From the NCBI RefSeq assembly GCF_900112065.1, contig NZ_FOKE01000003.1:566249-630248 (forward strand): DNA of 64,000 bases, in the 5' to 3' direction. Made by a program: the position numbers and the translations under genes. Below, piece after piece: positions 1-64,000 of the stretch. Positions within the stretch are counted from its first letter, which is position 1. Each line of letters begins with the position of its first letter. The notes under the pieces are model-generated. The model had not been told where the DNA came from. It did not search any database and saw only the letters and a list, made by a program, of their open reading frames with translations. Source of the stretch: Cohnella sp. OV330 (GTDB taxonomy: Bacteria > Bacillota > Bacilli > Paenibacillales > Paenibacillaceae).

Positions 1-1
1 G

Positions 2-43
2 ATCCGCGTCTTCGTCTGCAACTACCTTGGGGCTCGGAAATAG
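2..43 (+). CDS. C-terminal tail of an upstream gene (partial)
   Basis: The first 41 bases read as 13 codons ending in a TAG stop in frame 2 (ending ...NYLGARK). The codon composition resembles the neighbouring genes, so this may be the end of a gene that starts outside the window. It is too short to identify. A dyad (arms 39-48 and 51-60, with one G-T pair) overlaps the stop and could be part of its 3' end. This is inference only. Confidence 0.25.
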   Translation: MRVFVCNYLGARK

Positions 44-189
44 CGCAAAATTGTGCTATTCCCGTATGCCTGAATCCGCCGCTGCTTGATTATGCGGGAC
101 CGGCGGAACGTCGCAGAGGGAGGTCATTAGGACGATACGCCCGAATTTGGTAAAATAAGCGGAAAGTCCAACAATACGGAGAGAACCTC

Positions 190-765
190 ATGAAACTCGG
201 CTTCGACATTGACGACACGCTGATCAATCTGCGCGAGCACGCCTTTCATTTATACAACCGGAAGCTTGGCACGCAGGTCGATATCGCGCGTATGCGCGAG
301 CTGAACTGCATTCCCATTCACGAGGCCTTCGGCCTGTCCGCGGAAGAAGGCAAGCGGATGTGGGGCGAGCTGCGCGAGACGATCTACTTCAGCGATTGCC
401 CGCCTTATCCAGATGCAGTAGAAGCGCTGACGGAGCTGGATCGGCAGGGGCACGAGATTTACTACATCACCGCCCGGGCGCAGGGACATTGCGACAGGAC
501 GCTTGAATGGCTGACGGCGGCGGGGTTCCCGGTGCGCCCCGGCAGATTTTATTGCGGCATGGGCGACGCGGAAAAGGTGCATGTGATCCGCGAGCTCGCG
601 CTCGATTATTATTTCGACGATAAGCCCGCGGTCATCGATACGTTAGCCGAGCTGGCGATGAAGGTATACATCCGCGATCAGCCGTACAACCGGCATTTGG
701 ACGCGCCTCGCATTCATTCATGGGGCGAATTGTTGGGGTTGTTGAATATATCCCGGCTTAAATAA
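190..765 (+). CDS. HAD-superfamily 5'-nucleotidase-like phosphatase
   Basis: A 191-residue cytoplasmic protein. The N-terminus has the HAD motif I DIDDT (Asp6 nucleophile, Asp8 acid/base), and a DD motif IV (FDDKP, about residue 141) closes the active site. Size and motif spacing match the NT5C/YqfW-like group, which dephosphorylates small phosphate esters such as nucleotides; the substrate cannot be read from sequence. The ATG is preceded by a GGAGAG ribosome-binding site at good spacing. A TAAAAT at 151-156 could be the -10 of its promoter, with a poor -35. It appears monocistronic, since the next gene lies on the other strand. Confidence 0.85.
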   Translation: MKLGFDIDDTLINLREHAFHLYNRKLGTQVDIARMRELNCIPIHEAFGLSAEEGKRMWGELRETIYFSDCPPYPDAVEALTELDRQGHEIYYITARAQGHCDRTLEWLTAAGFPVRPGRFYCGMGDAEKVHVIRELALDYYFDDKPAVIDTLAELAMKVYIRDQPYNRHLDAPRIHSWGELLGLLNISRLK

Positions 766-842
766 CGAGAGTCAGGACAGCCGCTTCGCAAATTCAACGG
801 TTGATACGGTTTTATACCGACTAGCGCGTACTGCGACTTGCC

Positions 843-883
843 AAAAGAAAAGCCCGTAGGCGCCTGCTAGGCGTACACGGGCT
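843..883 (-). terminator. Rho-independent terminator of the MFS gene
   Basis: On the minus strand AGCCCGT pairs with ACGGGCT around an internally structured loop and is followed by TTTTCTTTT. It lies 15 bases past the stop of the exporter gene. Confidence 0.75.
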
Positions 884-897
884 CTTGCTGCGCGGTA

Positions 898-2538
898 CTA
901 GTGCTGCGCGGCGTACGCTTCGGCTTCGGCGGCCGGGTCCATGCGCTCGCGGCTCATGAGCAGCGCGGCGGCGAGCGCCAGCACGGCCGGGATGAGGCTC
1001 CACATGAAGGTGGCCGAGATGGAGGACGAGAGGCCGTCGGTGACCTTCGCCAGCAGGTCGTGCGGAATGTGCGCGCGGGCCGCGGGCTCCATCAGCGCAT
1101 GCGGGTCACTCAGGTTGAGACCGCCAAGGCTATCGGGTCCGGCGCTGCCGCCTCCGCTCGCCGCGGCGCCGCCCAAGGAGCCGGCTCCCGTGTCGCCGGC
1201 CGTCGCCGCCGTACCGTCTGCGGCCGCGTCGCCGCCGAGCGAGCCGGCTCCCAGCGCATCCGACAGCTTGCGGGCCATCGCGTGGCTCTGGATGATGCCG
1301 AACACGGTGATGCCGAGCGTCATGCCGAGCGAGCGCAGGAAATTCAGCGTTGAGCTGGCGGAGCCGCGCTTGTTGGCCGGCAGGGCGTGGATGGCGGCAT
1401 TGCCCAGCACGGAGAAGGTCGCGCCGACGCCGAGTCCGACGAGCACCATGTAGACCGTGACGATCCAGCGCGGCGTATCCGCGGTCAGCGTCGTCAGCAG
1501 CGCGATGCCGGCAACGAGGATGACGACGTTCGGGATGAGGATCGTGCGGTAAGACAGCTTGTTAAGAAGGCTGCCGCCGAGCGTCGCGGTCACGACCGTG
1601 CCCAGCATCATCGGCAACAGGACCATCCCCGAGTTCGTGGCGGAGCCGCCCAAGACGCCTTGCATGTAAATGGGAATGTACACGGACGCGGTAATGAAGG
1701 CCGCGCCGCTCAGCATGGCCAGCGCATTGCTCGTCGCGTACAGCCTGCTGCGGAACATCGCGAACGAGATGATCGGCTCGGCGGCGCGCCGCTCCGCCCA
1801 TACGAACAGCAGCGCGAGCGCGGCAGACCCGGCGAACAAGCCGATAATTTCCGCGGAGTCCCAGGCGAACGTCTTGCCGCCGAGCTCCATGGCGAACACG
1901 AGGCAGACGATCGTGCCGACGAGCGAGGCGGCGCCGGTCCAATCGATGACCTGGCGGTCGTGCTGCGCCGATTCTTTGTAGAAGAAGGCGATCATGGCGA
2001 ACGCGATCAGCCCGAGCGGCAGGTTGATATAAAAGATCCAGTTCCACCCGATATGATCCGTGATGTAGGCGCCGAGCAGAGGCCCGAAAATGCTGGAGAG
2101 GCCGAACACCGCGCCGAACAGGCCGCCTAGCTTGCCTCGGCTCTCCGGCGGCACGGCGTCGAACATGATGGTGAAGGCGATCGGCACGAGCGCGCCCGCC
2201 CCGATCCCCTGGACGGCCCGGTACAGGCTAAGCTGCAAGATCGAATCGGCCGTGCCGCAGAGAGCCGAGCCGACCATGAAGCAGATGACGCCGAAGACGA
2301 AGAAGCGCTTGCGCCCGTACATATCCGACAGTTTGCCGAAGATCGGCATGCCCGCCATTTCCGCGACCATGTAGGCCGACGTTACCCATACGAATTTGTC
2401 GAGACCGCCAAGCTCTCCGATGATGGAGCCCATGGCCGTCGCGGTGATGGAGTTGTCCATCGAGGCCATCAGGATGGAGAGCAGGAGCCCTGCGATCACG
2501 ATGCCGGTGTTTTGCGTTTTTCGTACCACTCGAATCAT
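898..2538 (-). CDS. MFS multidrug transporter, DHA2 (EmrB/QacA) family
   Basis: An integral membrane protein of about 546 residues with the 14-helix DHA2 pattern. The first helix contains the family signature around MDNSITATAMGSI, and the loop after helix 2 has the MFS motif A (FGKLSDMYGRKRF). Proteins of this family export lipophilic drugs or metabolites by proton antiport. A long Gly/Ala/Ser-rich loop (about residues 435-495) sits before the last helix, which is unusual in length. The reading frame extends upstream to a TTG at 2607, but the ATG at 2538 (or the GTG at 2529, nine bases after AAAGGA) is a better start. It is single and divergent from the HAD gene at 2710. Confidence 0.85.
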   Translation of the reverse strand: MIRVVRKTQNTGIVIAGLLLSILMASMDNSITATAMGSIIGELGGLDKFVWVTSAYMVAEMAGMPIFGKLSDMYGRKRFFVFGVICFMVGSALCGTADSILQLSLYRAVQGIGAGALVPIAFTIMFDAVPPESRGKLGGLFGAVFGLSSIFGPLLGAYITDHIGWNWIFYINLPLGLIAFAMIAFFYKESAQHDRQVIDWTGAASLVGTIVCLVFAMELGGKTFAWDSAEIIGLFAGSAALALLFVWAERRAAEPIISFAMFRSRLYATSNALAMLSGAAFITASVYIPIYMQGVLGGSATNSGMVLLPMMLGTVVTATLGGSLLNKLSYRTILIPNVVILVAGIALLTTLTADTPRWIVTVYMVLVGLGVGATFSVLGNAAIHALPANKRGSASSTLNFLRSLGMTLGITVFGIIQSHAMARKLSDALGAGSLGGDAAADGTAATAGDTGAGSLGGAAASGGGSAGPDSLGGLNLSDPHALMEPAARAHIPHDLLAKVTDGLSSSISATFMWSLIPAVLALAAALLMSRERMDPAAEAEAYAAQH

Positions 2539-2601
2539 TCCTTTGCGCTGGTTTGGTTCTGTTCGTTCTTGCTGTCTGTTCTCATTGTATGGGAGCGTCC
2601 T

Positions 2602-2617
2602 TGACAACAGTCTGTCA
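2602..2617. promoter_or_regulatory. Candidate operator (inverted repeat) upstream of the exporter
   Basis: TGACA and TGTCA arms face each other with a 6-base centre, about 65 bases upstream of the exporter ATG. This is the size of operators used by TetR- or MarR-type repressors. No such regulator is adjacent, so its role is inferred. Confidence 0.3.
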
Positions 2618-2709
2618 GTATTCGCGAGATTTCCGTTTACGAAGGGACGATTTTGTTAGATGATAAGAGGAACGGTTCAGAATAGACGGATTTAGGATGG
2701 GGAGCGAGC

Positions 2710-3507
2710 ATGAGCTACAAAATCGTGTTTTTCGATATCGACGGAACGCTGCTGGACGAGGAAAAACGCATTCCCGAGGATACGCGCCTCGCGATCGCCG
2801 AGTTGAAGGCAAGCGGGATCGAGCCGGTCATCGCGACCGGACGCGCGCCGTACTTTTTTAAATGGCTGCTGGAGGAGCTCGGCATCGAATCGTTCGTCAG
2901 CCTGAACGGCGGCTATGTAGTGTACAAGGGCAAGGAGCTTTATGACAGGCACATTCCGATCGGCGATTTGGAAAAGCTCGTGGAGCTGTCGGGACGCGCG
3001 GGGCATCCGCTCGTATTCCAGGGCAAAGCCGCCTACAATACGAACCGCGAAGACGACGCCGGCGTCTGGAAAGCGGTCGATTCGCTGCGCGTGGAACGGC
3101 CGGGGTTCAATGCCGATTTCTGGCGGGGAGAGGGGATCTATCAGGTGTTCCTCCACTGCGCGGACGGCGAAGAAGCGGCGTACTTGCCGGAGCTGCCGGG
3201 TTTGCGGTTCATCCGCTGGCATCCGAACGCGCTGGACGTGCTGCCGCATACCGGTTCCAAAGCCGAGGGCATTCAGGCCATGCTGGACGCGCTCGGCATT
3301 CGAGCGGAAGAAGCGATCGCCTTCGGTGACGGCCTGAACGACAAGGAAATGCTGGAGCTCGTCGGTCTCGGCATCGCGATGGGCAACAGCCATCCCGAGC
3401 TGCTGGCGCATGCGGATTACGTGACGGGGCGCGCGGACGAAGGCGGCATTCGTCAGGGGCTTGTTTATGCGAAATGCATTCCGGAGGGGAAAGAGGCGAC
3501 GGTATGA
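2710..3507 (+). CDS. Cof-type HAD-IIB family hydrolase
   Basis: 265 residues. Motif I DIDGTLLD at residues 9-16 gives the nucleophile Asp9 and Asp11; motif IV is the FGDGLNDKEML block near residue 201, typical of Cof/YkrA-like HAD-IIB phosphatases with a C2b cap. These enzymes hydrolyse sugar phosphates or cofactor phosphates in the cytoplasm; the exact substrate is unknown. The stop codon overlaps the start of the Nudix gene (ATGA), so the two are translationally coupled and probably co-transcribed. Confidence 0.9.
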   Translation: MSYKIVFFDIDGTLLDEEKRIPEDTRLAIAELKASGIEPVIATGRAPYFFKWLLEELGIESFVSLNGGYVVYKGKELYDRHIPIGDLEKLVELSGRAGHPLVFQGKAAYNTNREDDAGVWKAVDSLRVERPGFNADFWRGEGIYQVFLHCADGEEAAYLPELPGLRFIRWHPNALDVLPHTGSKAEGIQAMLDALGIRAEEAIAFGDGLNDKEMLELVGLGIAMGNSHPELLAHADYVTGRADEGGIRQGLVYAKCIPEGKEATV

Positions 3508-4070
3508 GCATGGAAGTGAAGTTTTGTTCGTCGTGCGGATCCCCTATGGAGACGCGCGACGTCGACGGCACGCCGCGGCGCGCCTGCACGGCATGCAGCT
3601 TCGTGCATTGGGGCAATTACAGCATCGGCGTCGGCGCGCTCGTGGAGCGCGACGGCAAGATCCTTCTCGTGCGCAGGGCGCAGGAGCCTGGCAAAGGGTA
3701 CTGGACGAATCCGGGCGGATACGCGGAGCAGCTGGAGCAGATTCACGAGACGGTGCGGCGCGAGGTGTTGGAGGAGACCGGCATCGAAGCGGCCGTGACG
3801 GGCGTCGCGGCGCTGCGGGATCAGCCGAGAGTCGTGCACAACTTGTACGTCGCTTTCACGATGACGTACGTCGGCGGCGAGCCGGTGCCGGACGGCGTGG
3901 AGGTGGACGCGGCGGGTTTCTACTCGCTGGAGGAGCTGGAGACGATGAACGTCGCGCCGTTCACGCGCTGGCTTGTCGACGTGGCGATGAAGCGCGGCGG
4001 TTCCGCGGGCCTTGCCGTCGACGAAGCGCCGATCGTGCCGCTGCCGGGGTACGGGTTGTTCAGGTGCTGA
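3504..4070 (+). CDS. Nudix hydrolase with N-terminal zinc ribbon
   Basis: 188 residues counted from the ATG that overlaps the previous stop. Two Cys pairs (Cys8/Cys11 and Cys28/Cys31) form a zinc-ribbon like the one in NADH-pyrophosphatase-type Nudix proteins. The Nudix box lies near residues 72-95 and keeps the RREVLEETG core with its metal-binding glutamates. The family cleaves nucleoside diphosphates linked to another moiety; the substrate here is not predictable. Coupled to the upstream HAD phosphatase, it may form a small house-cleaning phosphohydrolase pair. Confidence 0.88.
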   Translation: MSMEVKFCSSCGSPMETRDVDGTPRRACTACSFVHWGNYSIGVGALVERDGKILLVRRAQEPGKGYWTNPGGYAEQLEQIHETVRREVLEETGIEAAVTGVAALRDQPRVVHNLYVAFTMTYVGGEPVPDGVEVDAAGFYSLEELETMNVAPFTRWLVDVAMKRGGSAGLAVDEAPIVPLPGYGLFRC

Positions 4071-4098
4071 AGCACATTTGACCGGTTCGGAACGGGGA

Positions 4099-4460
4099 GT
4101 TACCTCGAAAAACAGCGTAACTGCCGGTGATGTCCGGTGCATTTGGCGGAGTTCCCTCGAAAAACAGCGTAACTGCCGGGGTAGCCGGTGCATTCGGCGG
4201 AGTTGCCTCGAAAAACAGCGTAACTGCCGGGGTTGCGGGTGCATTTAGCGGAGTTCCCTCGAAAAACAGCGTAACTGCCGGGGGGGGGCGGGTGCATTTG
4301 GTGGAGTTACCTCGAAAAACAGCTTAACTGCCGGTGGTGGCCGGTGCATTTGGCGGAGTTGCCTCGAAAAACAGCTTAACTGCCGGTGATGGCCGGTGCA
4401 TTTGGCGGAGTTACCTCGGAAGACAGCGTAACTGCCGGCGATGGCCGGTGGATGCATGAT
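4099..4460. repeat. Tandem repeat array 1, seven units of 51-53 bp
   Basis: Units begin at 4099, 4151, 4202, 4253, 4306, 4358 and 4410. Each starts with GTTNCCTCG, contains AAAAACAGC and then T/GTAACTGCCGG, and ends near TTTGGCGGA. Where the fourth base is A and the unit has GTAAC (first unit), GTTAC and GTAAC can pair around about 13 bases; several units have lost this pairing. The small open frames through it simply repeat every 17 codons and have no start signals, so I treat the array as non-coding. It fills most of the gap between the Nudix and PNPOx-like genes. Confidence 0.85.
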
Positions 4461-4505
4461 AAAGGCAGGTCTGATGTCGCCTGGGGCGGCTTCAGACCTG
4501 CCTTT
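4461..4505 (-). terminator. Terminator-like hairpin, convergent genes
   Basis: A perfect 14-bp stem (AAAGGCAGGTCTGA with its complement at 4492-4505) around a GC-rich 17-base loop. It sits just past the end of the minus-strand PNPOx-like gene and after array 1, so it could stop transcription from both sides, although the A/T tracts are short. Confidence 0.6.
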
Positions 4506-4554
4506 ATGCGGTTCTTTTAGCGGGACTGCTTCTGTTAAATCAGCACGCGCGGGT

Positions 4555-4971
4555 TCACGACGGGCGCCATGTCTGCTGCTCCCCGTCTTTCTCCGTGTAC
4601 AGAATGAGCGTCGGCGCAAGCTTCAGGATGACATAGTCCGGATCCTGCGGTCCGTCGAGCCACTTTTCGAAGTAGCCTTTCCACACTTCCGACTTCAGCT
4701 CCTCGTCCGTCGAGATCGCGACCTCGCCTTGCACCTCGACGATCTCGCCCGGCCATATCCGGCCTTCCAGGCCGAGCAGCAGGGACGCCTTCGGATTCGC
4801 CTTAAGCTCGTCGACCTTGTGCGTGTCGCGGTGCGTCGCGAGCAGGATCGTCAGCCCGTCGTTGAACACCCTCATATATCGCAGCGAAGGTTGGCCGTCG
4901 TGGACGGTCGCGAACGCCCCGAATTTATATTTACCAATCGTTTCTGTCAGCTTCTTTTCCAGATCGCTCAT
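4555..4971 (-). CDS. Pyridoxamine 5'-phosphate oxidase-fold (general stress FMN-binding) protein
   Basis: 138 residues from the ATG at 4971 (MSDLEKKL), with a GGGAG at 12 bases. The protein has the split-barrel pattern of small PNPOx-like flavin-binding proteins: a strand with MRVFNDGLTILLATH, the segment KANPKASLLLGLEGR, and a conserved C-terminal Trp. Members bind FMN, F420 or haem, and many are called general stress protein 26-like. True pyridoxamine phosphate oxidase activity is unlikely at this size. The open frame continues 5' to 5385, but that part has no family resemblance and overlaps the LacI gene. Confidence 0.8.
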   Translation of the reverse strand: MSDLEKKLTETIGKYKFGAFATVHDGQPSLRYMRVFNDGLTILLATHRDTHKVDELKANPKASLLLGLEGRIWPGEIVEVQGEVAISTDEELKSEVWKGYFEKWLDGPQDPDYVILKLAPTLILYTEKDGEQQTWRPS

Positions 4972-5096
4972 ACGGATCAGCTCCCATCCAGTTTTGGTCT
5001 CGTTTATCGTACCCGGAATTTGGAGTCGCCAACCAATCACTCGCCGGCCTGATAAATGCGACTCATCGGGGGTTCGGAACGGGATCGCGCAGATTT

Positions 5097-6122
5097 TCAG
5101 CGTTCTCCGGATGGCGAGGCGCAGGACGCGCGCTCGATAAACGCGCCATAAATGGAAAGCTTGGTCGGATTGCCGCCGTAGTCGATCTTGCGGATCAGGA
5201 AGTCGACGGCCTCGTAGCCGAGCTGCTCGCGCTGAACCTGGACCGTCGTAAGGGGCGGATTCGCGCTGGCTGCCTCTTCGATATCGTCGAAGGCCGCCAC
5301 GGACAGAGCGCCGGGAATCTTCACGCCCATCGCGGTCAGCATCTCGATCAGGTTGACGGCGATGCGGTCGTTTGCGCAAAACCACGCCGTCGGATAGCCC
5401 TCCAGCCCCTCAAGCCAAGCCTGCACCTCGGACGGCTGCGAATGGAGCGTCGCAAGGGGCGCCTCGCCTGTCAGGCAGTACGCCTCGGGGATGGCGAGTC
5501 CGGCCTCGCTCATCGCTTGGCAATAACCGAGCCAGCGCTCCATGAAGCTGCGCGTCATGCCGATCGCGCCGATAAAGCCGATCTCCCGGTGCCCGAGCCC
5601 GATCAGATACGACACGATGCGGTAAGCCTCGGTCGTATTGGCGGTGACGACGGCGTCGAGTTTAAGCGTATCGTAGTCGTGATCGACGATGACGAGCGGT
5701 GACCCGAGGTCTAACAGATGGCGGACGTAAGCTTCGCGGAAGACCCCGACGAGCAGCAAGCCTTCGAACACGGCCAGATGCCATTCTTCCGGCAATCGTA
5801 ACGCCTCCTCCATATGCTCCGTAATCTCGCACAGGACCGCCGTGCACCCGGTTTCCTTCGCCCGCCTGTCGATTGCCCAATAGATCTCCCTGTAGAAGCC
5901 TTGATCGTGCCGGATATACTTCGGAATGAGGACGAGCAGGTTGCGGGTCCGCCGGCCTTCCTTGTCCGTCCGCGCCCGGTAGCCGAGGCGGTTCGCGGTC
6001 TCGAATACGAGGTCGCGCAGCGCTTCGCTCACGCCGGGTTTGCCGCTTAGGGCCAGCGATACGGCGTTTTTGGAAACGCCTAGCGCGTCCGCGATCTGTT
6101 GCATGGATACTTTGCCGCTCAT
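5097..6122 (-). CDS. LacI-family transcriptional regulator
   Basis: 341 residues. The N-terminal helix-turn-helix (residues 5-25, MQQIADALGVSKNAVSLAL) is followed by the hinge helix, and the rest is a periplasmic-binding-protein-like sugar-sensing domain. The gene is divergent from the GH2 beta-mannosidase at 6268 with a 145-bp shared control region, so it most likely represses that gene, and possibly itself, until a mannose-containing sugar is bound. The effector is inference from position. Confidence 0.92.
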   Translation of the reverse strand: MSGKVSMQQIADALGVSKNAVSLALSGKPGVSEALRDLVFETANRLGYRARTDKEGRRTRNLLVLIPKYIRHDQGFYREIYWAIDRRAKETGCTAVLCEITEHMEEALRLPEEWHLAVFEGLLLVGVFREAYVRHLLDLGSPLVIVDHDYDTLKLDAVVTANTTEAYRIVSYLIGLGHREIGFIGAIGMTRSFMERWLGYCQAMSEAGLAIPEAYCLTGEAPLATLHSQPSEVQAWLEGLEGYPTAWFCANDRIAVNLIEMLTAMGVKIPGALSVAAFDDIEEAASANPPLTTVQVQREQLGYEAVDFLIRKIDYGGNPTKLSIYGAFIERASCASPSGER

Positions 6123-6192
6123 CGTCGTTTAACCTCGAATCTGATGGGATGCTGTTGCTTTACACATTGGAGTTTGTCAAGCCGTTTGTCAA

Positions 6193-6221
6193 TTGATGCG
6201 CGCAAGGCAATGCTCTATGAT
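6193..6221 (+). promoter_or_regulatory. Sigma-A promoter of the beta-mannosidase gene
   Basis: TTGATG, 17 bases, TATGAT. It lies 46 bases upstream of the ATG at 6268. The palindrome TCAATTGA (6189-6196) overlaps the -35 and could belong to the operator of the divergent LacI regulator. Confidence 0.65.
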
Positions 6222-6267
6222 GTGTGCGAAGGAAGACATACGGACGAGGAACGGGGCGGTACGAGAG

Positions 6268-8883
6268 ATGAAGGAATGGTTGCTGAACGGCGAGAAATGG
6301 GAAGTCAAAGGCTATTGGCCGTGGGTGCCGCTCAAGGTGAGCAGCATGGAGATCGGCCAGGAGCTGCTGGGCGTGACCGACTGGATGCCGGCGACGGTGC
6401 CGGGCGGCGTGCATGCGGACCTGCTGCGCGCAGGGCTGATCGAGGACCCGTGGTTCGGCTTGAATAGCTGGAAGTGCGAGTGGGTGGAAAACCGGTGGTG
6501 GGTGTACCGCGCCTCCTTCGCTTGCCCGAAGCCGGCGAGCGGACGGACGGAGCTCGTCTTCAAGGGGCTCGATTACGAGGCGCAGGTGTTCGTGGACGGC
6601 AAGCTGCTCGGCGAGCACGAAGGTATGTACCATGAAGCAGTGTTCGATGTGACCGAGGCCGCGCGCACGCAGGAGCGGATGGAAGTGACCGTCATGTTCA
6701 AGCATGCGCCGGACGAGATGTCGCAGATCGGGCTGACCTCGCGGACGCATACGCAAAAAAGCAGGTTCAACTATAAATGGGACTTTTCCACGCGGCTCGT
6801 GAATATCGGCATTTGGGACGACGTGCTGCTGCGCGTGCACGAGGCCTGGACGCTCGACGACGTCTCGGTGACGACGGACGCGGATCCTGAAGCCGGAACA
6901 GGCGAGATCCTCATATCGGCTGCGGCTCGCGGCTTTGCGATTGCGGATGATGCTGAAGGAATTGCGGGCGACGCGCAAGCGCTGACGCTGCGAATCGACG
7001 TGACCGATCCCGAAGGCGTCATTGTCGCGCATAGAGAAGCGCCGATGGACGCGGACGGCAAGCTGGGAGAGCTTCGTATCCCCGTCGATCAGGTACGCCT
7101 CTGGCAGCCGAACGGCTATGGCGAGCAGCCTTTGTACGGCGTGCGCCTGACGCTGCTGGCGGATGGCGCCGTCATGGATGAGCGCGAGCTTAAGACAGGC
7201 ATTCGTTCGTTGTCTTATGCGCAAAACGAGGAGAGCCCGGCGGAGGCGCTGCCTTATACGTTCGTCGTGAACGGCAAGCGCATCTACGTCCGGGGCGTCA
7301 ACATGACGCCGCTCGACCATCTGTACGGTAACGTAACGCCGGAGCAGTATGAATATTACGTGCTGCTCATGAAACGCGCGGGCGTGAACATGGTGCGCGT
7401 CTGGGGCGGCGGCATTATCGAAAAAGAGTATTTTTACGACCTGTGCGACCGCCACGGTCTTCTTGTATGGCAGGAGTTCGTCCAGTCGAGCTCGGGCATC
7501 GACAACATTCCATCGAAGCGGTCGGAGTTCCTAGAGCTGATCGCGCTGACCGCCGTTAGCGCCTTGAAGACGAAGCGCAATCACGTTTCGCTGACCGTCT
7601 GGAGCGGCGGCAACGAGCTGATGAGCGAGCCGAACGTGCCTTCCACTTACGAAGACGCGAACCTGGCGATGCTGAAGAAGCTCGTAGAGACGCATGATCC
7701 GCGGCGGCTGTTCCTCCCGACTTCGGCGTCCGGACCGGTGCAGTATATCACGCCCGAGAAAGGCGTCAGCCACGACGTGCACGGCCATTGGAAATACCAG
7801 GGCAACCCGGGTCACTACGAGCTGTATTCAGACGTGGACAATTTGTTCCACAGCGAATTCGGCGTCGACGGCTTGAGCGCGGTCAAGAGCTTGAAAAAGT
7901 TTCTGCCGGCGTCCGAGCTGCGGCCGGTCTCGATGAACGACAGCCTCGTCTGGCGACATCACGGCGAATGGTGGGACACGTACGACCGGGACATCGAGCT
8001 GTTCGGACCGGAAGTCGGGGCCGAAATCGGCGTCTTCAGCCGCGCGAGCCAGTGGATTCAGGCGGAAGGGCTGCGCTTCGTGCTGGAGGCGAACCGGCGG
8101 CGTCAGTTCAAGAACAGCGGCAGCGTAATCTGGCAGCTGAACGAGCCGTACCCGAACGCTTCGAGCACGAGCCTCGTCGATTACTACGGCGAGAGCAAAA
8201 TGGCTTATTACTGGACGCGCCGGGCGTACAGCCCGTTCTTTTCGTCGGCGGAGTACAAGCGGCTGAACTGGCGGACGGGGGAAACGTTCGAGGTCAAGCT
8301 GTTCGCGGGCGCTCATGCGGCGACGGTAGGATTGACGGTACGTAGTCGGCTGCTCGGCATGGACGGCGGACTGCTGCACGAGCAGTCGGATGCCGTGAGC
8401 GTCGACGGCGAGCATACGGCGCATGCGGGCGATCTGCACGTGCTCGTGACGGAAGCCTTCGGGACGTTGTTCCTGCTGCGTCTCGAACTGCTCGATTCTG
8501 CGGGCGCGGTGCTGCATGCGAACGATTATTTCTTCTCGACGCTGGAGCGGGACGTCTATGCGCCTGCGCTGGCTGGTGGCGATAGAGTTCGCCTGACGGC
8601 AGAGGCACTCGACGATTGGTCGGCCGAAGGCGGACGGCTCGAAGCAGTAACGCGTCGCTTCAAGCTGGCGAACGACGGCGATCGTGCGGCACTGCACGTG
8701 CACGCGGAGGAAACGACGAACGGCTGGTGGATGGCGGCCGATGATCTATACTTTACCTTGCTGCCCGGCGAGAGCCGCGAAGTGGTCTTCACCTGCTGGC
8801 GCAAGCGCGCGGGCGGATTTCTGGCGGGAGACGTGGGCGCGGCGGCTGATGCGCAGCCGGAGCTGGTCTTCCGGAGCTTCTAG
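6268..8883 (+). CDS. GH2 beta-mannosidase
   Basis: 871 residues from the ATG at 6268; the frame extends to 6193, but that codon is inside the promoter. Domain order is GH2 sugar-binding jelly roll (about 10-190), an immunoglobulin-like domain, a TIM barrel (about 300-600) and C-terminal beta domains. The acid/base Glu lies in VWSGGNELMSEP (about residue 449) and the nucleophile Glu in FHSEFGVDG (about 530). The overall pattern is that of GH2 mannosidases rather than beta-galactosidases. There is no signal peptide, so it acts in the cytoplasm on mannooligosaccharides or glycan-derived mannosides. Probably controlled by the divergent LacI protein. Confidence 0.9.
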   Translation: MKEWLLNGEKWEVKGYWPWVPLKVSSMEIGQELLGVTDWMPATVPGGVHADLLRAGLIEDPWFGLNSWKCEWVENRWWVYRASFACPKPASGRTELVFKGLDYEAQVFVDGKLLGEHEGMYHEAVFDVTEAARTQERMEVTVMFKHAPDEMSQIGLTSRTHTQKSRFNYKWDFSTRLVNIGIWDDVLLRVHEAWTLDDVSVTTDADPEAGTGEILISAAARGFAIADDAEGIAGDAQALTLRIDVTDPEGVIVAHREAPMDADGKLGELRIPVDQVRLWQPNGYGEQPLYGVRLTLLADGAVMDERELKTGIRSLSYAQNEESPAEALPYTFVVNGKRIYVRGVNMTPLDHLYGNVTPEQYEYYVLLMKRAGVNMVRVWGGGIIEKEYFYDLCDRHGLLVWQEFVQSSSGIDNIPSKRSEFLELIALTAVSALKTKRNHVSLTVWSGGNELMSEPNVPSTYEDANLAMLKKLVETHDPRRLFLPTSASGPVQYITPEKGVSHDVHGHWKYQGNPGHYELYSDVDNLFHSEFGVDGLSAVKSLKKFLPASELRPVSMNDSLVWRHHGEWWDTYDRDIELFGPEVGAEIGVFSRASQWIQAEGLRFVLEANRRRQFKNSGSVIWQLNEPYPNASSTSLVDYYGESKMAYYWTRRAYSPFFSSAEYKRLNWRTGETFEVKLFAGAHAATVGLTVRSRLLGMDGGLLHEQSDAVSVDGEHTAHAGDLHVLVTEAFGTLFLLRLELLDSAGAVLHANDYFFSTLERDVYAPALAGGDRVRLTAEALDDWSAEGGRLEAVTRRFKLANDGDRAALHVHAEETTNGWWMAADDLYFTLLPGESREVVFTCWRKRAGGFLAGDVGAAADAQPELVFRSF

Positions 8884-8908
8884 AGGAAGCGGGGTTAAAC
8901 GGTAGGAT

Positions 8909-9024
8909 CGCACAACGGCGCGGGAAACGGGCCTGGCGAGCCGAGTTATGCGGTTTTACCGCACAACGGCGCGGGAAACGGGCTTGATGGTCGAAATTAT
9001 GCGGTCTTACTGCACAACGGCGCC
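8909..9024. repeat. Tandem repeat array 2, about 2.3 units of 51 bp
   Basis: The block GCACAACGGCGC recurs at exactly 51-bp spacing, with unit starts at 8909, 8960 and 9011. The inter-block part contains TGCGGTTTTACCGCA, a 6-bp hairpin with a 3-base loop; the next copy has one arm changed. It fills the gap between the convergent beta-mannosidase and AraC genes. No similarity to array 1 except the period. Confidence 0.85.
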
Positions 9025-9037
9025 AAACGCTGCTCGC

Positions 9038-9946
9038 TTATTGTCCGCGTTCCCCCTCATCTGGCAGCTTCTCATAGGAAGAACGGTACGAACGGGGCGC
9101 GAGCCCCGTTATTTTTTTGAACACATCCAGGAAGTGGCCCCTGTCTTGATAGCCTACGGCCTCCGCTACCTCTTGGACGGAGAGGCGCGTGCGCCGCAGC
9201 AGCTCGCAGCTCCGCTCAATCCGGAGTCGCTGGACGTATTGGCCGAAGGTGAGCCCCGTTGCTTTGGCAAAGAGCCGGTAGAAATGCCGTTCGCTCATAC
9301 CGCCCGCTTCGGCGGCCTGCGAAGCCGTGATCGGCGAGGCCAGGGAGGCGCGGATGAAGGAGAGCGCATCCTCCAAGCCGCCTGCATGCCCCGCGCGCGC
9401 ACCGTGCGGTTCGTCTGCGAGCCTGCGTTCGATCTCCGTCAGCAGCACGATGAACAGCGCATAGATGCGCGTCTGGTAACCCGTCCGGCGCCCCACGAAC
9501 TCCGGATAGGCTGCCGCGAAAAACGCCTCGAAGGCGCCGGTCCGGTCCTGCATTTTCCGCCAGCCGCCATCTCCCGGAGCGAGGTCCAAGCAAGCCAGCG
9601 CGCGGCCCAACCGATCGAGCCCTGGGAAGCCGCGAAGCGCTTCGGACATGCGCTCGGCTTCGAAGAGGAAGTTGTACACGACGAGCGGCCGGCCAGCGTT
9701 CGCCGAGCTCGGGCGAAAAACATGAGACGCGCCGAGCGGCAGCGTGAACAAGTCGCCCCGGCGAACGCGTAGCCGCTCCTCGCCGATATATTGATGCCCC
9801 TCGCCCTCGCCGACATAGCTGATCTCCGTAAACTCGTGGGCGTGATAGCCCAGCTCGTACGATTCGGATACGCGATTGATGTAAAAAGGCAGCTCCCCGT
9901 CGAAAAAGATATGGGAAGGCGTCACTTCGATTCTCCGCTTAATCAT
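9038..9946 (-). CDS. AraC-family transcriptional regulator
   Basis: About 302 residues from the ATG at 9946, which lies 12 bases after GGAGGAG; an upstream ATG at 9967 is possible. The N-terminal half is a cupin-type effector domain (HAHEFTEISYVGEGEGH). The C-terminal 100 residues hold two helix-turn-helix motifs ending with the AraC signature around VGYQDRGHFLDVFKKITGLAPRSYR. The gene is divergent from the alpha-L-rhamnosidase at 10384, a likely target; the sugar sensed is not known. Confidence 0.92.
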   Translation of the reverse strand: MIKRRIEVTPSHIFFDGELPFYINRVSESYELGYHAHEFTEISYVGEGEGHQYIGEERLRVRRGDLFTLPLGASHVFRPSSANAGRPLVVYNFLFEAERMSEALRGFPGLDRLGRALACLDLAPGDGGWRKMQDRTGAFEAFFAAAYPEFVGRRTGYQTRIYALFIVLLTEIERRLADEPHGARAGHAGGLEDALSFIRASLASPITASQAAEAGGMSERHFYRLFAKATGLTFGQYVQRLRIERSCELLRRTRLSVQEVAEAVGYQDRGHFLDVFKKITGLAPRSYRSSYEKLPDEGERGQ

Positions 9947-9996
9947 CGCATTGCCACTCTCCTCCATGTCAAACTTCGCCCCGGCGAGCCCAAGCC

Positions 9997-10251
9997 CTCT
10001 CGTAGAGGAGGCGATGGCGCATCCTGCGCGCCGCCGGGTCCAAACGCCTCTCGTAGAGAAGGCGATGGCGCATCCTGCGCGGCGCCGAACCGAATCCCCT
10101 CTCGTAGTGAAGGCGATGACGCATCTTGCGCGCCGCCGAGCCCAATCTCCTCTCGTAGTGAAGGCGATGACCCATCCCGCGTGCCCCCGAGCCGAAACAC
10201 CTCTCGTAGTGAAGGCGACGGCGCCTCATGCGTCTGCCGTGCCGCTCCGTC
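9997..10251. repeat. Tandem repeat array 3, five units of exactly 51 bp
   Basis: The block CTCTCGTAG begins at 9997, 10048, 10099, 10150 and 10201, a strict 51-bp period. The first two units have CTCTCGTAGAG, a small palindrome; the next three have CTCTCGTAGTG. A second short dyad, GCGCATCCTGCGC, is present in the early units. The array lies between the divergent AraC and rhamnosidase genes and occupies more than half of their shared control region. Frames through it repeat every 17 residues and are considered non-coding. Confidence 0.88.
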
Positions 10252-10383
10252 TTCTCCATCGTCGGCCATGATGGCAGGATACACCGACTAGATGGCAGGA
10301 TCAACCCTTTTCTTGAGCGGACGCGCAGCTACAATGAAGGATATGAAGACATTCGGCCGCAGGCCGGGGATGGAGGCAGCGCG

Positions 10384-13251
10384 ATGGCAAGCAGGAATTG
10401 GAACGCTTCGTGGATCTGGGGAGGAGAAGAGGAAAGTCCGCGCAACGAGTGGCGGTGCTTCCGCGGGAACTTCGACGCGCCCGCGACGGCCGAGGGGCCG
10501 GTTATGCTGCATATTACGGCGGATTCGAGGTACGTGCTGTTCGTGAACGGCGAGCAGGTGGGGCGGGGGCCCGTGCGCTCTTGGCCGAAGGAGCAGTTTT
10601 TCGACTCGTACGACATCGGGGGGCAGCTGCGCCCTGGCTCCCGCAATACGATCGCGGTGCTGGTGCTCCATTTCGGCGTGTCCAATTTCTATTACCTGCG
10701 CGGACGCGGGGGGCTGATCGCCGAGGTTGAAGCCGACGGCCGCACGCTCGCGGCGACGGATGCCGGCTGGCGGACGGCGCGTATGGGCGGGCAGCAATCC
10801 AACTCGCCGCGGATGGCTTGCCAGCAGGCGTTTGCGGAAGTCGTAGATGCGCGCGAGTTGGCGGAAGGCTGGACGGAGCCGGCGTTCGACGACGGCGGCT
10901 GGCCAAGCGCGGAGGCGATCGGCAGCGCAGGCATGGCGCCATGGACGTCGCTGGTCCCGCGCGATATTCCTTTTTTGACGGAAGAAAAGCTGTACCCGGC
11001 CTCAATTCTGTCGCTCAGCCGCGTGAAGGCGCCGGCTTACGCGGCAGCGTTCGACCTGCGCAATCAAATGGTGCCGGAGAGCGTCGATCATGCCAACAGG
11101 ATCGAATATTGCGGATACGTCGCGACGGTCGTCACGCTTGAACGCAGCGGCGTCGTGACGCTCGGCTTCCCCGTGGGCGTGCGCAATGACGGCGTGTGGG
11201 TCGACGGCGTACGGCAGACGGAATGGACCGGCGTGCAGCCGGAGCGGTACTACCGGTTGGACCTGGCGGAGGGCGAGCATCTGGTCGTTTTCGACGTTAC
11301 AGGCAGCGACCACGGCGGCAGCTACCACCTCGCGATGGACGGCGATGAGCCTTTCACGCTGCGATCTCCTGCCGGCGAAGGGCCGCCGCTCGCGTCGATC
11401 GGGACGTTCGATTGGGCAGAGCTGCTCGACCACAAGCCCGGCAAGCAGATGCGGAAGGATCATCCCGATTATCTCGCTCTTCCGGAAGCCGCTCCGACCG
11501 TCGCGGCGCTTGCGGCGTATGCATCCTGGATCAAGCCGTTCGAGCCCTCGCTGTATACCGAAGAAGATGTATTCGGCGCGAACGTTTGGCAGACGCTTGC
11601 CGAGCGCAGGGCGGTGCCGAAGTCCGTCTTGAACGCGATCTTGCCGGTTCCCGAGCCTGGCGTGCTGCCCGTATTCGAAGAAGGGGACTGCGAGCTGGTC
11701 ATCGATCTGGGCGTGGAGCGCTCCGGCTACGTCGGCTTCGAGCTGGAGGCGCCGGCCGGCACGATCGTCGACGCTTATGGCGTGGAGTATTTGCGGGAAG
11801 GGTACATCCAGCACACGTACGGTCTCGAAAATACGTTCCGCTATGTTTGCCGCGAAGGCAGGCAGTCGTATGTGTCCCCCGTCCGGCGCGGATTCCGTTA
11901 CCTCATTTTGACTGTCAGGGGCAATAGCGCGCCGGTCAAGCTGCACGAGATTTATATCCGTCAGAGCACGTATCCGGTGGCTGACCAAGGACGCTTCCGC
12001 TGCTCGGATTCGCTGCTGAACGAGGCGTGGGAGATCAGCCGACATACGACCCGGCTGTGCATGGAGGATACGTTCGTGGACTGCCCGGCCTACGAGCAGG
12101 TATTCTGGGTAGGCGACAGCCGCAACGAGGCGCTCGTGAACTACTACGTGTTCGGCGCGACCGAGATCGTGGAGCGCTGCCTGAATCTCGTGCCGGGGTC
12201 GGCGGACGAGACGCCGCTGTATCTCGATCAAGTGCCGAGCGCCTGGAGCAGCGTCATTCCGAACTGGACCTTCTTCTGGATTCTCGCCTGCCGGGAATAT
12301 GCCGAGCACACGGGGGACGACGCTTTCGCCGCCCGTATCTGGCCTGCCGTGAAGCTGACGCTGACGAGCTACTTGAAGCATATCGACGATAGCGGCCTGC
12401 TGAACATGGCGGGCTGGAACCTGCTGGACTGGGCGCCGATCGACCAGCCGAACGAAGGCATCGTCACGCACCAGAACCTGTTTCTGGTCAAGGCGCTTCG
12501 GGATTCGCGGAAGCTCGCCGCCGCGGCCGGCGCCTCGGCGGAAGCCGACGCGTTCGCGGAGCGCGCCGATCGTCTGGCAGAGGCGATCAACGCGGTGTTG
12601 TGGGACGAGGAGAAGCGCGCCTATATCGACTGCATCCATGCGGATGGACGCCGCTCCGGCGTTTACAGCATGCAGACGCAGGTCGTCGCGTATCTGTGCG
12701 GGGTCGCGGAGGGCGATCGCCATACCGTCATCGAGAGCTACCTCGTGACGCCGCCGCCCGCGTTCGTGCAGATCGGCAGTCCGTTTATGTCGTTCTTCTA
12801 CTACGAGGCGCTTGAGCAGGCTGGCCGACAAAGGCTGATGCTGGACGACATTCGGCACAACTACGGCCAGATGCTGCGATACGGCGCGACGACCTGCTGG
12901 GAGATGTACCCGAACTTCGCGGAAAACCGGAGCAATCCGGACATGCTGACCCGCAGCCATTGTCATGCTTGGTCGGCGGCGCCCGGCTATTTCCTGGGCT
13001 CGAGCATTCTCGGCGTCAAGCGGGGAGCGGAAGGTTGGCGGTCGGTCGAAGTCGCGCCGCAGCCGTGCGATCTGACCTGGGCGGAAGGGGTCGTGCCGCT
13101 GCCGCAAGGCGGACATATCGCGGTGAGCTGGGAGGTCGTGTCCGCCGGCAAGCTGAAGGTGCGGATCGAGGCGCCCGAGGATATCCAGGTGAACCTCACG
13201 CTGCCCGAAGGAATGGAAGGCGACGTGACGCAGGTATCGTATTTGAGTTAA
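10384..13251 (+). CDS. GH78 alpha-L-rhamnosidase (RhaB-like)
   Basis: 955 residues from the ATG at 10384, with GGAGG seven bases upstream; the frame is open to 10228 but the extra part runs through array 3. N-terminal beta-sandwich domains precede the (alpha/alpha)6 barrel. The catalytic block DCPAYEQVFWVGD (residues 566-578) supplies the Asp/Glu/Asp triad, and the general base is the Glu of TTCWEMYPN at residue 840. These positions nearly equal those known in Bacillus sp. GL1 RhaB. No signal peptide is seen, so it is probably cytoplasmic and removes terminal rhamnose from imported pectin- or glycoside-derived oligosaccharides. A strong terminator follows. Confidence 0.92.
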   Translation: MASRNWNASWIWGGEEESPRNEWRCFRGNFDAPATAEGPVMLHITADSRYVLFVNGEQVGRGPVRSWPKEQFFDSYDIGGQLRPGSRNTIAVLVLHFGVSNFYYLRGRGGLIAEVEADGRTLAATDAGWRTARMGGQQSNSPRMACQQAFAEVVDARELAEGWTEPAFDDGGWPSAEAIGSAGMAPWTSLVPRDIPFLTEEKLYPASILSLSRVKAPAYAAAFDLRNQMVPESVDHANRIEYCGYVATVVTLERSGVVTLGFPVGVRNDGVWVDGVRQTEWTGVQPERYYRLDLAEGEHLVVFDVTGSDHGGSYHLAMDGDEPFTLRSPAGEGPPLASIGTFDWAELLDHKPGKQMRKDHPDYLALPEAAPTVAALAAYASWIKPFEPSLYTEEDVFGANVWQTLAERRAVPKSVLNAILPVPEPGVLPVFEEGDCELVIDLGVERSGYVGFELEAPAGTIVDAYGVEYLREGYIQHTYGLENTFRYVCREGRQSYVSPVRRGFRYLILTVRGNSAPVKLHEIYIRQSTYPVADQGRFRCSDSLLNEAWEISRHTTRLCMEDTFVDCPAYEQVFWVGDSRNEALVNYYVFGATEIVERCLNLVPGSADETPLYLDQVPSAWSSVIPNWTFFWILACREYAEHTGDDAFAARIWPAVKLTLTSYLKHIDDSGLLNMAGWNLLDWAPIDQPNEGIVTHQNLFLVKALRDSRKLAAAAGASAEADAFAERADRLAEAINAVLWDEEKRAYIDCIHADGRRSGVYSMQTQVVAYLCGVAEGDRHTVIESYLVTPPPAFVQIGSPFMSFFYYEALEQAGRQRLMLDDIRHNYGQMLRYGATTCWEMYPNFAENRSNPDMLTRSHCHAWSAAPGYFLGSSILGVKRGAEGWRSVEVAPQPCDLTWAEGVVPLPQGGHIAVSWEVVSAGKLKVRIEAPEDIQVNLTLPEGMEGDVTQVSYLS

Positions 13252-13284
13252 GAAGGACTTTGGTCAAGGAAACGGGGCATTATC

Positions 13285-13328
13285 GCTCTCCTCACGGTAC
13301 GCAATCGTACCGCGGGGAGAGCTTTTTT
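13285..13328 (+). terminator. Rho-independent terminator after the rhamnosidase gene
   Basis: GCTCTCC... pairs with ...GGGGAGAGC, with an inner ACGGTACG/CGTACCG stem and a 4-base loop, followed directly by TTTTTT. It separates the rhamnosidase from the germination operon. Confidence 0.92.
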
Positions 13329-13427
13329 AATTTATACACGCGCGCAGCCACCGGTTTAAACGACCCGCGGATAGCCGACACTGCATAACACTCTGGATCT
13401 ATGTCAGCTCTCGGGGAGAGACTCGAA

Positions 13428-15089
13428 TTGCCTTTGTTCGGAAATCGTACGCATCTTCTGTCCGGCAAGACTCGCCGGGGCAACCGCGGGCAGTCAGAGA
13501 GCCCTTCCGAACCGGACTCCGGGCGCGGGGACGGATCGCCGGTCCGCAAGCCGCTGAATGGGCGGCTGGCCGAACTGCTTGCCGACGTTACCGACGTGCT
13601 GGGCACGGATACGACGCTATCGGTTCGCCGGTTCCGGATCTTCGGCACCTTCCCGGCGGCCATGCTCTTCTTTCCCAACATGCTCGACCAGGCGGCGTTG
13701 AACGAAACGATCCTGAAGCCCGCGATGAGCGCTCCCCCCGGCTCGGACCTGTCCGATTGGACTGCGCAGCGGCTGATGGACCGTCTGGCGAACGAAGCGT
13801 TATGGCATACCGACTGCAGCGAGACGGAGGACTTCGACGCGCTCATCCAGGGCCTCCTTCACGGGGATACGGTACTGGTTGCGGACGGCTCGAACGCCGC
13901 GCTCGTCATCGGCACCCGGCAGATCGACAAGCGGGGCATCGACCAGCCCGGCACGGAGCAGGTCATTCGCGGCCCCCGCGAGGGCTTCGTCGAACCGATC
14001 GGTCCGAACCTGGCGCTCATCCGCTACCGCCTTCAGGCCGCCGAGCTTCGGATGAGGCAGCTGACGGTCGGTCGTAAAACGCGTTCGAAAGTCGTCATTT
14101 GCTACATGGACGGATTGACCGACCCTGCGCTGCTGGCGGAGGTCGAACGGCGGATCGGCGCGATCGACATCGACGCGGTACTCGATTCGGGTTATTTGGA
14201 GCAGTACATCGAGGATAACCAGTGGTCGCCGTTTCCCCAGGTCCAATATACTGAACGGCCGGACAAAGTCGTGGCGAACCTGCTGGAAGGCAGAGTCGCG
14301 ATTCTGGTGGACGGATCGCCGCTGGCGCTGATCGTGCCGACCGTGTTCAACCAGTTCTATCAAGCGGTCGAAGACTACACCGAACGGTTCATGCAGATGA
14401 GCGCGATCCGGATGGCGCGTCTCGTGGCGCTCGTGTTCTCTCTCGTCTTTCCTTCCATCTATGTCTCCGTCATCTCGTTTAATCCCGAGTTGATCCCGAC
14501 CGAGTTCGCCGTCGCGGTGGCCGGCGGCCGTGCGGGCGTCCCGTGGCCGGCGGTCGTCGAGGTGCTGATCATCGAGATCTCGATGGAGGTGCTGCGGGAG
14601 GCGACGATCCGGCTGCCGCAGCAGGTCGGCGGCGCGCTGTCCATCGTCGGCGTGCTCGTCATCGGCCAGGCCGCCGTGGCCGCGGGCTTCGCCAGTCCGA
14701 TCACGGTCGTCATCATCGCGTTGACGACGATCGGATCGTTCGCGACGCCGGCGTACAACGCGGCGCTGGCACTGCGCCTGCTGCGATTCCCCCTGATCAT
14801 CATCGCAGGCATATTCGGTCTATACGGCGTCATGATCGGCTTGATCCTGATCGCCAACCATTTGCTGTCGCTCAAGTCGTTCGGCGTGCCTTATCTGAGC
14901 CCGCTCGTGCCGGTCAACTTCGAAGGGATGAAGGACGTGCTCATCCGCGGACCCCTCTGGTGGATGAAGCGCCGTCCCGCATTTTTGAAGCCGGGCGATC
15001 GCGTCCGCGTCGGTCCGGAGATGACCGAGCCGCCTGAGACGATCGGCGAGGAAGGCGGCGCGTCCCCAACATCAACCGCAAAGGAATGA
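13428..15089 (+). CDS. Spore germination protein, GerA family subunit A
   Basis: About 553 residues. A hydrophilic N-terminal domain (to about residue 280) precedes 4-5 membrane helices, with the GerA signature regions PFPQVQYTERPD and PQQVGGALSIVGVLVIGQAAV. Subunit A of a germinant receptor in the inner spore membrane, where A, B and C subunits form the nutrient-gated channel complex. Two starts are possible: an ATG at 13401 without a visible Shine-Dalgarno, or a TTG at 13428 preceded by GGGGAGAG at seven bases, which I prefer. The stop overlaps the next gene. Confidence 0.93.
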   Translation: MPLFGNRTHLLSGKTRRGNRGQSESPSEPDSGRGDGSPVRKPLNGRLAELLADVTDVLGTDTTLSVRRFRIFGTFPAAMLFFPNMLDQAALNETILKPAMSAPPGSDLSDWTAQRLMDRLANEALWHTDCSETEDFDALIQGLLHGDTVLVADGSNAALVIGTRQIDKRGIDQPGTEQVIRGPREGFVEPIGPNLALIRYRLQAAELRMRQLTVGRKTRSKVVICYMDGLTDPALLAEVERRIGAIDIDAVLDSGYLEQYIEDNQWSPFPQVQYTERPDKVVANLLEGRVAILVDGSPLALIVPTVFNQFYQAVEDYTERFMQMSAIRMARLVALVFSLVFPSIYVSVISFNPELIPTEFAVAVAGGRAGVPWPAVVEVLIIEISMEVLREATIRLPQQVGGALSIVGVLVIGQAAVAAGFASPITVVIIALTTIGSFATPAYNAALALRLLRFPLIIIAGIFGLYGVMIGLILIANHLLSLKSFGVPYLSPLVPVNFEGMKDVLIRGPLWWMKRRPAFLKPGDRVRVGPEMTEPPETIGEEGGASPTSTAKE

Positions 15090-15094
15090 CAACC

Positions 15095-16198
15095 ATGACG
15101 AAGGCAACGCGGGACGTCACCGCCACGCAGGCGTCGGCGGTTCTGGTCAGCACGATCATCGGCGTCGGCGTGCTCCCCTTGCCGCTGTTCGCAGTTCGGG
15201 CGGCGGATACCGGCGGCCCGCTGGTGACGCTGCTGGGAAGCGTCTGCGCCTTGATCGGACTGTTGTTCGTGGCCGCGCTGGGCATGCGCTTTCCCGATCA
15301 GTCGATCATTCAATACAGCGAGCGGCTGATCGGCAAGTGGCCGGCGCGCGCGATCGGCGCGTGCCTCATCGTTTTTTTTGCGCTGCTCACTTCGTTGACC
15401 GCCAGAGAGTTCGGCGAGGTGGTGGTCACGTCCGTCTTGAAGCAGACGCCGGTCGAAGTGACGGTCATCGTCATGCTGATGCTCGCAGCGATCTCCGCCC
15501 GCAACACCATGTCGACCTTCGCGTACATCCATTTCTTCTATGTACCGCTGCTGCTCGTGCCCGTACTGCTGATCGTCGCGCTGTCGCTTAAAAACGCCGA
15601 GCTGCTCAATCTGCAGCCTTTCTGGGGCAACAAGCCCGAAGGCATGCTCCAAGGCATCCTGACGATCGCCGCGCTGTTCCAGGGCTCGTTCGTCATGACG
15701 ATCGTCATTCCCGCCATGCGCAGGCCGGCCAAGGCGCTCAGTGTCAGCCTGTACTCGATTCTGATCGCCGGCGGCTTGTACGTCGTCATCGTCATCGCCG
15801 TCGTGGGCGTCTTCGGGGCGCAGGAAACCCGGAAGCTGCTGTGGCCCACGTTGGAACTGGCCAAAGCGACCTCCTTGCCTGCCAACGTGCTGGAGCGGCT
15901 GGACGGCGCATTTCTGGCGGTATGGGTCACGGCGGTCTTCACGACGCTCCTCTCCAGCTACTACTTGACCAGCCAATCGCTCAAGCAGCTGCTTCGTCTC
16001 GAAGAACCGCGTATCTTCACCTTCTTTTTGCTCCCCTTCGTCTTCGTGCTTGCGATGGTGCCGGCCAACATCGTCAAGATGTACGAGGCCGTCCTGAACG
16101 TGGGCAAGGTCGGATTGGCGCTGACGACGGTCTATCCGGGGCTTTTGCTGGTGATCGCCTGGGTACGCAAAAAAAGGGGGAGCGCGCATGAACGCTGA
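15095..16198 (+). CDS. Spore germination protein, GerA family subunit B (endospore permease)
   Basis: About 367 residues with ten predicted membrane segments and the amino acid/polyamine/organocation permease fold of GerAB/GerKB proteins. The first helix reads TATQASAVLVSTIIGVGVLPLP-like, typical of the family. It is the nutrient-binding subunit of the receptor. An ATG at 15086 overlaps the previous stop (ATGA) but directly abuts AAAGGA; the ATG at 15095 has the better nine-base spacing. The end overlaps the subunit C gene by 11 bases. Confidence 0.92.
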   Translation: MTKATRDVTATQASAVLVSTIIGVGVLPLPLFAVRAADTGGPLVTLLGSVCALIGLLFVAALGMRFPDQSIIQYSERLIGKWPARAIGACLIVFFALLTSLTAREFGEVVVTSVLKQTPVEVTVIVMLMLAAISARNTMSTFAYIHFFYVPLLLVPVLLIVALSLKNAELLNLQPFWGNKPEGMLQGILTIAALFQGSFVMTIVIPAMRRPAKALSVSLYSILIAGGLYVVIVIAVVGVFGAQETRKLLWPTLELAKATSLPANVLERLDGAFLAVWVTAVFTTLLSSYYLTSQSLKQLLRLEEPRIFTFFLLPFVFVLAMVPANIVKMYEAVLNVGKVGLALTTVYPGLLLVIAWVRKKRGSAHER

Positions 16199-17438
16199 TG
16201 CGCCTCGTCCCTTCCGGGGCATCGTGCGAAGGACGGCGCGGGCCTGCCCGCTGCTGCTAGCGGCCGCGCTGCTGTGCGGATGCTGGGACAGAACCGAGAT
16301 CGAAGACCGGGCCATCGTGCTTGGGGTATCGATCGATAAGGCGCCCCCCGAAGCGGAGAACGAGGAAGAATCGGTCACGCATTACGTGAAGGGGCTCGGC
16401 CCGCCCGCGTCGGACTTGATACGCGTCGGCGTGCAGCTGGCGCTGCCGGGCCGGATCCCGCTCGGTCCCGGGGAGAGCGGCGGCGGCGGCGGCAACGATC
16501 CGCAGAAAACGGTATGGGTCGTCGACGTCGTGGGCCATTCCGTCAACGACGCGCTCATGAATTTGCAGCAGGAACTGTCCGCCAGGCTGTTTTTCGGTCA
16601 TCTGCGGGTCATCGTCGTCTCGGAGGAGATGGCCCGATTCGGCTTGGAAAACATCGACGACTACTTCCATCGCAACTCCGAGGTGCGGCGCATGGCCTGG
16701 ATGATGGTGTCCGAAGGGGAGGCGCTGTCCCTCATGAAGGCTTCGCCGAAGCTGGAGCGGGTCCCTTCCTTGTACCTGATGACGACGCTCGACGAGGGCA
16801 TACGCATGGGCAAGTTTCCGCAGGACTATATCGGCATCTATTGGAGCCGCAAGTCGAAGCTGGGGCAGGAGGGCTTCCTGCCCTACGTGAAGTTGAAAAA
16901 AAACCAGACCTTGCAGACGAAGGGGCTGGCGCTGTTCCAGGACAGCCGGATGGTCGGCGCGACGAAGCCGCTCGGCATCGCCGTATACATGGCGCTTAAG
17001 GGCAACAATCCTGGCGGATACAGCGCGTTCGTCAAGGTAAACGGCACGGAGGTCATGACGCACGTCACGCACCGCGAGTCCAAGACGACCTTCGAGCTTC
17101 GCGACGGCAAGCCTTTTTTCAATTTCAAAATGGCGTTCGAGCTCAATTTGGAGGAAAAATTAAACGACGAGCTGAACATCCAGGACCCGACGACAATTCG
17201 GGAGATCGAGCAAAGCCAAATGGCGGGCGCCAAAAAGCTGATCGAGGAATTTATCGGGCAATCGCAGTCGCTCGGTTCGGACGTGCTCGGCTTGGGGGAA
17301 TACGTCAGGGCAAAAGCCCCGGGCTACTGGAACAGGAACGTGCGCACGAAGGAGCGATGGCAGCGCATGTACAAGGAGATCGAATACAAGATCGACATCG
17401 ACATGAAAATCCGCCGGATCGGCATGAAGGCCGAATGA
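16188..17438 (+). CDS. Spore germination lipoprotein, Ger(x)C family subunit C
   Basis: 416 residues. A signal peptide ends in a lipobox (LLCGC, lipid-modified Cys near residue 32), followed by WDRTEIEDRAIVLGVSID, the near-universal start of mature GerAC/GerKC lipoproteins. The C-terminal part (NFKMAFELNLEEKLN... to the end) is the conserved Ger(x)C domain. It anchors on the outer face of the inner spore membrane with subunits A and B. The A-B-C order and overlapping starts and stops show one operon, expected to be expressed in the forespore under sigma-G, though I cannot assign that promoter with confidence. Confidence 0.93.
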   Translation: MNADAPRPFRGIVRRTARACPLLLAAALLCGCWDRTEIEDRAIVLGVSIDKAPPEAENEEESVTHYVKGLGPPASDLIRVGVQLALPGRIPLGPGESGGGGGNDPQKTVWVVDVVGHSVNDALMNLQQELSARLFFGHLRVIVVSEEMARFGLENIDDYFHRNSEVRRMAWMMVSEGEALSLMKASPKLERVPSLYLMTTLDEGIRMGKFPQDYIGIYWSRKSKLGQEGFLPYVKLKKNQTLQTKGLALFQDSRMVGATKPLGIAVYMALKGNNPGGYSAFVKVNGTEVMTHVTHRESKTTFELRDGKPFFNFKMAFELNLEEKLNDELNIQDPTTIREIEQSQMAGAKKLIEEFIGQSQSLGSDVLGLGEYVRAKAPGYWNRNVRTKERWQRMYKEIEYKIDIDMKIRRIGMKAE

Positions 17439-17465
17439 CGGCGCGGGAAAGGAGGACGAGGCCGC

Positions 17466-17666
17466 ATGCCGATATTCGGCCAAGGCGTCAATTATTACGC
17501 GTTTTCGATCCCCATTTGGCTCGTGGCCGGCGCGTTGGTGCTCTTGGTGGACGCGCGCCGGTGCAAGGAGGCCGGAAGGCGGAAGGACGAGCGGTTCGCC
17601 CGGTTCGCGGGCTGGCTGAACATCTCGCTCGGCGTCGTCTTCCTGATTCGGGAATGGGTGGTGTAA
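17466..17666 (+). CDS. Small CLC_0170-like membrane protein of the germination operon
   Basis: 66 residues with two hydrophobic segments (about 12-30 and 48-64) joined by a charged loop rich in Arg and Lys. It starts 27 bases after the subunit C stop with a strong AAAGGAGGA site. Size, topology (the WL-V-GALVLLVDARR and GWLNISLGVVFL segments) and position match the CLC_0170 family, which often accompanies gerA-type operons. Some germinant receptors have a small D subunit of similar topology; a similar accessory role is inferred. Confidence 0.7.
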   Translation: MPIFGQGVNYYAFSIPIWLVAGALVLLVDARRCKEAGRRKDERFARFAGWLNISLGVVFLIREWVV

Positions 17667-17797
17667 CGAAGGCGCTCGGCGCCGGCGCAGCGGCCGAATC
17701 GGCAGCATCGATCGTCGCGATCGATAACTTTCATCCCGCGAAGCCGCGGGATTCGTTACAATCAAGTTCATATTCCTGGAGGAAGAGGGGGACTTGA

Positions 17798-18262
17798 ATG
17801 ACGAAAACGATGACGGTGCGCGAGGCCGAAGCCAGGCTGCGCGGATGGATCCGGGAGCTGCCGCCGCTGCTGGCGGACAGATCCGAGGAAGCGCTGAAGG
17901 TACGGCCGGAGCCGGGCAGGTGGTCCCAGCTCGAGATTCTGGGGCATCTGTGCGACTCGGCGCTGCATAACCTGATGCGGTTCGTTCGGATTCGGATCGA
18001 GCCCCAGCCGTTGCCGCTGACGCCCTACGCACAGGACGATTGGGTGAGCGGACAGCGTTATCAGGCGGCGTCTTACGACCATGTGCTGAGCTTATGGCTC
18101 GCCCTGAATACGCGGATCGCCGACGTATGGGCCGGCTTGCCCGAGGGTGGCGGCGAGTGGACGTTTTTGCGCCCGGACGGTACGACGATCACGCTCGAGC
18201 TGTGGGCGGAAGACTACGTACTGCATTTGGAACACCATCTACGGGCGATGAATATCGATTGA
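17798..18262 (+). CDS. DinB-family protein
   Basis: 154 residues predicted as a four-helix bundle. His residues suited to metal binding occur in the family positions: ILGHLCDSALHNL, near residue 50, and the C-terminal HLEHHLRAM block. DinB/YfiT-like proteins include thiol transferases (for example bacillithiol-dependent) and uncharacterised metal proteins. The start has a strong GGAGGAAGAGGGGG site. A single gene; function remains general. Confidence 0.85.
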   Translation: MTKTMTVREAEARLRGWIRELPPLLADRSEEALKVRPEPGRWSQLEILGHLCDSALHNLMRFVRIRIEPQPLPLTPYAQDDWVSGQRYQAASYDHVLSLWLALNTRIADVWAGLPEGGGEWTFLRPDGTTITLELWAEDYVLHLEHHLRAMNID

Positions 18263-18292
18263 TCCGCGTGTGATCTGCTTGTGACCTGCGCG

Positions 18293-18338
18293 AATTAATC
18301 AATTGTTCAATAATTAATCATCTGTTCAAAAATGGAAC
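18293..18338. promoter_or_regulatory. AT-rich repeated elements upstream of an MFS gene
   Basis: AATTAATCA followed by TGTTCAA occurs twice in tandem (from 18293 and from 18312), and the second TGTTC also faces GAACA seven bases later. The stretch is much AT-richer than its surroundings and lies 75-120 bases before the MFS start, so it is a candidate operator. No adjacent regulator identifies its ligand. Confidence 0.4.
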
Positions 18339-18412
18339 ATTATCCCTATCCACAACGCTGCGCCGATCCGGTATGATAGAAGCTTACTATCGCAGAATCG
18401 TGGTGCAGCTGC

Positions 18413-19639
18413 TTGAACAGACTTCGCGTATTTTTGGCCTCCTATCACCCCATCGTGTTTTCGCTGCTAATCGGTCATATGATCGCCCGCGTCGCCACCT
18501 CGATGAGCATGCCGTTTCTCGCGCTGTATCTCGCTGCGCATACGGACATGGGGCCGGGCGGAATCGGATTTATCGTCGGCGCAGGCGCGCTGGCCGCCAC
18601 GTTCGGCGGCTTCCTCGGCGGCGCGCTGTCCGACCGGTACAGCCGTCGCTTGGTTATGTTTACCTCGCTGTTCGTATGGAGCGGCGTGTTCGTCGGCTTC
18701 GCGCTGACCGACTCGCCGGCCGTCCTGCTGCTGCTCAGCCTGATGAACGGCTTGTGCCGCTCCTGGTTCGAGCCGGTGTCCCAGGTGCTCATGGCCGACC
18801 TCACCCCGAAGGACCGTCGGATGAAAGTATTCTCCATGCGCTACCTGATGGCCAACGTCGGCGTCGCGATCGGGCCCGTGCTCGGCGTCTGGCTCGGTCT
18901 CGGAAACGGCGGGCTTGCTTTTATCATCACGGGAGCCATTTATTTCGTTTACGCAGTCACTCTCTATATTATGATGATCGGCTTCGGCATCAAGGACATC
19001 GAGGACGGCAAACAGACGGCGAAGGCGACGATCGCGGATGCGGGACGCGTCATTATGCGAGACGGCGCGCTGCAATTGTTCCTGCTGGGCGGCATCGTCG
19101 TCGGCATCGGGTACAGCCAACTGTTTGGCAACATGGCGCCGCACCTCGACCGGGTGTTCGGCAACGGGGACCGGATGTTCGGCTACCTGCTGACGATCAA
19201 CGCGGTCACCGTCATCGCGCTCCAGATCCCCCTCGGCTGGCTGGCGAACAAGCGTCCGCCGCTGTTCGCGCTGCATGCGGGCAACCTGTTTTTCGCGCTC
19301 GGCCTCGCCGGCATCGGCTACGCCGAGACGTTCGCGCTGCAGGTCGTCGCGATGATCTTGTTTACCGTCGGGGAGATCCTGAACTACCCGGCCGCCACGA
19401 TGCTGCTGGACAGGCTGGCTCCCGAGCATCTGCGAGGCGCGTACTACGGCGCGCAGACGTTCACCAATCTCGGCCAGTTCATCGGTCCCTGGGCCGGCGG
19501 GTGGCTCCTTGGCGAGTACGGCGGCCGGACGATGTTCGCGGCGATGGCGGCCGTCGTCCTGCTGTCCTCGCTCATCTACTGGGCGGGCAGCCGCGACGGC
19601 CGAAAAACGTCAGCCGCAGGCAAGAGCAGTGCGATGTAG
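18413..19639 (+). CDS. MFS transporter (12-helix, DHA1-like)
   Basis: 408 residues with 12 predicted helices. Motif A in the loop between helices 2 and 3 appears as GGALSDRYSRRLVM. The family exports drugs or metabolites by proton antiport. The only usable start near the first helix is a TTG at 18413, since an in-frame stop lies at 18377-18379 and no ATG precedes the helix; its ribosome-binding site is poor, which suggests weak or regulated translation. TATGAT at 18372 could be the -10 of its promoter. A terminator follows. Confidence 0.85.
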   Translation: MNRLRVFLASYHPIVFSLLIGHMIARVATSMSMPFLALYLAAHTDMGPGGIGFIVGAGALAATFGGFLGGALSDRYSRRLVMFTSLFVWSGVFVGFALTDSPAVLLLLSLMNGLCRSWFEPVSQVLMADLTPKDRRMKVFSMRYLMANVGVAIGPVLGVWLGLGNGGLAFIITGAIYFVYAVTLYIMMIGFGIKDIEDGKQTAKATIADAGRVIMRDGALQLFLLGGIVVGIGYSQLFGNMAPHLDRVFGNGDRMFGYLLTINAVTVIALQIPLGWLANKRPPLFALHAGNLFFALGLAGIGYAETFALQVVAMILFTVGEILNYPAATMLLDRLAPEHLRGAYYGAQTFTNLGQFIGPWAGGWLLGEYGGRTMFAAMAAVVLLSSLIYWAGSRDGRKTSAAGKSSAM

Positions 19640-19652
19640 CGCGAAGCAAGGC

Positions 19653-19688
19653 AGAGCCGGGGCCGCGGAGGCGGTGTCGGCTCTTTTT
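19653..19688 (+). terminator. Rho-independent terminator after the MFS gene
   Basis: AGAGCCG pairs with CGGCTCT around a GC-rich centre and is followed by TTTT. Confidence 0.85.
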
Positions 19689-19700
19689 GCGTCTGGACTT

Positions 19701-19780
19701 GTCTCATCCAGCAGCAATTCCGTGCTTAGACGCTACCCCTCAAGCAAACTAGTCTCATCCGGAAACAATTCCGAGCCTCG
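19701..19780. repeat. Two-unit 51-bp repeat (array 4, degenerate)
   Basis: GTCTCATCC ... CAATTCCG occurs at 19701 and again at 19752, exactly 51 bases apart, with substitutions between copies. The second copy contains CGGAA and TTCCG around ACAA, a 5-bp hairpin. The rest of this 300-bp gap, up to the lactonase start, shows no further copies and no gene. Confidence 0.6.
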
Positions 19781-19940
19781 TCGCGACTTCTTCACCAGAA
19801 AGCCATTTCGCTTCACGCCGCAGGTTATCGTGCTTCCAACTGATCCTGCGATCGCGCATCCTCGCGTGCGTTTGCCCGCGAATCGTGTTAAAATGCAGGC
19901 CAAGCGCGACTCGCGTCGCAAAACTTGGAGGTGCCTTGCC

Positions 19941-21023
19941 TTGACGGCCACTCGAACATTTGCTTTTATCGGTTCCTATGCGGACGCGGACGGGCCAGGC
20001 TTGTACGCCTGCGCTTACGACGAGCGCACCGGCGCGTTGACGCTGCTCGACCAGGCGGACGGTCTGCAGAATCCGACTTTCCTCGCCGTTAACGAGGATA
20101 GCCGCACGATTTACTCGCTCACGGAAGTCAAAGACGCCGAAGGCACGCGCCGAGGCGCGGCCGCAGCGTATCGCTTCTCTCCTGGAGAGGGTCGGCTGCA
20201 AAAATTGGACGAAGCGCAGACGATCCCCGCGACCGCTTGCCATATCGCGCTCGACCGAACGAACGGGCTCGTCATGACGGCGAGCTATCACGGCGGCCTG
20301 TTCGGCGTCTCCGCTGCTGAAGCAGACGGTCATATTGGGCCGACGCTCGAGATTCACCGGCACGAGGGGACGAGCGCGCTGCCCGTCCAGAACCAGGCGC
20401 GGGTTCACTCGGTCATCGTCGACCGCGACAACCGTTTTGCCGCCGTGTCCGATCTGGGACTCGACAAGGTGTTCCTTTACAAGCTCGATCTGCCCGGCCG
20501 CAGTCTGGCTCGCCATAGCGAGACCGACGTCGCTCCGGGCTCGGGACCGCGCCACTTCGTGTTCCACCCGCAGCTTCCTTTCGGATACGGCATTAACGAA
20601 TTGAACAGCACGCTTACCGTGTACGCGTACGACGCGGAGATCGGGAGCTTGGAGGTCGTGCAGACGATCTCGACGCTGCCCGATTCGTTCGAAGGCGACA
20701 ACGCCTGCGCGGACATCCACCTGTCCCCGGACGGGAAGTTCCTTTACGGCTCCAACCGCGGCCACGACAGCCTCATCGTCTGCAGAATTAACCCGGAGAA
20801 CGGCCTGCTCGAGCCGGTCGAATACGCGCCGACGCTCGGCGGGCATCCGCGCAATTTCGCGGTGTCCCCGGACGGCCGATTCGTGCTCGTCGCCAACCGG
20901 GACGGCAACAACATCGTGACTTTCAACCGCGACGCCGGCACCGGCAAGCTGCTGCCCACCGGCAGCGAGCTGCGCGTGTCCAAGCCGGTGTGCGTTCGAT
21001 TCGCGGCATTCGCCGACGAATAA
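19941..21023 (+). CDS. Lactonase family protein (YbhE/6-phosphogluconolactonase-like beta-propeller)
   Basis: 360 residues from a TTG start seven bases after GGAGGTG. The protein is a seven-bladed propeller of the YbhE/Pgl type, with the hallmark blocks SGPRHFVFHP, SPDGKFLYGSNRGHDS and GGHPRNFAVSPDGRF. Family members hydrolyse 6-phosphogluconolactone in the oxidative pentose phosphate route or cleave related lactones. A paralogue with the same motifs lies at 26213. A long open stretch upstream (to 19509) lies in another gene and the repeat gap, so it is not used. Confidence 0.9.
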   Translation: MTATRTFAFIGSYADADGPGLYACAYDERTGALTLLDQADGLQNPTFLAVNEDSRTIYSLTEVKDAEGTRRGAAAAYRFSPGEGRLQKLDEAQTIPATACHIALDRTNGLVMTASYHGGLFGVSAAEADGHIGPTLEIHRHEGTSALPVQNQARVHSVIVDRDNRFAAVSDLGLDKVFLYKLDLPGRSLARHSETDVAPGSGPRHFVFHPQLPFGYGINELNSTLTVYAYDAEIGSLEVVQTISTLPDSFEGDNACADIHLSPDGKFLYGSNRGHDSLIVCRINPENGLLEPVEYAPTLGGHPRNFAVSPDGRFVLVANRDGNNIVTFNRDAGTGKLLPTGSELRVSKPVCVRFAAFADE

Positions 21024-21042
21024 GCGGGCGAAGCTGCCCGCT
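21023..21042 (+). terminator. Hairpin after the lactonase gene (weak terminator)
   Basis: AGCGGGC and GCCCGCT pair around a 6-base loop immediately after the stop, but no T-tract follows. It may protect the 3' end or attenuate rather than terminate. Confidence 0.35.
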
Positions 21043-21102
21043 ACCGCCTCACGTTCGGATGCGGTACCAGATACCGGCAGCCTCGTTTTTCGCGATCAGA
21101 CG

Positions 21103-21131
21103 TTCTGGTCAGCCGCTCGCCGTGTTATAAT
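21103..21131 (+). promoter_or_regulatory. Promoter of the helicase gene
   Basis: A perfect TATAAT (21126-21131) is preceded at 17 bases by TTCTGG. The expected transcription start falls on or next to the first ATG at 21138, so the mRNA would be leaderless or nearly so. Confidence 0.6.
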
Positions 21132-21137
21132 CGGTCT

Positions 21138-23540
21138 ATGAATACGATGACGAACCACGAACGATTTTTCGAGCGCAAGCGGCGGGAAGCCGGCGTTCAA
21201 CTGAATAAAGTCCAGAAGCAGGCGGTCCTTCATACCGAGGGGCCGCTTCTTCTGCTGGCGTCGCCCGGTTCGGGCAAGACGACGACGCTGATGATGCGGA
21301 CGGGATACTTAATCGCGGAAAAGGGGGTCAATCCGGCGCGGATCAAGGCGGTCACGTTCAGCCGGGCCTCGGCCCGGGACATGTCGGAGCGGTTCGCGTT
21401 GCTGTTCCCCGAGCTCGCCGGCGCCAAAGTCGGCTTTTCGACGATCCACAGCTTCGCGTTCGAGGTGGTGCGCGCGTACTACCGGGCGCGGGGCGAAGCC
21501 TATCAGCTCATCGAAGGCGAGATCGAGCAGGAGGAAGAGGACGAGCTGCGGGCTGCGGATCTGCCGGTGCTGCACAAGAAGCCGATTCTGCGCCAGCTCT
21601 ACCGGACGATGACCGGCGGCGGGAACCTGACCGAGGATCAGATGGAAGACCTGACGACTTATATCAGCTATATCAAAAATAAAATGCTGCCCGAGGACCG
21701 CTGGAGCGAGGCCAAATGCGAGCTGAAGGATGCGGACAAGCTGCTGCGCGCCTACGAGCGCTACAAGCGCGAGGGGACCGACAGGCTGCTGCTCGACTTC
21801 GACGACATGCTCTCGGTCTGCCACCTCGCGCTGTCCGAGGACCCGCGGCTGCTGCGCCGCTACCAGCAAAGATACGACTATCTGATGACCGACGAGAGTC
21901 AGGACACCTCGCTCGTCCAGTTCGGCATCGTCGGCCTGCTGGCCGCCTCGCACGGCAATCTGTGCGTCGTCGCCGACGACGACCAGAGCATTTACGGCTG
22001 GCGCGGGGCGGAACCCGGGTATCTGCTCGACTTCAAGTCGCACTATCCGGCGGCAGAGGTGCTGAAGATGGAGCGCAATTACCGGTCGGCGCCCGAGATC
22101 GTGGAGACGGCGGCGCGCTTCATCCGGCGCAACAAAAACCGCTACGACAAGGCGATGTACACGAAAAATCCGGCCGGCGGACGCGTCTCCCTGCGCATGC
22201 TGGCCGACTACAAGGCGCAGGCGAAGTACGTGACGGCGGCGCTGACGGGAACGCCTGCAGGCTCGCCTTCGGGCACGACCGCCGTGCTGTACCGCAACCA
22301 TACGTCCGCCCTCGTCCTCGTCAACGCGCTCGACCGCGCCGGCATTCCGTTTAACCTGAAAGACGGGGACAAGCGCTTCTTTTCCCATTGGGTGGTCGAG
22401 GACGTGCTGAACTTCATGCGGATGGCGTACACGGACCGCCGGCCCGAGCTGCTGGAGAAGATCTACCCGAAACTCGCCGGCTACATCACGCGGGAGCAGA
22501 TGGGGGCGCTGCTGCGCATCGGAGGCGGTACGGCGTCCGTGTTCGACACGCTGATCGAGCGGGTGCCGCTCAAGGAATACCAGGTGAAGCAGCTGCGGGA
22601 AAACAAGGATACGTTCGGCCGGATGCAAGCGATGAACGCGCGGCAGGCGATACGCACGATCCGCTACAACCTCGGCTACGAGCGGGCCATCGAGCGGCTG
22701 TGCGAGCGGTTCGGCTTCCGGCAGGAGATGCTGCTCGGCGTGCTGAACACGCTCGAGGATATCGCCGACGGCCTGGATTCGATGACCGACTTCGCCGAGC
22801 GGCTGAAGTACTTGGAGACGCTGCTGCGCAGCGCCCGGTCGCGAAGCCGCGACCCGGAGGCGGTGACGCTGTCGACGTTTCACAGCGCCAAGGGGCTCGA
22901 GTTCGATCGCGTATACATGATCGACCTCGCGGAAGGCGTGATCCCTTCGAACGACGACATCAAAAAGTACGACAAAGGCGACGCCGCCGACATGGAGGAG
23001 GCCGTGCGCCTGTTCTATGTCGGCATGACGCGCGCGAAGCGGCACTTGGAGCTCGTGGCTTATCAGAAGAAGGACGGCGCGGCGATCAAGGAGTCGCGCT
23101 TCATGACGGCGGTCCGCAGCTTCGGCGCGGCAACTTCCGAAGGCGCAGAAGGACGGACGGCTGCCGGTTCGACAGGCTTTGGCGGCGCAGGTCGCGCCGC
23201 CGGACACGAAGGACGCGCCGCATACGCAGGACGCATCGGATTGGCAGGACACGCCGGAGCAGCGGGCGCGCCGCGCGGATCGTCGCTGCCGGCAGGCGCC
23301 GGCGTCGCGGGGCGGCCCGCGCAGACGGCGGTTTCCGCGGCGACGGCTTGGCAGGGCGAGCTGCCCGCGTTCTTGAAGCCCGGCGCGCACGTATCGCACC
23401 GAACGTTCGGGCCCGGCGTCGTTCTGTCGGCGGACGCTGAGGCGATCCGCGTATCGTTCGCCGAGGGAGACAAAAAGCTGCTCACGCAGGTGTGCATGGA
23501 GAGGGGGCTTTTGAAGCCGGTCAAGCAGCGGGTCACATGA
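21138..23540 (+). CDS. UvrD/PcrA-like superfamily 1 ATP-dependent DNA helicase
   Basis: 800 residues. Walker A is ASPGSGKTTT (about 35-44); the DEXX box is MTDESQDTS; further motifs are ADDDQSIYGWRG (III), NYRSAPEIV (IV), STFHSAKGLEFDRVYMID (V) and LFYVGMTRAKRHL (VI). These mark a 3'-5' SF1A helicase. The region between core and C-terminus (about 660-735) is a low-complexity Gly/Ala/Arg-rich linker. The last 60 residues resemble the Tudor-like C-terminal domain of PcrA, which contacts RNA polymerase. PcrA itself is slightly shorter in core and normally lies next to ligA, absent here, so this is probably a second UvrD-type helicase for repair or unwinding. Confidence 0.9.
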   Translation: MNTMTNHERFFERKRREAGVQLNKVQKQAVLHTEGPLLLLASPGSGKTTTLMMRTGYLIAEKGVNPARIKAVTFSRASARDMSERFALLFPELAGAKVGFSTIHSFAFEVVRAYYRARGEAYQLIEGEIEQEEEDELRAADLPVLHKKPILRQLYRTMTGGGNLTEDQMEDLTTYISYIKNKMLPEDRWSEAKCELKDADKLLRAYERYKREGTDRLLLDFDDMLSVCHLALSEDPRLLRRYQQRYDYLMTDESQDTSLVQFGIVGLLAASHGNLCVVADDDQSIYGWRGAEPGYLLDFKSHYPAAEVLKMERNYRSAPEIVETAARFIRRNKNRYDKAMYTKNPAGGRVSLRMLADYKAQAKYVTAALTGTPAGSPSGTTAVLYRNHTSALVLVNALDRAGIPFNLKDGDKRFFSHWVVEDVLNFMRMAYTDRRPELLEKIYPKLAGYITREQMGALLRIGGGTASVFDTLIERVPLKEYQVKQLRENKDTFGRMQAMNARQAIRTIRYNLGYERAIERLCERFGFRQEMLLGVLNTLEDIADGLDSMTDFAERLKYLETLLRSARSRSRDPEAVTLSTFHSAKGLEFDRVYMIDLAEGVIPSNDDIKKYDKGDAADMEEAVRLFYVGMTRAKRHLELVAYQKKDGAAIKESRFMTAVRSFGAATSEGAEGRTAAGSTGFGGAGRAAGHEGRAAYAGRIGLAGHAGAAGAPRGSSLPAGAGVAGRPAQTAVSAATAWQGELPAFLKPGAHVSHRTFGPGVVLSADAEAIRVSFAEGDKKLLTQVCMERGLLKPVKQRVT

Positions 23541-23665
23541 CAAGGCGTCGTGACGAGTCGTGACCGGAGTCACGGTATTCGGTGACCGTCGGGACGACAC
23601 GAGTGACTGAAGACGGCGGCGGATTGGGCTATGATAGGGGAAGCAGACGAGAAGGAGGACTTCGC

Positions 23666-24163
23666 GTGTCCCGCTATTCGACCAAAACCCTCTCCGAGAG
23701 GCTGGGTCTTCGGCCCTACCAACGGCTCTATTTCGAAGGCGCATCCCTTATTTACTTGAATTCGCTTGGTCCGTCGCCGGCGGGCATACGGTTTTTGGAT
23801 TCGCCGGAAGGGCCGATCGACTTTATTCATTTATTCGTCAAGACGCAGGCGGACTTGGAGGTGCGCGTGCCTCAGCTGGCCAAGCACCTGTCGCCAAGAG
23901 GCATGCTATGGGTGTCCTGGCCCAAAGGGTGCGCGATGCCCCATGCCGACGTCGGCGAAGAAGCGGTCGCGAAGATCGGCACGGCATGCGGCCTCTCCGG
24001 CGTCAAGGACTGCGAGATCGACGAGACATGGACGGGCCGCAAGTTCGTGTATCGGAAAAAGGGGCGTCCCCGGTCGACCGGATTTGCAAGCGTTCCGCAT
24101 CCTGCGGCGGTCGGCTGGCCCGATCGGAGAGAGTTCCTATTGGCGTCCGCAGGGGCCCGATGA
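23666..24163 (+). CDS. DUF3052-like protein
   Basis: 165 residues from a GTG start seven bases after AAGGAGGA. The middle part (IDFIHLFVKTQADLEVRVPQ, then PRGMLWVSWPKG and the final CEIDETWTGRKFVYRKK) matches the DUF3052 pattern, small cytoplasmic proteins of unknown function found widely in bacteria. The last 25 residues look poorly conserved. A frame extension to 23582 has no start signal. It is single and ends shortly before a terminator. Confidence 0.75.
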   Translation: MSRYSTKTLSERLGLRPYQRLYFEGASLIYLNSLGPSPAGIRFLDSPEGPIDFIHLFVKTQADLEVRVPQLAKHLSPRGMLWVSWPKGCAMPHADVGEEAVAKIGTACGLSGVKDCEIDETWTGRKFVYRKKGRPRSTGFASVPHPAAVGWPDRREFLLASAGAR

Positions 24164-24192
24164 CTTGCGCGCCGCTTAAGTGAACGGACGAG

Positions 24193-24216
24193 AGAGCCCT
24201 TGCGAAGGGCTCTTTT
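24193..24216 (+). terminator. Rho-independent terminator after the DUF3052 gene
   Basis: A 9-bp stem, AGAGCCCTT with AAGGGCTCT around GCG, followed by TTT. Confidence 0.88.
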
Positions 24217-24270
24217 CGCGTTCTTCGGCCATTTTGACGGAGGTCCGGCTAGCGGAGCTGTCGCGTTTCG

Positions 24271-24300
24271 TTGTGCTAGGCGATCGGTTCAGAGTAAAAT
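24271..24300 (+). promoter_or_regulatory. Promoter of the ROK kinase gene
   Basis: TTGTGC, 18 bases, TAAAAT, ending 37 bases before the ATG. Confidence 0.6.
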
Positions 24301-24336
24301 GGACATATAGCAGATACATAGGAGGAACCGATTTTC

Positions 24337-25212
24337 ATGCGTATAGGGGCAATCGAAGCGGGCGGCACCAAGTTCGTCTGCGGCATCGGCAACGAGAACG
24401 GAAAGATCGAGGACCGGGTAAGCTTCCCGACGGAGCATCCCGAGAAGACGCTCGCGCAAGTCTTCGAATACTTTAAAGACAAGGCGGTGGAGTCGATCGG
24501 CATCGGCTCCTTCGGTCCGATCAATATCGACGAGGCGAGTCCCGCATACGGCTACGTGACGACGACGCCGAAGCCGGGTTGGTCCGGCTATCCGTTCCTC
24601 CCGGCCATGAAGCAGCAGTTCGACGTGCCGATGGGCTGGGATACGGACGTCAACGCGGCCGCGCTCGGCGAGGCGACTTGGGGCGCGGCGGCCGGACTCG
24701 ACAGCTGCGTCTATTACACGATCGGCACGGGCGTCGGCGTCGGCGTATACGCGGAGGGCAAGCTGGTGCATGGACTCGTGCACCCGGAAGGCGGCCACGT
24801 GCTCGTGCGTCGCCATCCGGACGACGAATACGAAGGCTTCTGCCCGTATCACGGGGATTGCCTCGAGGGGCTCGCGGCCGGCCCCGCGCTTAAAGGCCGT
24901 TGGAAGGTGCCGGGAAGCGAGCTGCCGCAGGACCACCCGGCCTGGGCGATGGAAGCTTACTACATCGGTCAAGCCGTGGCCAACGCGGTGCTCATGCTGT
25001 CGCCGAAGCGCGTCATTCTCGGCGGCGGCGTCATGCATCAGCCGCAGCTGTTCCCGCTCGTGCGCGCGGAGGTGCTGAAGGCGCTGAACGGCTATGTGAG
25101 CTCGGACGCGCTGGCGGCGGGCATCGACGGCTACATCGTGCCGCCGGGCCTCGGCGACAACGCCGGCCTGACCGGCGCGCTGGCGCTGGGCCTGCGGGCG
25201 CTGGGCCGCTAA
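24337..25212 (+). CDS. ROK-family fructokinase
   Basis: 291 residues. The N-terminal phosphate-binding motif is GAIEAGGTKFVCG (residues 4-16); the second ATP motif is IGTGVGVGV. The zinc site typical of ROK kinases is formed by GGHVLVRRHP and FCPYHGDCLEGLAAGPA, a pattern specific to the fructokinase branch (ScrK/GmuE). It phosphorylates fructose (or mannose) in the cytoplasm with ATP. The AGGAGGA site precedes the ATG. The next gene begins 15 bases downstream, so the kinase leads a probable three-gene operon. Confidence 0.9.
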   Translation: MRIGAIEAGGTKFVCGIGNENGKIEDRVSFPTEHPEKTLAQVFEYFKDKAVESIGIGSFGPINIDEASPAYGYVTTTPKPGWSGYPFLPAMKQQFDVPMGWDTDVNAAALGEATWGAAAGLDSCVYYTIGTGVGVGVYAEGKLVHGLVHPEGGHVLVRRHPDDEYEGFCPYHGDCLEGLAAGPALKGRWKVPGSELPQDHPAWAMEAYYIGQAVANAVLMLSPKRVILGGGVMHQPQLFPLVRAEVLKALNGYVSSDALAAGIDGYIVPPGLGDNAGLTGALALGLRALGR

Positions 25213-25226
25213 GGGCAGGGGCGGTC

Positions 25227-26162
25227 ATGGACACGTCGCCCCAGCCGAGCGGAGCGCCGCAGGCGCAGACAGGCGCGGCGCCGACCGGCGTGCAGGTAGG
25301 CGCGCCGCCCGCGGCCGAGCGTCCCGAAGGACAGCGCGGCAGGCGCATCCTGCGGGTAGGCGTCATTCTGCTGGCCTTTGCGGCCGCGCTTGCCTTGCTG
25401 GCCTTCCTGGCCTTCCTCATGCTGCGCACGGGCGACGGCCGATCGGGACTGCAGGCGAAGCCGATCCCGAATCCGCCCTCGCATTACGATTACGGCACGG
25501 CCACGGCCGCGAACGGCATGACGCTCCACTATTTGGAGACGGCTCCCGCCAACGTGACGCTAAACGTCGTTCGCGACAATGTCGCCATCGCTCCCTATTA
25601 CGGGATCAACGGCGGCTTTTTCTACGACAGCTCGCTGCTCAGCATGGCGATCGTCGACGGCGTACCCGCCGCGGGAGACGGCAGCGCGTCCGGCGGATTC
25701 GGATCGGGCGCGGAAAACGTGAAGTATGCCCGGGGAACGCTGGTGTGGGACCGCAAGTCGGAGCGGCTCAGCGTTCAAGTTGCAAGCAAGGCAGGGGAGC
25801 TCGACGTGACGGACCCTGCCCAATATTGGGCGCAAGGCGGAATTTCGATGGGCCTGGGCCGAGAAGCGACTTGGCATGACCAAGCGGTCGCCGAGCACGC
25901 GCCGTTCATGGACGAGCCCCGGCTGCGATCGGGGGCCGTCTATGACGAAGAAGGCCGCTTGTATCTCGTCGTCAGCGAGAACCGGGGGACGCTGGCCGAT
26001 TTTCGCGCCGCGATCCTGGAGCTGCTCGGGGGACAAGGACGTCCCGCGCTCGCGGACGGCATCTTCCTCGACGGAGACGGCTCCTCGCAGCTTCGCAGCC
26101 GCGAGGCTTCCCTGACGGGGGATTTGCGTCCCGTCGTCCAGATGATCTCGCTGCTCGATTGA
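25227..26162 (+). CDS. Membrane-anchored phosphodiester glycosidase (NAGPA/DUF2233) protein
   Basis: 311 residues. A Pro/Ala-rich cytoplasmic start (1-45) leads into one membrane helix (about 48-70), then an extracellular domain. That domain carries the NAGPA signatures GINGGFFYDSS and, near the end, DGIFLDGDGSSQL. Family members resemble the mannose-6-phosphate uncovering enzyme and bacterial proteins that cleave phosphodiester-linked sugars or act on cell-wall polymers; the substrate is unknown. It is tightly placed between the ROK kinase and the lactonase. The frame is open further 5' but overlaps the kinase. Confidence 0.8.
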   Translation: MDTSPQPSGAPQAQTGAAPTGVQVGAPPAAERPEGQRGRRILRVGVILLAFAAALALLAFLAFLMLRTGDGRSGLQAKPIPNPPSHYDYGTATAANGMTLHYLETAPANVTLNVVRDNVAIAPYYGINGGFFYDSSLLSMAIVDGVPAAGDGSASGGFGSGAENVKYARGTLVWDRKSERLSVQVASKAGELDVTDPAQYWAQGGISMGLGREATWHDQAVAEHAPFMDEPRLRSGAVYDEEGRLYLVVSENRGTLADFRAAILELLGGQGRPALADGIFLDGDGSSQLRSREASLTGDLRPVVQMISLLD

Positions 26163-26212
26163 TCGCTGCTCAAGTGATTCGTCCCCATCCACAACGATCA
26201 TAGGAGGTTCAT

Positions 26213-27262
26213 ATGTCGGAATCCTACGCACCGCTGTTCGTCGGATCGTATCAATCGGCGGATCAAGAAGGCATTCATATACTGCGGCTCGACGCCGAGT
26301 CCGGCTCGCTGTCGAAGCTCGGCGGCGTCGCGGGCATCGACAATCCGTCGTTCCTCGCTTACCATGCCGAGTCGAGCGTGCTTTACGCGGTCAGCGAGAC
26401 CGAGCCGGACGGCGGCGTCGTCGCCTACGCGTACGACGCGGCCTCGCATGCGTTGACCGAGATCAACCGGCAGCCCTCGCAGGGCGGCGCGCCATGTCAT
26501 CTGGCGATCGACCCTTCTGGCGCCTGGCTTGTACTGGTCAACTATATGGGCGGCAACATCAGCCTGTATCCGATCGGCGAGCGGGGCGCGATTGGCGAGC
26601 CCGTCCAGTCGGTCGCTCACGAAGGCGGCAGCATCAATGCCGAACGTCAGGAAGGTCCGCATCCGCATTCGATCTATCCGGTGCCCGGCACTTCTTATTA
26701 CTTGGCCTGCGATCTCGGGACGGACAAAATCTACACGTACCGGCTGGACGCGGCCACCGGCCGCCTCGAGGCCGTGCGCGAGACGAACGTGACGCCTGGC
26801 TCGGGGCCGCGGCATCTGGCGCTGCATCCGACCCGCCCTTTCGTTTATCTCATCGACGAATTGATGAGCCGGATCGTCGTGTTCAAGCTGGATGCCGACG
26901 AAGGCTCGCTCGAGGCGCTGCAGACCGTGTCCACGCTTCCCGAAGCGTATGGGGGGGAGAGCTACTGCGCTGAGGTGGCGGTATCGGCCGACGGCAAATA
27001 TGTCTACGGCTCCAACCGCGGCCATGACAGCATCGTTTCCTTCCGCGTCGGGGAAGACGGCGGCCTGTCGCTGATCGGCCACACGCCGAGCGGCGGACAT
27101 TTCCCGCGCCACTTCCTAGCGCTTCCGGAGGGCCGCTGGCTGCTCGCGGCCAACCAGAACGGCGACAACATCGTCGTCATGCGCGTCGACGAGGACGGCT
27201 TCCCGCGGCATGCGGGCAGCGAATACAAGATGACGAAGCCGGTATGCGTGCGTCTGGGCTAA
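26213..27262 (+). CDS. Lactonase family protein (second YbhE/Pgl-like propeller)
   Basis: 349 residues, starting seven bases after AGGAGGT. The motifs SGPRHLALHP, YGSNRGHDSIVS and HFPRHFLALPEGRWLLAANQ show the same seven-bladed lactonase fold as the protein at 19941. The likely activity is hydrolysis of 6-phosphogluconolactone or a similar aldonolactone in the cytoplasm. Position after a fructokinase suggests sugar catabolism. The two paralogues differ clearly across their length, so this is not a recent duplication. Confidence 0.9.
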   Translation: MSESYAPLFVGSYQSADQEGIHILRLDAESGSLSKLGGVAGIDNPSFLAYHAESSVLYAVSETEPDGGVVAYAYDAASHALTEINRQPSQGGAPCHLAIDPSGAWLVLVNYMGGNISLYPIGERGAIGEPVQSVAHEGGSINAERQEGPHPHSIYPVPGTSYYLACDLGTDKIYTYRLDAATGRLEAVRETNVTPGSGPRHLALHPTRPFVYLIDELMSRIVVFKLDADEGSLEALQTVSTLPEAYGGESYCAEVAVSADGKYVYGSNRGHDSIVSFRVGEDGGLSLIGHTPSGGHFPRHFLALPEGRWLLAANQNGDNIVVMRVDEDGFPRHAGSEYKMTKPVCVRLG

Positions 27263-27289
27263 CCCTCGCGCGCGTAGCCAAGCAACCGC

Positions 27290-27336
27290 AAAAAGGACGA
27301 TCCTGCAGGCGATTCGCCTGCAAGATCGTCCTTTTT
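27290..27336. terminator. Bidirectional terminator between convergent genes
   Basis: AAAAAGGACGATC pairs with GATCGTCCTTTTT, with a second inner stem TGCAGGCG/CGCCTGCA. The A-run and T-run on either side make it effective on both strands, for the lactonase (+) and the GH44 gene (-). Confidence 0.93.
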
Positions 27337-27384
27337 AACATGCGCTTCAATCTTGACTCTCGTCTGCCGTTACGCCTTAATGCC

Positions 27385-30300
27385 TTACCGCGTCACGACG
27401 GCCAGCGTCGCGGAGCGCGCCGCAAGGCGGAGGGTCAGCTTGCCGTCCTCGCCGACCGCCTTCGTGCCTGCCGCGGACAGCCGTGTGGCTGCGTCGAAGC
27501 GGTACATCTCGGCCGAGCCGGAGCCGGCGGCATCGCCGAGACCGACGTTGACTTCACGGGTGACGGTGTCCTTGTTGAACAGCAGCACGTACAGCTTGCC
27601 GTCCGATCCGTCGATCGCGTAGGAGCCGACGGCGTCCGGCAGGCTCGAGACGGCGCGTACCGAGTCTCCGCGAATTTGCGAGCCGTTGCCGTCGTAGTCG
27701 AGATACAGCTTAAACGCGTCTTCGAGCGGCGTGCCTGCCGGCAGCGTGCCGAAGCGGGTGGCGAGGTCGAGCCCCTCGCGTCCGAAGATCGCGAGCGCCT
27801 CCGCCTGCGCGACCCCGGCGCTAATGCCGTTGCCGTTGCCGAAGTTGTACTCGGTCAGCGCGAGCTTCGTGCCCGGCAGCCTGCTGTCGATGATCTCCTT
27901 CATGCGGGGGATCAGCCGGATCGGCTCCTGGATCCACGAGTCGTCCACGTAATCCGGATCGTACAGCGCCTTCAGACCCTGGAATCGGCGTTTGACCGTA
28001 CCTGGCCCTTCATCGGCATCCGGCACGCCGGCCGATTGCGAGTAGTAGTGAATGTCCAGGTAGTCCACGAGCCGCTGCCCGTCATGCGAGGCGGCGTAGT
28101 CGGCCACCTGCTGGAGATACCATTCCAGGAACGGCGTATTGCCGTGCGCCGCGCGGTCCGGCCCTTCGGCGCAAACGTCGGCGGAAGAGTAAAAGTACGC
28201 GCACCAGCCCCAAGAGGTCGGTCCGAACACTTTGGCCGTAGGATCCTTGGCCTTGATCGCGGCGCCGTATTTCTGCGTGAAGCCCCAGAGCTCGTCGTAA
28301 GTCGGCGCTTGCGGATGAACGTCGCGATGGGTCGAGTTCCAGATTTCCGGCTCGTTGTCCAGCGCGTAATAGTTCACGGCGTTTCCGCTGTCCTTCAGAT
28401 GCTGCATCCAGTCGGTCACGAACGTCGGCCCGATCGCCTTGGAAGTGTCCTTCGGATCGTTGCCTGTTACGTACGAGCCGTCCTTCTTCACGCCGTTGCC
28501 GGCGTCTTTGACGTCGTCCGCGACGCTTTCCTGGGCGCCGTATTTCTTGACGGAGAAACCGTATCGGATCTCGCGGTCCTTCGGCGTCCACCCGATCGTC
28601 GGGACGGTCAGCAGCACCTTGCCGCCTTGCGCGTTCACGCTGGAGATGAGTTGATCCGTCACCGAGCTGTTCGGTTCCTCGCGCGGATCTTTTTCGTAAG
28701 GATAGTTGATGTAGTACCAATCGTTCGCGCGGTTGGCTACATTAAGCTGCCAATTGTAGCGCGTCGTGTTGTTGCCGCCCCAGCGCTGCACGGGGAACGG
28801 CAAGGTCGACTGCGTCGGATGCATGTCGTCGTAGTTGATGCCGTAAATCTCCGGATTGATCGGCTTGCGATCCGCCGATGTATCGACATTTACGCTGAGC
28901 TGCGGCAACCGGGGCTCGGGCAGTTCGCCCGCATGCAAGTTGCGCAGCAGGGACACGTCGTCGATGTACACGACGCCTTGGTCGCGATCGGTAGCCGCCT
29001 GAAAAATGAGGCCGTCGAAGCTGCCCGCGGACAAACCGAGGTCGGCCATGCTGACCGTTATTTCGGTCCATTGTCCGGTAGGCAATCCGCCTTCGGGCAG
29101 ATAGTCGTTCAGGTCGATCGCGCCGATGCCGGCGTCGCCGTCGTACGCATGGACGAGCAGCTGCTGTCCGCCGGTCGCGCCGCCGTGAATCCAGAAGCGC
29201 ACGCCGTAATATTGCTCGATGTCGAACTTGCCGTCGTGCGACAGCCATACGCCGTCCCAGCCGCTCGGGTTGAACTTAATCGACTTGGCGCCGCCGTGGA
29301 CCTGCTCGGTATTGGCCAAGTCCTTGTCGTGCCAGCTGTAGTTGCGGAAGCCGTCAGCCAGCGCGTCGCCGTAGACCGGTTCGGCGGCCACTTCCGTCAC
29401 CTGCACGTAAGCTTCGGTCGAGAACGTCTTGTAGGTCGCCGTCACCTTCGCGATGCCCGGCGAGATGCCCTTGATGGCGCCGCCGTCCAGCTGCAGCACG
29501 TCGGGGCGGTCGACCGTCCAGGTCACGCCGTCGGTTAACGTCTTCGTGTCGCCGCCGGCATAGTAGGCTTCCGCCGCGAGCGCATTGTTCTCGCCCGGCA
29601 GCATCACCGTGCGCGGCTTGTCGATCCGAAGCTCCGCGATCTGCGCCGAAGCGACGAACTTCTTGAGCAGCGCGATATCGTCGAGATAGGCTGCCGGCTG
29701 GACGCCGTTCGTCGCGCCCTGCAGCAGGATGCCGTCGAAGATGGCGCCCGGCAAATTCAGATCCGTCAGATTAATCGTGACCTCGCTCCACGTACCTGCC
29801 GCGATGCCGCCCGGCACGAGCGCATCCAGATCCAGCTCTGCCACCGGCGAGCCGCCTTGCGTCAGCTTCAAGCTGAATTGCTGGCCGCCCGTATCGCCGC
29901 CGTTCACCCACAGCCGCAACTTGTCGTAGGTTCGGGCGTTGACCGGCATGCCGCTGTACAAGTACAAGCCCTTGTCGCCGTCCGGTTCGAGCCTGATCGA
30001 CGTTTGCCCCGTGCGAACGGTATCCGACTCCGCCAGATCGTGCGAGATGCCGCTATAGTCCGCGAAGTCGCCGCTCAGCGCATCGGCATAGACATAGTCG
30101 CCGTCGATCTCTTCGATCGGACCGGCCGGCGCACCTTCGACGACGGTCACGTCGATCTGCGCTTCGAAGCCCTCATAAGCGGCGCGGAGCGTCGTCGTAC
30201 CGGGATGCAGGCCGGAGACGAGGCCGTTCGCTACCGTAGCGATCGAAGCGTCGTCCGTCGACCATGCGACGCCGGTCGTTACCGGCGCGGACGAACCGTC

Positions 30301-30993
30301 CGCGCGCACGGCGTTCAGGCCGGCAGGGCGAAGGCCGCCCTCGCGAAGCGTCAATATATTTTGCGAGAAGACGATGCCGGTCACCTCGGCTTGACCGGGA
30401 TCCTCCTCGCCCGGTTCCTCGCCCGTTCCGGCGCCTTCGCCTTCGAAGCGCATATCGTCCAGATAGAAGGGCTCCTGTTCGCCGGCGCCCCAGACCCAGA
30501 TGCCGTCGACGATTCCGCGGACGCCGTAGTCCGCCAGCTTCACGGATACTTTAGTCCAAGCGCCGCCTGGGATGCCGCCCGGCAGAAGCGCCGTCGAGGG
30601 GATTTCCGCGACCGCCTGTCCGCCCAGCGAGAATACGAGCTTGAAAGCCTGGCCGCCGGCTGCGCCGCCGTTCGCCCAGAAGCTGAATCGGCCGTAGTCG
30701 TCCGCGCTCATGATTCGATCCTTGTAAAAGTAGAGTGCTTGCCCTTCGTCTGCGTCCAGCTGGATGGAACGCGTACCCGAATGAACGGTGCCGGCTTCGG
30801 CGAGATCGGATTGCGCCCAGCCATAATCGGCGAATTCCGCCGACAGCGAGTCGTCGTAGACGGTTAAAATGCGTTCCGTATCCCCGTAAGACTTGGCCGG
30901 ACCGACCGCGAGCTGCCCCAGCAGCACGGCGGATGCCAGGACGGCCGTCAGCGGCTTGCCCCAGGGCAGCTTCCTCCTGCTTGTTGTTTCCAT
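27385..30993 (-). CDS. Secreted multidomain GH44 endoglucanase/xyloglucanase
   Basis: About 1202 residues. A signal peptide (about 1-38) is followed by three jelly-roll carbohydrate-binding-like domains (about 45-190, 300-455, 555-700), each with an F-WANGG/LWVNGG/FWIHGG core, separated by two BIG2-type Ig domains (about 205-285, 460-550). The GH44 catalytic domain starts near 715 (INPEIYGINYDDMHP, RWGGNNTTRYNW). The acid/base Glu lies in LDNEPEIW (about 880) and the nucleophile in LALTEYNFG (about 1047); a beta domain ends the protein. It hydrolyses beta-1,4-glucans outside the cell. The start could be ATG at 30993 or TTG at 30999, both after GGGGAGGAG. It is divergent from a two-component regulator at 31252. 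Confidence 0.92.
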   Translation of the reverse strand: METTSRRKLPWGKPLTAVLASAVLLGQLAVGPAKSYGDTERILTVYDDSLSAEFADYGWAQSDLAEAGTVHSGTRSIQLDADEGQALYFYKDRIMSADDYGRFSFWANGGAAGGQAFKLVFSLGGQAVAEIPSTALLPGGIPGGAWTKVSVKLADYGVRGIVDGIWVWGAGEQEPFYLDDMRFEGEGAGTGEEPGEEDPGQAEVTGIVFSQNILTLREGGLRPAGLNAVRADGSSAPVTTGVAWSTDDASIATVANGLVSGLHPGTTTLRAAYEGFEAQIDVTVVEGAPAGPIEEIDGDYVYADALSGDFADYSGISHDLAESDTVRTGQTSIRLEPDGDKGLYLYSGMPVNARTYDKLRLWVNGGDTGGQQFSLKLTQGGSPVAELDLDALVPGGIAAGTWSEVTINLTDLNLPGAIFDGILLQGATNGVQPAAYLDDIALLKKFVASAQIAELRIDKPRTVMLPGENNALAAEAYYAGGDTKTLTDGVTWTVDRPDVLQLDGGAIKGISPGIAKVTATYKTFSTEAYVQVTEVAAEPVYGDALADGFRNYSWHDKDLANTEQVHGGAKSIKFNPSGWDGVWLSHDGKFDIEQYYGVRFWIHGGATGGQQLLVHAYDGDAGIGAIDLNDYLPEGGLPTGQWTEITVSMADLGLSAGSFDGLIFQAATDRDQGVVYIDDVSLLRNLHAGELPEPRLPQLSVNVDTSADRKPINPEIYGINYDDMHPTQSTLPFPVQRWGGNNTTRYNWQLNVANRANDWYYINYPYEKDPREEPNSSVTDQLISSVNAQGGKVLLTVPTIGWTPKDREIRYGFSVKKYGAQESVADDVKDAGNGVKKDGSYVTGNDPKDTSKAIGPTFVTDWMQHLKDSGNAVNYYALDNEPEIWNSTHRDVHPQAPTYDELWGFTQKYGAAIKAKDPTAKVFGPTSWGWCAYFYSSADVCAEGPDRAAHGNTPFLEWYLQQVADYAASHDGQRLVDYLDIHYYSQSAGVPDADEGPGTVKRRFQGLKALYDPDYVDDSWIQEPIRLIPRMKEIIDSRLPGTKLALTEYNFGNGNGISAGVAQAEALAIFGREGLDLATRFGTLPAGTPLEDAFKLYLDYDGNGSQIRGDSVRAVSSLPDAVGSYAIDGSDGKLYVLLFNKDTVTREVNVGLGDAAGSGSAEMYRFDAATRLSAAGTKAVGEDGKLTLRLAARSATLAVVTR

Positions 30994-31070
30994 CGTCAAT
31001 ATTTCTCCTCCCCGGAATTCCTGATCGATCGATCCTTACCAGCTTAATGAAGGCGGCCGTAATCCCGCCA

Positions 31071-31160
31071 GTGACGGTCTGTCACGACTATCGGTCATCT
31101 CTGTCATGTGACATGGACCATTTGGCCTATGACGCGAACGCTTCGGTCATGTATCGGTCA
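31071..31160. promoter_or_regulatory. Cluster of inverted and direct repeats, candidate binding sites of the NarL-type regulator
   Basis: Two dyads occur in the GH44/regulator intergenic region: GTGACGGTCTGTCAC (31071-31085) and TGTCATGTGACA (31102-31113). TCGGTCA occurs three times in direct orientation (31091, 31143, 31154). The GTCA/TGAC core resembles sites of NarL/DesR-type regulators, and the adjacent gene encodes one. Control of both divergent genes is inferred. Confidence 0.5.
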
Positions 31161-31251
31161 CTGCTTTGTCCGCGGCTCTATTCGCTCGTCGGGGCGTCTG
31201 CTAGAATCAGGGGAGAACGGGTAGCGTACTCAGAGAACGGGGGCAAACATC

Positions 31252-31914
31252 ATGGTCCGAATCGTCATCGCGGACGATCAGCGGCTGATGCGCGAGGGCC
31301 TGCAGACGATACTGCAGCTGGAGGACGACATGGAGGTCGTCTGCACGGCGGAGAACGGGAGAGAAGCGTACGAGGCGGCAGGCATCCACCGGCCGCATAT
31401 CGTGTTGATGGACATCAAGATGCCTGTCATGGACGGCATAGAGTCGTTGAAGCTGATCAAGCGCGATTATCCCAAGACGATCGTGCTCATCCTTACGACA
31501 TTCGCGGAGGACAAATACATCGTAGGCGCGATGGCCGGCGGCGCGGACGGCTTTCTGCTCAAGGATATCGCCGCCGAACGCGTCGTCCAGACGGTACGGG
31601 ACGCGATGGTGGGCGAGCTGATGCTGCCTCCCGCGATCGCGGCCAAGCTCGCGTCCCGGCTCACGGCGAACGATTCGTACGATTTCGACGAAGCCAAGCT
31701 TCAAGGGATGGGACTCTATTTTACGGAGCGCGAGCGCAAGATTATCCTGCTGTTGATCGAAGGTTATTCGAACAAGCAGATCGCGGTCACGCTTTTTATG
31801 AGCGAAGGTACGGTGCGGAACTACGTCAGCGTCATATACGGCAAGATCGGCACCAACGACCGACGCGCCGCCGTCGGGATCATGAAGGAGCTGCTGCTGA
31901 GTGACTACCGCTGA
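31252..31914 (+). CDS. NarL/FixJ-type response regulator
   Basis: 220 residues. A receiver domain (1-120) has Asp8/Asp9, phospho-acceptor Asp54 (VLMDIKMP), a conserved Thr in ILTTFAEDKY, and Lys in LLKDIAAERV. The C-terminal LuxR-type helix-turn-helix (FTERERKIILLLIEGYSNKQIAV...EGTVRNYVS) binds DNA. Its last codons overlap the GTG start of the hybrid kinase, so regulator and kinase are one operon. The likely target is the divergent GH44 gene and its own promoter. Confidence 0.93.
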   Translation: MVRIVIADDQRLMREGLQTILQLEDDMEVVCTAENGREAYEAAGIHRPHIVLMDIKMPVMDGIESLKLIKRDYPKTIVLILTTFAEDKYIVGAMAGGADGFLLKDIAAERVVQTVRDAMVGELMLPPAIAAKLASRLTANDSYDFDEAKLQGMGLYFTERERKIILLLIEGYSNKQIAVTLFMSEGTVRNYVSVIYGKIGTNDRRAAVGIMKELLLSDYR

Positions 31915-34900
31915 ACGAAGGTTTCCCTTTCCGCTGAAGGCCGCTTTGCTGCTCGCGTTTACGCTGCTTTCTTTGTTTCTGCCGCTTTTCTTTAAAGGCT
32001 CTCATGCCGAGTCGGAAGGCTCCGTCCTTGCGTCTTACCGGGAAAAATGGCAGGTGCGGTGGAGCGACGGAGACGCGAGCGGAACTGAGGGCTGGCGGCC
32101 TTTGAACGCGGCGGAGTTGGCGCGCTTCGCCCAGTATAAAGGCGTCGTCTGGCTGAGGAGGGACATGCCCAAGCTGCTGACGGACGATCCGCACGTGATG
32201 CTGCTGTACGGAAGGTCTTTCGAGGCATACGAGAACGGGCGTCTTCTGGTGAGCTACAATATGAGCCATCCGGATCCGTACGTGAACCACTACATTCCGG
32301 CGCGCATCGTCAAGCTGTCGCAGGGCGACCAGCCGCGAACGCTGGCTTTTAAGCTGTTGTGGAACCGGAACTCCATGCCGCAGGACTGGAGCGTGGTAGG
32401 CGACCGCCGCATGCTGGATCGGCTGATCGTGCAAAACGATTTTGTGCCCGCCGTTTTCAGCGTGCTTCTGACGGCCGCGTCCGCGGTTTCGCTGCTCGTT
32501 TTCCTGCGCCGGCGATCGGAGACGCTGTACGCCTGGTTTGCCCTCATTACCGGCTGCGCGGGAATCGGTTTCTTCTCGATGCTGATGTCCTTGCGGTTCT
32601 TTTTGGATTTGCCGGTCGCGCATTTTCAATATTTCAGAGATTTGCTCATCCCGATCGGCGTGCTGGGCTTCGTCTGTTTTTACGGCAGAGCCCTGCGCGG
32701 CTTGTACGTGAGAATGTACCGGATCATGGCAGTCTGCGTGCTGCTGTACACGGTTTTTACCGCCTGCTTGGCATCTATAGATAGTCATTTGTACGAAAAA
32801 GCGATCTTCGAATGGTCGCCGATACTCGTGATTCCCGTGTTCGTCCTGATGAGCTTCTCGCTGATCCGGAGCAGGCATATGCTGGCGCTGAAGGATGTCG
32901 AAGAATTCAGATGGTTGACGTTCGGCTTCGTCGCGTTGACGGTCGGCATGTCCTTCTATTTCTTTTCGGCAAACGCGCTGCGCTTCTTCGGCTCCAGCTT
33001 GGAGGGCGTGCTGCCGATATGGCTGTATTACGCGCTGACGTTCGCGCTCGAGATCGGCCTGCTCCTCTTCGTTGGCTGCCTGCTGATGGTCGTGCTCGGA
33101 CGATTCTCGGGCGTGTACCGGGACCTGCAGCGCAACGCAGCCGAGTTGGAGACGGCAAACCGGGAACTGGAGACGCTGTCTCGTCTAAAAGACGATTTCC
33201 TGAGCCATACCTCCCATGAGCTGCGCACGCCGCTTCATGGCATTGCCGGGCTGGCGGATGCGCTGCTGGACGGCGCTGCGGGACCTGTCGGCCAGGAGAT
33301 GGAGCGCAATCTGCGGCTCGTCCGCGGCAGCGCTGACCGGCTGCTGCACTTGGTGAACGACATCCTCGATATGGATCGGCTAAGACACGGCGATATGAAG
33401 CTGAAGCTAACCGCAGTGGACGCATTGGGCGCATGCGAAACGGTTGCTGCGGCGCTCGCCCCGCTGGCGAGGCGCAAAGGGCTCCAGTTGACGGTAGAGC
33501 GAGAAGATACGGTGGTTAAAGGCGACAAGCTGATCGTCAGCGCCGACTCGGGCAGACTGGAGCAGATCCTGTACAACCTGATCGGCAATGCCATCCGCTA
33601 TACCGAGTCGGGCTACGTCCGGGTGACGGCCGCCCGGGAGGGCGAGAGCGTTCGCATCGTCGTGGCGGATAGCGGGCCGGGCATCCCGGAGGACCGCGCG
33701 GCAGAATTGTTCGAGCCGTTCGCGACCGCTTCGTCCGACTATGGCGGCGGCATGGGGCTCGGCCTGCCCATCACCAATCGAATGGTTCGCTTGCACGGCG
33801 GCGAGTTGACGATCGATTCCAAGATCGGAGCGGGCACGACGCTGTCGTTCGCGCTGCCAGCCGCGGGCGCCGAGGTCAAGCAGGCGAGCGACGTTGTGAC
33901 CGGGAGCGGCACGGGTTCATTCGGCAATCTTGGCGAAAATGAAGAGCCAAGCACGGCCGCGCTGCCGGTGCTGCCCGCGAATCTGGACAGATTGGGCGAG
34001 GGATACGCGCAGAGTGCATTCGATGAACGAGGACGGGAGGCCGGAGAAAAAAGGCGGCCGCTGATTCTGGTTGCCGATGACGAACCGGTCAACCTCGAAG
34101 TTCTGCGGCATTATTTGCGGCGGAGCGGCTACCGTCTGGTCGAGGCGGCGAACGGTACGGAAGCGGCTTTGATCCTGGAGCAGGGCGAGAAGCCGGACCT
34201 GCTTCTGTTAGACGCCATGATGCCGGGCAAGACCGGATATGAGGTATGCCGCATCGCGCGCGAACGGTGGTCTGCGAGCGAGCTTCCGATCATTTTGCTG
34301 TCCGCGCAAAACCGATTGGACCGGCTGACGCTCGGCTTCGATTCGGGCGCGAACGATTATCTGTCCAAGCCGTTCACCCAGGGCGAGCTGCTCGCGAGGG
34401 TGGATATCCAGCTCAAACTGGCGCAGTTCCACCACTCCCTCGAAGAACTGGTCCGCACGCGGACAGAGGAGCTGGAGGCGGCGAACCGCCATCTCGCAGG
34501 CTCGGTCCGGGAGACGGCAGAGGCGCTGGCTGAGGTGTCCGTGCTTGAGGAACGCAACCGGATCGCGCACGATATGCACGATCTGGTCGGACACTCGCTC
34601 ACGGCCGCCATCGTGCAGATCGAAGCGGCCAAGAAGCTGGCGGACCGCGATCTGCCGCGTTCCGTCGAGCGGATGAATGCCGCTGGCGAGATGATTCGGA
34701 AAGGCTTAAACGACGTTAGGCGGACGGTCCGGATGTTGAAGGACGACGAGGCGGGCTTCGATTTGCCCGTTGCCCTTCAAGAGCTGATTCGGGAGAGCGC
34801 GGGGCAGGCGGACGTCTTTTTCGAATACAATCCCGAGCCGCTGCCGCAAATGGGCGGACTGGCGCAGAAAGTCGTCTATCACGCATTGATGGAGGGAATA

Positions 34901-35167
34901 ACAAATGGCCTCCGTCATGGGCGATGCAGCCGGTTCCGCTTCGAGCTCACAGAGGAAAAAGGCTGGTTGAGGTTCGAACTTGTCAGCAACGGAGAGCCTT
35001 ATGGGGCTTCGAAGCCCGGCTTCGGACTCAGTGCTATGATGGAGCGCGTCCATTTGCTGAGCGGCACCGTAACCATAGGCGAAGCAGCGCCGGGCATCGG
35101 CTGCAGGTTGCGCATCATGTTGCCGCTGGAGGATACCGACGAACGGCTGCCGGAGCTGCCAGCCTAG
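31901..35167 (+). CDS. Hybrid sensor kinase with two kinase cores (7TM - HisKA/HATPase - REC - HisKA_3/HATPase)
   Basis: 1088 residues from a GTG start with AAGGAG upstream. An N-terminal helix and extracellular domain (about 35-180) resemble 7TMR-DISMED2, followed by seven membrane segments (about 185-400) and a short coiled coil. The first kinase is of the HisKA type, with His439 in SHTSHELRTPLHG and an ATPase domain with N, G1 (DSGPGIPEDRA) and G2 (GGGMGLGLP) boxes. A receiver follows with phospho-acceptor Asp771 (LLLLDAMMPGK). A second kinase of the HisKA_3/NarX type has His893 (RIAHDMHDLVGHS) and its own ATPase region. Two complete kinase modules from different families in one chain are unusual. 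The NarL-type partner upstream should be phosphorylated by the C-terminal module. Confidence 0.92.
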   Translation: MTTAERRFPFPLKAALLLAFTLLSLFLPLFFKGSHAESEGSVLASYREKWQVRWSDGDASGTEGWRPLNAAELARFAQYKGVVWLRRDMPKLLTDDPHVMLLYGRSFEAYENGRLLVSYNMSHPDPYVNHYIPARIVKLSQGDQPRTLAFKLLWNRNSMPQDWSVVGDRRMLDRLIVQNDFVPAVFSVLLTAASAVSLLVFLRRRSETLYAWFALITGCAGIGFFSMLMSLRFFLDLPVAHFQYFRDLLIPIGVLGFVCFYGRALRGLYVRMYRIMAVCVLLYTVFTACLASIDSHLYEKAIFEWSPILVIPVFVLMSFSLIRSRHMLALKDVEEFRWLTFGFVALTVGMSFYFFSANALRFFGSSLEGVLPIWLYYALTFALEIGLLLFVGCLLMVVLGRFSGVYRDLQRNAAELETANRELETLSRLKDDFLSHTSHELRTPLHGIAGLADALLDGAAGPVGQEMERNLRLVRGSADRLLHLVNDILDMDRLRHGDMKLKLTAVDALGACETVAAALAPLARRKGLQLTVEREDTVVKGDKLIVSADSGRLEQILYNLIGNAIRYTESGYVRVTAAREGESVRIVVADSGPGIPEDRAAELFEPFATASSDYGGGMGLGLPITNRMVRLHGGELTIDSKIGAGTTLSFALPAAGAEVKQASDVVTGSGTGSFGNLGENEEPSTAALPVLPANLDRLGEGYAQSAFDERGREAGEKRRPLILVADDEPVNLEVLRHYLRRSGYRLVEAANGTEAALILEQGEKPDLLLLDAMMPGKTGYEVCRIARERWSASELPIILLSAQNRLDRLTLGFDSGANDYLSKPFTQGELLARVDIQLKLAQFHHSLEELVRTRTEELEAANRHLAGSVRETAEALAEVSVLEERNRIAHDMHDLVGHSLTAAIVQIEAAKKLADRDLPRSVERMNAAGEMIRKGLNDVRRTVRMLKDDEAGFDLPVALQELIRESAGQADVFFEYNPEPLPQMGGLAQKVVYHALMEGITNGLRHGRCSRFRFELTEEKGWLRFELVSNGEPYGASKPGFGLSAMMERVHLLSGTVTIGEAAPGIGCRLRIMLPLEDTDERLPELPA

Positions 35168-35215
35168 TTAGACGACGCGCATTGAGCGCATAATGCTTCT
35201 CATGTCCGAAGGCAA

Positions 35216-35258
35216 GCGGGATTGCGCACGATATCCATCTGCGCGATTCCGCCTTTTT
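35216..35258 (+). terminator. Rho-independent terminator after the hybrid kinase
   Basis: GCGGGATTGCGCA pairs with TGCGCGATTCCGC with few mismatches and is followed by CTTTTT. Confidence 0.85.
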
Positions 35259-35314
35259 AGCGATAAATTGAATTTCCGCCCGCTATCAAACTACTATTTT
35301 TCCGTTTTAACAAT

Positions 35315-35564
35315 ATCCCCTTGAGTCAGGGAGCTGAGAGCAGGGAGCAGGGAGCAGGGAGCAAGGAGAAAGGAGCAAGGAGCAAGGAGTCAGGGAGTGA
35401 GGGAGTGAGGGAGTCAGGAAGCAGGGGGTCAGGGAGTCTGGGAGTTAGGGAAGTCAGGGGTCAGGGAAGTCAAGGGGGCAGGAGTCAGGAAGCAGGGAGT
35501 CAGGGAGTCAGGGAGTCAGGGAGTCAGAAAGTTAGAAAATCAAGATTAATCCCCTTGAGTCAGG
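35315..35564. repeat. Purine-rich short tandem repeat region bracketed by a 16-bp direct repeat
   Basis: About 200 bases of irregular 7- and 8-base units (GGGAGCA, GGGAGTCA and variants), nearly all purines plus C/T at one position. The identical sequence ATCCCCTTGAGTCAGG stands at both ends (35315-35330 and 35549-35564), and its last part equals the repeat unit. An open frame runs through it but is only a consequence of the unit pattern. The rest of the 470-bp gap up to the transposase has a terminator and a palindrome CGACTAGTCG near 35575. Confidence 0.85.
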
Positions 35565-35632
35565 AACGATCTAATCGACTAGTCGGTTAGAATAGGCACA
35601 CTCACTTGAATTAAAAAACCTAAAAAACTAAT

Positions 35633-36580
35633 CTAACCCGCACGTCGGCCGCTGCACGCAGGACGCCTGTACGCCCATGGAATCTGGCGAATGCTGGAGC
35701 GGGAGCCTACCAATCTTCGATAGGTGATGGTCTTCGTCGTGCCGCAGCAGGCGATGAGCTCGGCGAGCATGTCGTTGCGGCACAGGAGGCGGCGGAAGCA
35801 AAATTCGTTCAGGTACGCCTGCAGATGCTTCGGGCCGATCCCGCCGAACGTCCAAGTGAGCCAGCGAACGGCTTCCCGCCAGGCGACATGCAGCGCGGTT
35901 TGCCCCCGGTGGCCGCGCTCCAGCCGTTCCGCGCGATCGTCCGCGTCTCCGCCGGCGACGTGTTTTTGCACGAAACGTTCGGCCGCTTCCTCGCCGCCCG
36001 CCCCTCCGCGCCTTGCCGTATCGTCTCCTTCCGGCCCGTCGACGGCTTTCATTTTGAGATGAACGATATCGCCAGCGCCGTCAAGCGAAGCGCCGACGAC
36101 GATCGGTTGCGGCTTAAGTCCTTGCTGCACGATGAGGCTGCCGAGATAGCGATGGTATTCATAGCCGTAATACTCGCCGAGCAGCTGCAGATCGCCTTCG
36201 AGCGGCCGCTCGCGGTCCCACTCGCCGATGGCGTGACGGAGCTTGTGGTTGATTAGCCAAGCCGTCTTGTAGGTCACGTCGATCAGCTCGGCCAGTAGCC
36301 GTGCGCTGATGCCGATCTGCATCAAGAACATCGCCTGGAACCACTTCGTGAGCGGCGTGCGCGAGCCCTCGAGCACCGTGCCTGCCGTCAGAGAGGCCTG
36401 GTGGGAGCAGGAACGGCACTCAAAAAGCCGGCGCCCGCGCGAGGACACTTCGTAATAATGCGGATGGCCGCAACGCGGACAGCGGAAGCCGTCCGGCCAC
36501 TTGGCGGCGAAAAGCGCATGCTCGCAATCGGCCGTGCTGAAGGCAGGCACAGAGTCCCGAATCGAAAAGCGGCTTGGCAT
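35633..36580 (-). CDS. IS1595-like transposase
   Basis: 315 residues from the ATG at 36580, preceded by GGAGGG. The N-terminal zinc ribbon (WPDGFRCPRCGHPHYY and FECRSCSH) and a helix-turn-helix (ARLLAELIDVTYKTAWLINHKLRHA) are typical of IS1595/ISXO2-type transposases, as is the C-terminal block FGGIGPKHLQAYLNEFCFRRL. The usual first catalytic Asp motif (D-D/E-x-Y/F-F-G) is not recognisable; LEGDLQLLGEYYGYEYH stands in its place. No inverted repeats or target duplication were found around it. It is therefore either an immobile remnant or a gene kept for another role. Confidence 0.75.
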   Translation of the reverse strand: MPSRFSIRDSVPAFSTADCEHALFAAKWPDGFRCPRCGHPHYYEVSSRGRRLFECRSCSHQASLTAGTVLEGSRTPLTKWFQAMFLMQIGISARLLAELIDVTYKTAWLINHKLRHAIGEWDRERPLEGDLQLLGEYYGYEYHRYLGSLIVQQGLKPQPIVVGASLDGAGDIVHLKMKAVDGPEGDDTARRGGAGGEEAAERFVQKHVAGGDADDRAERLERGHRGQTALHVAWREAVRWLTWTFGGIGPKHLQAYLNEFCFRRLLCRNDMLAELIACCGTTKTITYRRLVGSRSSIRQIPWAYRRPACSGRRAG

Positions 36581-36596
36581 ACCAAACCCTCCAGAT

Positions 36597-36640
36597 CGAA
36601 CATTTGTTCTTATTTTAGCAAAAGATGGATTGCCTTGCAA
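36597..36640 (-). promoter_or_regulatory. Promoter with LexA/DinR-like box, upstream of the transposase gene
   Basis: On the minus strand TTGCAA (36640-36635), 17 bases, TAAAAT (36617-36612) form a good sigma-A promoter. Just downstream, AGAACAAATGTTCG (36610-36597) matches the Bacillus DinR/LexA consensus CGAACRNRYGTTYG at all but its first base. It covers the expected transcription start, so a repressor bound there would block initiation. Confidence 0.6.
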
Positions 36641-36900
36641 ATATATATTTGAAAAAAGCAGCATCGCGCGGATGGCGGTCATCGGAAGGGTGACGACAGT
36701 GAATAGACATGAAGGAGTGCCCAAATTTAAATAGAAGGGCCAGAGGCAAACTCGAGGGACCTCTGTTCCTGATCGAAGGGGATATCGTTAAAACGGGAGG
36801 AACGCGTGTATGTAGGTGGGGGTCTGTATAAATTTGTAAACTGGAATGGAACCTGGCGAGCGCCCACTTGGACAATCCCGCCGTTGTCCCCTCCAAGGCT
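36641..36900. other. Intergenic stretch with no recognised feature
   Basis: Between the transposase promoter and the end of the coiled-coil gene I see no convincing gene, repeat or hairpin. A GGGAGG followed by GTG/ATG near 36795-36810 leads only into a frame antisense to the next gene and is not used. Confidence 0.5.
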
Positions 36901-37530
36901 TTATACTTGCGGCATCGCGGATACGGAATCGTTTTGCGACCGGTCCGTTCGTTCGTTTGATGAAGCCTCTGATTCGGTGCTGAGATCTCCTGCGTTCTTG
37001 ACCTCCGCATTTTCTTCGGAGCTTGTAAACTCGCCCGGTATGTTGCCTCCAGCGATGTTTGCGACGGAGCCGTGGAGGATGACAGGCCGACTGAGCTCGG
37101 CCCGGAGCTCCTCCAGCTGGCCCAGCTCTCGGCGGAGGCGCTGCAATTCGGATTCGCGCTGCCGGATCTGCATCACGACGGCCTTGATGCGCTCCTCCAG
37201 CTCGCGTACGTCTTCTGACTCGACGATCGCTGCTTCGAGATCGCAGCCGAATTGATCGGCCGCCCATAGATCCGCAGCAATGCGCCCCTCCGCCAGATAG
37301 TGTTCTTTGTACTGCTCGAATATCGCGTTAATGGCTCGGCGGCTGTCCCATCCGAGGATCCGCACGCCGCTCTTGGCATGCTCGGCCGCCATCGCCAAGT
37401 GGAATTCCTTCAGCGGTCCCCGCGCGGCCTCCGCTTTGTCGAGAAGGGCCGCAAAAGCGGGATAAATTAATCTGAACAGTTCGGCCGCTTCCTGAAGATC
37501 GAGCTCTTCCGTGCCGGCAGCTTCCGTCAT
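36901..37530 (-). CDS. Hypothetical protein with coiled coil
   Basis: 209 residues, not recognised. The first 95 residues are mostly helical (LFRLIYPAFAALLDKAEAARGPLKE...). Residues about 100-145 form a heptad-like charged coiled coil (EDVRELEERIKAVVMQIRQRE and on). The last 60 residues are acidic, Ser/Thr/Asn-rich and probably disordered. It has no signal peptide or membrane segment. The start ATG follows AAAGGTTGGG at moderate spacing. It lies alone between the transposase-like gene and the L,D-transpeptidase; a role cannot be assigned. Confidence 0.65.
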   Translation of the reverse strand: MTEAAGTEELDLQEAAELFRLIYPAFAALLDKAEAARGPLKEFHLAMAAEHAKSGVRILGWDSRRAINAIFEQYKEHYLAEGRIAADLWAADQFGCDLEAAIVESEDVRELEERIKAVVMQIRQRESELQRLRRELGQLEELRAELSRPVILHGSVANIAGGNIPGEFTSSEENAEVKNAGDLSTESEASSNERTDRSQNDSVSAMPQV

Positions 37531-37542
37531 GTTATCCCAACC

Positions 37543-37572
37543 TTTATACTCGAATTCTTCCTATCCTACCAA
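37543..37572 (-). promoter_or_regulatory. Possible promoter of the coiled-coil gene
   Basis: On the minus strand TTGGTA, 18 bases, TATAAA, ending about 13 bases before the start codon. Confidence 0.4.
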
Positions 37573-37674
37573 AGAACGGGCTCAGATTCGAGTTTCTCAG
37601 GAAATGTTAATCTGCAAAGGGCTGCCGGCCCCGGAAAACGCCTACAACGCAGCGACGATGGCCGCCAAAAAAAG

Positions 37675-38010
37675 TTACGGACGGATCGTCACCCGCGTGC
37701 CGATCGGTACGATCCGCGAGAGCGCGAGGACGTCTTCATTGTACATGCGGATGCAGCCGTGCGATACGAGATGGCCGATCGACGAGGGATCGTTCGTACC
37801 GTGAATGCCGTAATGCGGCGCGGACAGCCCCATCCAGAACGCGCCGAACGGTCCGCCGGGATGCGCTTGCTTGTTGATGATGCGGTACTCGCCCGTCGGC
37901 GTCTGCGTCACCATACGGCCGATGCCGACGGGATAGCCGTTCACGACTGTATCGTCTTGCAGCAGGTAAAGCGTGCGGTCCGACAGATCTACTATAATCC
38001 GGTATGCCAT
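37675..38010 (-). CDS. Small L,D-transpeptidase (YkuD domain)
   Basis: 111 residues, essentially only the YkuD catalytic domain. The active site is the [12 protein letters not shown] block near residue 84, with the nucleophilic Cys and the upstream His (HYGIHGTND). These enzymes make 3-3 peptidoglycan cross-links or attach proteins to the wall. It has no signal peptide or LysM domain, unlike B. subtilis YkuD, so export is unexplained; such short forms are common in spore formers. The start follows GGGAGGG. Confidence 0.88.
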
Positions 38011-38133
38011 GCGGATCCCTCCCGTTCTATGGCCAGCTTATGCGAAAAGCGGTACCGCGTTCGCGTCTTGCGCGCCGGGCACGCATCCGATAAGCTTGGC
38101 ATCAAGGACGGACGAGGGAGAGGGGGACGCAGC

Positions 38134-39954
38134 ATGCTGAAACGGACGAGCCTGCGCATTCGGCTGACCGTATTGATGATCTGCCTGACCGCGCTGCCCG
38201 TCGTCACGGTCACTTGGCTGGCGGCGAACAATACGCGAAGCTCGGTCGAAAAGGAAATCATCGGCGCCGACACTTCCCGCATGCTGTGGGCGGATCAGTA
38301 CATGAACGAGTTGATCGAGCAGATCGACATCCTCTTTTACACGCTTCAGATCGATCAGGAGCTGATGCGCGGACTCGGCGACATCGACAACCCCGATCCC
38401 GTCGTCCAGTTTAAGACGCAAGAGCTGCTGCGGGACAAGCTGACCTCGGCGTTTCATGCCAATTCGCGCAAGGTCGACGATTTGACGCTTTACATGCAAG
38501 CATATAAGAAAGCGTTTACGGTCAACTATACGACCAGCGGACTGATTCGTACGCTCGATATAACCGCCAATCAGCCTTGGGCGCGAATCTCTCGCGGGCC
38601 GGTTAATATGTACTTCAAGCAGACGCCTGACGGCACGTACGCGTATCACGGCATCAACAGGTTCGAGGACCGCGCCCTGATCGGCGGCATATCCGTTCGC
38701 ATAGACCGGGAGGTGTGGCAGGAGGTTGGCCGGATTTTGCGCTCTGAGCCGGATAGCCTCGTCTACATGCTGAACGACGAAGGCGAGCTGCTGTCGGGCT
38801 CCTCCGAGCCGCCAAGCGACGTGCGCCTGGCGGAGCTGCTCCACGGTCCGGCGCCAGCGTTTGCGGACATGGAGTTCCAGCGGACGGACCGCTATTTCGT
38901 CTTCGAAAAAAGAATCGGAGACGGGCAGCTCGCAGTGATCAAAGCGGTCCCGATCTCGTCGGTCAGCCGCAGCGCGCGGCCGACGATCGAGGCCGGCGTC
39001 TGGACGGGCGCGCTGTTCGCGGCGGCGTCCGCGCTGCTGTCGGTCCTCGTCTCGCTCGGCATCAGCCGCCCGATCGTACGGCTGGCCCGGATGATGCGGA
39101 CGACGCCCGTTCAAGGCTTCGAGTCGATGTCCGTGCGCAGCCGCGACGAGATCGGGCTGCTTGAACGCGGCTACAACTCGATGATGGAACGGATCAGGCA
39201 GCTGATCGAAGATGAGTATCAGCGGGAAATCGAGGTTAAAAATGCGCAGCTGCTGGCGCTTCAGGCGCAGATCAACCCGCATTTCCTGAACAATACGCTC
39301 CATATGATCGGCGGCATGGCGCTCAAGAAAAAGGCGCCCGAAATTTATGATGTCACGCGAGTCATCGGGGATCTGCTGCGCTATGCAATCGGCTCCGAGG
39401 ACCGTACCGTGCCGATCGCGGACGAGCTGACCCATACCCGTAATTATCTCTTTATTCAGGAGCGGAGGTTCGCGGGCCGCTGCACGATCGCGCTGCATGC
39501 GGATCCGGAGGCGCTTGAGGGCCGGCTGCCGAAGTTCACGCTGCAGCCGATTGTCGAGAATGCCTTCGAGCACGGGCTTCAGCGCAAGCCCGGCAATTGG
39601 CGGCTCGAGATCCGTATCCGGCGCATCGGCGGCCGGATCGTGCTGCTCGTGCAAGACGGGGGAGCAGGCATGCAGACGGACGAGCTGCGCCTTATCAGAG
39701 CGGAATTGCGCTCCGGCGGAACCAAGCGCCCGGGCGGCATGGGCATTAGCGGGGGAGGAGCGGGGCCCGAACCTGCGCCGGCGGCCGAGCCGAAGCGAGG
39801 CCGAGGCATCGGGCTTCGCAACGTCGACGCCAGGCTGAAGCTGCAGTTCGGCGCGCGCTATGGGATCCGCGTCTGGAGCGGAGCGGGACAGGGAACGTTG
39901 GTCGCGATCGTCACGCCGGCGGCTAGCGAAGGAGGATACGGGAATGACGTATAA
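38134..39954 (+). CDS. Sensor histidine kinase, YesM type
   Basis: 606 residues from the ATG at 38134, after GAGAGGGGG. A membrane helix (about 9-30), an extracellular dCache-like domain, and a second helix (about 287-310) are followed by HAMP. The His_kinase domain has the phospho-acceptor His383 in QINPHFLNNTLHMIGG, then an ATPase domain. An Arg/Gly/Pro-rich insertion sits before the G2-like RGRGIGLRNVDARL. YesM-type kinases sense extracellular sugars or their binding proteins. The stop overlaps the regulator gene. The pair lies directly upstream of an ABC sugar importer, its probable target. Confidence 0.92.
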   Translation: MLKRTSLRIRLTVLMICLTALPVVTVTWLAANNTRSSVEKEIIGADTSRMLWADQYMNELIEQIDILFYTLQIDQELMRGLGDIDNPDPVVQFKTQELLRDKLTSAFHANSRKVDDLTLYMQAYKKAFTVNYTTSGLIRTLDITANQPWARISRGPVNMYFKQTPDGTYAYHGINRFEDRALIGGISVRIDREVWQEVGRILRSEPDSLVYMLNDEGELLSGSSEPPSDVRLAELLHGPAPAFADMEFQRTDRYFVFEKRIGDGQLAVIKAVPISSVSRSARPTIEAGVWTGALFAAASALLSVLVSLGISRPIVRLARMMRTTPVQGFESMSVRSRDEIGLLERGYNSMMERIRQLIEDEYQREIEVKNAQLLALQAQINPHFLNNTLHMIGGMALKKKAPEIYDVTRVIGDLLRYAIGSEDRTVPIADELTHTRNYLFIQERRFAGRCTIALHADPEALEGRLPKFTLQPIVENAFEHGLQRKPGNWRLEIRIRRIGGRIVLLVQDGGAGMQTDELRLIRAELRSGGTKRPGGMGISGGGAGPEPAPAAEPKRGRGIGLRNVDARLKLQFGARYGIRVWSGAGQGTLVAIVTPAASEGGYGNDV

Positions 39955-41095
39955 AGTGCTGATCGTCGACGACGAGCCGTGGTCTCGAGAGATCGTGAAG
40001 GACCTCGCGGATTGGGAAGGGCTAGGACTAGCGGTCGCCGGCGAAGCCGAAGACGGGGAGGAAGGGCTGCGCCGCATCGGGGAGCTCGCGCCGGATATCG
40101 TCGTGACCGACATGCGGATGCCGGGACTGTCCGGGACGGAGCTGTTGAACGAGCTTGGGGCGCGTTTTCCGGCGGCCAAGATCGTCGTCATGAGCGGCTA
40201 TGACGATTTCGCGTATCTGAAGCAGGCCATTCGGTCCAAGGCGGTCGATTATTTGCTGAAGCCGCTCGATCCGGCCGAATTAAACGCCGCGTTGACGGCC
40301 TGCGTTCGGGAGTTGGATGCGGCATCCGCGCCAAGTCCGGGAATCGCTGTCGACTCGGATGCCGCGTCGGACGAGCTTGCGCGGGGGAGTGGCGCGACTT
40401 CAGACAATTGGCGCATTCCGACCGCGTTCGGCGATTCGGCCGTGCTCGAGCGCTACGCGCTGGAAAAGCGTCGCATCTACGGAAGATTGCAAGGGCTGGA
40501 TCGGCCGGGGATCGAGGGGGCTTATGCCGCGCTCGGCAGGTATTTGGCGCGGGCGCTGACGCCGGAGGAGCTGAAGGGGCTGCCGACCAGACTGGCGCAA
40601 GACGCGCTGGCGATGCTGGAGACGTTCGCGTCCGAGCAAGGGATCGATATCGTCCCGATCTGGAGCGGGATCGAAGGGCGGCTCGGCCCCGGCTCCACGC
40701 CCGAAGAGGCGGCCATGGCGCTGGCGGAGCGGCTCGGGGAAGCCGCCGATGCGGCTGCGAAGGCGATCCGCGCCCGATCCCGGCTCGACCTGGACGAGAT
40801 TCGCGTCTATATCGACGCGCATTTTGCCGAGGAGCTGACGTTGGAGTCGCTGTCGCACCGCTTCTTCGTCAGCAAGGAGCATCTTAGCCGCGCCTTCAAG
40901 GCGCATGTCGGCACGGGCGTCACCGACTACGTCACCATGCGGCGCATGGTTTATGCGGAATCGCTGCTTCGCGAAGGCAAAGTCTCGATCAAGCAGGCGG
41001 CCAAGCTCTCTGGCTACGAGGACTTGGCTTATTTCTACAGGGTGTTCAAGAGGCGCTTCGGCTTCTCGCCCGGCGAGCTGAGGAGCGGCGAATAG
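39944..41095 (+). CDS. Response regulator, YesN type (receiver + AraC DNA-binding domain)
   Basis: 383 residues. The ATG follows GGAGGA and overlaps the kinase stop by 11 bases. The receiver has Asp9/Asp10 and phospho-acceptor Asp56 (IVVTDMRMPG), with Lys in DYLLKPLDP. A variable middle region (125-280) lacks a clear fold. The C-terminal 100 residues form the AraC domain ending with LSGYEDLAYFYRVFKRRFGFSPGE. Activation of the sugar-transport operon starting at 41225 is the expected role; that promoter has a good -10 (TATACT) but a poor -35, as expected for an activated promoter. Confidence 0.92.
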   Translation: MTYKVLIVDDEPWSREIVKDLADWEGLGLAVAGEAEDGEEGLRRIGELAPDIVVTDMRMPGLSGTELLNELGARFPAAKIVVMSGYDDFAYLKQAIRSKAVDYLLKPLDPAELNAALTACVRELDAASAPSPGIAVDSDAASDELARGSGATSDNWRIPTAFGDSAVLERYALEKRRIYGRLQGLDRPGIEGAYAALGRYLARALTPEELKGLPTRLAQDALAMLETFASEQGIDIVPIWSGIEGRLGPGSTPEEAAMALAERLGEAADAAAKAIRARSRLDLDEIRVYIDAHFAEELTLESLSHRFFVSKEHLSRAFKAHVGTGVTDYVTMRRMVYAESLLREGKVSIKQAAKLSGYEDLAYFYRVFKRRFGFSPGELRSGE

Positions 41096-41224
41096 GCGGG
41101 ATCCCCTGCTGCCCGTCTTCATATCAATATCGTCCAATATAAGGCGCTAATTTTCTCGAATGTTTCCGCTTACACTTCTCTCTATACTGAGCTTGCAGTC
41201 ATTCGATAGAGGGGGTAACACTAA

Positions 41225-42574
41225 ATGAAGAAAACGCTCTACGCCGCGTCCTCGATGACGCTTGCGGCTGCCATGCTCGCCGGCTGCGGCGGCAACGGCA
41301 ACGATAATGCCTCTCCGTCCGTCTCGCCGTCCGTCTCGGCGTCCGCATCGGCACCAGCACCCGACACTCAGGCTTCGCCGTCCGCGTCCGCGCAGGAGCC
41401 GGCCCGCAAGGTCGAGCTCAAGGTGTTCATGAGCCTGCCGCGCTTCAAGGACCAGTTCGACAAATACTTCGAGCAATTCAAAGCCAAAGAGCTTGCGGAT
41501 AAAAACGTCGACGTGACGATCAAGCTCGAGATGCCGAACTCCGACCAGGCCGGGCAGATTCTCAAGACCCGCCTATCCTCGAACGATGCGCCCGACCTGT
41601 TCACGCTGCATGCGATCGCGGATATCCCGACCTTTTACAAAGCCGGATACTTGAGCGACCTGTCCGACCAGCCGTTCGTGCCGAAGGTGTACGAGAGCGT
41701 ACGCAAGACGGTGACGTACGACGGCAAGGTGGTCGCGCTGCCGCTCGAGAGCCTATCGTGGGGCTATCTGTACAACAAGAAAATGTTCGCCGATCTCGGC
41801 ATCGCGCCGCCTCAAACGCTCGACGAAATGAAGGCAGCCGTGGAGAAAATCAAGACGACGAAAGCGGCGCCGTTCGAGCTGAGCTTCCAGGAATCGTGGA
41901 TTCCGCAACTCATGATGGCCCTGTCGCTAGGCGGCGTCGTGACCTCGGCGCATCCGGACTGGATCGAGAAGATGAACAAGGGCGAGGCGTCCTATGCGGA
42001 CGTGCAGGACGTGTTCAACGTCATTGACTTGATCATGGCGAACGGTACGGCAAAGCCGTTCGAGGTCGGTAGCGCGGCCGGCTCGACGGACTTCGCGAAC
42101 GGCAAAGCCGCCATGTGGGTCATGGGGCCGTGGCAGGCCGAGACGATCCTGAAGGCGAATCCCGACTTGGAATTCGGCGTCGCGCCGCTGCCGGTAAGCA
42201 ACGATCCGGCCGGCACGATGATCAACCTCGCCACCTCCACCTCGCTCGCCGTGTCGCCGACGAGTAAGAACAAGGACGTCGCGCTCGATCTGCTGAACTA
42301 CATGCTCGACGACAATGATTCCTCGGCGCTGTTCGAGGAGCTGAAGTTCAATCCTGTCGCAGTGATGCACAAGTACGACACGTTCCCGTGGATCACCGAG
42401 GCGAGCTCGTACGTCGCCCAGGGCAAAGCTTACCTCGACCTGTCGCTGCCAAGCGGCGTGACCGACGAGACGGCGAAGCTGCTGCAGAGCTACTACGCCA
42501 AGAGCGTGACTAAAGAGCAGATCATCAAGACGCTGGACCGCACATGGGCGAACGCCGTCAAGAACAGCAAGTGA
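41225..42574 (+). CDS. Sugar ABC transporter substrate-binding lipoprotein (family 1)
   Basis: 449 residues. The signal peptide ends at a lipobox (AMLAGCGG, Cys21), followed by a Ser/Ala/Pro-rich linker (about 25-60) typical of Gram-positive lipoproteins. The rest is a family 1 extracellular solute-binding domain (QAGQILKTRLSSNDAPDLFTLHA, KAAMWVMGPWQAE). It captures an oligosaccharide at the cell surface for the two permeases downstream. A GAGGGGG site precedes the ATG. A stable hairpin follows the stop and may boost its share of the operon mRNA. Confidence 0.92.
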   Translation: MKKTLYAASSMTLAAAMLAGCGGNGNDNASPSVSPSVSASASAPAPDTQASPSASAQEPARKVELKVFMSLPRFKDQFDKYFEQFKAKELADKNVDVTIKLEMPNSDQAGQILKTRLSSNDAPDLFTLHAIADIPTFYKAGYLSDLSDQPFVPKVYESVRKTVTYDGKVVALPLESLSWGYLYNKKMFADLGIAPPQTLDEMKAAVEKIKTTKAAPFELSFQESWIPQLMMALSLGGVVTSAHPDWIEKMNKGEASYADVQDVFNVIDLIMANGTAKPFEVGSAAGSTDFANGKAAMWVMGPWQAETILKANPDLEFGVAPLPVSNDPAGTMINLATSTSLAVSPTSKNKDVALDLLNYMLDDNDSSALFEELKFNPVAVMHKYDTFPWITEASSYVAQGKAYLDLSLPSGVTDETAKLLQSYYAKSVTKEQIIKTLDRTWANAVKNSK

Positions 42575-42580
42575 TCCCTT

Positions 42581-42620
42581 CCGGCTCCGTCTCGCGGGTT
42601 CGTCCGCGGCGCGGGGCCGG
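42581..42620 (+). promoter_or_regulatory. Intercistronic hairpin between binding protein and permease genes
   Basis: CCGGCTCC pairs with GGGGCCGG, and inside it CGCGG faces CCGCG around a 6-base loop. No T-tract follows, so it is more likely an mRNA-stabilising or attenuating element than a full terminator. Confidence 0.55.
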
Positions 42621-42653
42621 ATCGGCTTCGCAGGCGAAGGAGGGATCTACGAG

Positions 42654-43541
42654 ATGATCGACAGGCTCAGACTTAAGCGGCACGGCATCTTGCTCGCGTT
42701 CGTGCTCCCGGCGCTTCTGTTCTACGCGACCTTTCTGCTCGCGCCGGCGTTCGGCGGCATCTGGTACAGCCTGACCGACTGGAACGGCCTGAACCCGCGC
42801 TATGCGTTCGTCGGGCTGGACAATTACGCCGAGGCGCTGACGGAGGACCCGTCGTTCGGACATGCCGTCTTTTTTACGCTCAAATACGTGCTCTTCATGG
42901 TCGTGCTGCAAAACGCGCTGGCCATCCTGGTCGCCGTGCTGATCGAATCGCGCGCCAAGACCAAAGCTTTTTTTCGCACGATCTTCTTCATGCCCAACAT
43001 GCTCAGCATGATCATAGGCGGCTTCATGTGGATGTTCGTCTTCACCCGCGTGCTGCCCGACCTGGCGGTACGGACCGGTCTGAGCTTCCTCGACCGCTCC
43101 TGGATCGGGGACCCGTCCTTTTCCTTTTACGCGATTCTGATCGTCTCGCTGTGGGGCGGCGTCGGTTATCTGATGGTCATCTACATCGCGGCGCTTCAGG
43201 GCGTGTCGTCCTCGCTTAAAGAGGCCGCGGCCATCGATGGTGCGGGCGTCTGGCAGACGTTTCGCTACATCACGCTGCCGATGATTTATCCGGCGCTTAC
43301 GATCGGTATTTTCCTCACGCTGAATTCGTCGTTTAAGGTGTTCGACGCCGTCTTCGCGCTGACGGGGGGCGGCCCGGGACGGGAGACGCAGGTCATCGCG
43401 CTTAATATTTTCGAAGAAGCGTTCGGCTTCAGCAACCGCTACGGCTACGCGAGCGCGAAGGCTATGATCCTGTTCCTTATCGTGCTCGTCATCACGATCG
43501 TCCAGCTGCGGCTGATGAAGCGGCGGGAGGTGGAAGCATGA
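42654..43541 (+). CDS. Sugar ABC transporter permease (MalF/UgpA type)
   Basis: 295 residues, six membrane helices. The cytoplasmic EAA loop is seen as EAAAIDGAGVWQTFRYITLPMI, which contacts the ATPase. It forms the membrane channel with the following permease. The ATG follows GAAGGAGGG. The stop overlaps the start of the next gene by four bases. Confidence 0.93.
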   Translation: MIDRLRLKRHGILLAFVLPALLFYATFLLAPAFGGIWYSLTDWNGLNPRYAFVGLDNYAEALTEDPSFGHAVFFTLKYVLFMVVLQNALAILVAVLIESRAKTKAFFRTIFFMPNMLSMIIGGFMWMFVFTRVLPDLAVRTGLSFLDRSWIGDPSFSFYAILIVSLWGGVGYLMVIYIAALQGVSSSLKEAAAIDGAGVWQTFRYITLPMIYPALTIGIFLTLNSSFKVFDAVFALTGGGPGRETQVIALNIFEEAFGFSNRYGYASAKAMILFLIVLVITIVQLRLMKRREVEA

Positions 43542-44449
43542 GCGCGCATCGCTATGAAAGAAGGGAAGCCGGTCGCGGAGCTTCTCGCGGCATCGGAACG
43601 CCGCGGGCCGGCAAGAGTCGCGGCTCTAGCTCGCTGCCCGGGCTGCTCGCGCTGTTGACGCTGATCGTCGGCGCGGCCTTCACGCTGCTGCCCGTCTACA
43701 TGGGCGTGCTGAATTCGGTGAAGACGGAAGGCGAGATGCTGAACGGCATCCTCTCCTGGCCGCGGCACTTCGCTTGGGGCAACTATGCGGATGCCTATCG
43801 GAAGATCGATTTTTTGCGCAGCTTGGGCAATACGGCGGCCGTGACCGCGGTCGGGCTCGCGGGCATCGTGCTGTTCGCCGCGATGGGGGGCTATAAGCTG
43901 TCGCGCACGCCGGGCAAACTCAGTAGCTTTTTGTTCGGCCTCTTCGTGCTCTCGATGCTGATCCCGTTCCATTCTATTATGATCACGCTCGTCCGCATCG
44001 CCAAAAACTTGACGGTCCAAGGCTCGACCGTGGGTCTCGGGCTCATCTATATCGGCCTCGGCGTGTCGATGGCGATCTTTCTCTACCATGGGTTCGTCAA
44101 GTCGATCCCGCGCGATCTCGACGAGGCTGCGGTCATCGACGGCTGCGGCGAGTTTCGGCTGTTTTTCTCCGTGATCCTGCCCCTGCTGCTGCCCGTCACC
44201 GCGACCGTCGCGATCCTGAACGCCCTGTGGATGTGGAACGACTTCCTGCTGCCGCTGCTTATGCTGACAGACTCCTCGAGCTATACGCTGCTGCTATCGA
44301 CGAACATGCTGTTCGGCCAATACGGCAACAACGACTGGTCGGCGATTCTCGCCTCGCTCGTGCTGGCGCTGCTGCCGGTCGTCGTGCTCTATTTGCTGCT
44401 TCAAAAATACATTCTGAACGGAATTGCGGACGGAGCGATCAAAGGATGA
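43538..44449 (+). CDS. Sugar ABC transporter permease (MalG/UgpE type)
   Basis: 303 residues. After a basic, Gly/Ser/Arg-rich start (1-30), which is long for the family, six helices follow, with an EAA loop (DEAAVIDGCGEFRLFFSVILPLL). No ATPase gene lies in the operon. As in many Firmicutes sugar importers, a shared MsmX/UgpC-type ATPase encoded elsewhere is expected to energise it. Its stop overlaps the GH5 gene start (ATGA). Confidence 0.93.
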   Translation: MSAHRYERREAGRGASRGIGTPRAGKSRGSSSLPGLLALLTLIVGAAFTLLPVYMGVLNSVKTEGEMLNGILSWPRHFAWGNYADAYRKIDFLRSLGNTAAVTAVGLAGIVLFAAMGGYKLSRTPGKLSSFLFGLFVLSMLIPFHSIMITLVRIAKNLTVQGSTVGLGLIYIGLGVSMAIFLYHGFVKSIPRDLDEAAVIDGCGEFRLFFSVILPLLLPVTATVAILNALWMWNDFLLPLLMLTDSSSYTLLLSTNMLFGQYGNNDWSAILASLVLALLPVVVLYLLLQKYILNGIADGAIKG

Positions 44450-46140
44450 TTGGAAACGAAACGGTAAATGCCTGGCGCGGCGGAAACGGCGATGTCTACG
44501 GCTATGTACGCGCGGACGGAAAAGTATTGCGTAACAGCCGCGGTGAGGAGATCCTTCTGCGCGGCGTCGGGTTTGGCAGCTGGCTGCTGCCGGAGGGCTA
44601 TATGTGGCGCTTCCCGGAGGGCGGTGATCGTCCGCGCCGGATCGAGCGGATGATCCGCGAGCTGGTCGGCGAAGAAAAGGCGGCGCGCTTCTGGGCGCTA
44701 TACTACGACCGCTATGTCGCGGAGGCCGATATCGCGCGGATCGCGGCGGAGGGTTTCAACTCCGTGCGGGTGCCGATCCTGGCGCGCACGCTGCTGGAGG
44801 ATGGCGAGCCGGTCCGGTTCAAGCCGGACATGATCGCGCGCATCGACCAAGTCGTCCGTTGGTGCGAGCGGTACGGACTGTACGTCGTCCTGGACTTGCA
44901 CGGCGCGCCGGGCGGGCAGACGGGCACGAACATCGACGACTCCGAGCGCGATCTGCCGGAGCTGTTCCTGGACGGGGCGAACCGCATGCGCACGGTGGCG
45001 CTGTGGCGCCTGCTGGCGGCCCGTTACCGCGACGAATGGATCGTCGCCGGTTACGACCTGCTGAACGAGCCGCTGCCGGAATGGTTCGCGGCGCACAACG
45101 ACAGCGTGATGCCGTTCTACGAGGAAGTCATCGCCGCCATCCGCGAGGTGGACGACTTGCATATGATCATCCTCGAGGGCGTTCACTGGGCGACCGACTG
45201 GTCGATTTTCGATGCGCTGCCGGATAGCAACGTGCTGCTGCAGTTCCACAAGTACTGGAACGCGCCGGACACCGCCAGCATCCAGGTTTATCTCGATCAT
45301 CGCGAGCGGCTGAACGCGCCGCTGTTCATGGGCGAAGGCGGCGAGAACAACAAGGACTGGTATGCTGGGGCCTTTCGTCTTTTCGAAGACCATGGCATCT
45401 CGTGGAACTTCTGGACGTGGAAAAAGATGGACACCGACAATTCGCCTTGCTCGATCCGCCGCCCCGAAGGCTGGGAACTGCTCGTGCGATACCTGGAGGG
45501 CGGGGACAAGCCGGCGCCGGCCGAAGCGGAGCGCATCCTGTGGGCGTATCTCGACAATCTGTCGCTCGATCGTTGCGACTACGAGCCCGCCGTCGTGCGT
45601 TCGTTATTCGTACGCGCGCCGGTGCGCATACCTGCCGTTTTTTACGGATACGAGGGGGAGGGCAAAAGCTTTGGCTTGGCGCGTCCCCTGAGTGAAGGGG
45701 ATAAGGCACAGGCGGTAGAGGGCTTTCGCTCGGGAGATGGCACGGACATTCGCTTCGTCGTCCCCGGACGGACGACACCGAACTTCCAACATGGCGGCGG
45801 CGAGGAATGGCAAGCGGACGAATGGATGTACGTGGCCTTGAAACCGGGCGATTGGCTGGCCTACGGCTGCGAGGCTGCGACGGCACGGGAGACGGCGGGC
45901 GGCTCGGAGGCTGAGCGAAGCTTGATCCGTCTGCGCGTGCATAGCGATGCCGGAGGCAAACTGTACGTCTCCGACGGGCGGGACGCGCCTGCGATGGCGG
46001 TCGAGTGGCCGGAGGCCGGCTGGCATACGGTAACGGCGGAGTTTGAGCGCGTAGGTCTTCCTGGTGCCGCCGTCCGGCATATCGTGATCAAAGCGGCCGA
46101 TCGCCCGGTCGGCGTCGCATGGCTTGAGTTATTGACTTGA
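44446..46140 (+). CDS. Cytoplasmic GH5 glycoside hydrolase with C-terminal beta-sandwich domain
   Basis: 564 residues. The TIM barrel (about 20-370) has the GH5 acid/base Glu in DLLNEPLPEW (about 208) and nucleophile Glu in FMGEGGENN (about 297). The C-terminal 170 residues form a predicted beta-sandwich like CBM6-type modules. There is no signal peptide, and the gene is translationally coupled to the sugar permease, so it probably hydrolyses imported beta-glucan or mannan oligosaccharides inside the cell. The exact GH5 subfamily cannot be set by eye; an exo-acting glucosidase is also possible. Confidence 0.88.
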   Translation: MIGNETVNAWRGGNGDVYGYVRADGKVLRNSRGEEILLRGVGFGSWLLPEGYMWRFPEGGDRPRRIERMIRELVGEEKAARFWALYYDRYVAEADIARIAAEGFNSVRVPILARTLLEDGEPVRFKPDMIARIDQVVRWCERYGLYVVLDLHGAPGGQTGTNIDDSERDLPELFLDGANRMRTVALWRLLAARYRDEWIVAGYDLLNEPLPEWFAAHNDSVMPFYEEVIAAIREVDDLHMIILEGVHWATDWSIFDALPDSNVLLQFHKYWNAPDTASIQVYLDHRERLNAPLFMGEGGENNKDWYAGAFRLFEDHGISWNFWTWKKMDTDNSPCSIRRPEGWELLVRYLEGGDKPAPAEAERILWAYLDNLSLDRCDYEPAVVRSLFVRAPVRIPAVFYGYEGEGKSFGLARPLSEGDKAQAVEGFRSGDGTDIRFVVPGRTTPNFQHGGGEEWQADEWMYVALKPGDWLAYGCEAATARETAGGSEAERSLIRLRVHSDAGGKLYVSDGRDAPAMAVEWPEAGWHTVTAEFERVGLPGAAVRHIVIKAADRPVGVAWLELLT

Positions 46141-46146
46141 TCGGCA

Positions 46147-46183
46147 GGCTGCCGTTTCTCTTCGGAGAGGCGGCGGCCTTTTT
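46147..46183 (+). terminator. Rho-independent terminator after the GH5 gene
   Basis: A long stem with several G-U pairs, capped by a TTCG tetraloop and followed by TTTTT. Confidence 0.85.
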
Positions 46184-46201
46184 CGATAGAGACTCGGCGA
46201 A

Positions 46202-46230
46202 TTGAGAGACGGGCCGAAATTCATTACAAT
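46202..46230 (+). promoter_or_regulatory. Sigma-A promoter of the DUF7309-like gene
   Basis: TTGAGA, 17 bases, TACAAT, ending 56 bases before the ATG. Confidence 0.7.
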
Positions 46231-46286
46231 AGAAGCAGAAAAGGCGACCGCTGTCCGAGAAGCGAGATGAGAATGGGAGGCGTGAG

Positions 46287-47312
46287 ATGAGCACAGCTCC
46301 GACGGCGCAGCAATGGAAGGGACTATACGAGGCTGCGGAACGGTACAAAGAGGCCGCGATCTGGAGGTGGCTGTCCAACGGCCACTTGTTCGGCGTCCGG
46401 GATCCGGCGTCGGGCGAGATCGGTTATTGCTGCGTGTTCGGCAACGGCGGCGAGATGTTCGGCCTCGCGGTGTATTTGGGCACCGAGGGATTGCGGACCA
46501 TCGTGGACATGCTGACGGGCGAGCCGGAAGAGGATCCGATGTTCAGTCAGCGCTGCCTGCTATTCTCGCTGGACGACAGAGCGGAGCTCGATCCCGCGGA
46601 GTACAAGCGAATCAAGCAACTGGGACTCGGCTATCGCGGCAAAAAAAGCTGGCCGACGTTCCGGCTGCACGAGCCGGGCTACTTGCCCTGGCCGGAGCTG
46701 TCTGCGGCGCAGGCGGTCTACCTTGCGCAAGCGTTGGACCAGGCTGTGCTGGTCGGGCAGAAGTTCCAGTTCAATCCCGACGAGCTGATCGACGGCGACA
46801 AAGATGTCTATTTCATTCGCGAAGCTCGACCCTCGGCAGAAGGCGGGCATTCGTGGCACGACGCATGGCTGGCGCCTGAGGATCCTCCAGTGACGGAAGA
46901 GTCGGCTGCGGGCGCCATGCCGCTGGACGAGCTCCGGATTGCCAAGGCGCTCAAAGGGGTCAGGAGCAGAGCGGGCATCTGGGAGTCCGACAGCTTTTAC
47001 GTGGCCATGCCCTTGCAGGAGGGAGAACGGCCCTTTTACCCGAAAATGACGCTGCTCGTGGATCAGGCGACGGGCCAGATTCTCAAGTTTGCGCTGAGCA
47101 AAGAGGATGAGACGGCCGCCGCCGCCGCCGAAGATCTGCTGACGCTGGTCGAAGAGCAGCGGACGCTCCCGCAGGAGCTGTGGGTAGGCAGCGAGGCTGC
47201 GGGAGAAGCGCTGCTGCCGCTTGCCGAAGCGCTGAAGCTAGAGCTGTTGTGGTCTCCCGAGCTGCCTGCGTTGTCTGAAGCGCGCGCGGCGATGGAGCAG
47301 CGATTCGGTTAG
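46287..47312 (+). CDS. DUF7309/DUF6930-like protein of unknown function
   Basis: 341 residues, cytoplasmic. The start (WKGLYEAAERYKEAAIWRW, then FGVRDPASGEIGYCCVFGNGG and LAVYLGTEGL) resembles proteins annotated with DUF7309 at the N-terminus and DUF6930 after it. These are uncharacterised and occur in many Bacilli and Clostridia. The C-terminal third (KMTLLVDQATGQILKF...) looks like a separate alpha/beta domain. The ATG follows GGGAGG. It has its own promoter and terminator, so it is monocistronic. Confidence 0.7.
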   Translation: MSTAPTAQQWKGLYEAAERYKEAAIWRWLSNGHLFGVRDPASGEIGYCCVFGNGGEMFGLAVYLGTEGLRTIVDMLTGEPEEDPMFSQRCLLFSLDDRAELDPAEYKRIKQLGLGYRGKKSWPTFRLHEPGYLPWPELSAAQAVYLAQALDQAVLVGQKFQFNPDELIDGDKDVYFIREARPSAEGGHSWHDAWLAPEDPPVTEESAAGAMPLDELRIAKALKGVRSRAGIWESDSFYVAMPLQEGERPFYPKMTLLVDQATGQILKFALSKEDETAAAAAEDLLTLVEEQRTLPQELWVGSEAAGEALLPLAEALKLELLWSPELPALSEARAAMEQRFG

Positions 47313-47329
47313 TCCGGCGTTATGAACGA

Positions 47330-47364
47330 AGGCCGTCCCCGGCATTCCGGAGACGGCCTATTTT
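47330..47364. terminator. Terminator between convergent genes
   Basis: AGGCCGTC pairs with GACGGCCT around 14 bases, followed by ATTTT on the plus strand. Confidence 0.75.
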
Positions 47365-47365
47365 G

Positions 47366-47599
47366 CTATTCGCGCAACTTCCGCTCGCTCGACGAATCGT
47401 CTTTGCTGTCGGACTTGTTCGCTTCGTCCCGGTTCTCGATGCCGAGATCCTCGACCGGGATCGCGTCGACGTTGCGCTCGCTCAGGAAGGTGTCGAAGAG
47501 GCTTTTCTGATCCGTCGGATACTGCTCGGGATGATCGCGCTCGGCCTGCGGGCCGGCACCCGGTTTGTCCAGATCCGGCGGCCGCTCGAATTCGTTCAT
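47366..47599 (-). CDS. Small acidic hypothetical protein
   Basis: 77 residues, very hydrophilic, rich in Asp, Glu, Lys and Ser, with no signal peptide or membrane segment. The ATG has an excellent AAAGGAGGAG site. It follows the FAD/Rieske oxidoreductase by 70 bases in the same direction and may be co-transcribed. I do not recognise a family; disordered small proteins of this kind are frequent in Bacilli. Confidence 0.65.
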   Translation of the reverse strand: MNEFERPPDLDKPGAGPQAERDHPEQYPTDQKSLFDTFLSERNVDAIPVEDLGIENRDEANKSDSKDDSSSERKLRE

Positions 47600-47668
47600 G
47601 CGTATCTCCTCCTTTGTGTATGCCGACTTTTCCCCTTCGGGGAGGCGGTTGAAACAAACGAAATATCG

Positions 47669-49174
47669 TTATAGCCGCTCCAGCGGCTTCTTGGCGGGGC
47701 CATGCATCACTTCGCCGTCAAAGGTAAACCGCGACCCGTGGCAGGGGCAGTCCCAAGTGCGGTCCCCGGCGTTCCACTCCGTCTCGCAGCCCATATGCGT
47801 ACAGGTCGTGTCGACGACGTGCAGCTTGCCCTCGCGATCCCGATACGCGCCGCAGCGGCGGCCGTGAATACGGACCGCGGCGCCTTCGTCGAGCCCGAGC
47901 TCTTCGGGGTCCTTCTTCAGCCACTCGAGCTTGCCCTTCACGAAGTGATAGGCGACGTCCGCCGTTTCCTTCGCAAGCGTCCCCATGTCCGGATCCGCTT
48001 GAAAGCGCGACGGGCCGAAAAGCTCCGCGTACGGATTGTCCCGTCCGAGCATCAGATCCGCCAGGAGCCGGCCCGCTACCGCGCTCGTCGTCATCCCCCA
48101 TTTGCGGTAGCCGGTCGCGACGAGCAGATTAGGCGTTCCCTCCCGGGCCAGTCCGATGTAAGGCAATTTGTCCGTCGACACCAGATCGTGCGTCGACCAT
48201 CGATAGCGGATCTCTTCCACGCCGAAGGTATCCTCGGCGAATCGCTTCAGCGTCTCGTAATGCGCGATCGTGCACTCGCCTTGCCCGGTCTTGTGCGACT
48301 CGCCGCCGATCAGCAGCAGCTTTTCGCCGCCGTACGTGACCTCGCGAACCGAGCGCTTCGGCTCGTTCGCCGTGATGTACATCCCGCCCGGATAATCGTA
48401 AGGAGACTTGATCGCGATGACGTACGAGCTCTCGGCATGCAGCCGCGCGAAATAAAAGCCGTTATCGAAAAACGGGAAATGCGAGCAGGCCGCGACCGAA
48501 TCGCAGGTGACCGTATAACCGTCCTTCGTCGTGACGCTGGCCCGTTCTCCATCGCGGAACTTGTCCATCGTCGTCTCTTCAAAAATCTCGCCGCCTAAGC
48601 GCACGATCTCGCTGGCTAGAAAGGCCGCGTACGGCGTCGGATGGAACCGGGCTTGCCGCTTCATGGACAGCGCCGCGGTCGCGCCGAACGGCAGCGAAAG
48701 CGTATCGTAGCGTTCGCCGGGAATGCCGAGCTTCTGATAGGCGTCGTATTCTTTCTCGAGCTTGTGCAGCCCTTCCTCGCGCGTCGCATAGACGACGGCG
48801 TCTTCGTCGACGAAGTCGCACGCGATGCCATGCTCGGCGACAAGTCCGCGCATGAACGCGAGCGCGCTCGCATTTGCCTCGTAGTACAATCTTGCCTTTT
48901 CCTCACCGAAGTGCGAGATCAATTCATCGTAGATCAGGTCGTGCTGGGCCGTGATCTTGGCGGTCGTATAGCCCGTCGTGCCGCCGAGCAGCCTGTCCGC
49001 CGTCAACAGCGCGACGCGGCGGCCTTCCTTGGCGAGCAGATAGGCGGTCGTGAGGCCGGAAAGGCCGCCGCCCACGACGGCGAACTCGGTCTCGAGATCG
49101 CGCATAAGCTTCGGGAAAGCAGGGAGTTCCGCCGTTCGGCGCCAATAGGATTCGGGATATTCGGGCAGCTGCAT
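47669..49174 (-). CDS. FAD-dependent oxidoreductase fused to a C-terminal Rieske domain (YhfW-like)
   Basis: 501 residues. The N-terminal dinucleotide motif VVGGGLSGLTTAYLL (about 33-47) starts a DAO-type FAD domain that runs to about residue 385. The C-terminal 100 residues are a Rieske [2Fe-2S] domain with CTHMGC and CPCHGSRF ligands. Proteins of this architecture (B. subtilis YhfW) are known as putative Rieske-FAD oxidoreductases; substrate and electron partner are unknown. The start follows GAGGAGG. It is divergent from the S66 peptidase. Confidence 0.9.
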   Translation of the reverse strand: MQLPEYPESYWRRTAELPAFPKLMRDLETEFAVVGGGLSGLTTAYLLAKEGRRVALLTADRLLGGTTGYTTAKITAQHDLIYDELISHFGEEKARLYYEANASALAFMRGLVAEHGIACDFVDEDAVVYATREEGLHKLEKEYDAYQKLGIPGERYDTLSLPFGATAALSMKRQARFHPTPYAAFLASEIVRLGGEIFEETTMDKFRDGERASVTTKDGYTVTCDSVAACSHFPFFDNGFYFARLHAESSYVIAIKSPYDYPGGMYITANEPKRSVREVTYGGEKLLLIGGESHKTGQGECTIAHYETLKRFAEDTFGVEEIRYRWSTHDLVSTDKLPYIGLAREGTPNLLVATGYRKWGMTTSAVAGRLLADLMLGRDNPYAELFGPSRFQADPDMGTLAKETADVAYHFVKGKLEWLKKDPEELGLDEGAAVRIHGRRCGAYRDREGKLHVVDTTCTHMGCETEWNAGDRTWDCPCHGSRFTFDGEVMHGPAKKPLERL

Positions 49175-49291
49175 GGCGATTTCCTCCTCGGATGGAACGT
49201 TTTATCCTCATCATTTCTTTTTACACGGAAAAAGATACGATGCCCCAAAAGGTTCGGACATAAGCTGTTAGAAGGAGAGGGGGAGGTTCGG

Positions 49292-50215
49292 ATGGCCATC
49301 CGGCCGAGAGCGCTGGTGAAGGGAGATACGGTAGGCATCGTCACGCTCGGGAGTCCGCTCGCCCGGGAGACGATCGACGCGGGAATCGCATATTTGCGGC
49401 AAATGGGGCTGAACGTCATTGTCGGGCGCCATGTATACGATGCGGACGGCTATCTGGCGGGTACGGACGAGGAGCGGGCGGCGGATCTGATGGACATGTT
49501 CGCCAACGGACAGGTCAGGCTGATCCTGCCGGCGCGCGGCGGCGTGGGCGTGGAGGGCATCCTGCCTTACCTGGATTACGACTATATCCGCGCGCATCCC
49601 AAGATCGTGTCCGGCTACAGCGACATTACGGTCCTGCTCAATACGTTCGCTCAACTCGCGGATCTCGTCGCGCTGCACAGCTTGCTGCTGATCGACTTCA
49701 AGCCCGAGACGCCGACGTACAACTTCGAGCAGTTTTTCGCCGCTACCTCGTCGCTTGTCGTCCCTAGACCGATCGCGAATCCGCCGGGCATGCCGATCCG
49801 GCCGCTCGTGCCCGGCGTCGTCTCGGGAGCGCTCGCGGGCGGCAATCTCACGTCGCTGACCGGTTCGCTCGGCACGCCCTACGAGATCGATGCCCGGGGC
49901 AAAATTTTGCTGCTCGAGGAGACGCACGAGCCGGTGAACACGGTCTACCGCTACGTCGAGCAGCTGAAGCTCGCGGGCAAGCTCGAGGATTGCGCGGGCA
50001 TCGTCATGGGCGGCTGTCACGAATGTCCGGACGCATACGGCCGGACCTATGCGGACCTCATTCGCGACGTGCTCGTGCCGCTGGGCAAGCCGCTGATCGC
50101 CGGGTTCGCGAGCGGGCACGACGTCTACAAGGCGGCGGTGCCGATCGGCGCCTTGGCGCGATTGGATGCGGGCGCGGGGACGCTGACGCTGCTGGAGCCG
50201 GCCGTATCGGTATGA
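49292..50215 (+). CDS. LD-carboxypeptidase / MccF-like serine peptidase (family S66)
   Basis: 307 residues from the ATG at 49292, after GGGGGAGG; the open frame extends to 48641 but overlaps the oppositely oriented gene. The nucleophile Ser110 lies in VSGYSDITVL; the Glu and His of the Ser-Glu-His triad lie in LLEETHEP and ASGHDVYK. S66 enzymes cleave the L,D-bond of muropeptide tetrapeptides in wall recycling, or inactivate microcin C-type compounds. The position alone does not decide between these. Confidence 0.92.
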   Translation: MAIRPRALVKGDTVGIVTLGSPLARETIDAGIAYLRQMGLNVIVGRHVYDADGYLAGTDEERAADLMDMFANGQVRLILPARGGVGVEGILPYLDYDYIRAHPKIVSGYSDITVLLNTFAQLADLVALHSLLLIDFKPETPTYNFEQFFAATSSLVVPRPIANPPGMPIRPLVPGVVSGALAGGNLTSLTGSLGTPYEIDARGKILLLEETHEPVNTVYRYVEQLKLAGKLEDCAGIVMGGCHECPDAYGRTYADLIRDVLVPLGKPLIAGFASGHDVYKAAVPIGALARLDAGAGTLTLLEPAVSV

Positions 50216-50252
50216 AAGAAAAGAGCCGGCACCCGAGGGGATGCCGGCTCTT
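50214..50252 (-). terminator. Terminator of the secreted hypothetical gene
   Basis: AAGAGCCGGCA and TGCCGGCTCTT form an 11-bp stem. On the minus strand it continues into TTCTTTC, so it mainly serves the gene at 50288; it may also act on the plus strand. Confidence 0.75.
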
Positions 50253-50287
50253 GCTGCAACTGGAGTGTTGCCTTCTACCGGATGCGA

Positions 50288-50827
50288 TCACGGCACGAAT
50301 TGCTGCACGATGCGAACGACCTTGCCGTCGACCACCGTAATGTAATAAGGGAAGTTCCCCATCAGCTCCTGATTGTCCCCGCTGAACAGCGAGCGAAGCT
50401 TCGCGACGCTGATCGGCTCGTTTTCCACGATATCCGCGTCGTCCCAGCTGCCCGAGCGATTGTAGATCTGCATCAGCACCTGCGCGTCGGCCGCAACCGG
50501 CAGCGTATACGTCTTCTTTTCCTCGTTAAGGATGTAGTAACCGTCCGGCGCCTGGTCCATGCCGGCATCCGGCTCCTGCTGGCTGAATACCCGATCGGCC
50601 TCCGCGCCCTGCAGGAACTGAATGTAGTCGACGGTCACATAGGTGACGCCGTCCATCGACGTGATCTTGCTAATATAAGCGGGATACGAGGGGGCCGATG
50701 CCTGATTGATCGCCTCGCTGCCATTCTCCTCCGCGACGGCGGTCTCCTGCTTGTCGCTCACGCCCGACACGCTGAGCGGGATCAGGCAGATCCCCAATAA
50801 AACGACACACAGCAACAGTTTGCGCAT
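50288..50827 (-). CDS. Secreted hypothetical protein
   Basis: 179 residues. An N-terminal signal peptide (about 1-22) has no lipobox; a short polar linker (25-45) follows. The remainder looks like a compact alpha/beta domain (ITSMDGVTYVTVDYIQFLQG, PYYITVVDGKVVRIVQQFVP). The pattern with DYIQFLQG is seen in small secreted Bacilli proteins of unknown function. An ATG start follows GAGAGGGG. Single gene with its own terminator. Confidence 0.75.
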   Translation of the reverse strand: MRKLLLCVVLLGICLIPLSVSGVSDKQETAVAEENGSEAINQASAPSYPAYISKITSMDGVTYVTVDYIQFLQGAEADRVFSQQEPDAGMDQAPDGYYILNEEKKTYTLPVAADAQVLMQIYNRSGSWDDADIVENEPISVAKLRSLFSGDNQELMGNFPYYITVVDGKVVRIVQQFVP

Positions 50828-50966
50828 CGGTACAGCCCCTCTCTCCGGTTAAAAACAGGTGATAAGTATCAATATTATTTAGACAATTAGAAGACGTTTT
50901 AAACATACGTTTTGTTGCCGGGAAAAAGGGGAGAAAGGGCTTATTTTTAGGCGGATATTTCCGGGG

Positions 50967-51155
50967 AAATTCGACAGCGAACTAAACGCCCGTTTTGATA
51001 AGAACGGCTTTGTGGACTTTATCGAAATCGAAACCTGCGAAGTCTATTCGATGGCGATGCTGGACTTTGCATATAAGAATGGCGCAAAATATCAGATGGT
51101 GAACGTAAAGGGAATTGTATTTTTCCTCTTGTCTGAACGGTGGAGAGAAAGCTGA
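50967..51155 (+). pseudogene. Possible gene remnant (63 codons to a stop)
   Basis: In this 390-bp gap one plus frame reads without interruption from upstream of 50967 to a TGA at 51155, with protein-like composition (FDKNGFVDFIEIETCEVYSM, then GIVFFLLSERWRES). The frame opens after a TAG near 50880. No convincing start codon with a ribosome-binding site precedes it, so it may be the 3' end of a decayed gene. I do not recognise the family. AT content is higher than in neighbours. Confidence 0.3.
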
Positions 51156-51215
51156 TTCACGCCATCCGATTTGGTAAGAATTGCTCAACGGATTGCATTT
51201 AAAGGAGGCAACGCC

Positions 51216-51743
51216 ATGGCAACCATTCAACCCTTCGGCGACAAGCGGCCCGACATTCATGAGTCGGTGTTCTTGGCGGAGGGCAGCGTCGTGACGGGGG
51301 ACGTGAAGATAGGCAAGGACACAAGCATCTGGTACAATGCCGTGATTCGGGGAGATGTGGCACCGACCGTAATTGGCGAACGGACGAGCATACAGGATAA
51401 TTCGACACTGCATCAAAGTCCGGGCAAACCGCTGATTATTGAAGACGAGGTCATCGTCGGACATAATGCGGTGCTGCATAGCTGTATCATCAGACGCGGG
51501 GCGATGGTGGGAATGGGCGCAATTGTACTGGACGGAGCGGAGATCGGGGAAGGCGCGATGGTTGGTGCAGGCGCGTTGGTGCCTCCCGGCAAAAAGATAC
51601 CGCCCCGCACGCTGGTCGTGGGTTCGCCGGCCAAGCCGATGCGAGAGCTGAACGAGGCGGATGAGGCGGATATGCGGCGAATCGTGAGGGAGTATGTGGA
51701 TAAAGGACAGTTCTATAAAAAGCAGCAGGAGCAAAGCAAGTAA
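51216..51743 (+). CDS. Gamma carbonic anhydrase-family protein
   Basis: 175 residues from the ATG at 51216, seven bases after AAAGGAGG. The left-handed beta-helix hexapeptide repeats run through most of the length (SVVTGDVKIGKDTSIWYNAV onwards). The zinc-binding His residues are in TLHQSP and VGHNAVLHSC. Members (YrdA/CaiE/PaaY-like) include active carbonic anhydrases and acyl-transferase-like relatives. A C-terminal helix ends the protein. It is single, with a hairpin downstream. Confidence 0.9.
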   Translation: MATIQPFGDKRPDIHESVFLAEGSVVTGDVKIGKDTSIWYNAVIRGDVAPTVIGERTSIQDNSTLHQSPGKPLIIEDEVIVGHNAVLHSCIIRRGAMVGMGAIVLDGAEIGEGAMVGAGALVPPGKKIPPRTLVVGSPAKPMRELNEADEADMRRIVREYVDKGQFYKKQQEQSK

Positions 51744-51856
51744 AGTAGAACCTAGGCAAGCGATTCGCCGATTAGGATCGATGCAGATTGCATCATGCGA
51801 ATTTCCAAGGCGCTTCGTTATCGGGAGCTTATTTTGACAGCAAAACGACGTGGCCA

Positions 51857-51881
51857 AGCCGGCAGGGTGCACCTGCCGGCT
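51857..51881. terminator. Terminator-like hairpin between convergent genes
   Basis: A perfect 10-bp stem, AGCCGGCAGG with CCTGCCGGCT around a 5-base loop, followed by ATTTGAATTT on the plus strand. It lies between the carbonic anhydrase and Lrp genes. Confidence 0.7.
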
Positions 51882-51927
51882 ATTTGAATTTCACTGCAGT
51901 CCACGTGCCGTACATGTTATTGCCCCG

Positions 51928-52440
51928 TCAAGGCTGGTACAACCGGACCGCATCGCCAAGCGGTCTTAGCGCCATTCTGTTCTTATACATATGGATGACG
52001 ATTTGAAAGTCTACGTTCGTAATGCCAGGAAGCACGTACAGCTTTGTCTTCAAATAACCTTCCATCTCGACCTGGTCGATGAACTGACCGTACATATGCA
52101 GCTTGCTCGGACCGCTGAGCTGGTACAGCAGCGTAACCGGCGGATGGTCCATTATTTCCTCGGCAAGCTTCTCCAGCTCTCTCGGCTCGACGCTGATCTC
52201 GAAAAACGCAGTGAGATAGAAGCCGGCCGGCTCGGGATTGACCGCCAGCGTGAAGGACTCGATTACGCCGTTATCCACGAGCGACTGCAGCCGTAGCTGG
52301 ACCGCGACGCGCGTCAAGCCGACCTCTTTTCCGATATCGGTGTAGGACATTCTGGCATTGTCGTTCAGCAGATCGATGATCTTGCGGTCGACAGAATCTA
52401 AAGTTACGTATGGGCGATCGTGCAGTGTTTTTATTTGCAT
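51928..52440 (-). CDS. Lrp/AsnC-family transcriptional regulator
   Basis: 170 residues. The N-terminal winged helix (LDSVDRKIIDLLNDNARMSYTDIGKEVGLTRVAVQLRLQSL) is typical of Lrp/AsnC. The C-terminal RAM domain (about 85-155) binds an amino acid or other small effector. It is divergent from the BMP lipoprotein/Rieske oxygenase operon, with a 320-bp control region, and is the likely regulator of that operon. The start follows GAGGAG. Confidence 0.92.
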   Translation of the reverse strand: MQIKTLHDRPYVTLDSVDRKIIDLLNDNARMSYTDIGKEVGLTRVAVQLRLQSLVDNGVIESFTLAVNPEPAGFYLTAFFEISVEPRELEKLAEEIMDHPPVTLLYQLSGPSKLHMYGQFIDQVEMEGYLKTKLYVLPGITNVDFQIVIHMYKNRMALRPLGDAVRLYQP

Positions 52441-52594
52441 TTCGCAAGCTCCTCACTTGAATGTTGGGCGAGATCTGCTGCTATTACTGAGAAGCCGACG
52501 GTTTTGCGATGCGCTTCTTGCGAATCGTAAAACATGGCGAGAAAATGTAACTTAATTGTGTTATGTTTTATTACTTAAACCTAACGCAATGTGG

Positions 52595-52624
52595 TTGACG
52601 TACATTTCATGGCGCTCTTATAAT
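52595..52624 (+). promoter_or_regulatory. Strong sigma-A promoter of the BMP/Rieske operon
   Basis: TTGACG, 18 bases, TATAAT. The AT-rich segment just upstream (about 52545-52580, with TAAC and GTTA half-sites) would suit Lrp binding. A leader of about 130 bases follows; I see no known riboswitch in it. The rest of this 320-bp gap has no gene. Confidence 0.75.
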
Positions 52625-52761
52625 GATTTTATTCTTTCTGAAAGCAACAATAAAGAGAAAAAATTATCGGATTGCAAGGGAGGGGCAGTTTTGTTTGTCG
52701 GAATTCAGGTCGTCGCGGAATGAAAGGTGACATATGTTTTCGAAAAGGGGGAGGCGTTCGC

Positions 52762-53913
52762 ATGAAGAAGATCCTAACATTAATCGTAATCGTCTTTTCC
52801 GTCTTTTCCGTACTGACAGCCTGCGGCGGCAAGGGAAACAACAATTCCGCCGCGGGCGCAGCTTCGGCTTCGGCTGGCGCCGAAGCCTCTGCGACTGGCT
52901 CGCCGTCCGGGACGGCGGTCGGGAAGAAGCTGAAGGTTGCGTTCGTCTACGCGACGCCGATCGGGGAGACCGGCTGGAATTATGAGATGGACAGAGGGAG
53001 ATTGGCGTTGGAAAAGGAGCTCGGCGTCGAGACGATGGCGATGGACAACGTCACGGAGTCCGATGCGGGACGGGTGTTCGAGGATCTGGCACAGAAGTAC
53101 GACGTCATCTTCGGTACGACCTTCGGCTATATGGATGCGATGAATGCGGCTGCGGAGAAGCATCCGAACGTCAAGTTCCTGCACGCGACGGGCTACAAGA
53201 CGCTGCCTAACCTGGGCGTATACGCCGGACGCGAATATCAGAGCAACTATCTCGTCGGCATGGCCGCGGGAATGGTGTCCAAGAACGGCAAGCTCGGCTA
53301 CGTGGGGACGTTCCCGATCCCCGAGGTCATCTCCGCCATCAATGCGTTCGCGCTCGGCGCGCAGAGCGTGAATCCGAACGCTAAAGTGTCCGTCGTGTGG
53401 AGCAACACGTGGTTCGATCCAACGACCGAGAAGCAGGCGGCGGGCTCGCTGCTGGATACGGGCGTCGACGTTCTGGCCGCTTACCATGACGCGCCGACCA
53501 TTCTTCAGGCGTCCGCCGAGCGCGGCGTGTGGGGCAGCGGCAAGGATTCCGACATGAGCAAGTACGCGCCGGACACGTATTTGACCAACTTCGTGTGGAA
53601 TTGGACGCCGTACTTCGTGGAGGCCGTCCGCGCGATCCAGGAAGGGACTTGGCAGGCTGGCTCTTACTATGGCGGAATGAAGGATGGCGTGACCGATATC
53701 GCGCCGCTGGGTAAAAACGTGCCGCAGGACGTGAAGGACGCGGTGGAAGCGAAAAAGCAGGAGATACTGGCGGGGACGTTCGACGTCTTCGCGGGCCCGA
53801 TAAAGGATCAGGCAGGCACGGAGCGCGCCGCACAAGGCAAGGCCTTGACCGATGAAGAGATTCTCGCGATGAACTGGTTCGTGCAGGGCATTACGAGCAA
53901 AATTGAAAGCTGA
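52762..53913 (+). CDS. BMP-family substrate-binding lipoprotein
   Basis: 383 residues from the ATG at 52762, after GGGGGAGG. The signal peptide has a lipobox (VLTACGG), then a Ser/Ala-rich linker to about residue 50. The mature domain is of the Bmp/Med type (VAFVYATPIGETGWNYEMDRGR, FGTTFGYMDA, GYVGTFPIPEVISAINAFALGA). BMP proteins bind nucleosides, purines or related heterocycles for ABC import. No ATPase or permease genes follow, so the transporter parts must be elsewhere. It is 17 bases upstream of the Rieske oxygenase. Confidence 0.92.
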   Translation: MKKILTLIVIVFSVFSVLTACGGKGNNNSAAGAASASAGAEASATGSPSGTAVGKKLKVAFVYATPIGETGWNYEMDRGRLALEKELGVETMAMDNVTESDAGRVFEDLAQKYDVIFGTTFGYMDAMNAAAEKHPNVKFLHATGYKTLPNLGVYAGREYQSNYLVGMAAGMVSKNGKLGYVGTFPIPEVISAINAFALGAQSVNPNAKVSVVWSNTWFDPTTEKQAAGSLLDTGVDVLAAYHDAPTILQASAERGVWGSGKDSDMSKYAPDTYLTNFVWNWTPYFVEAVRAIQEGTWQAGSYYGGMKDGVTDIAPLGKNVPQDVKDAVEAKKQEILAGTFDVFAGPIKDQAGTERAAQGKALTDEEILAMNWFVQGITSKIES

Positions 53914-53929
53914 ACGGGAGGCGAAAGCG

Positions 53930-54913
53930 ATGACGGAGCATGACAAGGTGCTAATGCGGCAGTGGCATCCCGTTGCTTTCGCGCACGAGATCGGGGAAAA
54001 GCCGGTCTCGCGGGTGCTGATGGGGGAAAGGCTTGTCTTGTTCCGCACTTCCTCGGGCGTTCATGCCTGGAAGGATCTGTGCATCCATCGCGGCGCCGCA
54101 CTCTCGCTCGGATGCGTGAAGGACGACGCGCTAGTCTGTCCGTATCACGGCTGGCGCTACGACGGGACGGGGAGCTGCGTGCTCATTCCGCAGCAGCCGC
54201 CGGAACAGGCGATTACCAAGCAGGCCCGCACGACCGTGTACGAATGCAGGGAAGAGATGAACATCGTCTGGGCGCGGCTCGGATCGGATCGGCAGGCGGC
54301 GAATTTGCCGCCTTTTCCCGAATGGGACGATCCGGCCTACAAAACCGTCTATTGCGGGCCTTATCCGCTTCAAGCCTCGGCGCCCCGCGTCATCGAAAAC
54401 TTCCTCGACGTAGGCCACCTGGCTTTTCTCCACGAAGGACATCTGGGGGATTCGGCTTATCCCGAGATTGCGGATTACCGCGTCGAAATCTCCGAGGCCG
54501 GTATCCGCTCCTCCGGGATCGATATTTATCAGCCGGATCCAGACAGCACCGGCAAATCGGGCATTGCCCGGTACGTCTATGAGGTTCTGGGTCCGACGGC
54601 CGCCCGCCTTAGCAAGACGGACCCGCTGACCGGCCATATCTTTTCCATCCTGTTCGCGGTCAGTCCGATTGCACAGACTGAATCCGTCGTTTTCGTCGCG
54701 TTGGCGCGCAATTATGCGTTCGATCTGCCGGACGCGCAGTTCGCCGACTTCCAGACCTTCATCCTGCAGCAGGACCGGGCCGTTCTGGAGAGCCAGCGCC
54801 CCGAGCTGTTGCCTCTGGACCTGCAGGCTGAGCTGCATTTGAAGGCCGACCGGCTGAGCATCGCCTACCGCAGATGGCTGCGGGAGCGCGGCGTCGTTTG
54901 GGGGACGGCTTGA
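53930..54913 (+). CDS. Rieske-type aromatic/heterocycle ring oxygenase, alpha subunit
   Basis: 327 residues from the ATG at 53930, after GGGAGG. The N-terminal Rieske [2Fe-2S] site is CIHRGAALSLG and CPYHGWRYDG. The mononuclear iron site is NFLDVGHLAFLHEGHLGD, with the two His of the facial triad. At this length it resembles single-component-type oxygenases such as demethylases or hydroxylases rather than benzene-type dioxygenases with a beta subunit. It needs a reductase, not encoded here. Linkage to a BMP binding protein suggests an imported nitrogen heterocycle as substrate (inference). Confidence 0.88.
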   Translation: MTEHDKVLMRQWHPVAFAHEIGEKPVSRVLMGERLVLFRTSSGVHAWKDLCIHRGAALSLGCVKDDALVCPYHGWRYDGTGSCVLIPQQPPEQAITKQARTTVYECREEMNIVWARLGSDRQAANLPPFPEWDDPAYKTVYCGPYPLQASAPRVIENFLDVGHLAFLHEGHLGDSAYPEIADYRVEISEAGIRSSGIDIYQPDPDSTGKSGIARYVYEVLGPTAARLSKTDPLTGHIFSILFAVSPIAQTESVVFVALARNYAFDLPDAQFADFQTFILQQDRAVLESQRPELLPLDLQAELHLKADRLSIAYRRWLRERGVVWGTA

Positions 54914-54994
54914 CGAGCCGGTCCTGAAGTGCGCGGCCGGTTCTGCTGCAGCTCGGACTGTCGTTGTCGCATCGAAGCATGAACGGACGCAACG

Positions 54995-55034
54995 AAAAAA
55001 CAGGACGAAGCGGAAATTCGGGCTTCGTCCTGTT
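54995..55034 (-). terminator. Terminator of the GDP-mannose operon
   Basis: AACAGGACGAAGC and GCTTCGTCCTGTT form a 13-bp stem. On the minus strand it ends in TTTTTT. It also separates the convergent Rieske oxygenase gene. Confidence 0.9.
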
Positions 55035-55064
55035 CGCGCAGCTGAATGCCGTCAAGCTTAAGCT

Positions 55065-56144
55065 TCACACATACGCCGTCATCCCCTTGTTCTTCAGCAG
55101 CACGACGATGTCTTTTACGTCTTGGGCGCGATCCTTGGCGCAGATCAGCAGCGCGTCCTTGGTGTCGGCGATGATGAGGCCTTCGATTCCGATGGTGGCG
55201 ATCAGCCGCTCGTCCCCGTAGACGATGGAATCGCGCGTCTGGATGCCCAGGTGCTCCGCCTTGACGATGTTGCCGTGTTCGTCCGGCGGAATGATGGCGC
55301 CGAGCGCGTCCCAGCTGCCGATATCGTTCCAACCGAAGTTGCCCGGGATGACGGCCACGTCGACGCTGCGCTCCAGTATGCCATAGTCGATCGAAGTGCT
55401 CTGAAGCGTAGGGTAGACCGCTTTGATCAAGTCCATGCGCCGCTCCGGGTCCTCGCATGCCGCGAAGGGCAGCATCGCGTTGTGCAATCGGGGCAGATAG
55501 CGCTTGAAATTATCGATGATGACCGACGTTTTCCAGACGAATATGCCGCTGTTCCACAGATAATTGCCTGAGTTCAAATAGCCTTGGGCAATCGCGAAGC
55601 TGGGCTTCTCCACGAATTCAGATACTTCGTACACGCGGCAGGGCTCGGTTCGAAGCGTATCCGAAGCATGGGAGATATACCCGTAGCCAGTGGACGGAAA
55701 AGTCGGCTTGATCCCGATCGTGATCATCTTATCCGTCTCCTCGGCGACCGTGCACGCTTCGGTTAGCGTCTTCTTGAATTCGTCCACGTCCGTAATATGG
55801 TGATCGGAGGGGGATACGACCATCAGGGAGTCTCCGAATTGCCGGTCGATATGCATGGCCGCGAATAGGATGCTGGCCGCCGTATTGCGCGCGACCGGTT
55901 CGATGAGCACGTTGCCGGGCGGCACGCTCATGTGCATGATGCTCTCCAGCTGGACGGCTTGCGACGAATTCGTCACGATGATCGTGTTCTCCAGCGGCAT
56001 GACGTGCTTGAACCGGTCGATCGTGTCGTTCAGCATGATGTCGTTGCCGCTCAGGTTGATCAACTGCTTGGGCATCTCCTGGCGGGACAGCGGCCAGAAA
56101 CGAGTCCCTCCGCCGCCGGCCAGAATCGTCGCGAACCTATGCAC
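55065..56144 (-). CDS. manC: Mannose-1-phosphate guanylyltransferase
   Basis: 359 residues from a GTG that overlaps the preceding gene. The pyrophosphorylase signature is LAGGGGTRFWPLSRQEMPKQ (residues 8-27). Further family blocks are VSPSDHHI and FVEKP. It makes GDP-mannose from GTP and mannose-1-phosphate. The length corresponds to the nucleotidyltransferase plus a short beta-helix domain, without the phosphomannose isomerase domain of bifunctional enzymes. It is the last gene of a three-gene operon with a glycosyltransferase, which probably uses the product. Confidence 0.92.
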   Translation of the reverse strand: MHRFATILAGGGGTRFWPLSRQEMPKQLINLSGNDIMLNDTIDRFKHVMPLENTIIVTNSSQAVQLESIMHMSVPPGNVLIEPVARNTAASILFAAMHIDRQFGDSLMVVSPSDHHITDVDEFKKTLTEACTVAEETDKMITIGIKPTFPSTGYGYISHASDTLRTEPCRVYEVSEFVEKPSFAIAQGYLNSGNYLWNSGIFVWKTSVIIDNFKRYLPRLHNAMLPFAACEDPERRMDLIKAVYPTLQSTSIDYGILERSVDVAVIPGNFGWNDIGSWDALGAIIPPDEHGNIVKAEHLGIQTRDSIVYGDERLIATIGIEGLIIADTKDALLICAKDRAQDVKDIVVLLKNKGMTAYV

Positions 56145-57240
56145 GATGGATCACCGAATGCGCGATGCAGTAGGAGACGATATTTTCCGAGCCTTGATTG
56201 AGATTCAGCCCGCTGGCGTGGATGCCGTCGTAGCAGCCGCCCGTCTGCGGGTCGATCAGGGACAGCCCGGCGGAATTCCGTCCGTGGAACCAGTCTAGGC
56301 AAAGGCGGGCTTGATCCAGATAGGAGGAGGTGCCGAGCATGTCGTAGGCTTCGTGCAGGGCAAGCAGCGTCTCGCAGGCCTCGATCGGCTGCTCGTCGTA
56401 CGGAGCCGCCGTCTCGCCGCGAACGAGCCAGCCATGACTGCCGACAGGCTTGAAGTAGCCTTCCTTCGAGAAGGTATGCGACGTCAGGAAAGCGAGGCTC
56501 GACTTCGCCGTATACCGCAGATCTGCCCTGCCGCTTAGCCTCGCCGCCTTGAGCAGCGCCCAGGGCAACATCGCGTTGCCGTAGGTGACGCTGTCCTCGA
56601 ACCATTGCCAGTCTACAGTCGAATACTGCTCGAATTGCGTCAGCAGGCGATCCGCCATCTGCTCGATCAGATCGCGAATCTCCCAGTGCGGCAGGAATGA
56701 CCTTGCCTTTTCGCTCTTGTCCATATAATCATAAGGGAAAGCATAACGGAGAGAGCCTTTGGTCTCGAGCATATAGGCAAGCCCGACAAGCGCGTAGGCG
56801 ATCGCTCGAGGGGAGCGCAGCTCGGCGATGCGCGGAAGTGCCCTGTCGATCATGAATCTGCACGTATTTTGCATATTGTCCGGTACGGTCGGCTCGGAAA
56901 GCGTGAAGCCGAGCGCCCATACGCAGCGCCCGAGGCAGTCCTCCGACCCGACCGCCTCGGCGAAGCTGCGGTTGTAGTCCATGAAGTTGCGGAAACTGCC
57001 GTCCTCGTTTTGCGCATGGTGGATAAAGGAAAGATAGGTGCCGGCCAAGCGGAGCCAGTCTTCGCCCGGATGGTTGCGGTGCAGCAAAACGGCTGCGATG
57101 AGCGCACGTCCGTTGTCGTCCGAGGTGTAGCCATGAGTGCGGTCGGGCACGCCGAACTTCGTATGCTGGAAGATGCCCGTATCGTCCGTCAGGCTGCGCA
57201 AGTAATCGGCGTGAAGCGGCTTCACTTGGGATAGGTTCAT
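56137..57240 (-). CDS. (alpha/alpha)6-barrel, glycosidase-like protein of a glycosyltransferase operon
   Basis: 367 residues from the ATG at 57240 that overlaps the upstream stop (TAATG). The sequence consists of helical pairs with sugar-processing (alpha/alpha)6 features (TSDDNGRALIAAVLLHR, WFEDSVTYGNAMLPWALL, GRADLRYTAKSSLAFL, and the final NQGSENIVSYC block). No signal peptide. Homologues are usually found next to GT4 glycosyltransferases and sugar-nucleotide enzymes and are annotated loosely as glycosidase or glycosyltransferase. It may trim or modify a mannose-containing product. The activity is not established. Confidence 0.75.
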   Translation of the reverse strand: MNLSQVKPLHADYLRSLTDDTGIFQHTKFGVPDRTHGYTSDDNGRALIAAVLLHRNHPGEDWLRLAGTYLSFIHHAQNEDGSFRNFMDYNRSFAEAVGSEDCLGRCVWALGFTLSEPTVPDNMQNTCRFMIDRALPRIAELRSPRAIAYALVGLAYMLETKGSLRYAFPYDYMDKSEKARSFLPHWEIRDLIEQMADRLLTQFEQYSTVDWQWFEDSVTYGNAMLPWALLKAARLSGRADLRYTAKSSLAFLTSHTFSKEGYFKPVGSHGWLVRGETAAPYDEQPIEACETLLALHEAYDMLGTSSYLDQARLCLDWFHGRNSAGLSLIDPQTGGCYDGIHASGLNLNQGSENIVSYCIAHSVIHRA

Positions 57241-58424
57241 TAGACCACGCTCCCTTGGACGGGATAGGACGAGCCGACGACATCGCGGATGAGCGCGGCG
57301 TATTCCTTGGCGATCTGGTCCCACATCATCTGCCGCCCCAGCTCTGCCGTTTTTCGCTCCATTTGCAGCTTTTTATCCGGATGGTCCAGTACGTCCAACA
57401 GCTGCGTCTGCAGCGACTTCGCGTCGCGGAAGTCCGCGAGCAGCCCCCGGCCGTCCCCCAGCATCTCCGTCGCATAGCGATACGGAGTCGATACGATGAC
57501 CCGTCCGTAGCCGACGCCGTAAGCGAGCGTGCCGCTGACCGCTTGCTCGCGGCCCAGATAGGGCGTCATATAAATATCCGACAGCACCAGCGAATGGACG
57601 ACTTCCTCTTGCGTCAGCAGCTTGTCGACGAAGCGCACATGTTCGTTCAGACCTAACCGCTCCACTTGCTCGGTGAGCTGCCGGCGGTATACCTCGCCAA
57701 CCTCCTGTTTGACGACCGGATGCGTCTTGCCCCATACGACGTACAGCGCGTCCGGATGGCGGGACACGACGCTGCTCATGGCCTCGATGGCGTATTCGAT
57801 GCCTTTGCCCGGGCTCAGGAAGCCGAACGTGGACACGATCTGCCTTCCGGCGTAGCCGTACCGGCTTTTGAGCGAATCACGCGATTCGGCGGACAGGCGA
57901 GGTACGCCGTGATGATACATACGGATCTTGTCTGCAGGAATGCCGTATATATGGCGAAGATCGGCCACCGTGCTCTGCGCCATCGTGACCGAGCGATCGC
58001 TCCATTCGCCCAGCAGCGAGACGATGCGGCGTTGGGCGGGGCTCGGAGCGGTCAGCACGGTATGGAAAATGACGATAAAAGGGATCGTCAGCCGCTTCGC
58101 CAGCTCCAAAACGTATTCTCCGCACTCGCCGCCATAGATGCCGAATTCATGCTGGATGACGAGAAGGTCGACATCCGAACGATTGAGTTCGTGCGCGATT
58201 CGGGCATATTCGCTTTTGTTCTCTTGCTCGAAGCTCATCATCACGTTTTTGCCATACGCATAAGCGGAATTGTTGTTGACCGCAATGACGCGCGGCGCAC
58301 TAAAATCTTCTAATAGACCGAATTCGTGGATGAGGTCATGGGTGAAGGTTGCAAGACCGCATTCACGCGGAAGATACGTTCCCAGAAAAGCCACGTTGAT
58401 GTTTTTGTTCGTTTTATTTTGCAA
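57240..58424 (-). CDS. GT4-family glycosyltransferase
   Basis: 394 residues from a TTG seven bases after AGGAGG; the frame is open to 58616, but that part looks non-coding. The start INVAFLGTYLPRECGLATFTHDL is typical of a group of GT4 enzymes. The C-terminal half has the GT-B nucleotide-sugar site (STFGFLSPGKGIEYAIEA, then EQAVSGTLAYGVGYGRVIVSTPY). Cytoplasmic or membrane-associated transfer of a sugar, probably from GDP-mannose given the manC gene in the same operon. The acceptor is unknown. Confidence 0.88.
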   Translation of the reverse strand: MQNKTNKNINVAFLGTYLPRECGLATFTHDLIHEFGLLEDFSAPRVIAVNNNSAYAYGKNVMMSFEQENKSEYARIAHELNRSDVDLLVIQHEFGIYGGECGEYVLELAKRLTIPFIVIFHTVLTAPSPAQRRIVSLLGEWSDRSVTMAQSTVADLRHIYGIPADKIRMYHHGVPRLSAESRDSLKSRYGYAGRQIVSTFGFLSPGKGIEYAIEAMSSVVSRHPDALYVVWGKTHPVVKQEVGEVYRRQLTEQVERLGLNEHVRFVDKLLTQEEVVHSLVLSDIYMTPYLGREQAVSGTLAYGVGYGRVIVSTPYRYATEMLGDGRGLLADFRDAKSLQTQLLDVLDHPDKKLQMERKTAELGRQMMWDQIAKEYAALIRDVVGSSYPVQGSVV

Positions 58425-58658
58425 ACAATTACCTCCTGATTTAATAATTAATTCCAAAAAATGAGCAATAAAAAAAGAAATAAAGATGGTCTTCATTTCT
58501 CGACGTAATGAAATATAAGATTGAGGGGGAGGGGTCAGAGGAAGTGGTTGATTTTCGGTTAACGACATGATATCATAAAATATTTTGGAAAATTGTTCTC
58601 CTATCAACAATAGCATCGTAAAGTGTATCTGTCAATTCGGGCGTCGCGGCTTCATTGA

Positions 58659-58725
58659 CATGACATTTGTCACATCGCATCATGACGCTTGTGACTTATA
58701 GTGCCTCCCCTCCGGCGTTTACAAT
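58659..58725 (+). promoter_or_regulatory. des promoter with DesR-type operators
   Basis: TGACATTTGTCA (58661-58672), within ACATGACATTTGTCACAT, closely resembles the B. subtilis DesR box. A second, weaker site TGACGCTTGTGA lies 22 bases (two turns) downstream. TACAAT at 58720-58725 is the -10; the -35 (TATAGT) is poor, as expected for a promoter that needs phosphorylated DesR. The remaining part of this 360-bp gap contains the upstream region of the glycosyltransferase operon. Confidence 0.7.
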
Positions 58726-58783
58726 GAATATAACGTCGCGGCACTCCTGTCCGTCGGACGTTCACCGAGGGGGAATTGTGCAT

Positions 58784-59839
58784 ATGAAACACGCAAGCGA
58801 GATCGCCGAACTCAAAAAAAGCATGCTTCCTTTTGAAAAAACGGACGCGAAGTCCAGCATCCGGCAGCTGATCAATACGCTGGGACCGCTGCTTTTGCTA
58901 TGGTACGCCGGCTATGCCAGTCTTGCCGTATCTTATTGGCTCGCCCTTCCGATCCTGATCGTCGCATCGGGATTCGTCATACGCACCTTTATCTTGTTCC
59001 ACGACTGCTGTCACGGCTCATTCTTCAAGAGCAAGCGGGCGAACGACATCCTGGGCACGCTGCTGGGCGTGTTGACGCTGGTACCGTACCGGCAGTGGAA
59101 AAACAGCCATGCGAAGCATCACGCCACAAGCGGCAACCTCGACAAAAGAGGGGACGGCGACATCTGGATCCTCACCGTGGACGAATATGCTTCGGCTCCT
59201 TTGTGGAAGCGCCTGGCCTACCGTTTTTACCGCAATCCGGTCGTCATGTTCGGGCTCGGACCGGTCTTCGTCTTCATGCTGCAATATCGCTTTAATGCGA
59301 AAGGCGCGCGGCGCAAGGAGCGCCTGAACACTTATCTGACCAATGCGCTCATCGTCTCGCTCTATGCGGGCATGATCTGGGCGATCGGCTGGGAAGCGTT
59401 CGTCCTCGTGCAGGGGCCGATCTTCTTCTTCTCGGGATTGCTCGGCATCTGGCTCTTCTACGTGCAGCATCAGTTCGAGGATTCTTACTTTGAAAACGAT
59501 CCGGACTGGAGCTACGTGCAAGCGGCCGTCGAAGGCAGCTCGTATTACAAGCTTCCCCGCGTCCTGCAATGGATCACGGGCAGCATCGGGTTTCATCATG
59601 TGCATCACCTGAATCCCAAGGTTCCCAACTACAATCTCGAAAAGGCGCATCTGGCCACGCCGCCGCTTCAGCGCGCCGCCACGCTTACGTTGGCGACCAG
59701 CCTGGAATCGTTGCGATTCCGCCTGTGGGACGAGGAGAACAAGACGTTCGTCGGCTATCGCAAGATCAAGCGGCCGGCCGTCGGCTTGCATGCTTCCGGC
59801 GCGGTATTGAAGAAGCCGGCCAGAGCCGGGGGTAAATAA
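58784..59839 (+). CDS. des: Acyl-lipid fatty acid desaturase
   Basis: 351 residues from the ATG at 58784; a GTG two codons earlier is also possible after GAGGGGG. The three His boxes of membrane desaturases are present: HDCCHGS, HAKHHATSG and HHVHHLNP. Several membrane helices lie around them. Length and motifs match B. subtilis Des (352 residues), which inserts a cis double bond into membrane phospholipid acyl chains after cold shock. The desK and desR genes follow directly, which supports the assignment. Confidence 0.93.
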   Translation: MKHASEIAELKKSMLPFEKTDAKSSIRQLINTLGPLLLLWYAGYASLAVSYWLALPILIVASGFVIRTFILFHDCCHGSFFKSKRANDILGTLLGVLTLVPYRQWKNSHAKHHATSGNLDKRGDGDIWILTVDEYASAPLWKRLAYRFYRNPVVMFGLGPVFVFMLQYRFNAKGARRKERLNTYLTNALIVSLYAGMIWAIGWEAFVLVQGPIFFFSGLLGIWLFYVQHQFEDSYFENDPDWSYVQAAVEGSSYYKLPRVLQWITGSIGFHHVHHLNPKVPNYNLEKAHLATPPLQRAATLTLATSLESLRFRLWDEENKTFVGYRKIKRPAVGLHASGAVLKKPARAGGK

Positions 59840-59841
59840 TT

Positions 59842-59869
59842 TTTGCATCCGGCCGGATTAGGCTACAAT
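59842..59869 (+). promoter_or_regulatory. Promoter of desKR
   Basis: TTTGCA, 16 bases, TACAAT, starting right after the des stop. It would allow desKR expression apart from the cold-induced des transcript. Confidence 0.5.
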
Positions 59870-59905
59870 GAGAGGACGACGAACAACGAGGGAGGAGCGG
59901 GGTCC

Positions 59906-61042
59906 GTGCAAAAGTGGTATCACATTTTCCAGCGGAGCACGGGGCTCAGCCCGTATATATGGGTCGTCTTTTACATCCTCCCTTTTTATTTCGTGTTCCG
60001 CTCCTCGACGATGTACCACGCGCTGATCGGCATTTTTATGATCGTCGCGTTTTTTGTTTGTTATTTGCTATCGTTCAGTTCGAAGGGCTGGCTCGTTTAT
60101 TTTTGGACCTCCGTGCAAATTTTATTTTCGATCGCGATGACGATGATGTTCGGATACGTCTATTTTTCCATTTTTACCGCCTTTTTCATCGGCAATATGC
60201 AGCGGAAGGCCGGCTTCATCACGCTGTACACGGTCCATTTGGCGATGACGCTGCTGTCGGTCTACGTCGGCTATATGCATGCCAACGCGGTGTTGATCGA
60301 GCAGGCGCCGTTCGTGTTCGTCTGCCTGATCGCGGCGACGCTGCTGCCGGTAACGACCTACAACCGCAACAAAAGCGAGCTCCTGCAGGGAGAACTCAAC
60401 GACGCGAACAAGCGGATCTCCGAGCTCGTGAAGCTGGAGGAGCGCCAGCGCATCGCGCGGGACCTGCACGACACGCTCGGGCAGAAGCTCGCCCTGATCG
60501 GGCTCAAGAGCGATCTGATCGCCAAGCTGATCCGCAAAAACCCGGACCGGGCGGAAGCCGAAATCGACGACGTCCGGCATACGGCCCGCAACGTGCTTAA
60601 GGAGCTTCGGGAACTGGTGACGCAAATGCGCGGCACGCACGTGGAGGAAGAGATCTTCCGCCTGCGGCAGATTCTGATGGCGGCGGACATCGAATTCACG
60701 TTGACGGGCGATCCGAAGCTGGCGAATACTTCGCTGCTCAACGAGAACGTGGCGTGCATGTGCCTCAAGGAAGCCGTGACAAACATCGTCAAGCACAGCA
60801 GGGCTACCGCCTGCGCCATCGAGATCGAGCAGACGGCGGCCGAGCTGCGCATCCGCGTGCGGGACAACGGCGTAGGTCTCGGCACCGGCGCATCCTTTCA
60901 TAGAGGGAACGGGCTTCGGGGAATGAAGGAAAGGCTTGAATTCGTGAACGGGTCTCTGGAGATCGCGTCGCGGGAAGGTACGGAGGTCGTCATCAAGGTG
61001 CCGAACATCTTGATTCAGGCGAAAGGGGAGGCGCAGCCATGA
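59906..61042 (+). CDS. desK: Membrane thermosensor histidine kinase DesK
   Basis: 378 residues from a GTG after GGGAGGAG. The N-terminal part has about five membrane helices (about 20-165), as in DesK, whose bilayer thickness sensing controls activity. The HisKA_3 dimerisation helix holds the phospho-acceptor His188 (RIARDLHDTLGQKL), and the ATPase core follows (EAVTNIVKHS N-box, RDNGVGLG). B. subtilis DesK is 370 residues. The stop overlaps the desR start. Confidence 0.92.
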   Translation: MQKWYHIFQRSTGLSPYIWVVFYILPFYFVFRSSTMYHALIGIFMIVAFFVCYLLSFSSKGWLVYFWTSVQILFSIAMTMMFGYVYFSIFTAFFIGNMQRKAGFITLYTVHLAMTLLSVYVGYMHANAVLIEQAPFVFVCLIAATLLPVTTYNRNKSELLQGELNDANKRISELVKLEERQRIARDLHDTLGQKLALIGLKSDLIAKLIRKNPDRAEAEIDDVRHTARNVLKELRELVTQMRGTHVEEEIFRLRQILMAADIEFTLTGDPKLANTSLLNENVACMCLKEAVTNIVKHSRATACAIEIEQTAAELRIRVRDNGVGLGTGASFHRGNGLRGMKERLEFVNGSLEIASREGTEVVIKVPNILIQAKGEAQP

Positions 61043-61638
61043 TTCGAATCGTCATCGCCGAAGACCAGCGGCTGCTGCTCGGCGCGCTGGCGTCCGTGCT
61101 CGATCTCGAGGAAGACATGGAGGTAGTCGGCAAGGCGGAGAACGGCGTGGAAGCGCTGCGGCTCGTCAAGCTCTATCAGCCGGACCTGTGCGTCATGGAC
61201 ATCGAGATGCCGCTCAAGAGCGGATTGGAGGCCGCGGAGGAGCTGAAGGGCTCCGGGTGCAAAATCGTCATCCTGACCACGTTCGCCCGGGCGGGCTACT
61301 TCGAGCGGGCGGTGAAGGCGGGCGCGCACGGCTACCTGCTCAAGGACAGCCCGAGCGACGAGCTGGCCGATTCCCTGCGGACGATCATGTCAGGCCGCCG
61401 AATCTACGCCGCCGAGCTGGTCGACGAAGCGTACAACGAAGAAAACCCGCTCACGGAGCGGGAAAAAGAAGTTATCGGATTGATGGCCGACGGCAAAAAC
61501 ACGAAGGAAATCGCGAGCGAGCTGTTTCTGTCGAACGGCACCGTCCGCAACTATATCTCCGTCATCCTCGACAAGCTCGACGTCAGCAACCGGATCGAGG
61601 CGATCAAGCGGTTCAGGGAGAAGGGCTGGTTCAAGTGA
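61039..61638 (+). CDS. desR: Response regulator DesR
   Basis: 199 residues, the same length as B. subtilis DesR. The receiver domain has phospho-acceptor Asp54 (LCVMDIEMP), a conserved Thr in ILTTFARAGY and Lys in LLKDSPSDEL. The LuxR-type helix-turn-helix (LTEREKEVIGLMADGKNTKEIA...GTVRNYIS) binds the repeats upstream of des. The expected role is activation of des in the cold and feedback when the membrane is fluid. Confidence 0.93.
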   Translation: MIRIVIAEDQRLLLGALASVLDLEEDMEVVGKAENGVEALRLVKLYQPDLCVMDIEMPLKSGLEAAEELKGSGCKIVILTTFARAGYFERAVKAGAHGYLLKDSPSDELADSLRTIMSGRRIYAAELVDEAYNEENPLTEREKEVIGLMADGKNTKEIASELFLSNGTVRNYISVILDKLDVSNRIEAIKRFREKGWFK

Positions 61639-61689
61639 CTTGAGCCTGGCAAGAAGATACGAGCCCCCGGCCGCCTCTCTCGGTCCTTC

Positions 61690-62202
61690 TCAGTCCTGCT
61701 CCTCGCTTGCGACCGCCGCGTCCCGGATCTGCTCGAACGTGAGCGGCGTATAGTCCCAGTGCTCGACGCAAACGTTGAAGTAATTTTTACCCTCGTACTT
61801 CTGGCCGTGGATATGCCCGTGGACGTTGACGTACGGCATATGCTTGTTCATGTACATCGGCTCGTGCGAGAGGAAGAAGAAGTCTTTGTAAATGATCGGA
61901 TACTCGCTTACCTGCTCGAATCCCGCCTCCAGCCACCAGCTCCGCGACCGCCCCCGGTCGTGATTGCCCAGGATCAGCGTCTTGCGGCCAAGCAGCCGGG
62001 ACACGATCTCTCGCGTCCGTTCCAAATTCAAAAACGAAAAATCCCCCAAATGAAAGACCGCATCATCCTTGCCCACCGCGGCATTCCATCGTTCGATCAT
62101 GACTTCCGTCATCTCCTCGGCGTCCGCGAAGGGCCGGGACTCGAAGTCGATAATGTTGCGGTGTCCGAAGTGATGATCGGAAATAAAAAATGTTTGGGTC
62201 AT
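61690..62202 (-). CDS. Metallophosphoesterase (calcineurin-like)
   Basis: 170 residues from the ATG at 62202, after GGGGAGGGG; the frame is open to 62496 but overlaps the lipase gene. Metal-binding motifs are FISDHHFGH (residues 6-14), FHLGDFS, LGNHDRG, and VHGHIHG. This short form matches phage- and Bacilli-type phosphoesterases annotated as YfcE-like or phosphohydrolase. Substrate unknown. Downstream of the lipase gene with a 38-base gap, so probably co-transcribed. Confidence 0.9.
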   Translation of the reverse strand: MTQTFFISDHHFGHRNIIDFESRPFADAEEMTEVMIERWNAAVGKDDAVFHLGDFSFLNLERTREIVSRLLGRKTLILGNHDRGRSRSWWLEAGFEQVSEYPIIYKDFFFLSHEPMYMNKHMPYVNVHGHIHGQKYEGKNYFNVCVEHWDYTPLTFEQIRDAAVASEEQD

Positions 62203-62240
62203 CGGCAGCCCCTCCCCTTCCTCAACGATTCGACGATCCT

Positions 62241-63143
62241 TTAACGATTCAAGGCTTTTTTCCGCTTTTCGTCCGCAAGCCGCTTCGCGATCCAATCCCG
62301 AATCGCGGCCAGCACGGGCTCGCGCGCCAGTTCGTTGTGCAGCTCGTGCTTGTAGCCGTGCCATTCCCGGTAATCGCAGAGGGGGCCTGCCCTTTCCGCG
62401 AACTGCCGGCTGGCCGCGACCGAGGTGACCCGGTCGTCGTCCCCGTGCATGAGCAGGGTGGGCACGCTTAGCTCGTCGGCGTGCTGGATCGCCCACGGTC
62501 CAGCGCGCTGTACGCCGAAGAAGAAACGCGCCGTGATGTGGCCATGGCCGAGCGGATCGCTGCGATATCGCTCAGCCATGGCGGGATCGGTCGTCAGGTG
62601 TTCGACTTTCATCGGCCGTTTGTTCGTGAAGCCCGGGTAGAGCCGCTCGACCAGCCGTCCGATGACGACCTGCGCCTGCGGCGGCGCGAACGCCAGCCTA
62701 AGCCAGGGGCTGCCGATGACCGCGCCGACGACGTTCGGTTTACGCCGCAGCAGGTAGTTCAGCGCCACGTTGCCGCCCATGCTGTGCCCGTACAAAATGA
62801 CGGGGACGCCCGGATATCGCCGCGCAGCTTCGGCGAACAGCAGATTCACGCCTTCGAGCAGCCCCTCGTAGCTGGGCGTATGGCCGCGCTTGCCGGCGGT
62901 CCGGCCATGTCCGCGCTGGTCGAAGCCGAGCGCCGCGTATCCCGCTTCGTTCAACATTGCCGCGACGTGATCGTAGCGCCCCATATGCTCGCCCATGCCG
63001 TGCACGAGCAGCACGACGGCGGATGGCGCCTGCGCTTCCGTTCGTTCTGTGGCGCCTCGTTCGTTTGTTCCGCCTGCCGTCCACTCGCCGGCCGCCATGA
63101 CGGTTCCGTCGGACAATGTCCTGGAGAAAGGTTGAAAGGTCAC
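62241..63143 (-). CDS. Alpha/beta hydrolase, monoacylglycerol lipase-like
   Basis: 300 residues from a GTG nine bases after AAGGAG. The nucleophile elbow is YGHSMGGN; the oxyanion region is VLLVHGMGEHMGRYDHVA; the acid Asp and His lie in LLMHGDDDRVT and the last GYKHELHNE block. These match lysophospholipase/monoacylglycerol lipase proteins (Hydrolase_4). No signal peptide, so it is cytoplasmic. It precedes the phosphoesterase in an apparent two-gene operon. Confidence 0.9.
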   Translation of the reverse strand: MTFQPFSRTLSDGTVMAAGEWTAGGTNERGATERTEAQAPSAVVLLVHGMGEHMGRYDHVAAMLNEAGYAALGFDQRGHGRTAGKRGHTPSYEGLLEGVNLLFAEAARRYPGVPVILYGHSMGGNVALNYLLRRKPNVVGAVIGSPWLRLAFAPPQAQVVIGRLVERLYPGFTNKRPMKVEHLTTDPAMAERYRSDPLGHGHITARFFFGVQRAGPWAIQHADELSVPTLLMHGDDDRVTSVAASRQFAERAGPLCDYREWHGYKHELHNELAREPVLAAIRDWIAKRLADEKRKKALNR

Positions 63144-63279
63144 GGAGAGTCGCTCCTTCGCTCAAAAGTCGCCGGTGCATTTGTTCTATTATATGCCGAC
63201 GCATGCCCGGGAAGGAAGCGGTTCGTCAATCGTGCCGGATTCTAGAAGAGGGCTCGCCTCGCTAGAGTACGCACCAAAG

Positions 63280-63314
63280 AAGCGAAACAGCGTTAGAGCG
63301 CCGCTGTTTCGCTT
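63280..63314 (-). terminator. Terminator of the membrane acyltransferase gene
   Basis: AAGCGAAACAGCG and CGCTGTTTCGCTT form a perfect 13-bp stem with a 9-base loop. On the minus strand CTTCTTTGG follows, a moderate T-tract. It lies just past the stop of the gene at 63361. Confidence 0.75.
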
Positions 63315-63360
63315 CCAAAGGGAGCCAGGCTTCCAAGAATAACGCTTAAGATTGGAGGGG

Positions 63361-64000
63361 CTATCCCGCCCGGGAGACCTCGGCCTGACCCTCGTTTAAA
63401 CGAGGCGCCGGCGCGCGCACGCCGCGCAGCTTGTCCAGGCGCATCCATGCATAGGTGAGCGCCGCGCATTGCGCCAACGCGAGGCAGGATAGCAGTACCT
63501 CTTGCAGGACTACCGGGTTTGCGTTGGTCCATCCGAATACGAGCAGGTCTAGCTTGATTAGCAGCGTATGGCCGAAAAAGGTCACGAGACTGAACCGGTT
63601 GAGCAGACGGTGATGCCGCCTGACCGCATCCCACCGTATGCGCGCGATGCCATAGAACATCAGGATCGAGGCCGGCAGCGTCGAAAAGGCAAGCCTGTAA
63701 TCGTCGCTCCAGTCGGCCGTTTCCCATAAAAAAGCCGTCTCCGCTGCGGCCAGCAAGCCGGTCAGCGCGAGCAGCGGACGAACCGGCAGCCTTTTGAACG
63801 CTTCCTCACGTCTTGCGAGCAGCACGCCGGCACCGACGAAGACGAGTCCGAAGCCGCCGTAGTTGACGAGCGCCTTCGCCGCCATATGCGCGCTTTCAGA
63901 TCCGAACAAGTCCGGCCAAGCCGCTCTGACCAACCCGCTCGGCGTGCCGGCGAGGCATTCCGCTGCCGCAAGCGACAGCGCGGCGTACCCGATCAGCTGC
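63361..64000 (-). CDS. Membrane protein, probable acyltransferase-3 family (partial)
   Basis: The frame runs from the stop at 63361 to the window edge with no stop, giving at least 212 residues of C-terminal part. It contains about six hydrophobic segments, with basic loops (IRWDAVRRHHRLLNRFSLVTFFGHTLLIKL) like the second half of acyltransferase-3/OafA-type proteins; the RFSLVTFFGHTLLI stretch is in the usual place near the C-terminal helices. These transfer acyl groups to surface glycans. The catalytic N-terminal part, including the conserved His, is outside the window, so the family call is tentative. Confidence 0.55.
   Translation of the reverse strand, partial: QLIGYAALSLAAAECLAGTPSGLVRAAWPDLFGSESAHMAAKALVNYGGFGLVFVGAGVLLARREEAFKRLPVRPLLALTGLLAAAETAFLWETADWSDDYRLAFSTLPASILMFYGIARIRWDAVRRHHRLLNRFSLVTFFGHTLLIKLDLLVFGWTNANPVVLQEVLLSCLALAQCAALTYAWMRLDKLRGVRAPAPRLNEGQAEVSRAG

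Follow-up and report, generated by a model that had tools for sequence, protein, structure and literature searches.

The window, a stretch of 64,000 nucleotides from a Cohnella species, a soil bacterium, carries the gene of a hybrid sensor kinase, the start of which is overlapped by 14 nt by a response regulator gene. The features located there are as follows.

27385..30999, minus strand: divergently oriented gene of a glycoside hydrolase of GH44 type that carries Big_2 domains; candidate target
31103..31112, no strand: palindrome GTCATGTGAC in the divergent intergenic region; weakly indicated candidate operator
31252..31914, plus strand: NarL-type response regulator (receiver and GerE), with D54 assigned by sequence
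31901..35167, plus strand: gene of the hybrid sensor kinase (1088 aa), starting with GTG, AAGGAG 10 nt upstream
31901..33124, plus strand: N-terminal sensor, from structure model and Pfam
33188..33391, plus strand: HisKA of kinase 1, H439 at 33215-33217
33545..33862, plus strand: HATPase of kinase 1, with N, G1, F and G2 boxes recognised by eye
33863..34060, plus strand: loose linker joining kinase 1 and receiver, of varying length; in three comparisons its identity was the lowest among six segments
34064..34402, plus strand: receiver, D771 at 34211-34213, and K823
34379..34639, plus strand: helix 827-913, modelled as continuous, leading from alpha5 of the receiver via a coil into the HisKA_3 helix
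34550..34747, plus strand: HisKA_3 of kinase 2, H893 at 34577-34579
34871..35131, plus strand: HATPase of kinase 2, N and G2 boxes present, G1 Asp replaced (S1029-N1030-G1031)

The domain order along the 1088-residue chain is 7TM sensor, HisKA/HATPase (H439), receiver (D771) and HisKA_3/HATPase (H893). The coordinates, the frame and the three phospho-residues given in the preliminary description proved correct on the sequence; the residues lie in the motifs HELRTPL, LDAMMP and HDMHDLVGH, respectively. Its proposal of two kinase cores of different families in one chain, with an intact receiver between them, was confirmed by Pfam search of the whole protein, which returned HisKA (E 1.7e-17, residues 430-497), HATPase_c (2.1e-33, two stretches, the best at 549-654), Response_reg (1.2e-24, 722-834) and HisKA_3 (6.7e-17, 884-949). 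The Pfam scan detected no PAS domain at E 0.1 and no input domain ahead of kinase 2 other than the receiver. In the sensor, residues 10-30 are modelled as a first transmembrane helix or signal, residues from about 40 to 168 as beta-rich, and residues 169-405 as 7TMR-DISM-like helices. The score of the window protein for 7TMR-DISM_7TM (PF07695) is 27.0 bits at a Pfam cut-off of 29, and a relative (L051) reaches 43.4 bits.

Kinase 2 (HK2) displays the HisKA_3 domain, the His, the N box (EGITN) and the G2 box (GFGL) of a HisKA_3 kinase, and Ser occupies the place of the G1-box Asp. The second HATPase, when the HK2 fragment was scanned alone, was matched over profile positions 5-110 of 111 at E 2.3e-5 and 25.2 bits, just below the cut-off of 26.4. 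The designation of both cores as complete holds as far as their presence is concerned, but has to be qualified for HK2 by the missing Asp; ATP use by kinase 2 could therefore be weak, which counts against the cascade proposed below. The G1-box Asp of HK2 is found in one of 42 two-kinase rows (L223), in none of 15 rows of relatives with sensor and HK2 only, and in all eight rows of an outlying group, 'STK'; the G1 box of L233, misread by the motif pattern, reads NDG on separate inspection. The phospho-His is kept in 54 of 56 distinct sequences, replaced in one and unmeasured in one (L152, missed by the pattern, although its letters do show the His). A dead second core, considered on account of the missing G1 Asp, appears less likely, as relatives in which HK2 is the sole core show the same G1 change. 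The best sequence match of the HK2 fragment in the PDB is DesK (single sequence, E 5e-14), against which the receiver-HK2 profile (A4) gives 1e-28. A plasmid search with HK2 returned 204 records, all below 60% identity (top 33.5%), reflecting similarity to HK2 only.

A frame error or assembly artefact fusing two genes has a negligible probability, its one favourable sign being that close copies of the gene occur in pieces in two Cohnella genomes (G009 and G023). It is refuted by long intact frames in many genomes: 40 other distinct relatives are single frames of at least 1000 residues, 17 further long relatives (930-1106 aa) fall in one alignment, and 35 of 296 genomes of the order, the window's own included, hold a frame of at least 1043 residues spanning the receiver-HK2 part. 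The dN/dS is also low on either side of the joint. In each genome the surveys scored just the top few candidates from a permissive initial pass, so that a missing match does not amount to absence. Among the 56 distinct sequences, 14 lie in stretches too short for a whole sensor and one (L050) is a 930-residue frame; same-place duplicates and the broken copies L056, L057, L060 and L071 were excluded from the trees.

The connection between receiver and kinase 2 is of kept length. From K823 to H893 the window protein has 70 residues. Over 56 distinct sequences, the window protein among them, the distance between receiver Lys and HK2 His was 70 residues in 47, 63 in seven and 98 in one, these 55 measured spacings differing by multiples of seven (L152 was missed by the pattern). 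The linker from kinase 1 to the receiver varies from 39 to 130 residues in 41 rows, from which the window is excluded. Coupling of the sensor to kinase 1 is evident from the spacing of 38 residues between sensor end and first His in 39 of 39 measured rows; L223, whose first His box (HELRMPL) was missed by the pattern, and L233, which has no sensor match, were dropped. When dN/dS was compared among six segments, with borders picked by the author, the coil (835-879) gave the lowest value in three of three pairs (0.01, 0.03 and 0.04). AlphaFold2 with 58 rows predicts, for a monomer, a single helix over 827-913, with pLDDT of 66-67 at mid-helix, H893 included; in a full-length AlphaFold monomer model, built with 18 rows, the helix is interrupted at 866-868, and pLDDT falls below 50 at 864-901. 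The best Foldseek matches are LvrB (8vc9), with a whole-shape TM score of only 0.30, and then DesK. In LvrB, phosphorylation of the receiver is reported to bring about the helix coil and to release the catalytic domain, and helix lengths in kinases controlled in this way show a strong preference for multiples of seven (PMC13269768). The placement of the receiver directly N-terminal to the DHp-CA part follows from Pfam order, and the continuity of the helix from the model only. The hydrophobic pattern of the coil repeats most strongly at 3.6 residues, not at 3.5, which marks it as a helix, not clearly as a heptad coil. In proteins with other kinds of receiver the spacings are 65, 69, 69, 69, 78 and 78; different kinds of receiver do not share one phase, and this counts against the cascade proposed below.

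The same parts may also be read as a relay within one chain, in which the phosphoryl group would pass from H439 to D771, H893 and D54 of the regulator, kinase 2 acting mainly as a phosphotransfer domain with or without autokinase activity. TodS is a transmitter-receiver-transmitter relay feeding the separate regulator TodT (PMC4321377, PMC3018481), and its kinase-receiver-kinase order, shared by the window protein, is counted against a cascade. The second transmitter of the Myxococcus Red system is likewise described as accepting a phosphoryl group from a receiver, seemingly without autophosphorylation (PMC3018481). The conserved His of HK2 and its lack of the G1 Asp also fit a relay. On the other hand, a long helix of kept length separates the receiver from H893: the 59 residues from the receiver end (834) to H893 would extend over ~90 A in a straight helix, and D771 would be too distant for H893 of the same dimer unless the helix bends. 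Relatives devoid of the receiver have the same HK2 and no in-chain donor, yet carry the same G1 change, and the PAS domain said to lie between receiver and second kinase of TodS is absent from the window protein. The relay is a serious alternative of lower likelihood; a cascade is favoured over it, since the coil changes in steps of seven, is the most constrained segment, is modelled as one helix and finds its best structural match in LvrB.

Relatives exist in which the same sensor profile is joined directly to the coil and HK2, kinase 1 and the receiver being missing, and these short forms mostly adjoin the same kind of regulator. The direct joining of the 7TM sensor to the coil indicates that HK2 is their sole kinase, with its input arriving via the coil. 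Both the sensor tree and the HK2 tree reject a single origin of the short form, and the relatives show, at the level of sequence, an apparent gain or loss of kinase 1 plus receiver several times between a like sensor and a like output kinase. The direction is not polarised, since the tree of kinase 1 plus receiver is weakly resolved in its deep branches and places other hybrid kinases among some of the long forms. In addition, HK2 is found downstream of a YesN-like receiver (the author's reading of the letters), beside a PF06580 kinase gene, and downstream of a further, weaker receiver in L072 and L073. Tentatively, and at somewhat less than even odds, kinase 1 and receiver might constitute a natural plug-in cassette, inserted into or excised from the signalling coil at least four times with length steps of seven kept, which would convert a sensor of one step into a cascade of two kinases on a single chain, the regulator receiving no phosphoryl group from the first of them.

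The absence of the whole layer from some relatives also accords with a receiver that serves as a phosphate sink or off-switch, kinase 2 being fed mainly by another input and merely damped by kinase 1 and receiver. The ExsG kinase is reported to be inhibited, not activated, by the phosphorylated receiver (PMC3899027), which favours a sink and is counted against the cascade. The constant spacing of 38 residues, however, ties the sensor to kinase 1, and the Pfam scan shows no further input domain ahead of kinase 2, rendering the sink improbable.

The proposed NarL-type partner is supported by position, as a regulator gene lies beside the kinase gene in the window and in 36 of 41 relatives; the five relatives without an adjoining same-strand regulator are counted against the cascade. 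A GH44 neighbour occurs in several cases for both long and short forms, the counts being lower bounds because upstream flanks differ. An open-access literature search on GH44 together with two-component systems and Paenibacillus brought up two papers on xyloglucan. A scan for palindromes upstream of regulators gave at most one mismatch in eight of 50 regions, as compared to 0.8% of shuffles. Such shuffling is a crude control; of the eight regions, two are almost identical and five come from the window and its close relatives.

As read in the sequences, the parts and their conservation, together with the spacing along the helix and the sensor-to-HK2 relatives, suggest that the window protein is probably a built-in two-step kinase cascade on a single chain, with a probability of about 0.6. 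The 7TM sensor would switch kinase 1 through its coil of fixed length, and kinase 1 would phosphorylate H439 and hand the group to D771 across the loose linker. The receiver pair of a presumed dimer would then rearrange and, as in the receiver-controlled kinase LvrB and with a presumed sign, switch kinase 2 between kinase and phosphatase states via one continuous helix. Kinase 2 would use fresh ATP on H893 and donate the phosphoryl group to the NarL-type regulator, for which the divergent GH44 gene is a candidate target. The preliminary idea that the receiver could control kinase 2 is partly supported, in so far as the most conserved helix, of kept length, fits such control, but the 'complete' second kinase which it invoked is qualified by the missing G1 Asp.

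The value of signalling layers is hard to test, as they usually arrive with everything else altered. Here matched natural forms with and without the middle layer have related sensors, output kinases, regulators and, in several cases, GH44 neighbours, so that what an additional kinase contributes in gain, delay, noise or threshold can be tested directly. If true, the cascade would extend the switching principle of LvrB to a core of the HisKA_3 family within a hybrid sensor of the membrane.

Such a chain is not without precedent: TodS/TodT has already been shown, and a 2015 census (Table 3) counts 373 HK1RRHK2 proteins, 97 of them in Firmicutes, where 69 have a neighbouring regulator (PMC4321377, PMC3018481, PMC4558063). 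With TodS/TodT of Pseudomonas putida, and also TmoS, the window protein shares the transmitter-receiver-transmitter order and a separate DNA-binding regulator. Both TodS cores, on either side of the PAS domain between receiver and kinase 2, are reportedly HisKA, whereas kinase 2 of the window is HisKA_3 and a helix of kept length connects it with the receiver. TodS is described as having two PAS domains and no transmembrane regions (PMC4321377), in contrast to the 7TM sensor, with no second sensor, of the window protein. By its sequence, with no PAS and a HisKA_3 second core, the latter is not a TodS orthologue. DesK of Bacillus subtilis, the closest PDB sequence match of HK2, is not known to have a receiver, and its G1 box has DD where the window has SN. 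In LvrB of Leptospira, receiver alpha5 continues as a helix into the kinase core (PMC13269768), as modelled in the window, and LvrA is also kinase-receiver-kinase (PMC5863495). LvrB is, however, a separate protein with LvrC as output, whereas the window genes provide one chain with a NarL-type regulator as output; the main text of the LvrB paper (PMC13269768) does not use the term HisKA_3, the family of kinase 2 here. The census covers the same domain order, its accessible part giving neither core families nor mechanism (PMC4558063), and likely counts the family of the window protein, for which a search of open-access literature for the architecture found no study. What is new here is the mixed HisKA/HisKA_3 pair of cores and the evolution of the architecture.

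The hybrid sensor kinase gene (31901-35167, + strand) is translated as an uninterrupted, stop-free frame of 1088 residues, in which Pfam recognizes HisKA, HATPase_c, Response_reg and HisKA_3 in this order; its start is overlapped by 14 nt by the 3' end of a NarL-type regulator gene (31252-31914). The positions put forward in the preliminary description, H439 of the first kinase (HK1), D771 of the receiver and H893 of the second kinase (HK2), agree with the protein sequence. The accompanying claim of two complete kinase cores holds in part. The sequence boxes of HK1 are visible, and HK2 clearly matches DesK, retains the N and G2 boxes and, when its fragment was searched against Pfam, gave a HisKA_3 score of 66.5 bits, well over the cut-off. 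However, the HATPase of the same fragment remains below its cut-off (25.2 vs 26.4 bits), with nearly the full profile length aligned, and the G1-box Asp is replaced by Ser. This Asp is present in one of 42 two-kinase rows (L223; L-numbers denote loci of relatives), in none of 15 sensor-HK2 and 6 receiver-HK2 rows, and in all 8 rows of an outlying group labelled STK. As the same change occurs where HK2 is the sole kinase of its chain, it is no mark of dead two-kinase proteins. The HK2 relatives L159-L166, mostly frames of ~1700 residues, carry the canonical G1 Asp, and each is adjoined by a NarL-type regulator match; a GAF domain was found in L161 (383-aa frame), the sole one of them scanned. 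In L053 (genome G027), alone among the members of the long form (7TM sensor-HK1-receiver-HK2) that were seen, the phospho-His of HK2 is replaced (HDMPD), and the sequence after the first His is changed as well (HELRTQQ); this is an inactive or error-bearing copy.

Over the receiver-HK2 part, a broken copy in Cohnella rhizosphaerae reaches 96% in its best segment, and Cohnella sp. JJ-181 reaches 92%; from these nearest named relatives the window is taken to come from a Cohnella species. Some match at 1e-40 was obtained in 25 of 37 genomes of the genus sample, 14 of which, counted from the rows, have a frame of 930-1111 residues spanning receiver and HK2. In the order sample, 43/296 genomes match at 1e-85 and 35/296, the window's own included and again counted from the rows, possess such a frame with 1043 residues or more. 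Two overlapping phylum samples (398 and 299 genomes, at 1e-75 and 1e-40), representing this order by few genomes, gave both parts in the window's own genome alone, and that genome holds no second match spanning both. Custom-built profiles, which established domain content solely on the fetched loci, revealed HK1, receiver and HK2 together in 56 distinct sequences, the window counted; 40 of the others are frames of at least 1000 residues. In two Cohnella genomes, the window gene has a close copy that is split into several frames (L057, G009:C8 1850500-1859500; L056, G023:C6 519500-527500), which may be assembly error or true decay; G009 also has an intact long paralogue (1102 aa), and the paralogue of G023 is a short frame of 930 aa.

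Of six segments compared, the coil joining receiver and HK2 shows the strongest constraint. The receiver Lys and the HK2 His lie 70 residues apart in 47, 63 in 7 and 98 in 1 of the 56 distinct sequences, one being missed by the pattern. In the short forms, where the sensor is joined straight to HK2, the HK2 His lies 75 (n=12), 68 (n=1) or 61 (n=2) residues from the end of the sensor profile, and also 61 in L153. These spacings indicate that coil lengths differ by steps of seven. The sensor-profile end is followed by the first His after 38 residues in 39/39 measured, whereas the linker from HK1 to the receiver ranges from 39 to 130 residues. When the window was compared with L039, L040 and L042, respectively, dN/dS was 0.01, 0.03 and 0.04 for the receiver-to-HK2 coil (835-879), 0.09, 0.06 and 0.14 for HK2, 0.06, 0.09 and 0.27 for the receiver, 0.11, 0.11 and 0.22 for HK1, 0.13, 0.29 and 0.26 for the sensor, and 0.32, 0.26 and 0.56 for the HK1-to-receiver linker; synonymous sites being near-saturated, the ranking of segments counts and the values do not. 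AlphaFold2 predicted a single helix at 827-913 in the receiver-HK2 model (58 rows, mean pLDDT 83.8, pTM 0.47), with pLDDT of 66-92 by ten-residue block and a minimum of 66-67 around H893; in the full-length model (18 rows, pLDDT 70.7, pTM 0.45) the helix is broken at 866-868. The top Foldseek match, ahead of DesK, is LvrB 8vc9, whose TM of 0.30 and rmsd of 29 Å (E 3e-16) denote a match of parts, not of the whole shape.

The sensor profile is fused directly to HK2 in 12 frames of one listing, duplicates counted, and 15 distinct short forms of 624-692 residues were used in the trees. In the 5 pairs shown, the short-form linker resembles the long form's sensor-to-HK1 coil in its first part and the receiver-to-HK2 coil in its second. 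The long/short label changes at least four times on the HK2 tree and at least five times on the sensor tree, and a single clade of all short forms fails the AU test on either tree (p 2e-35 and 9e-46, respectively) and still does so on the sensor tree after removal of the long-branch row L198 (p 0.002). L206 is sister to the long form L066, and L197 to the L063 group, on both trees, hence the HK1-receiver layer changed in place there. The two trees disagree on the placement of L198, which may have arisen by shuffling, and a tree built from the layer is weak at depth.

A same-strand regulator gene adjoins 36 of 41 long-form relatives, upstream in 35 and downstream in L050 (728 bp away; the L050 frame is short). 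None is present beside L045, L224, L225, L226 and L232, L226 having one on the opposite strand. Among short forms it lies upstream in 13/15, and no regulator was found near L206 and L212. Other features of the window are:

27385-30999, minus strand: GH44-type hydrolase (PF12891, E 2e-65), on the opposite side of the promoter region from the regulator
35633-36724, opposite strand to the kinase and just downstream: IS1595-type transposase that appears to be incomplete, its zinc ribbon being matched and its DDE part staying under cut-off
59843-61638: by similarity, another kinase of the HisKA_3 type (399 aa), with a regulator gene after it

The hydrolase is EpsB-like in NCBIfam at 362 bits, far below the model cut-off of 1250. 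Within the flanks covered, a GH44 homologue lies divergently upstream of at least 8/41 long and at least 5/15 short forms, and downstream on the same strand in one further short form (L213). The match extends into the catalytic part in L059, L061, L063, L070 and L074; several others end at the edge of the sequence stretch. The two forms can thus have a common neighbour, and a role in sensing plant polysaccharides can be no more than reasonably guessed; many other relatives have different neighbour genes. Several TGAC/GTCA half-sites occur in the divergent region 31000-31251, from which GTCATGTGAC recurs, with at most one mismatch, upstream of regulators in seven relatives.

HK2 is also found behind other receivers. 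In L201-L204, a YesN-like receiver (read by eye) is fused to HK2, directly preceded by a kinase-sized gene; PF06580, of the LytS/YesM kind, was detected in all three such genes scanned (beside L201, L202 and L204). These loci look like a two-kinase chain split over two genes, and a GH44 gene lies ~2 kb from L203 and L204. A further, weaker receiver precedes HK2 in L072 and L073 (the latter the same place as L205), where the upstream gene is a long hybrid kinase; the arrangement reads as a three-gene chain, from a hybrid kinase with a second ATPase core at its end through a receiver-HisKA_3 kinase to a NarL-type regulator, and L155, L157 and L168 look alike. Receiver-to-HK2 spacing in the other-receiver proteins is 65-78, out of phase with the main family.

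That this kind of HK2 follows several dissimilar receivers is an argument for its being controlled by receivers. On all the evidence combined, we favour, with a probability of about 0.6, a kinase cascade in one chain, in which the receiver would switch HK2 within the same chain and HK2 would use fresh ATP. A physical model for such switching is offered by LvrB (PMC13269768). A TodS-like His-Asp-His-Asp relay is considered less probable. TodS itself speaks against the cascade, as a protein of similar domain order with a demonstrated relay (PMC4321377, PMC3018481); cascade and relay could also operate together in one chain. No paper on this two-kinase family was found among open-access texts with the terms used. 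The kinase-receiver-kinase order is itself already known and counted (PMC4558063). Two features are new, as far as seen: cores of mixed families combined with a coil whose length is preserved in multiples of seven, and an HK1-receiver layer that was gained or lost repeatedly.
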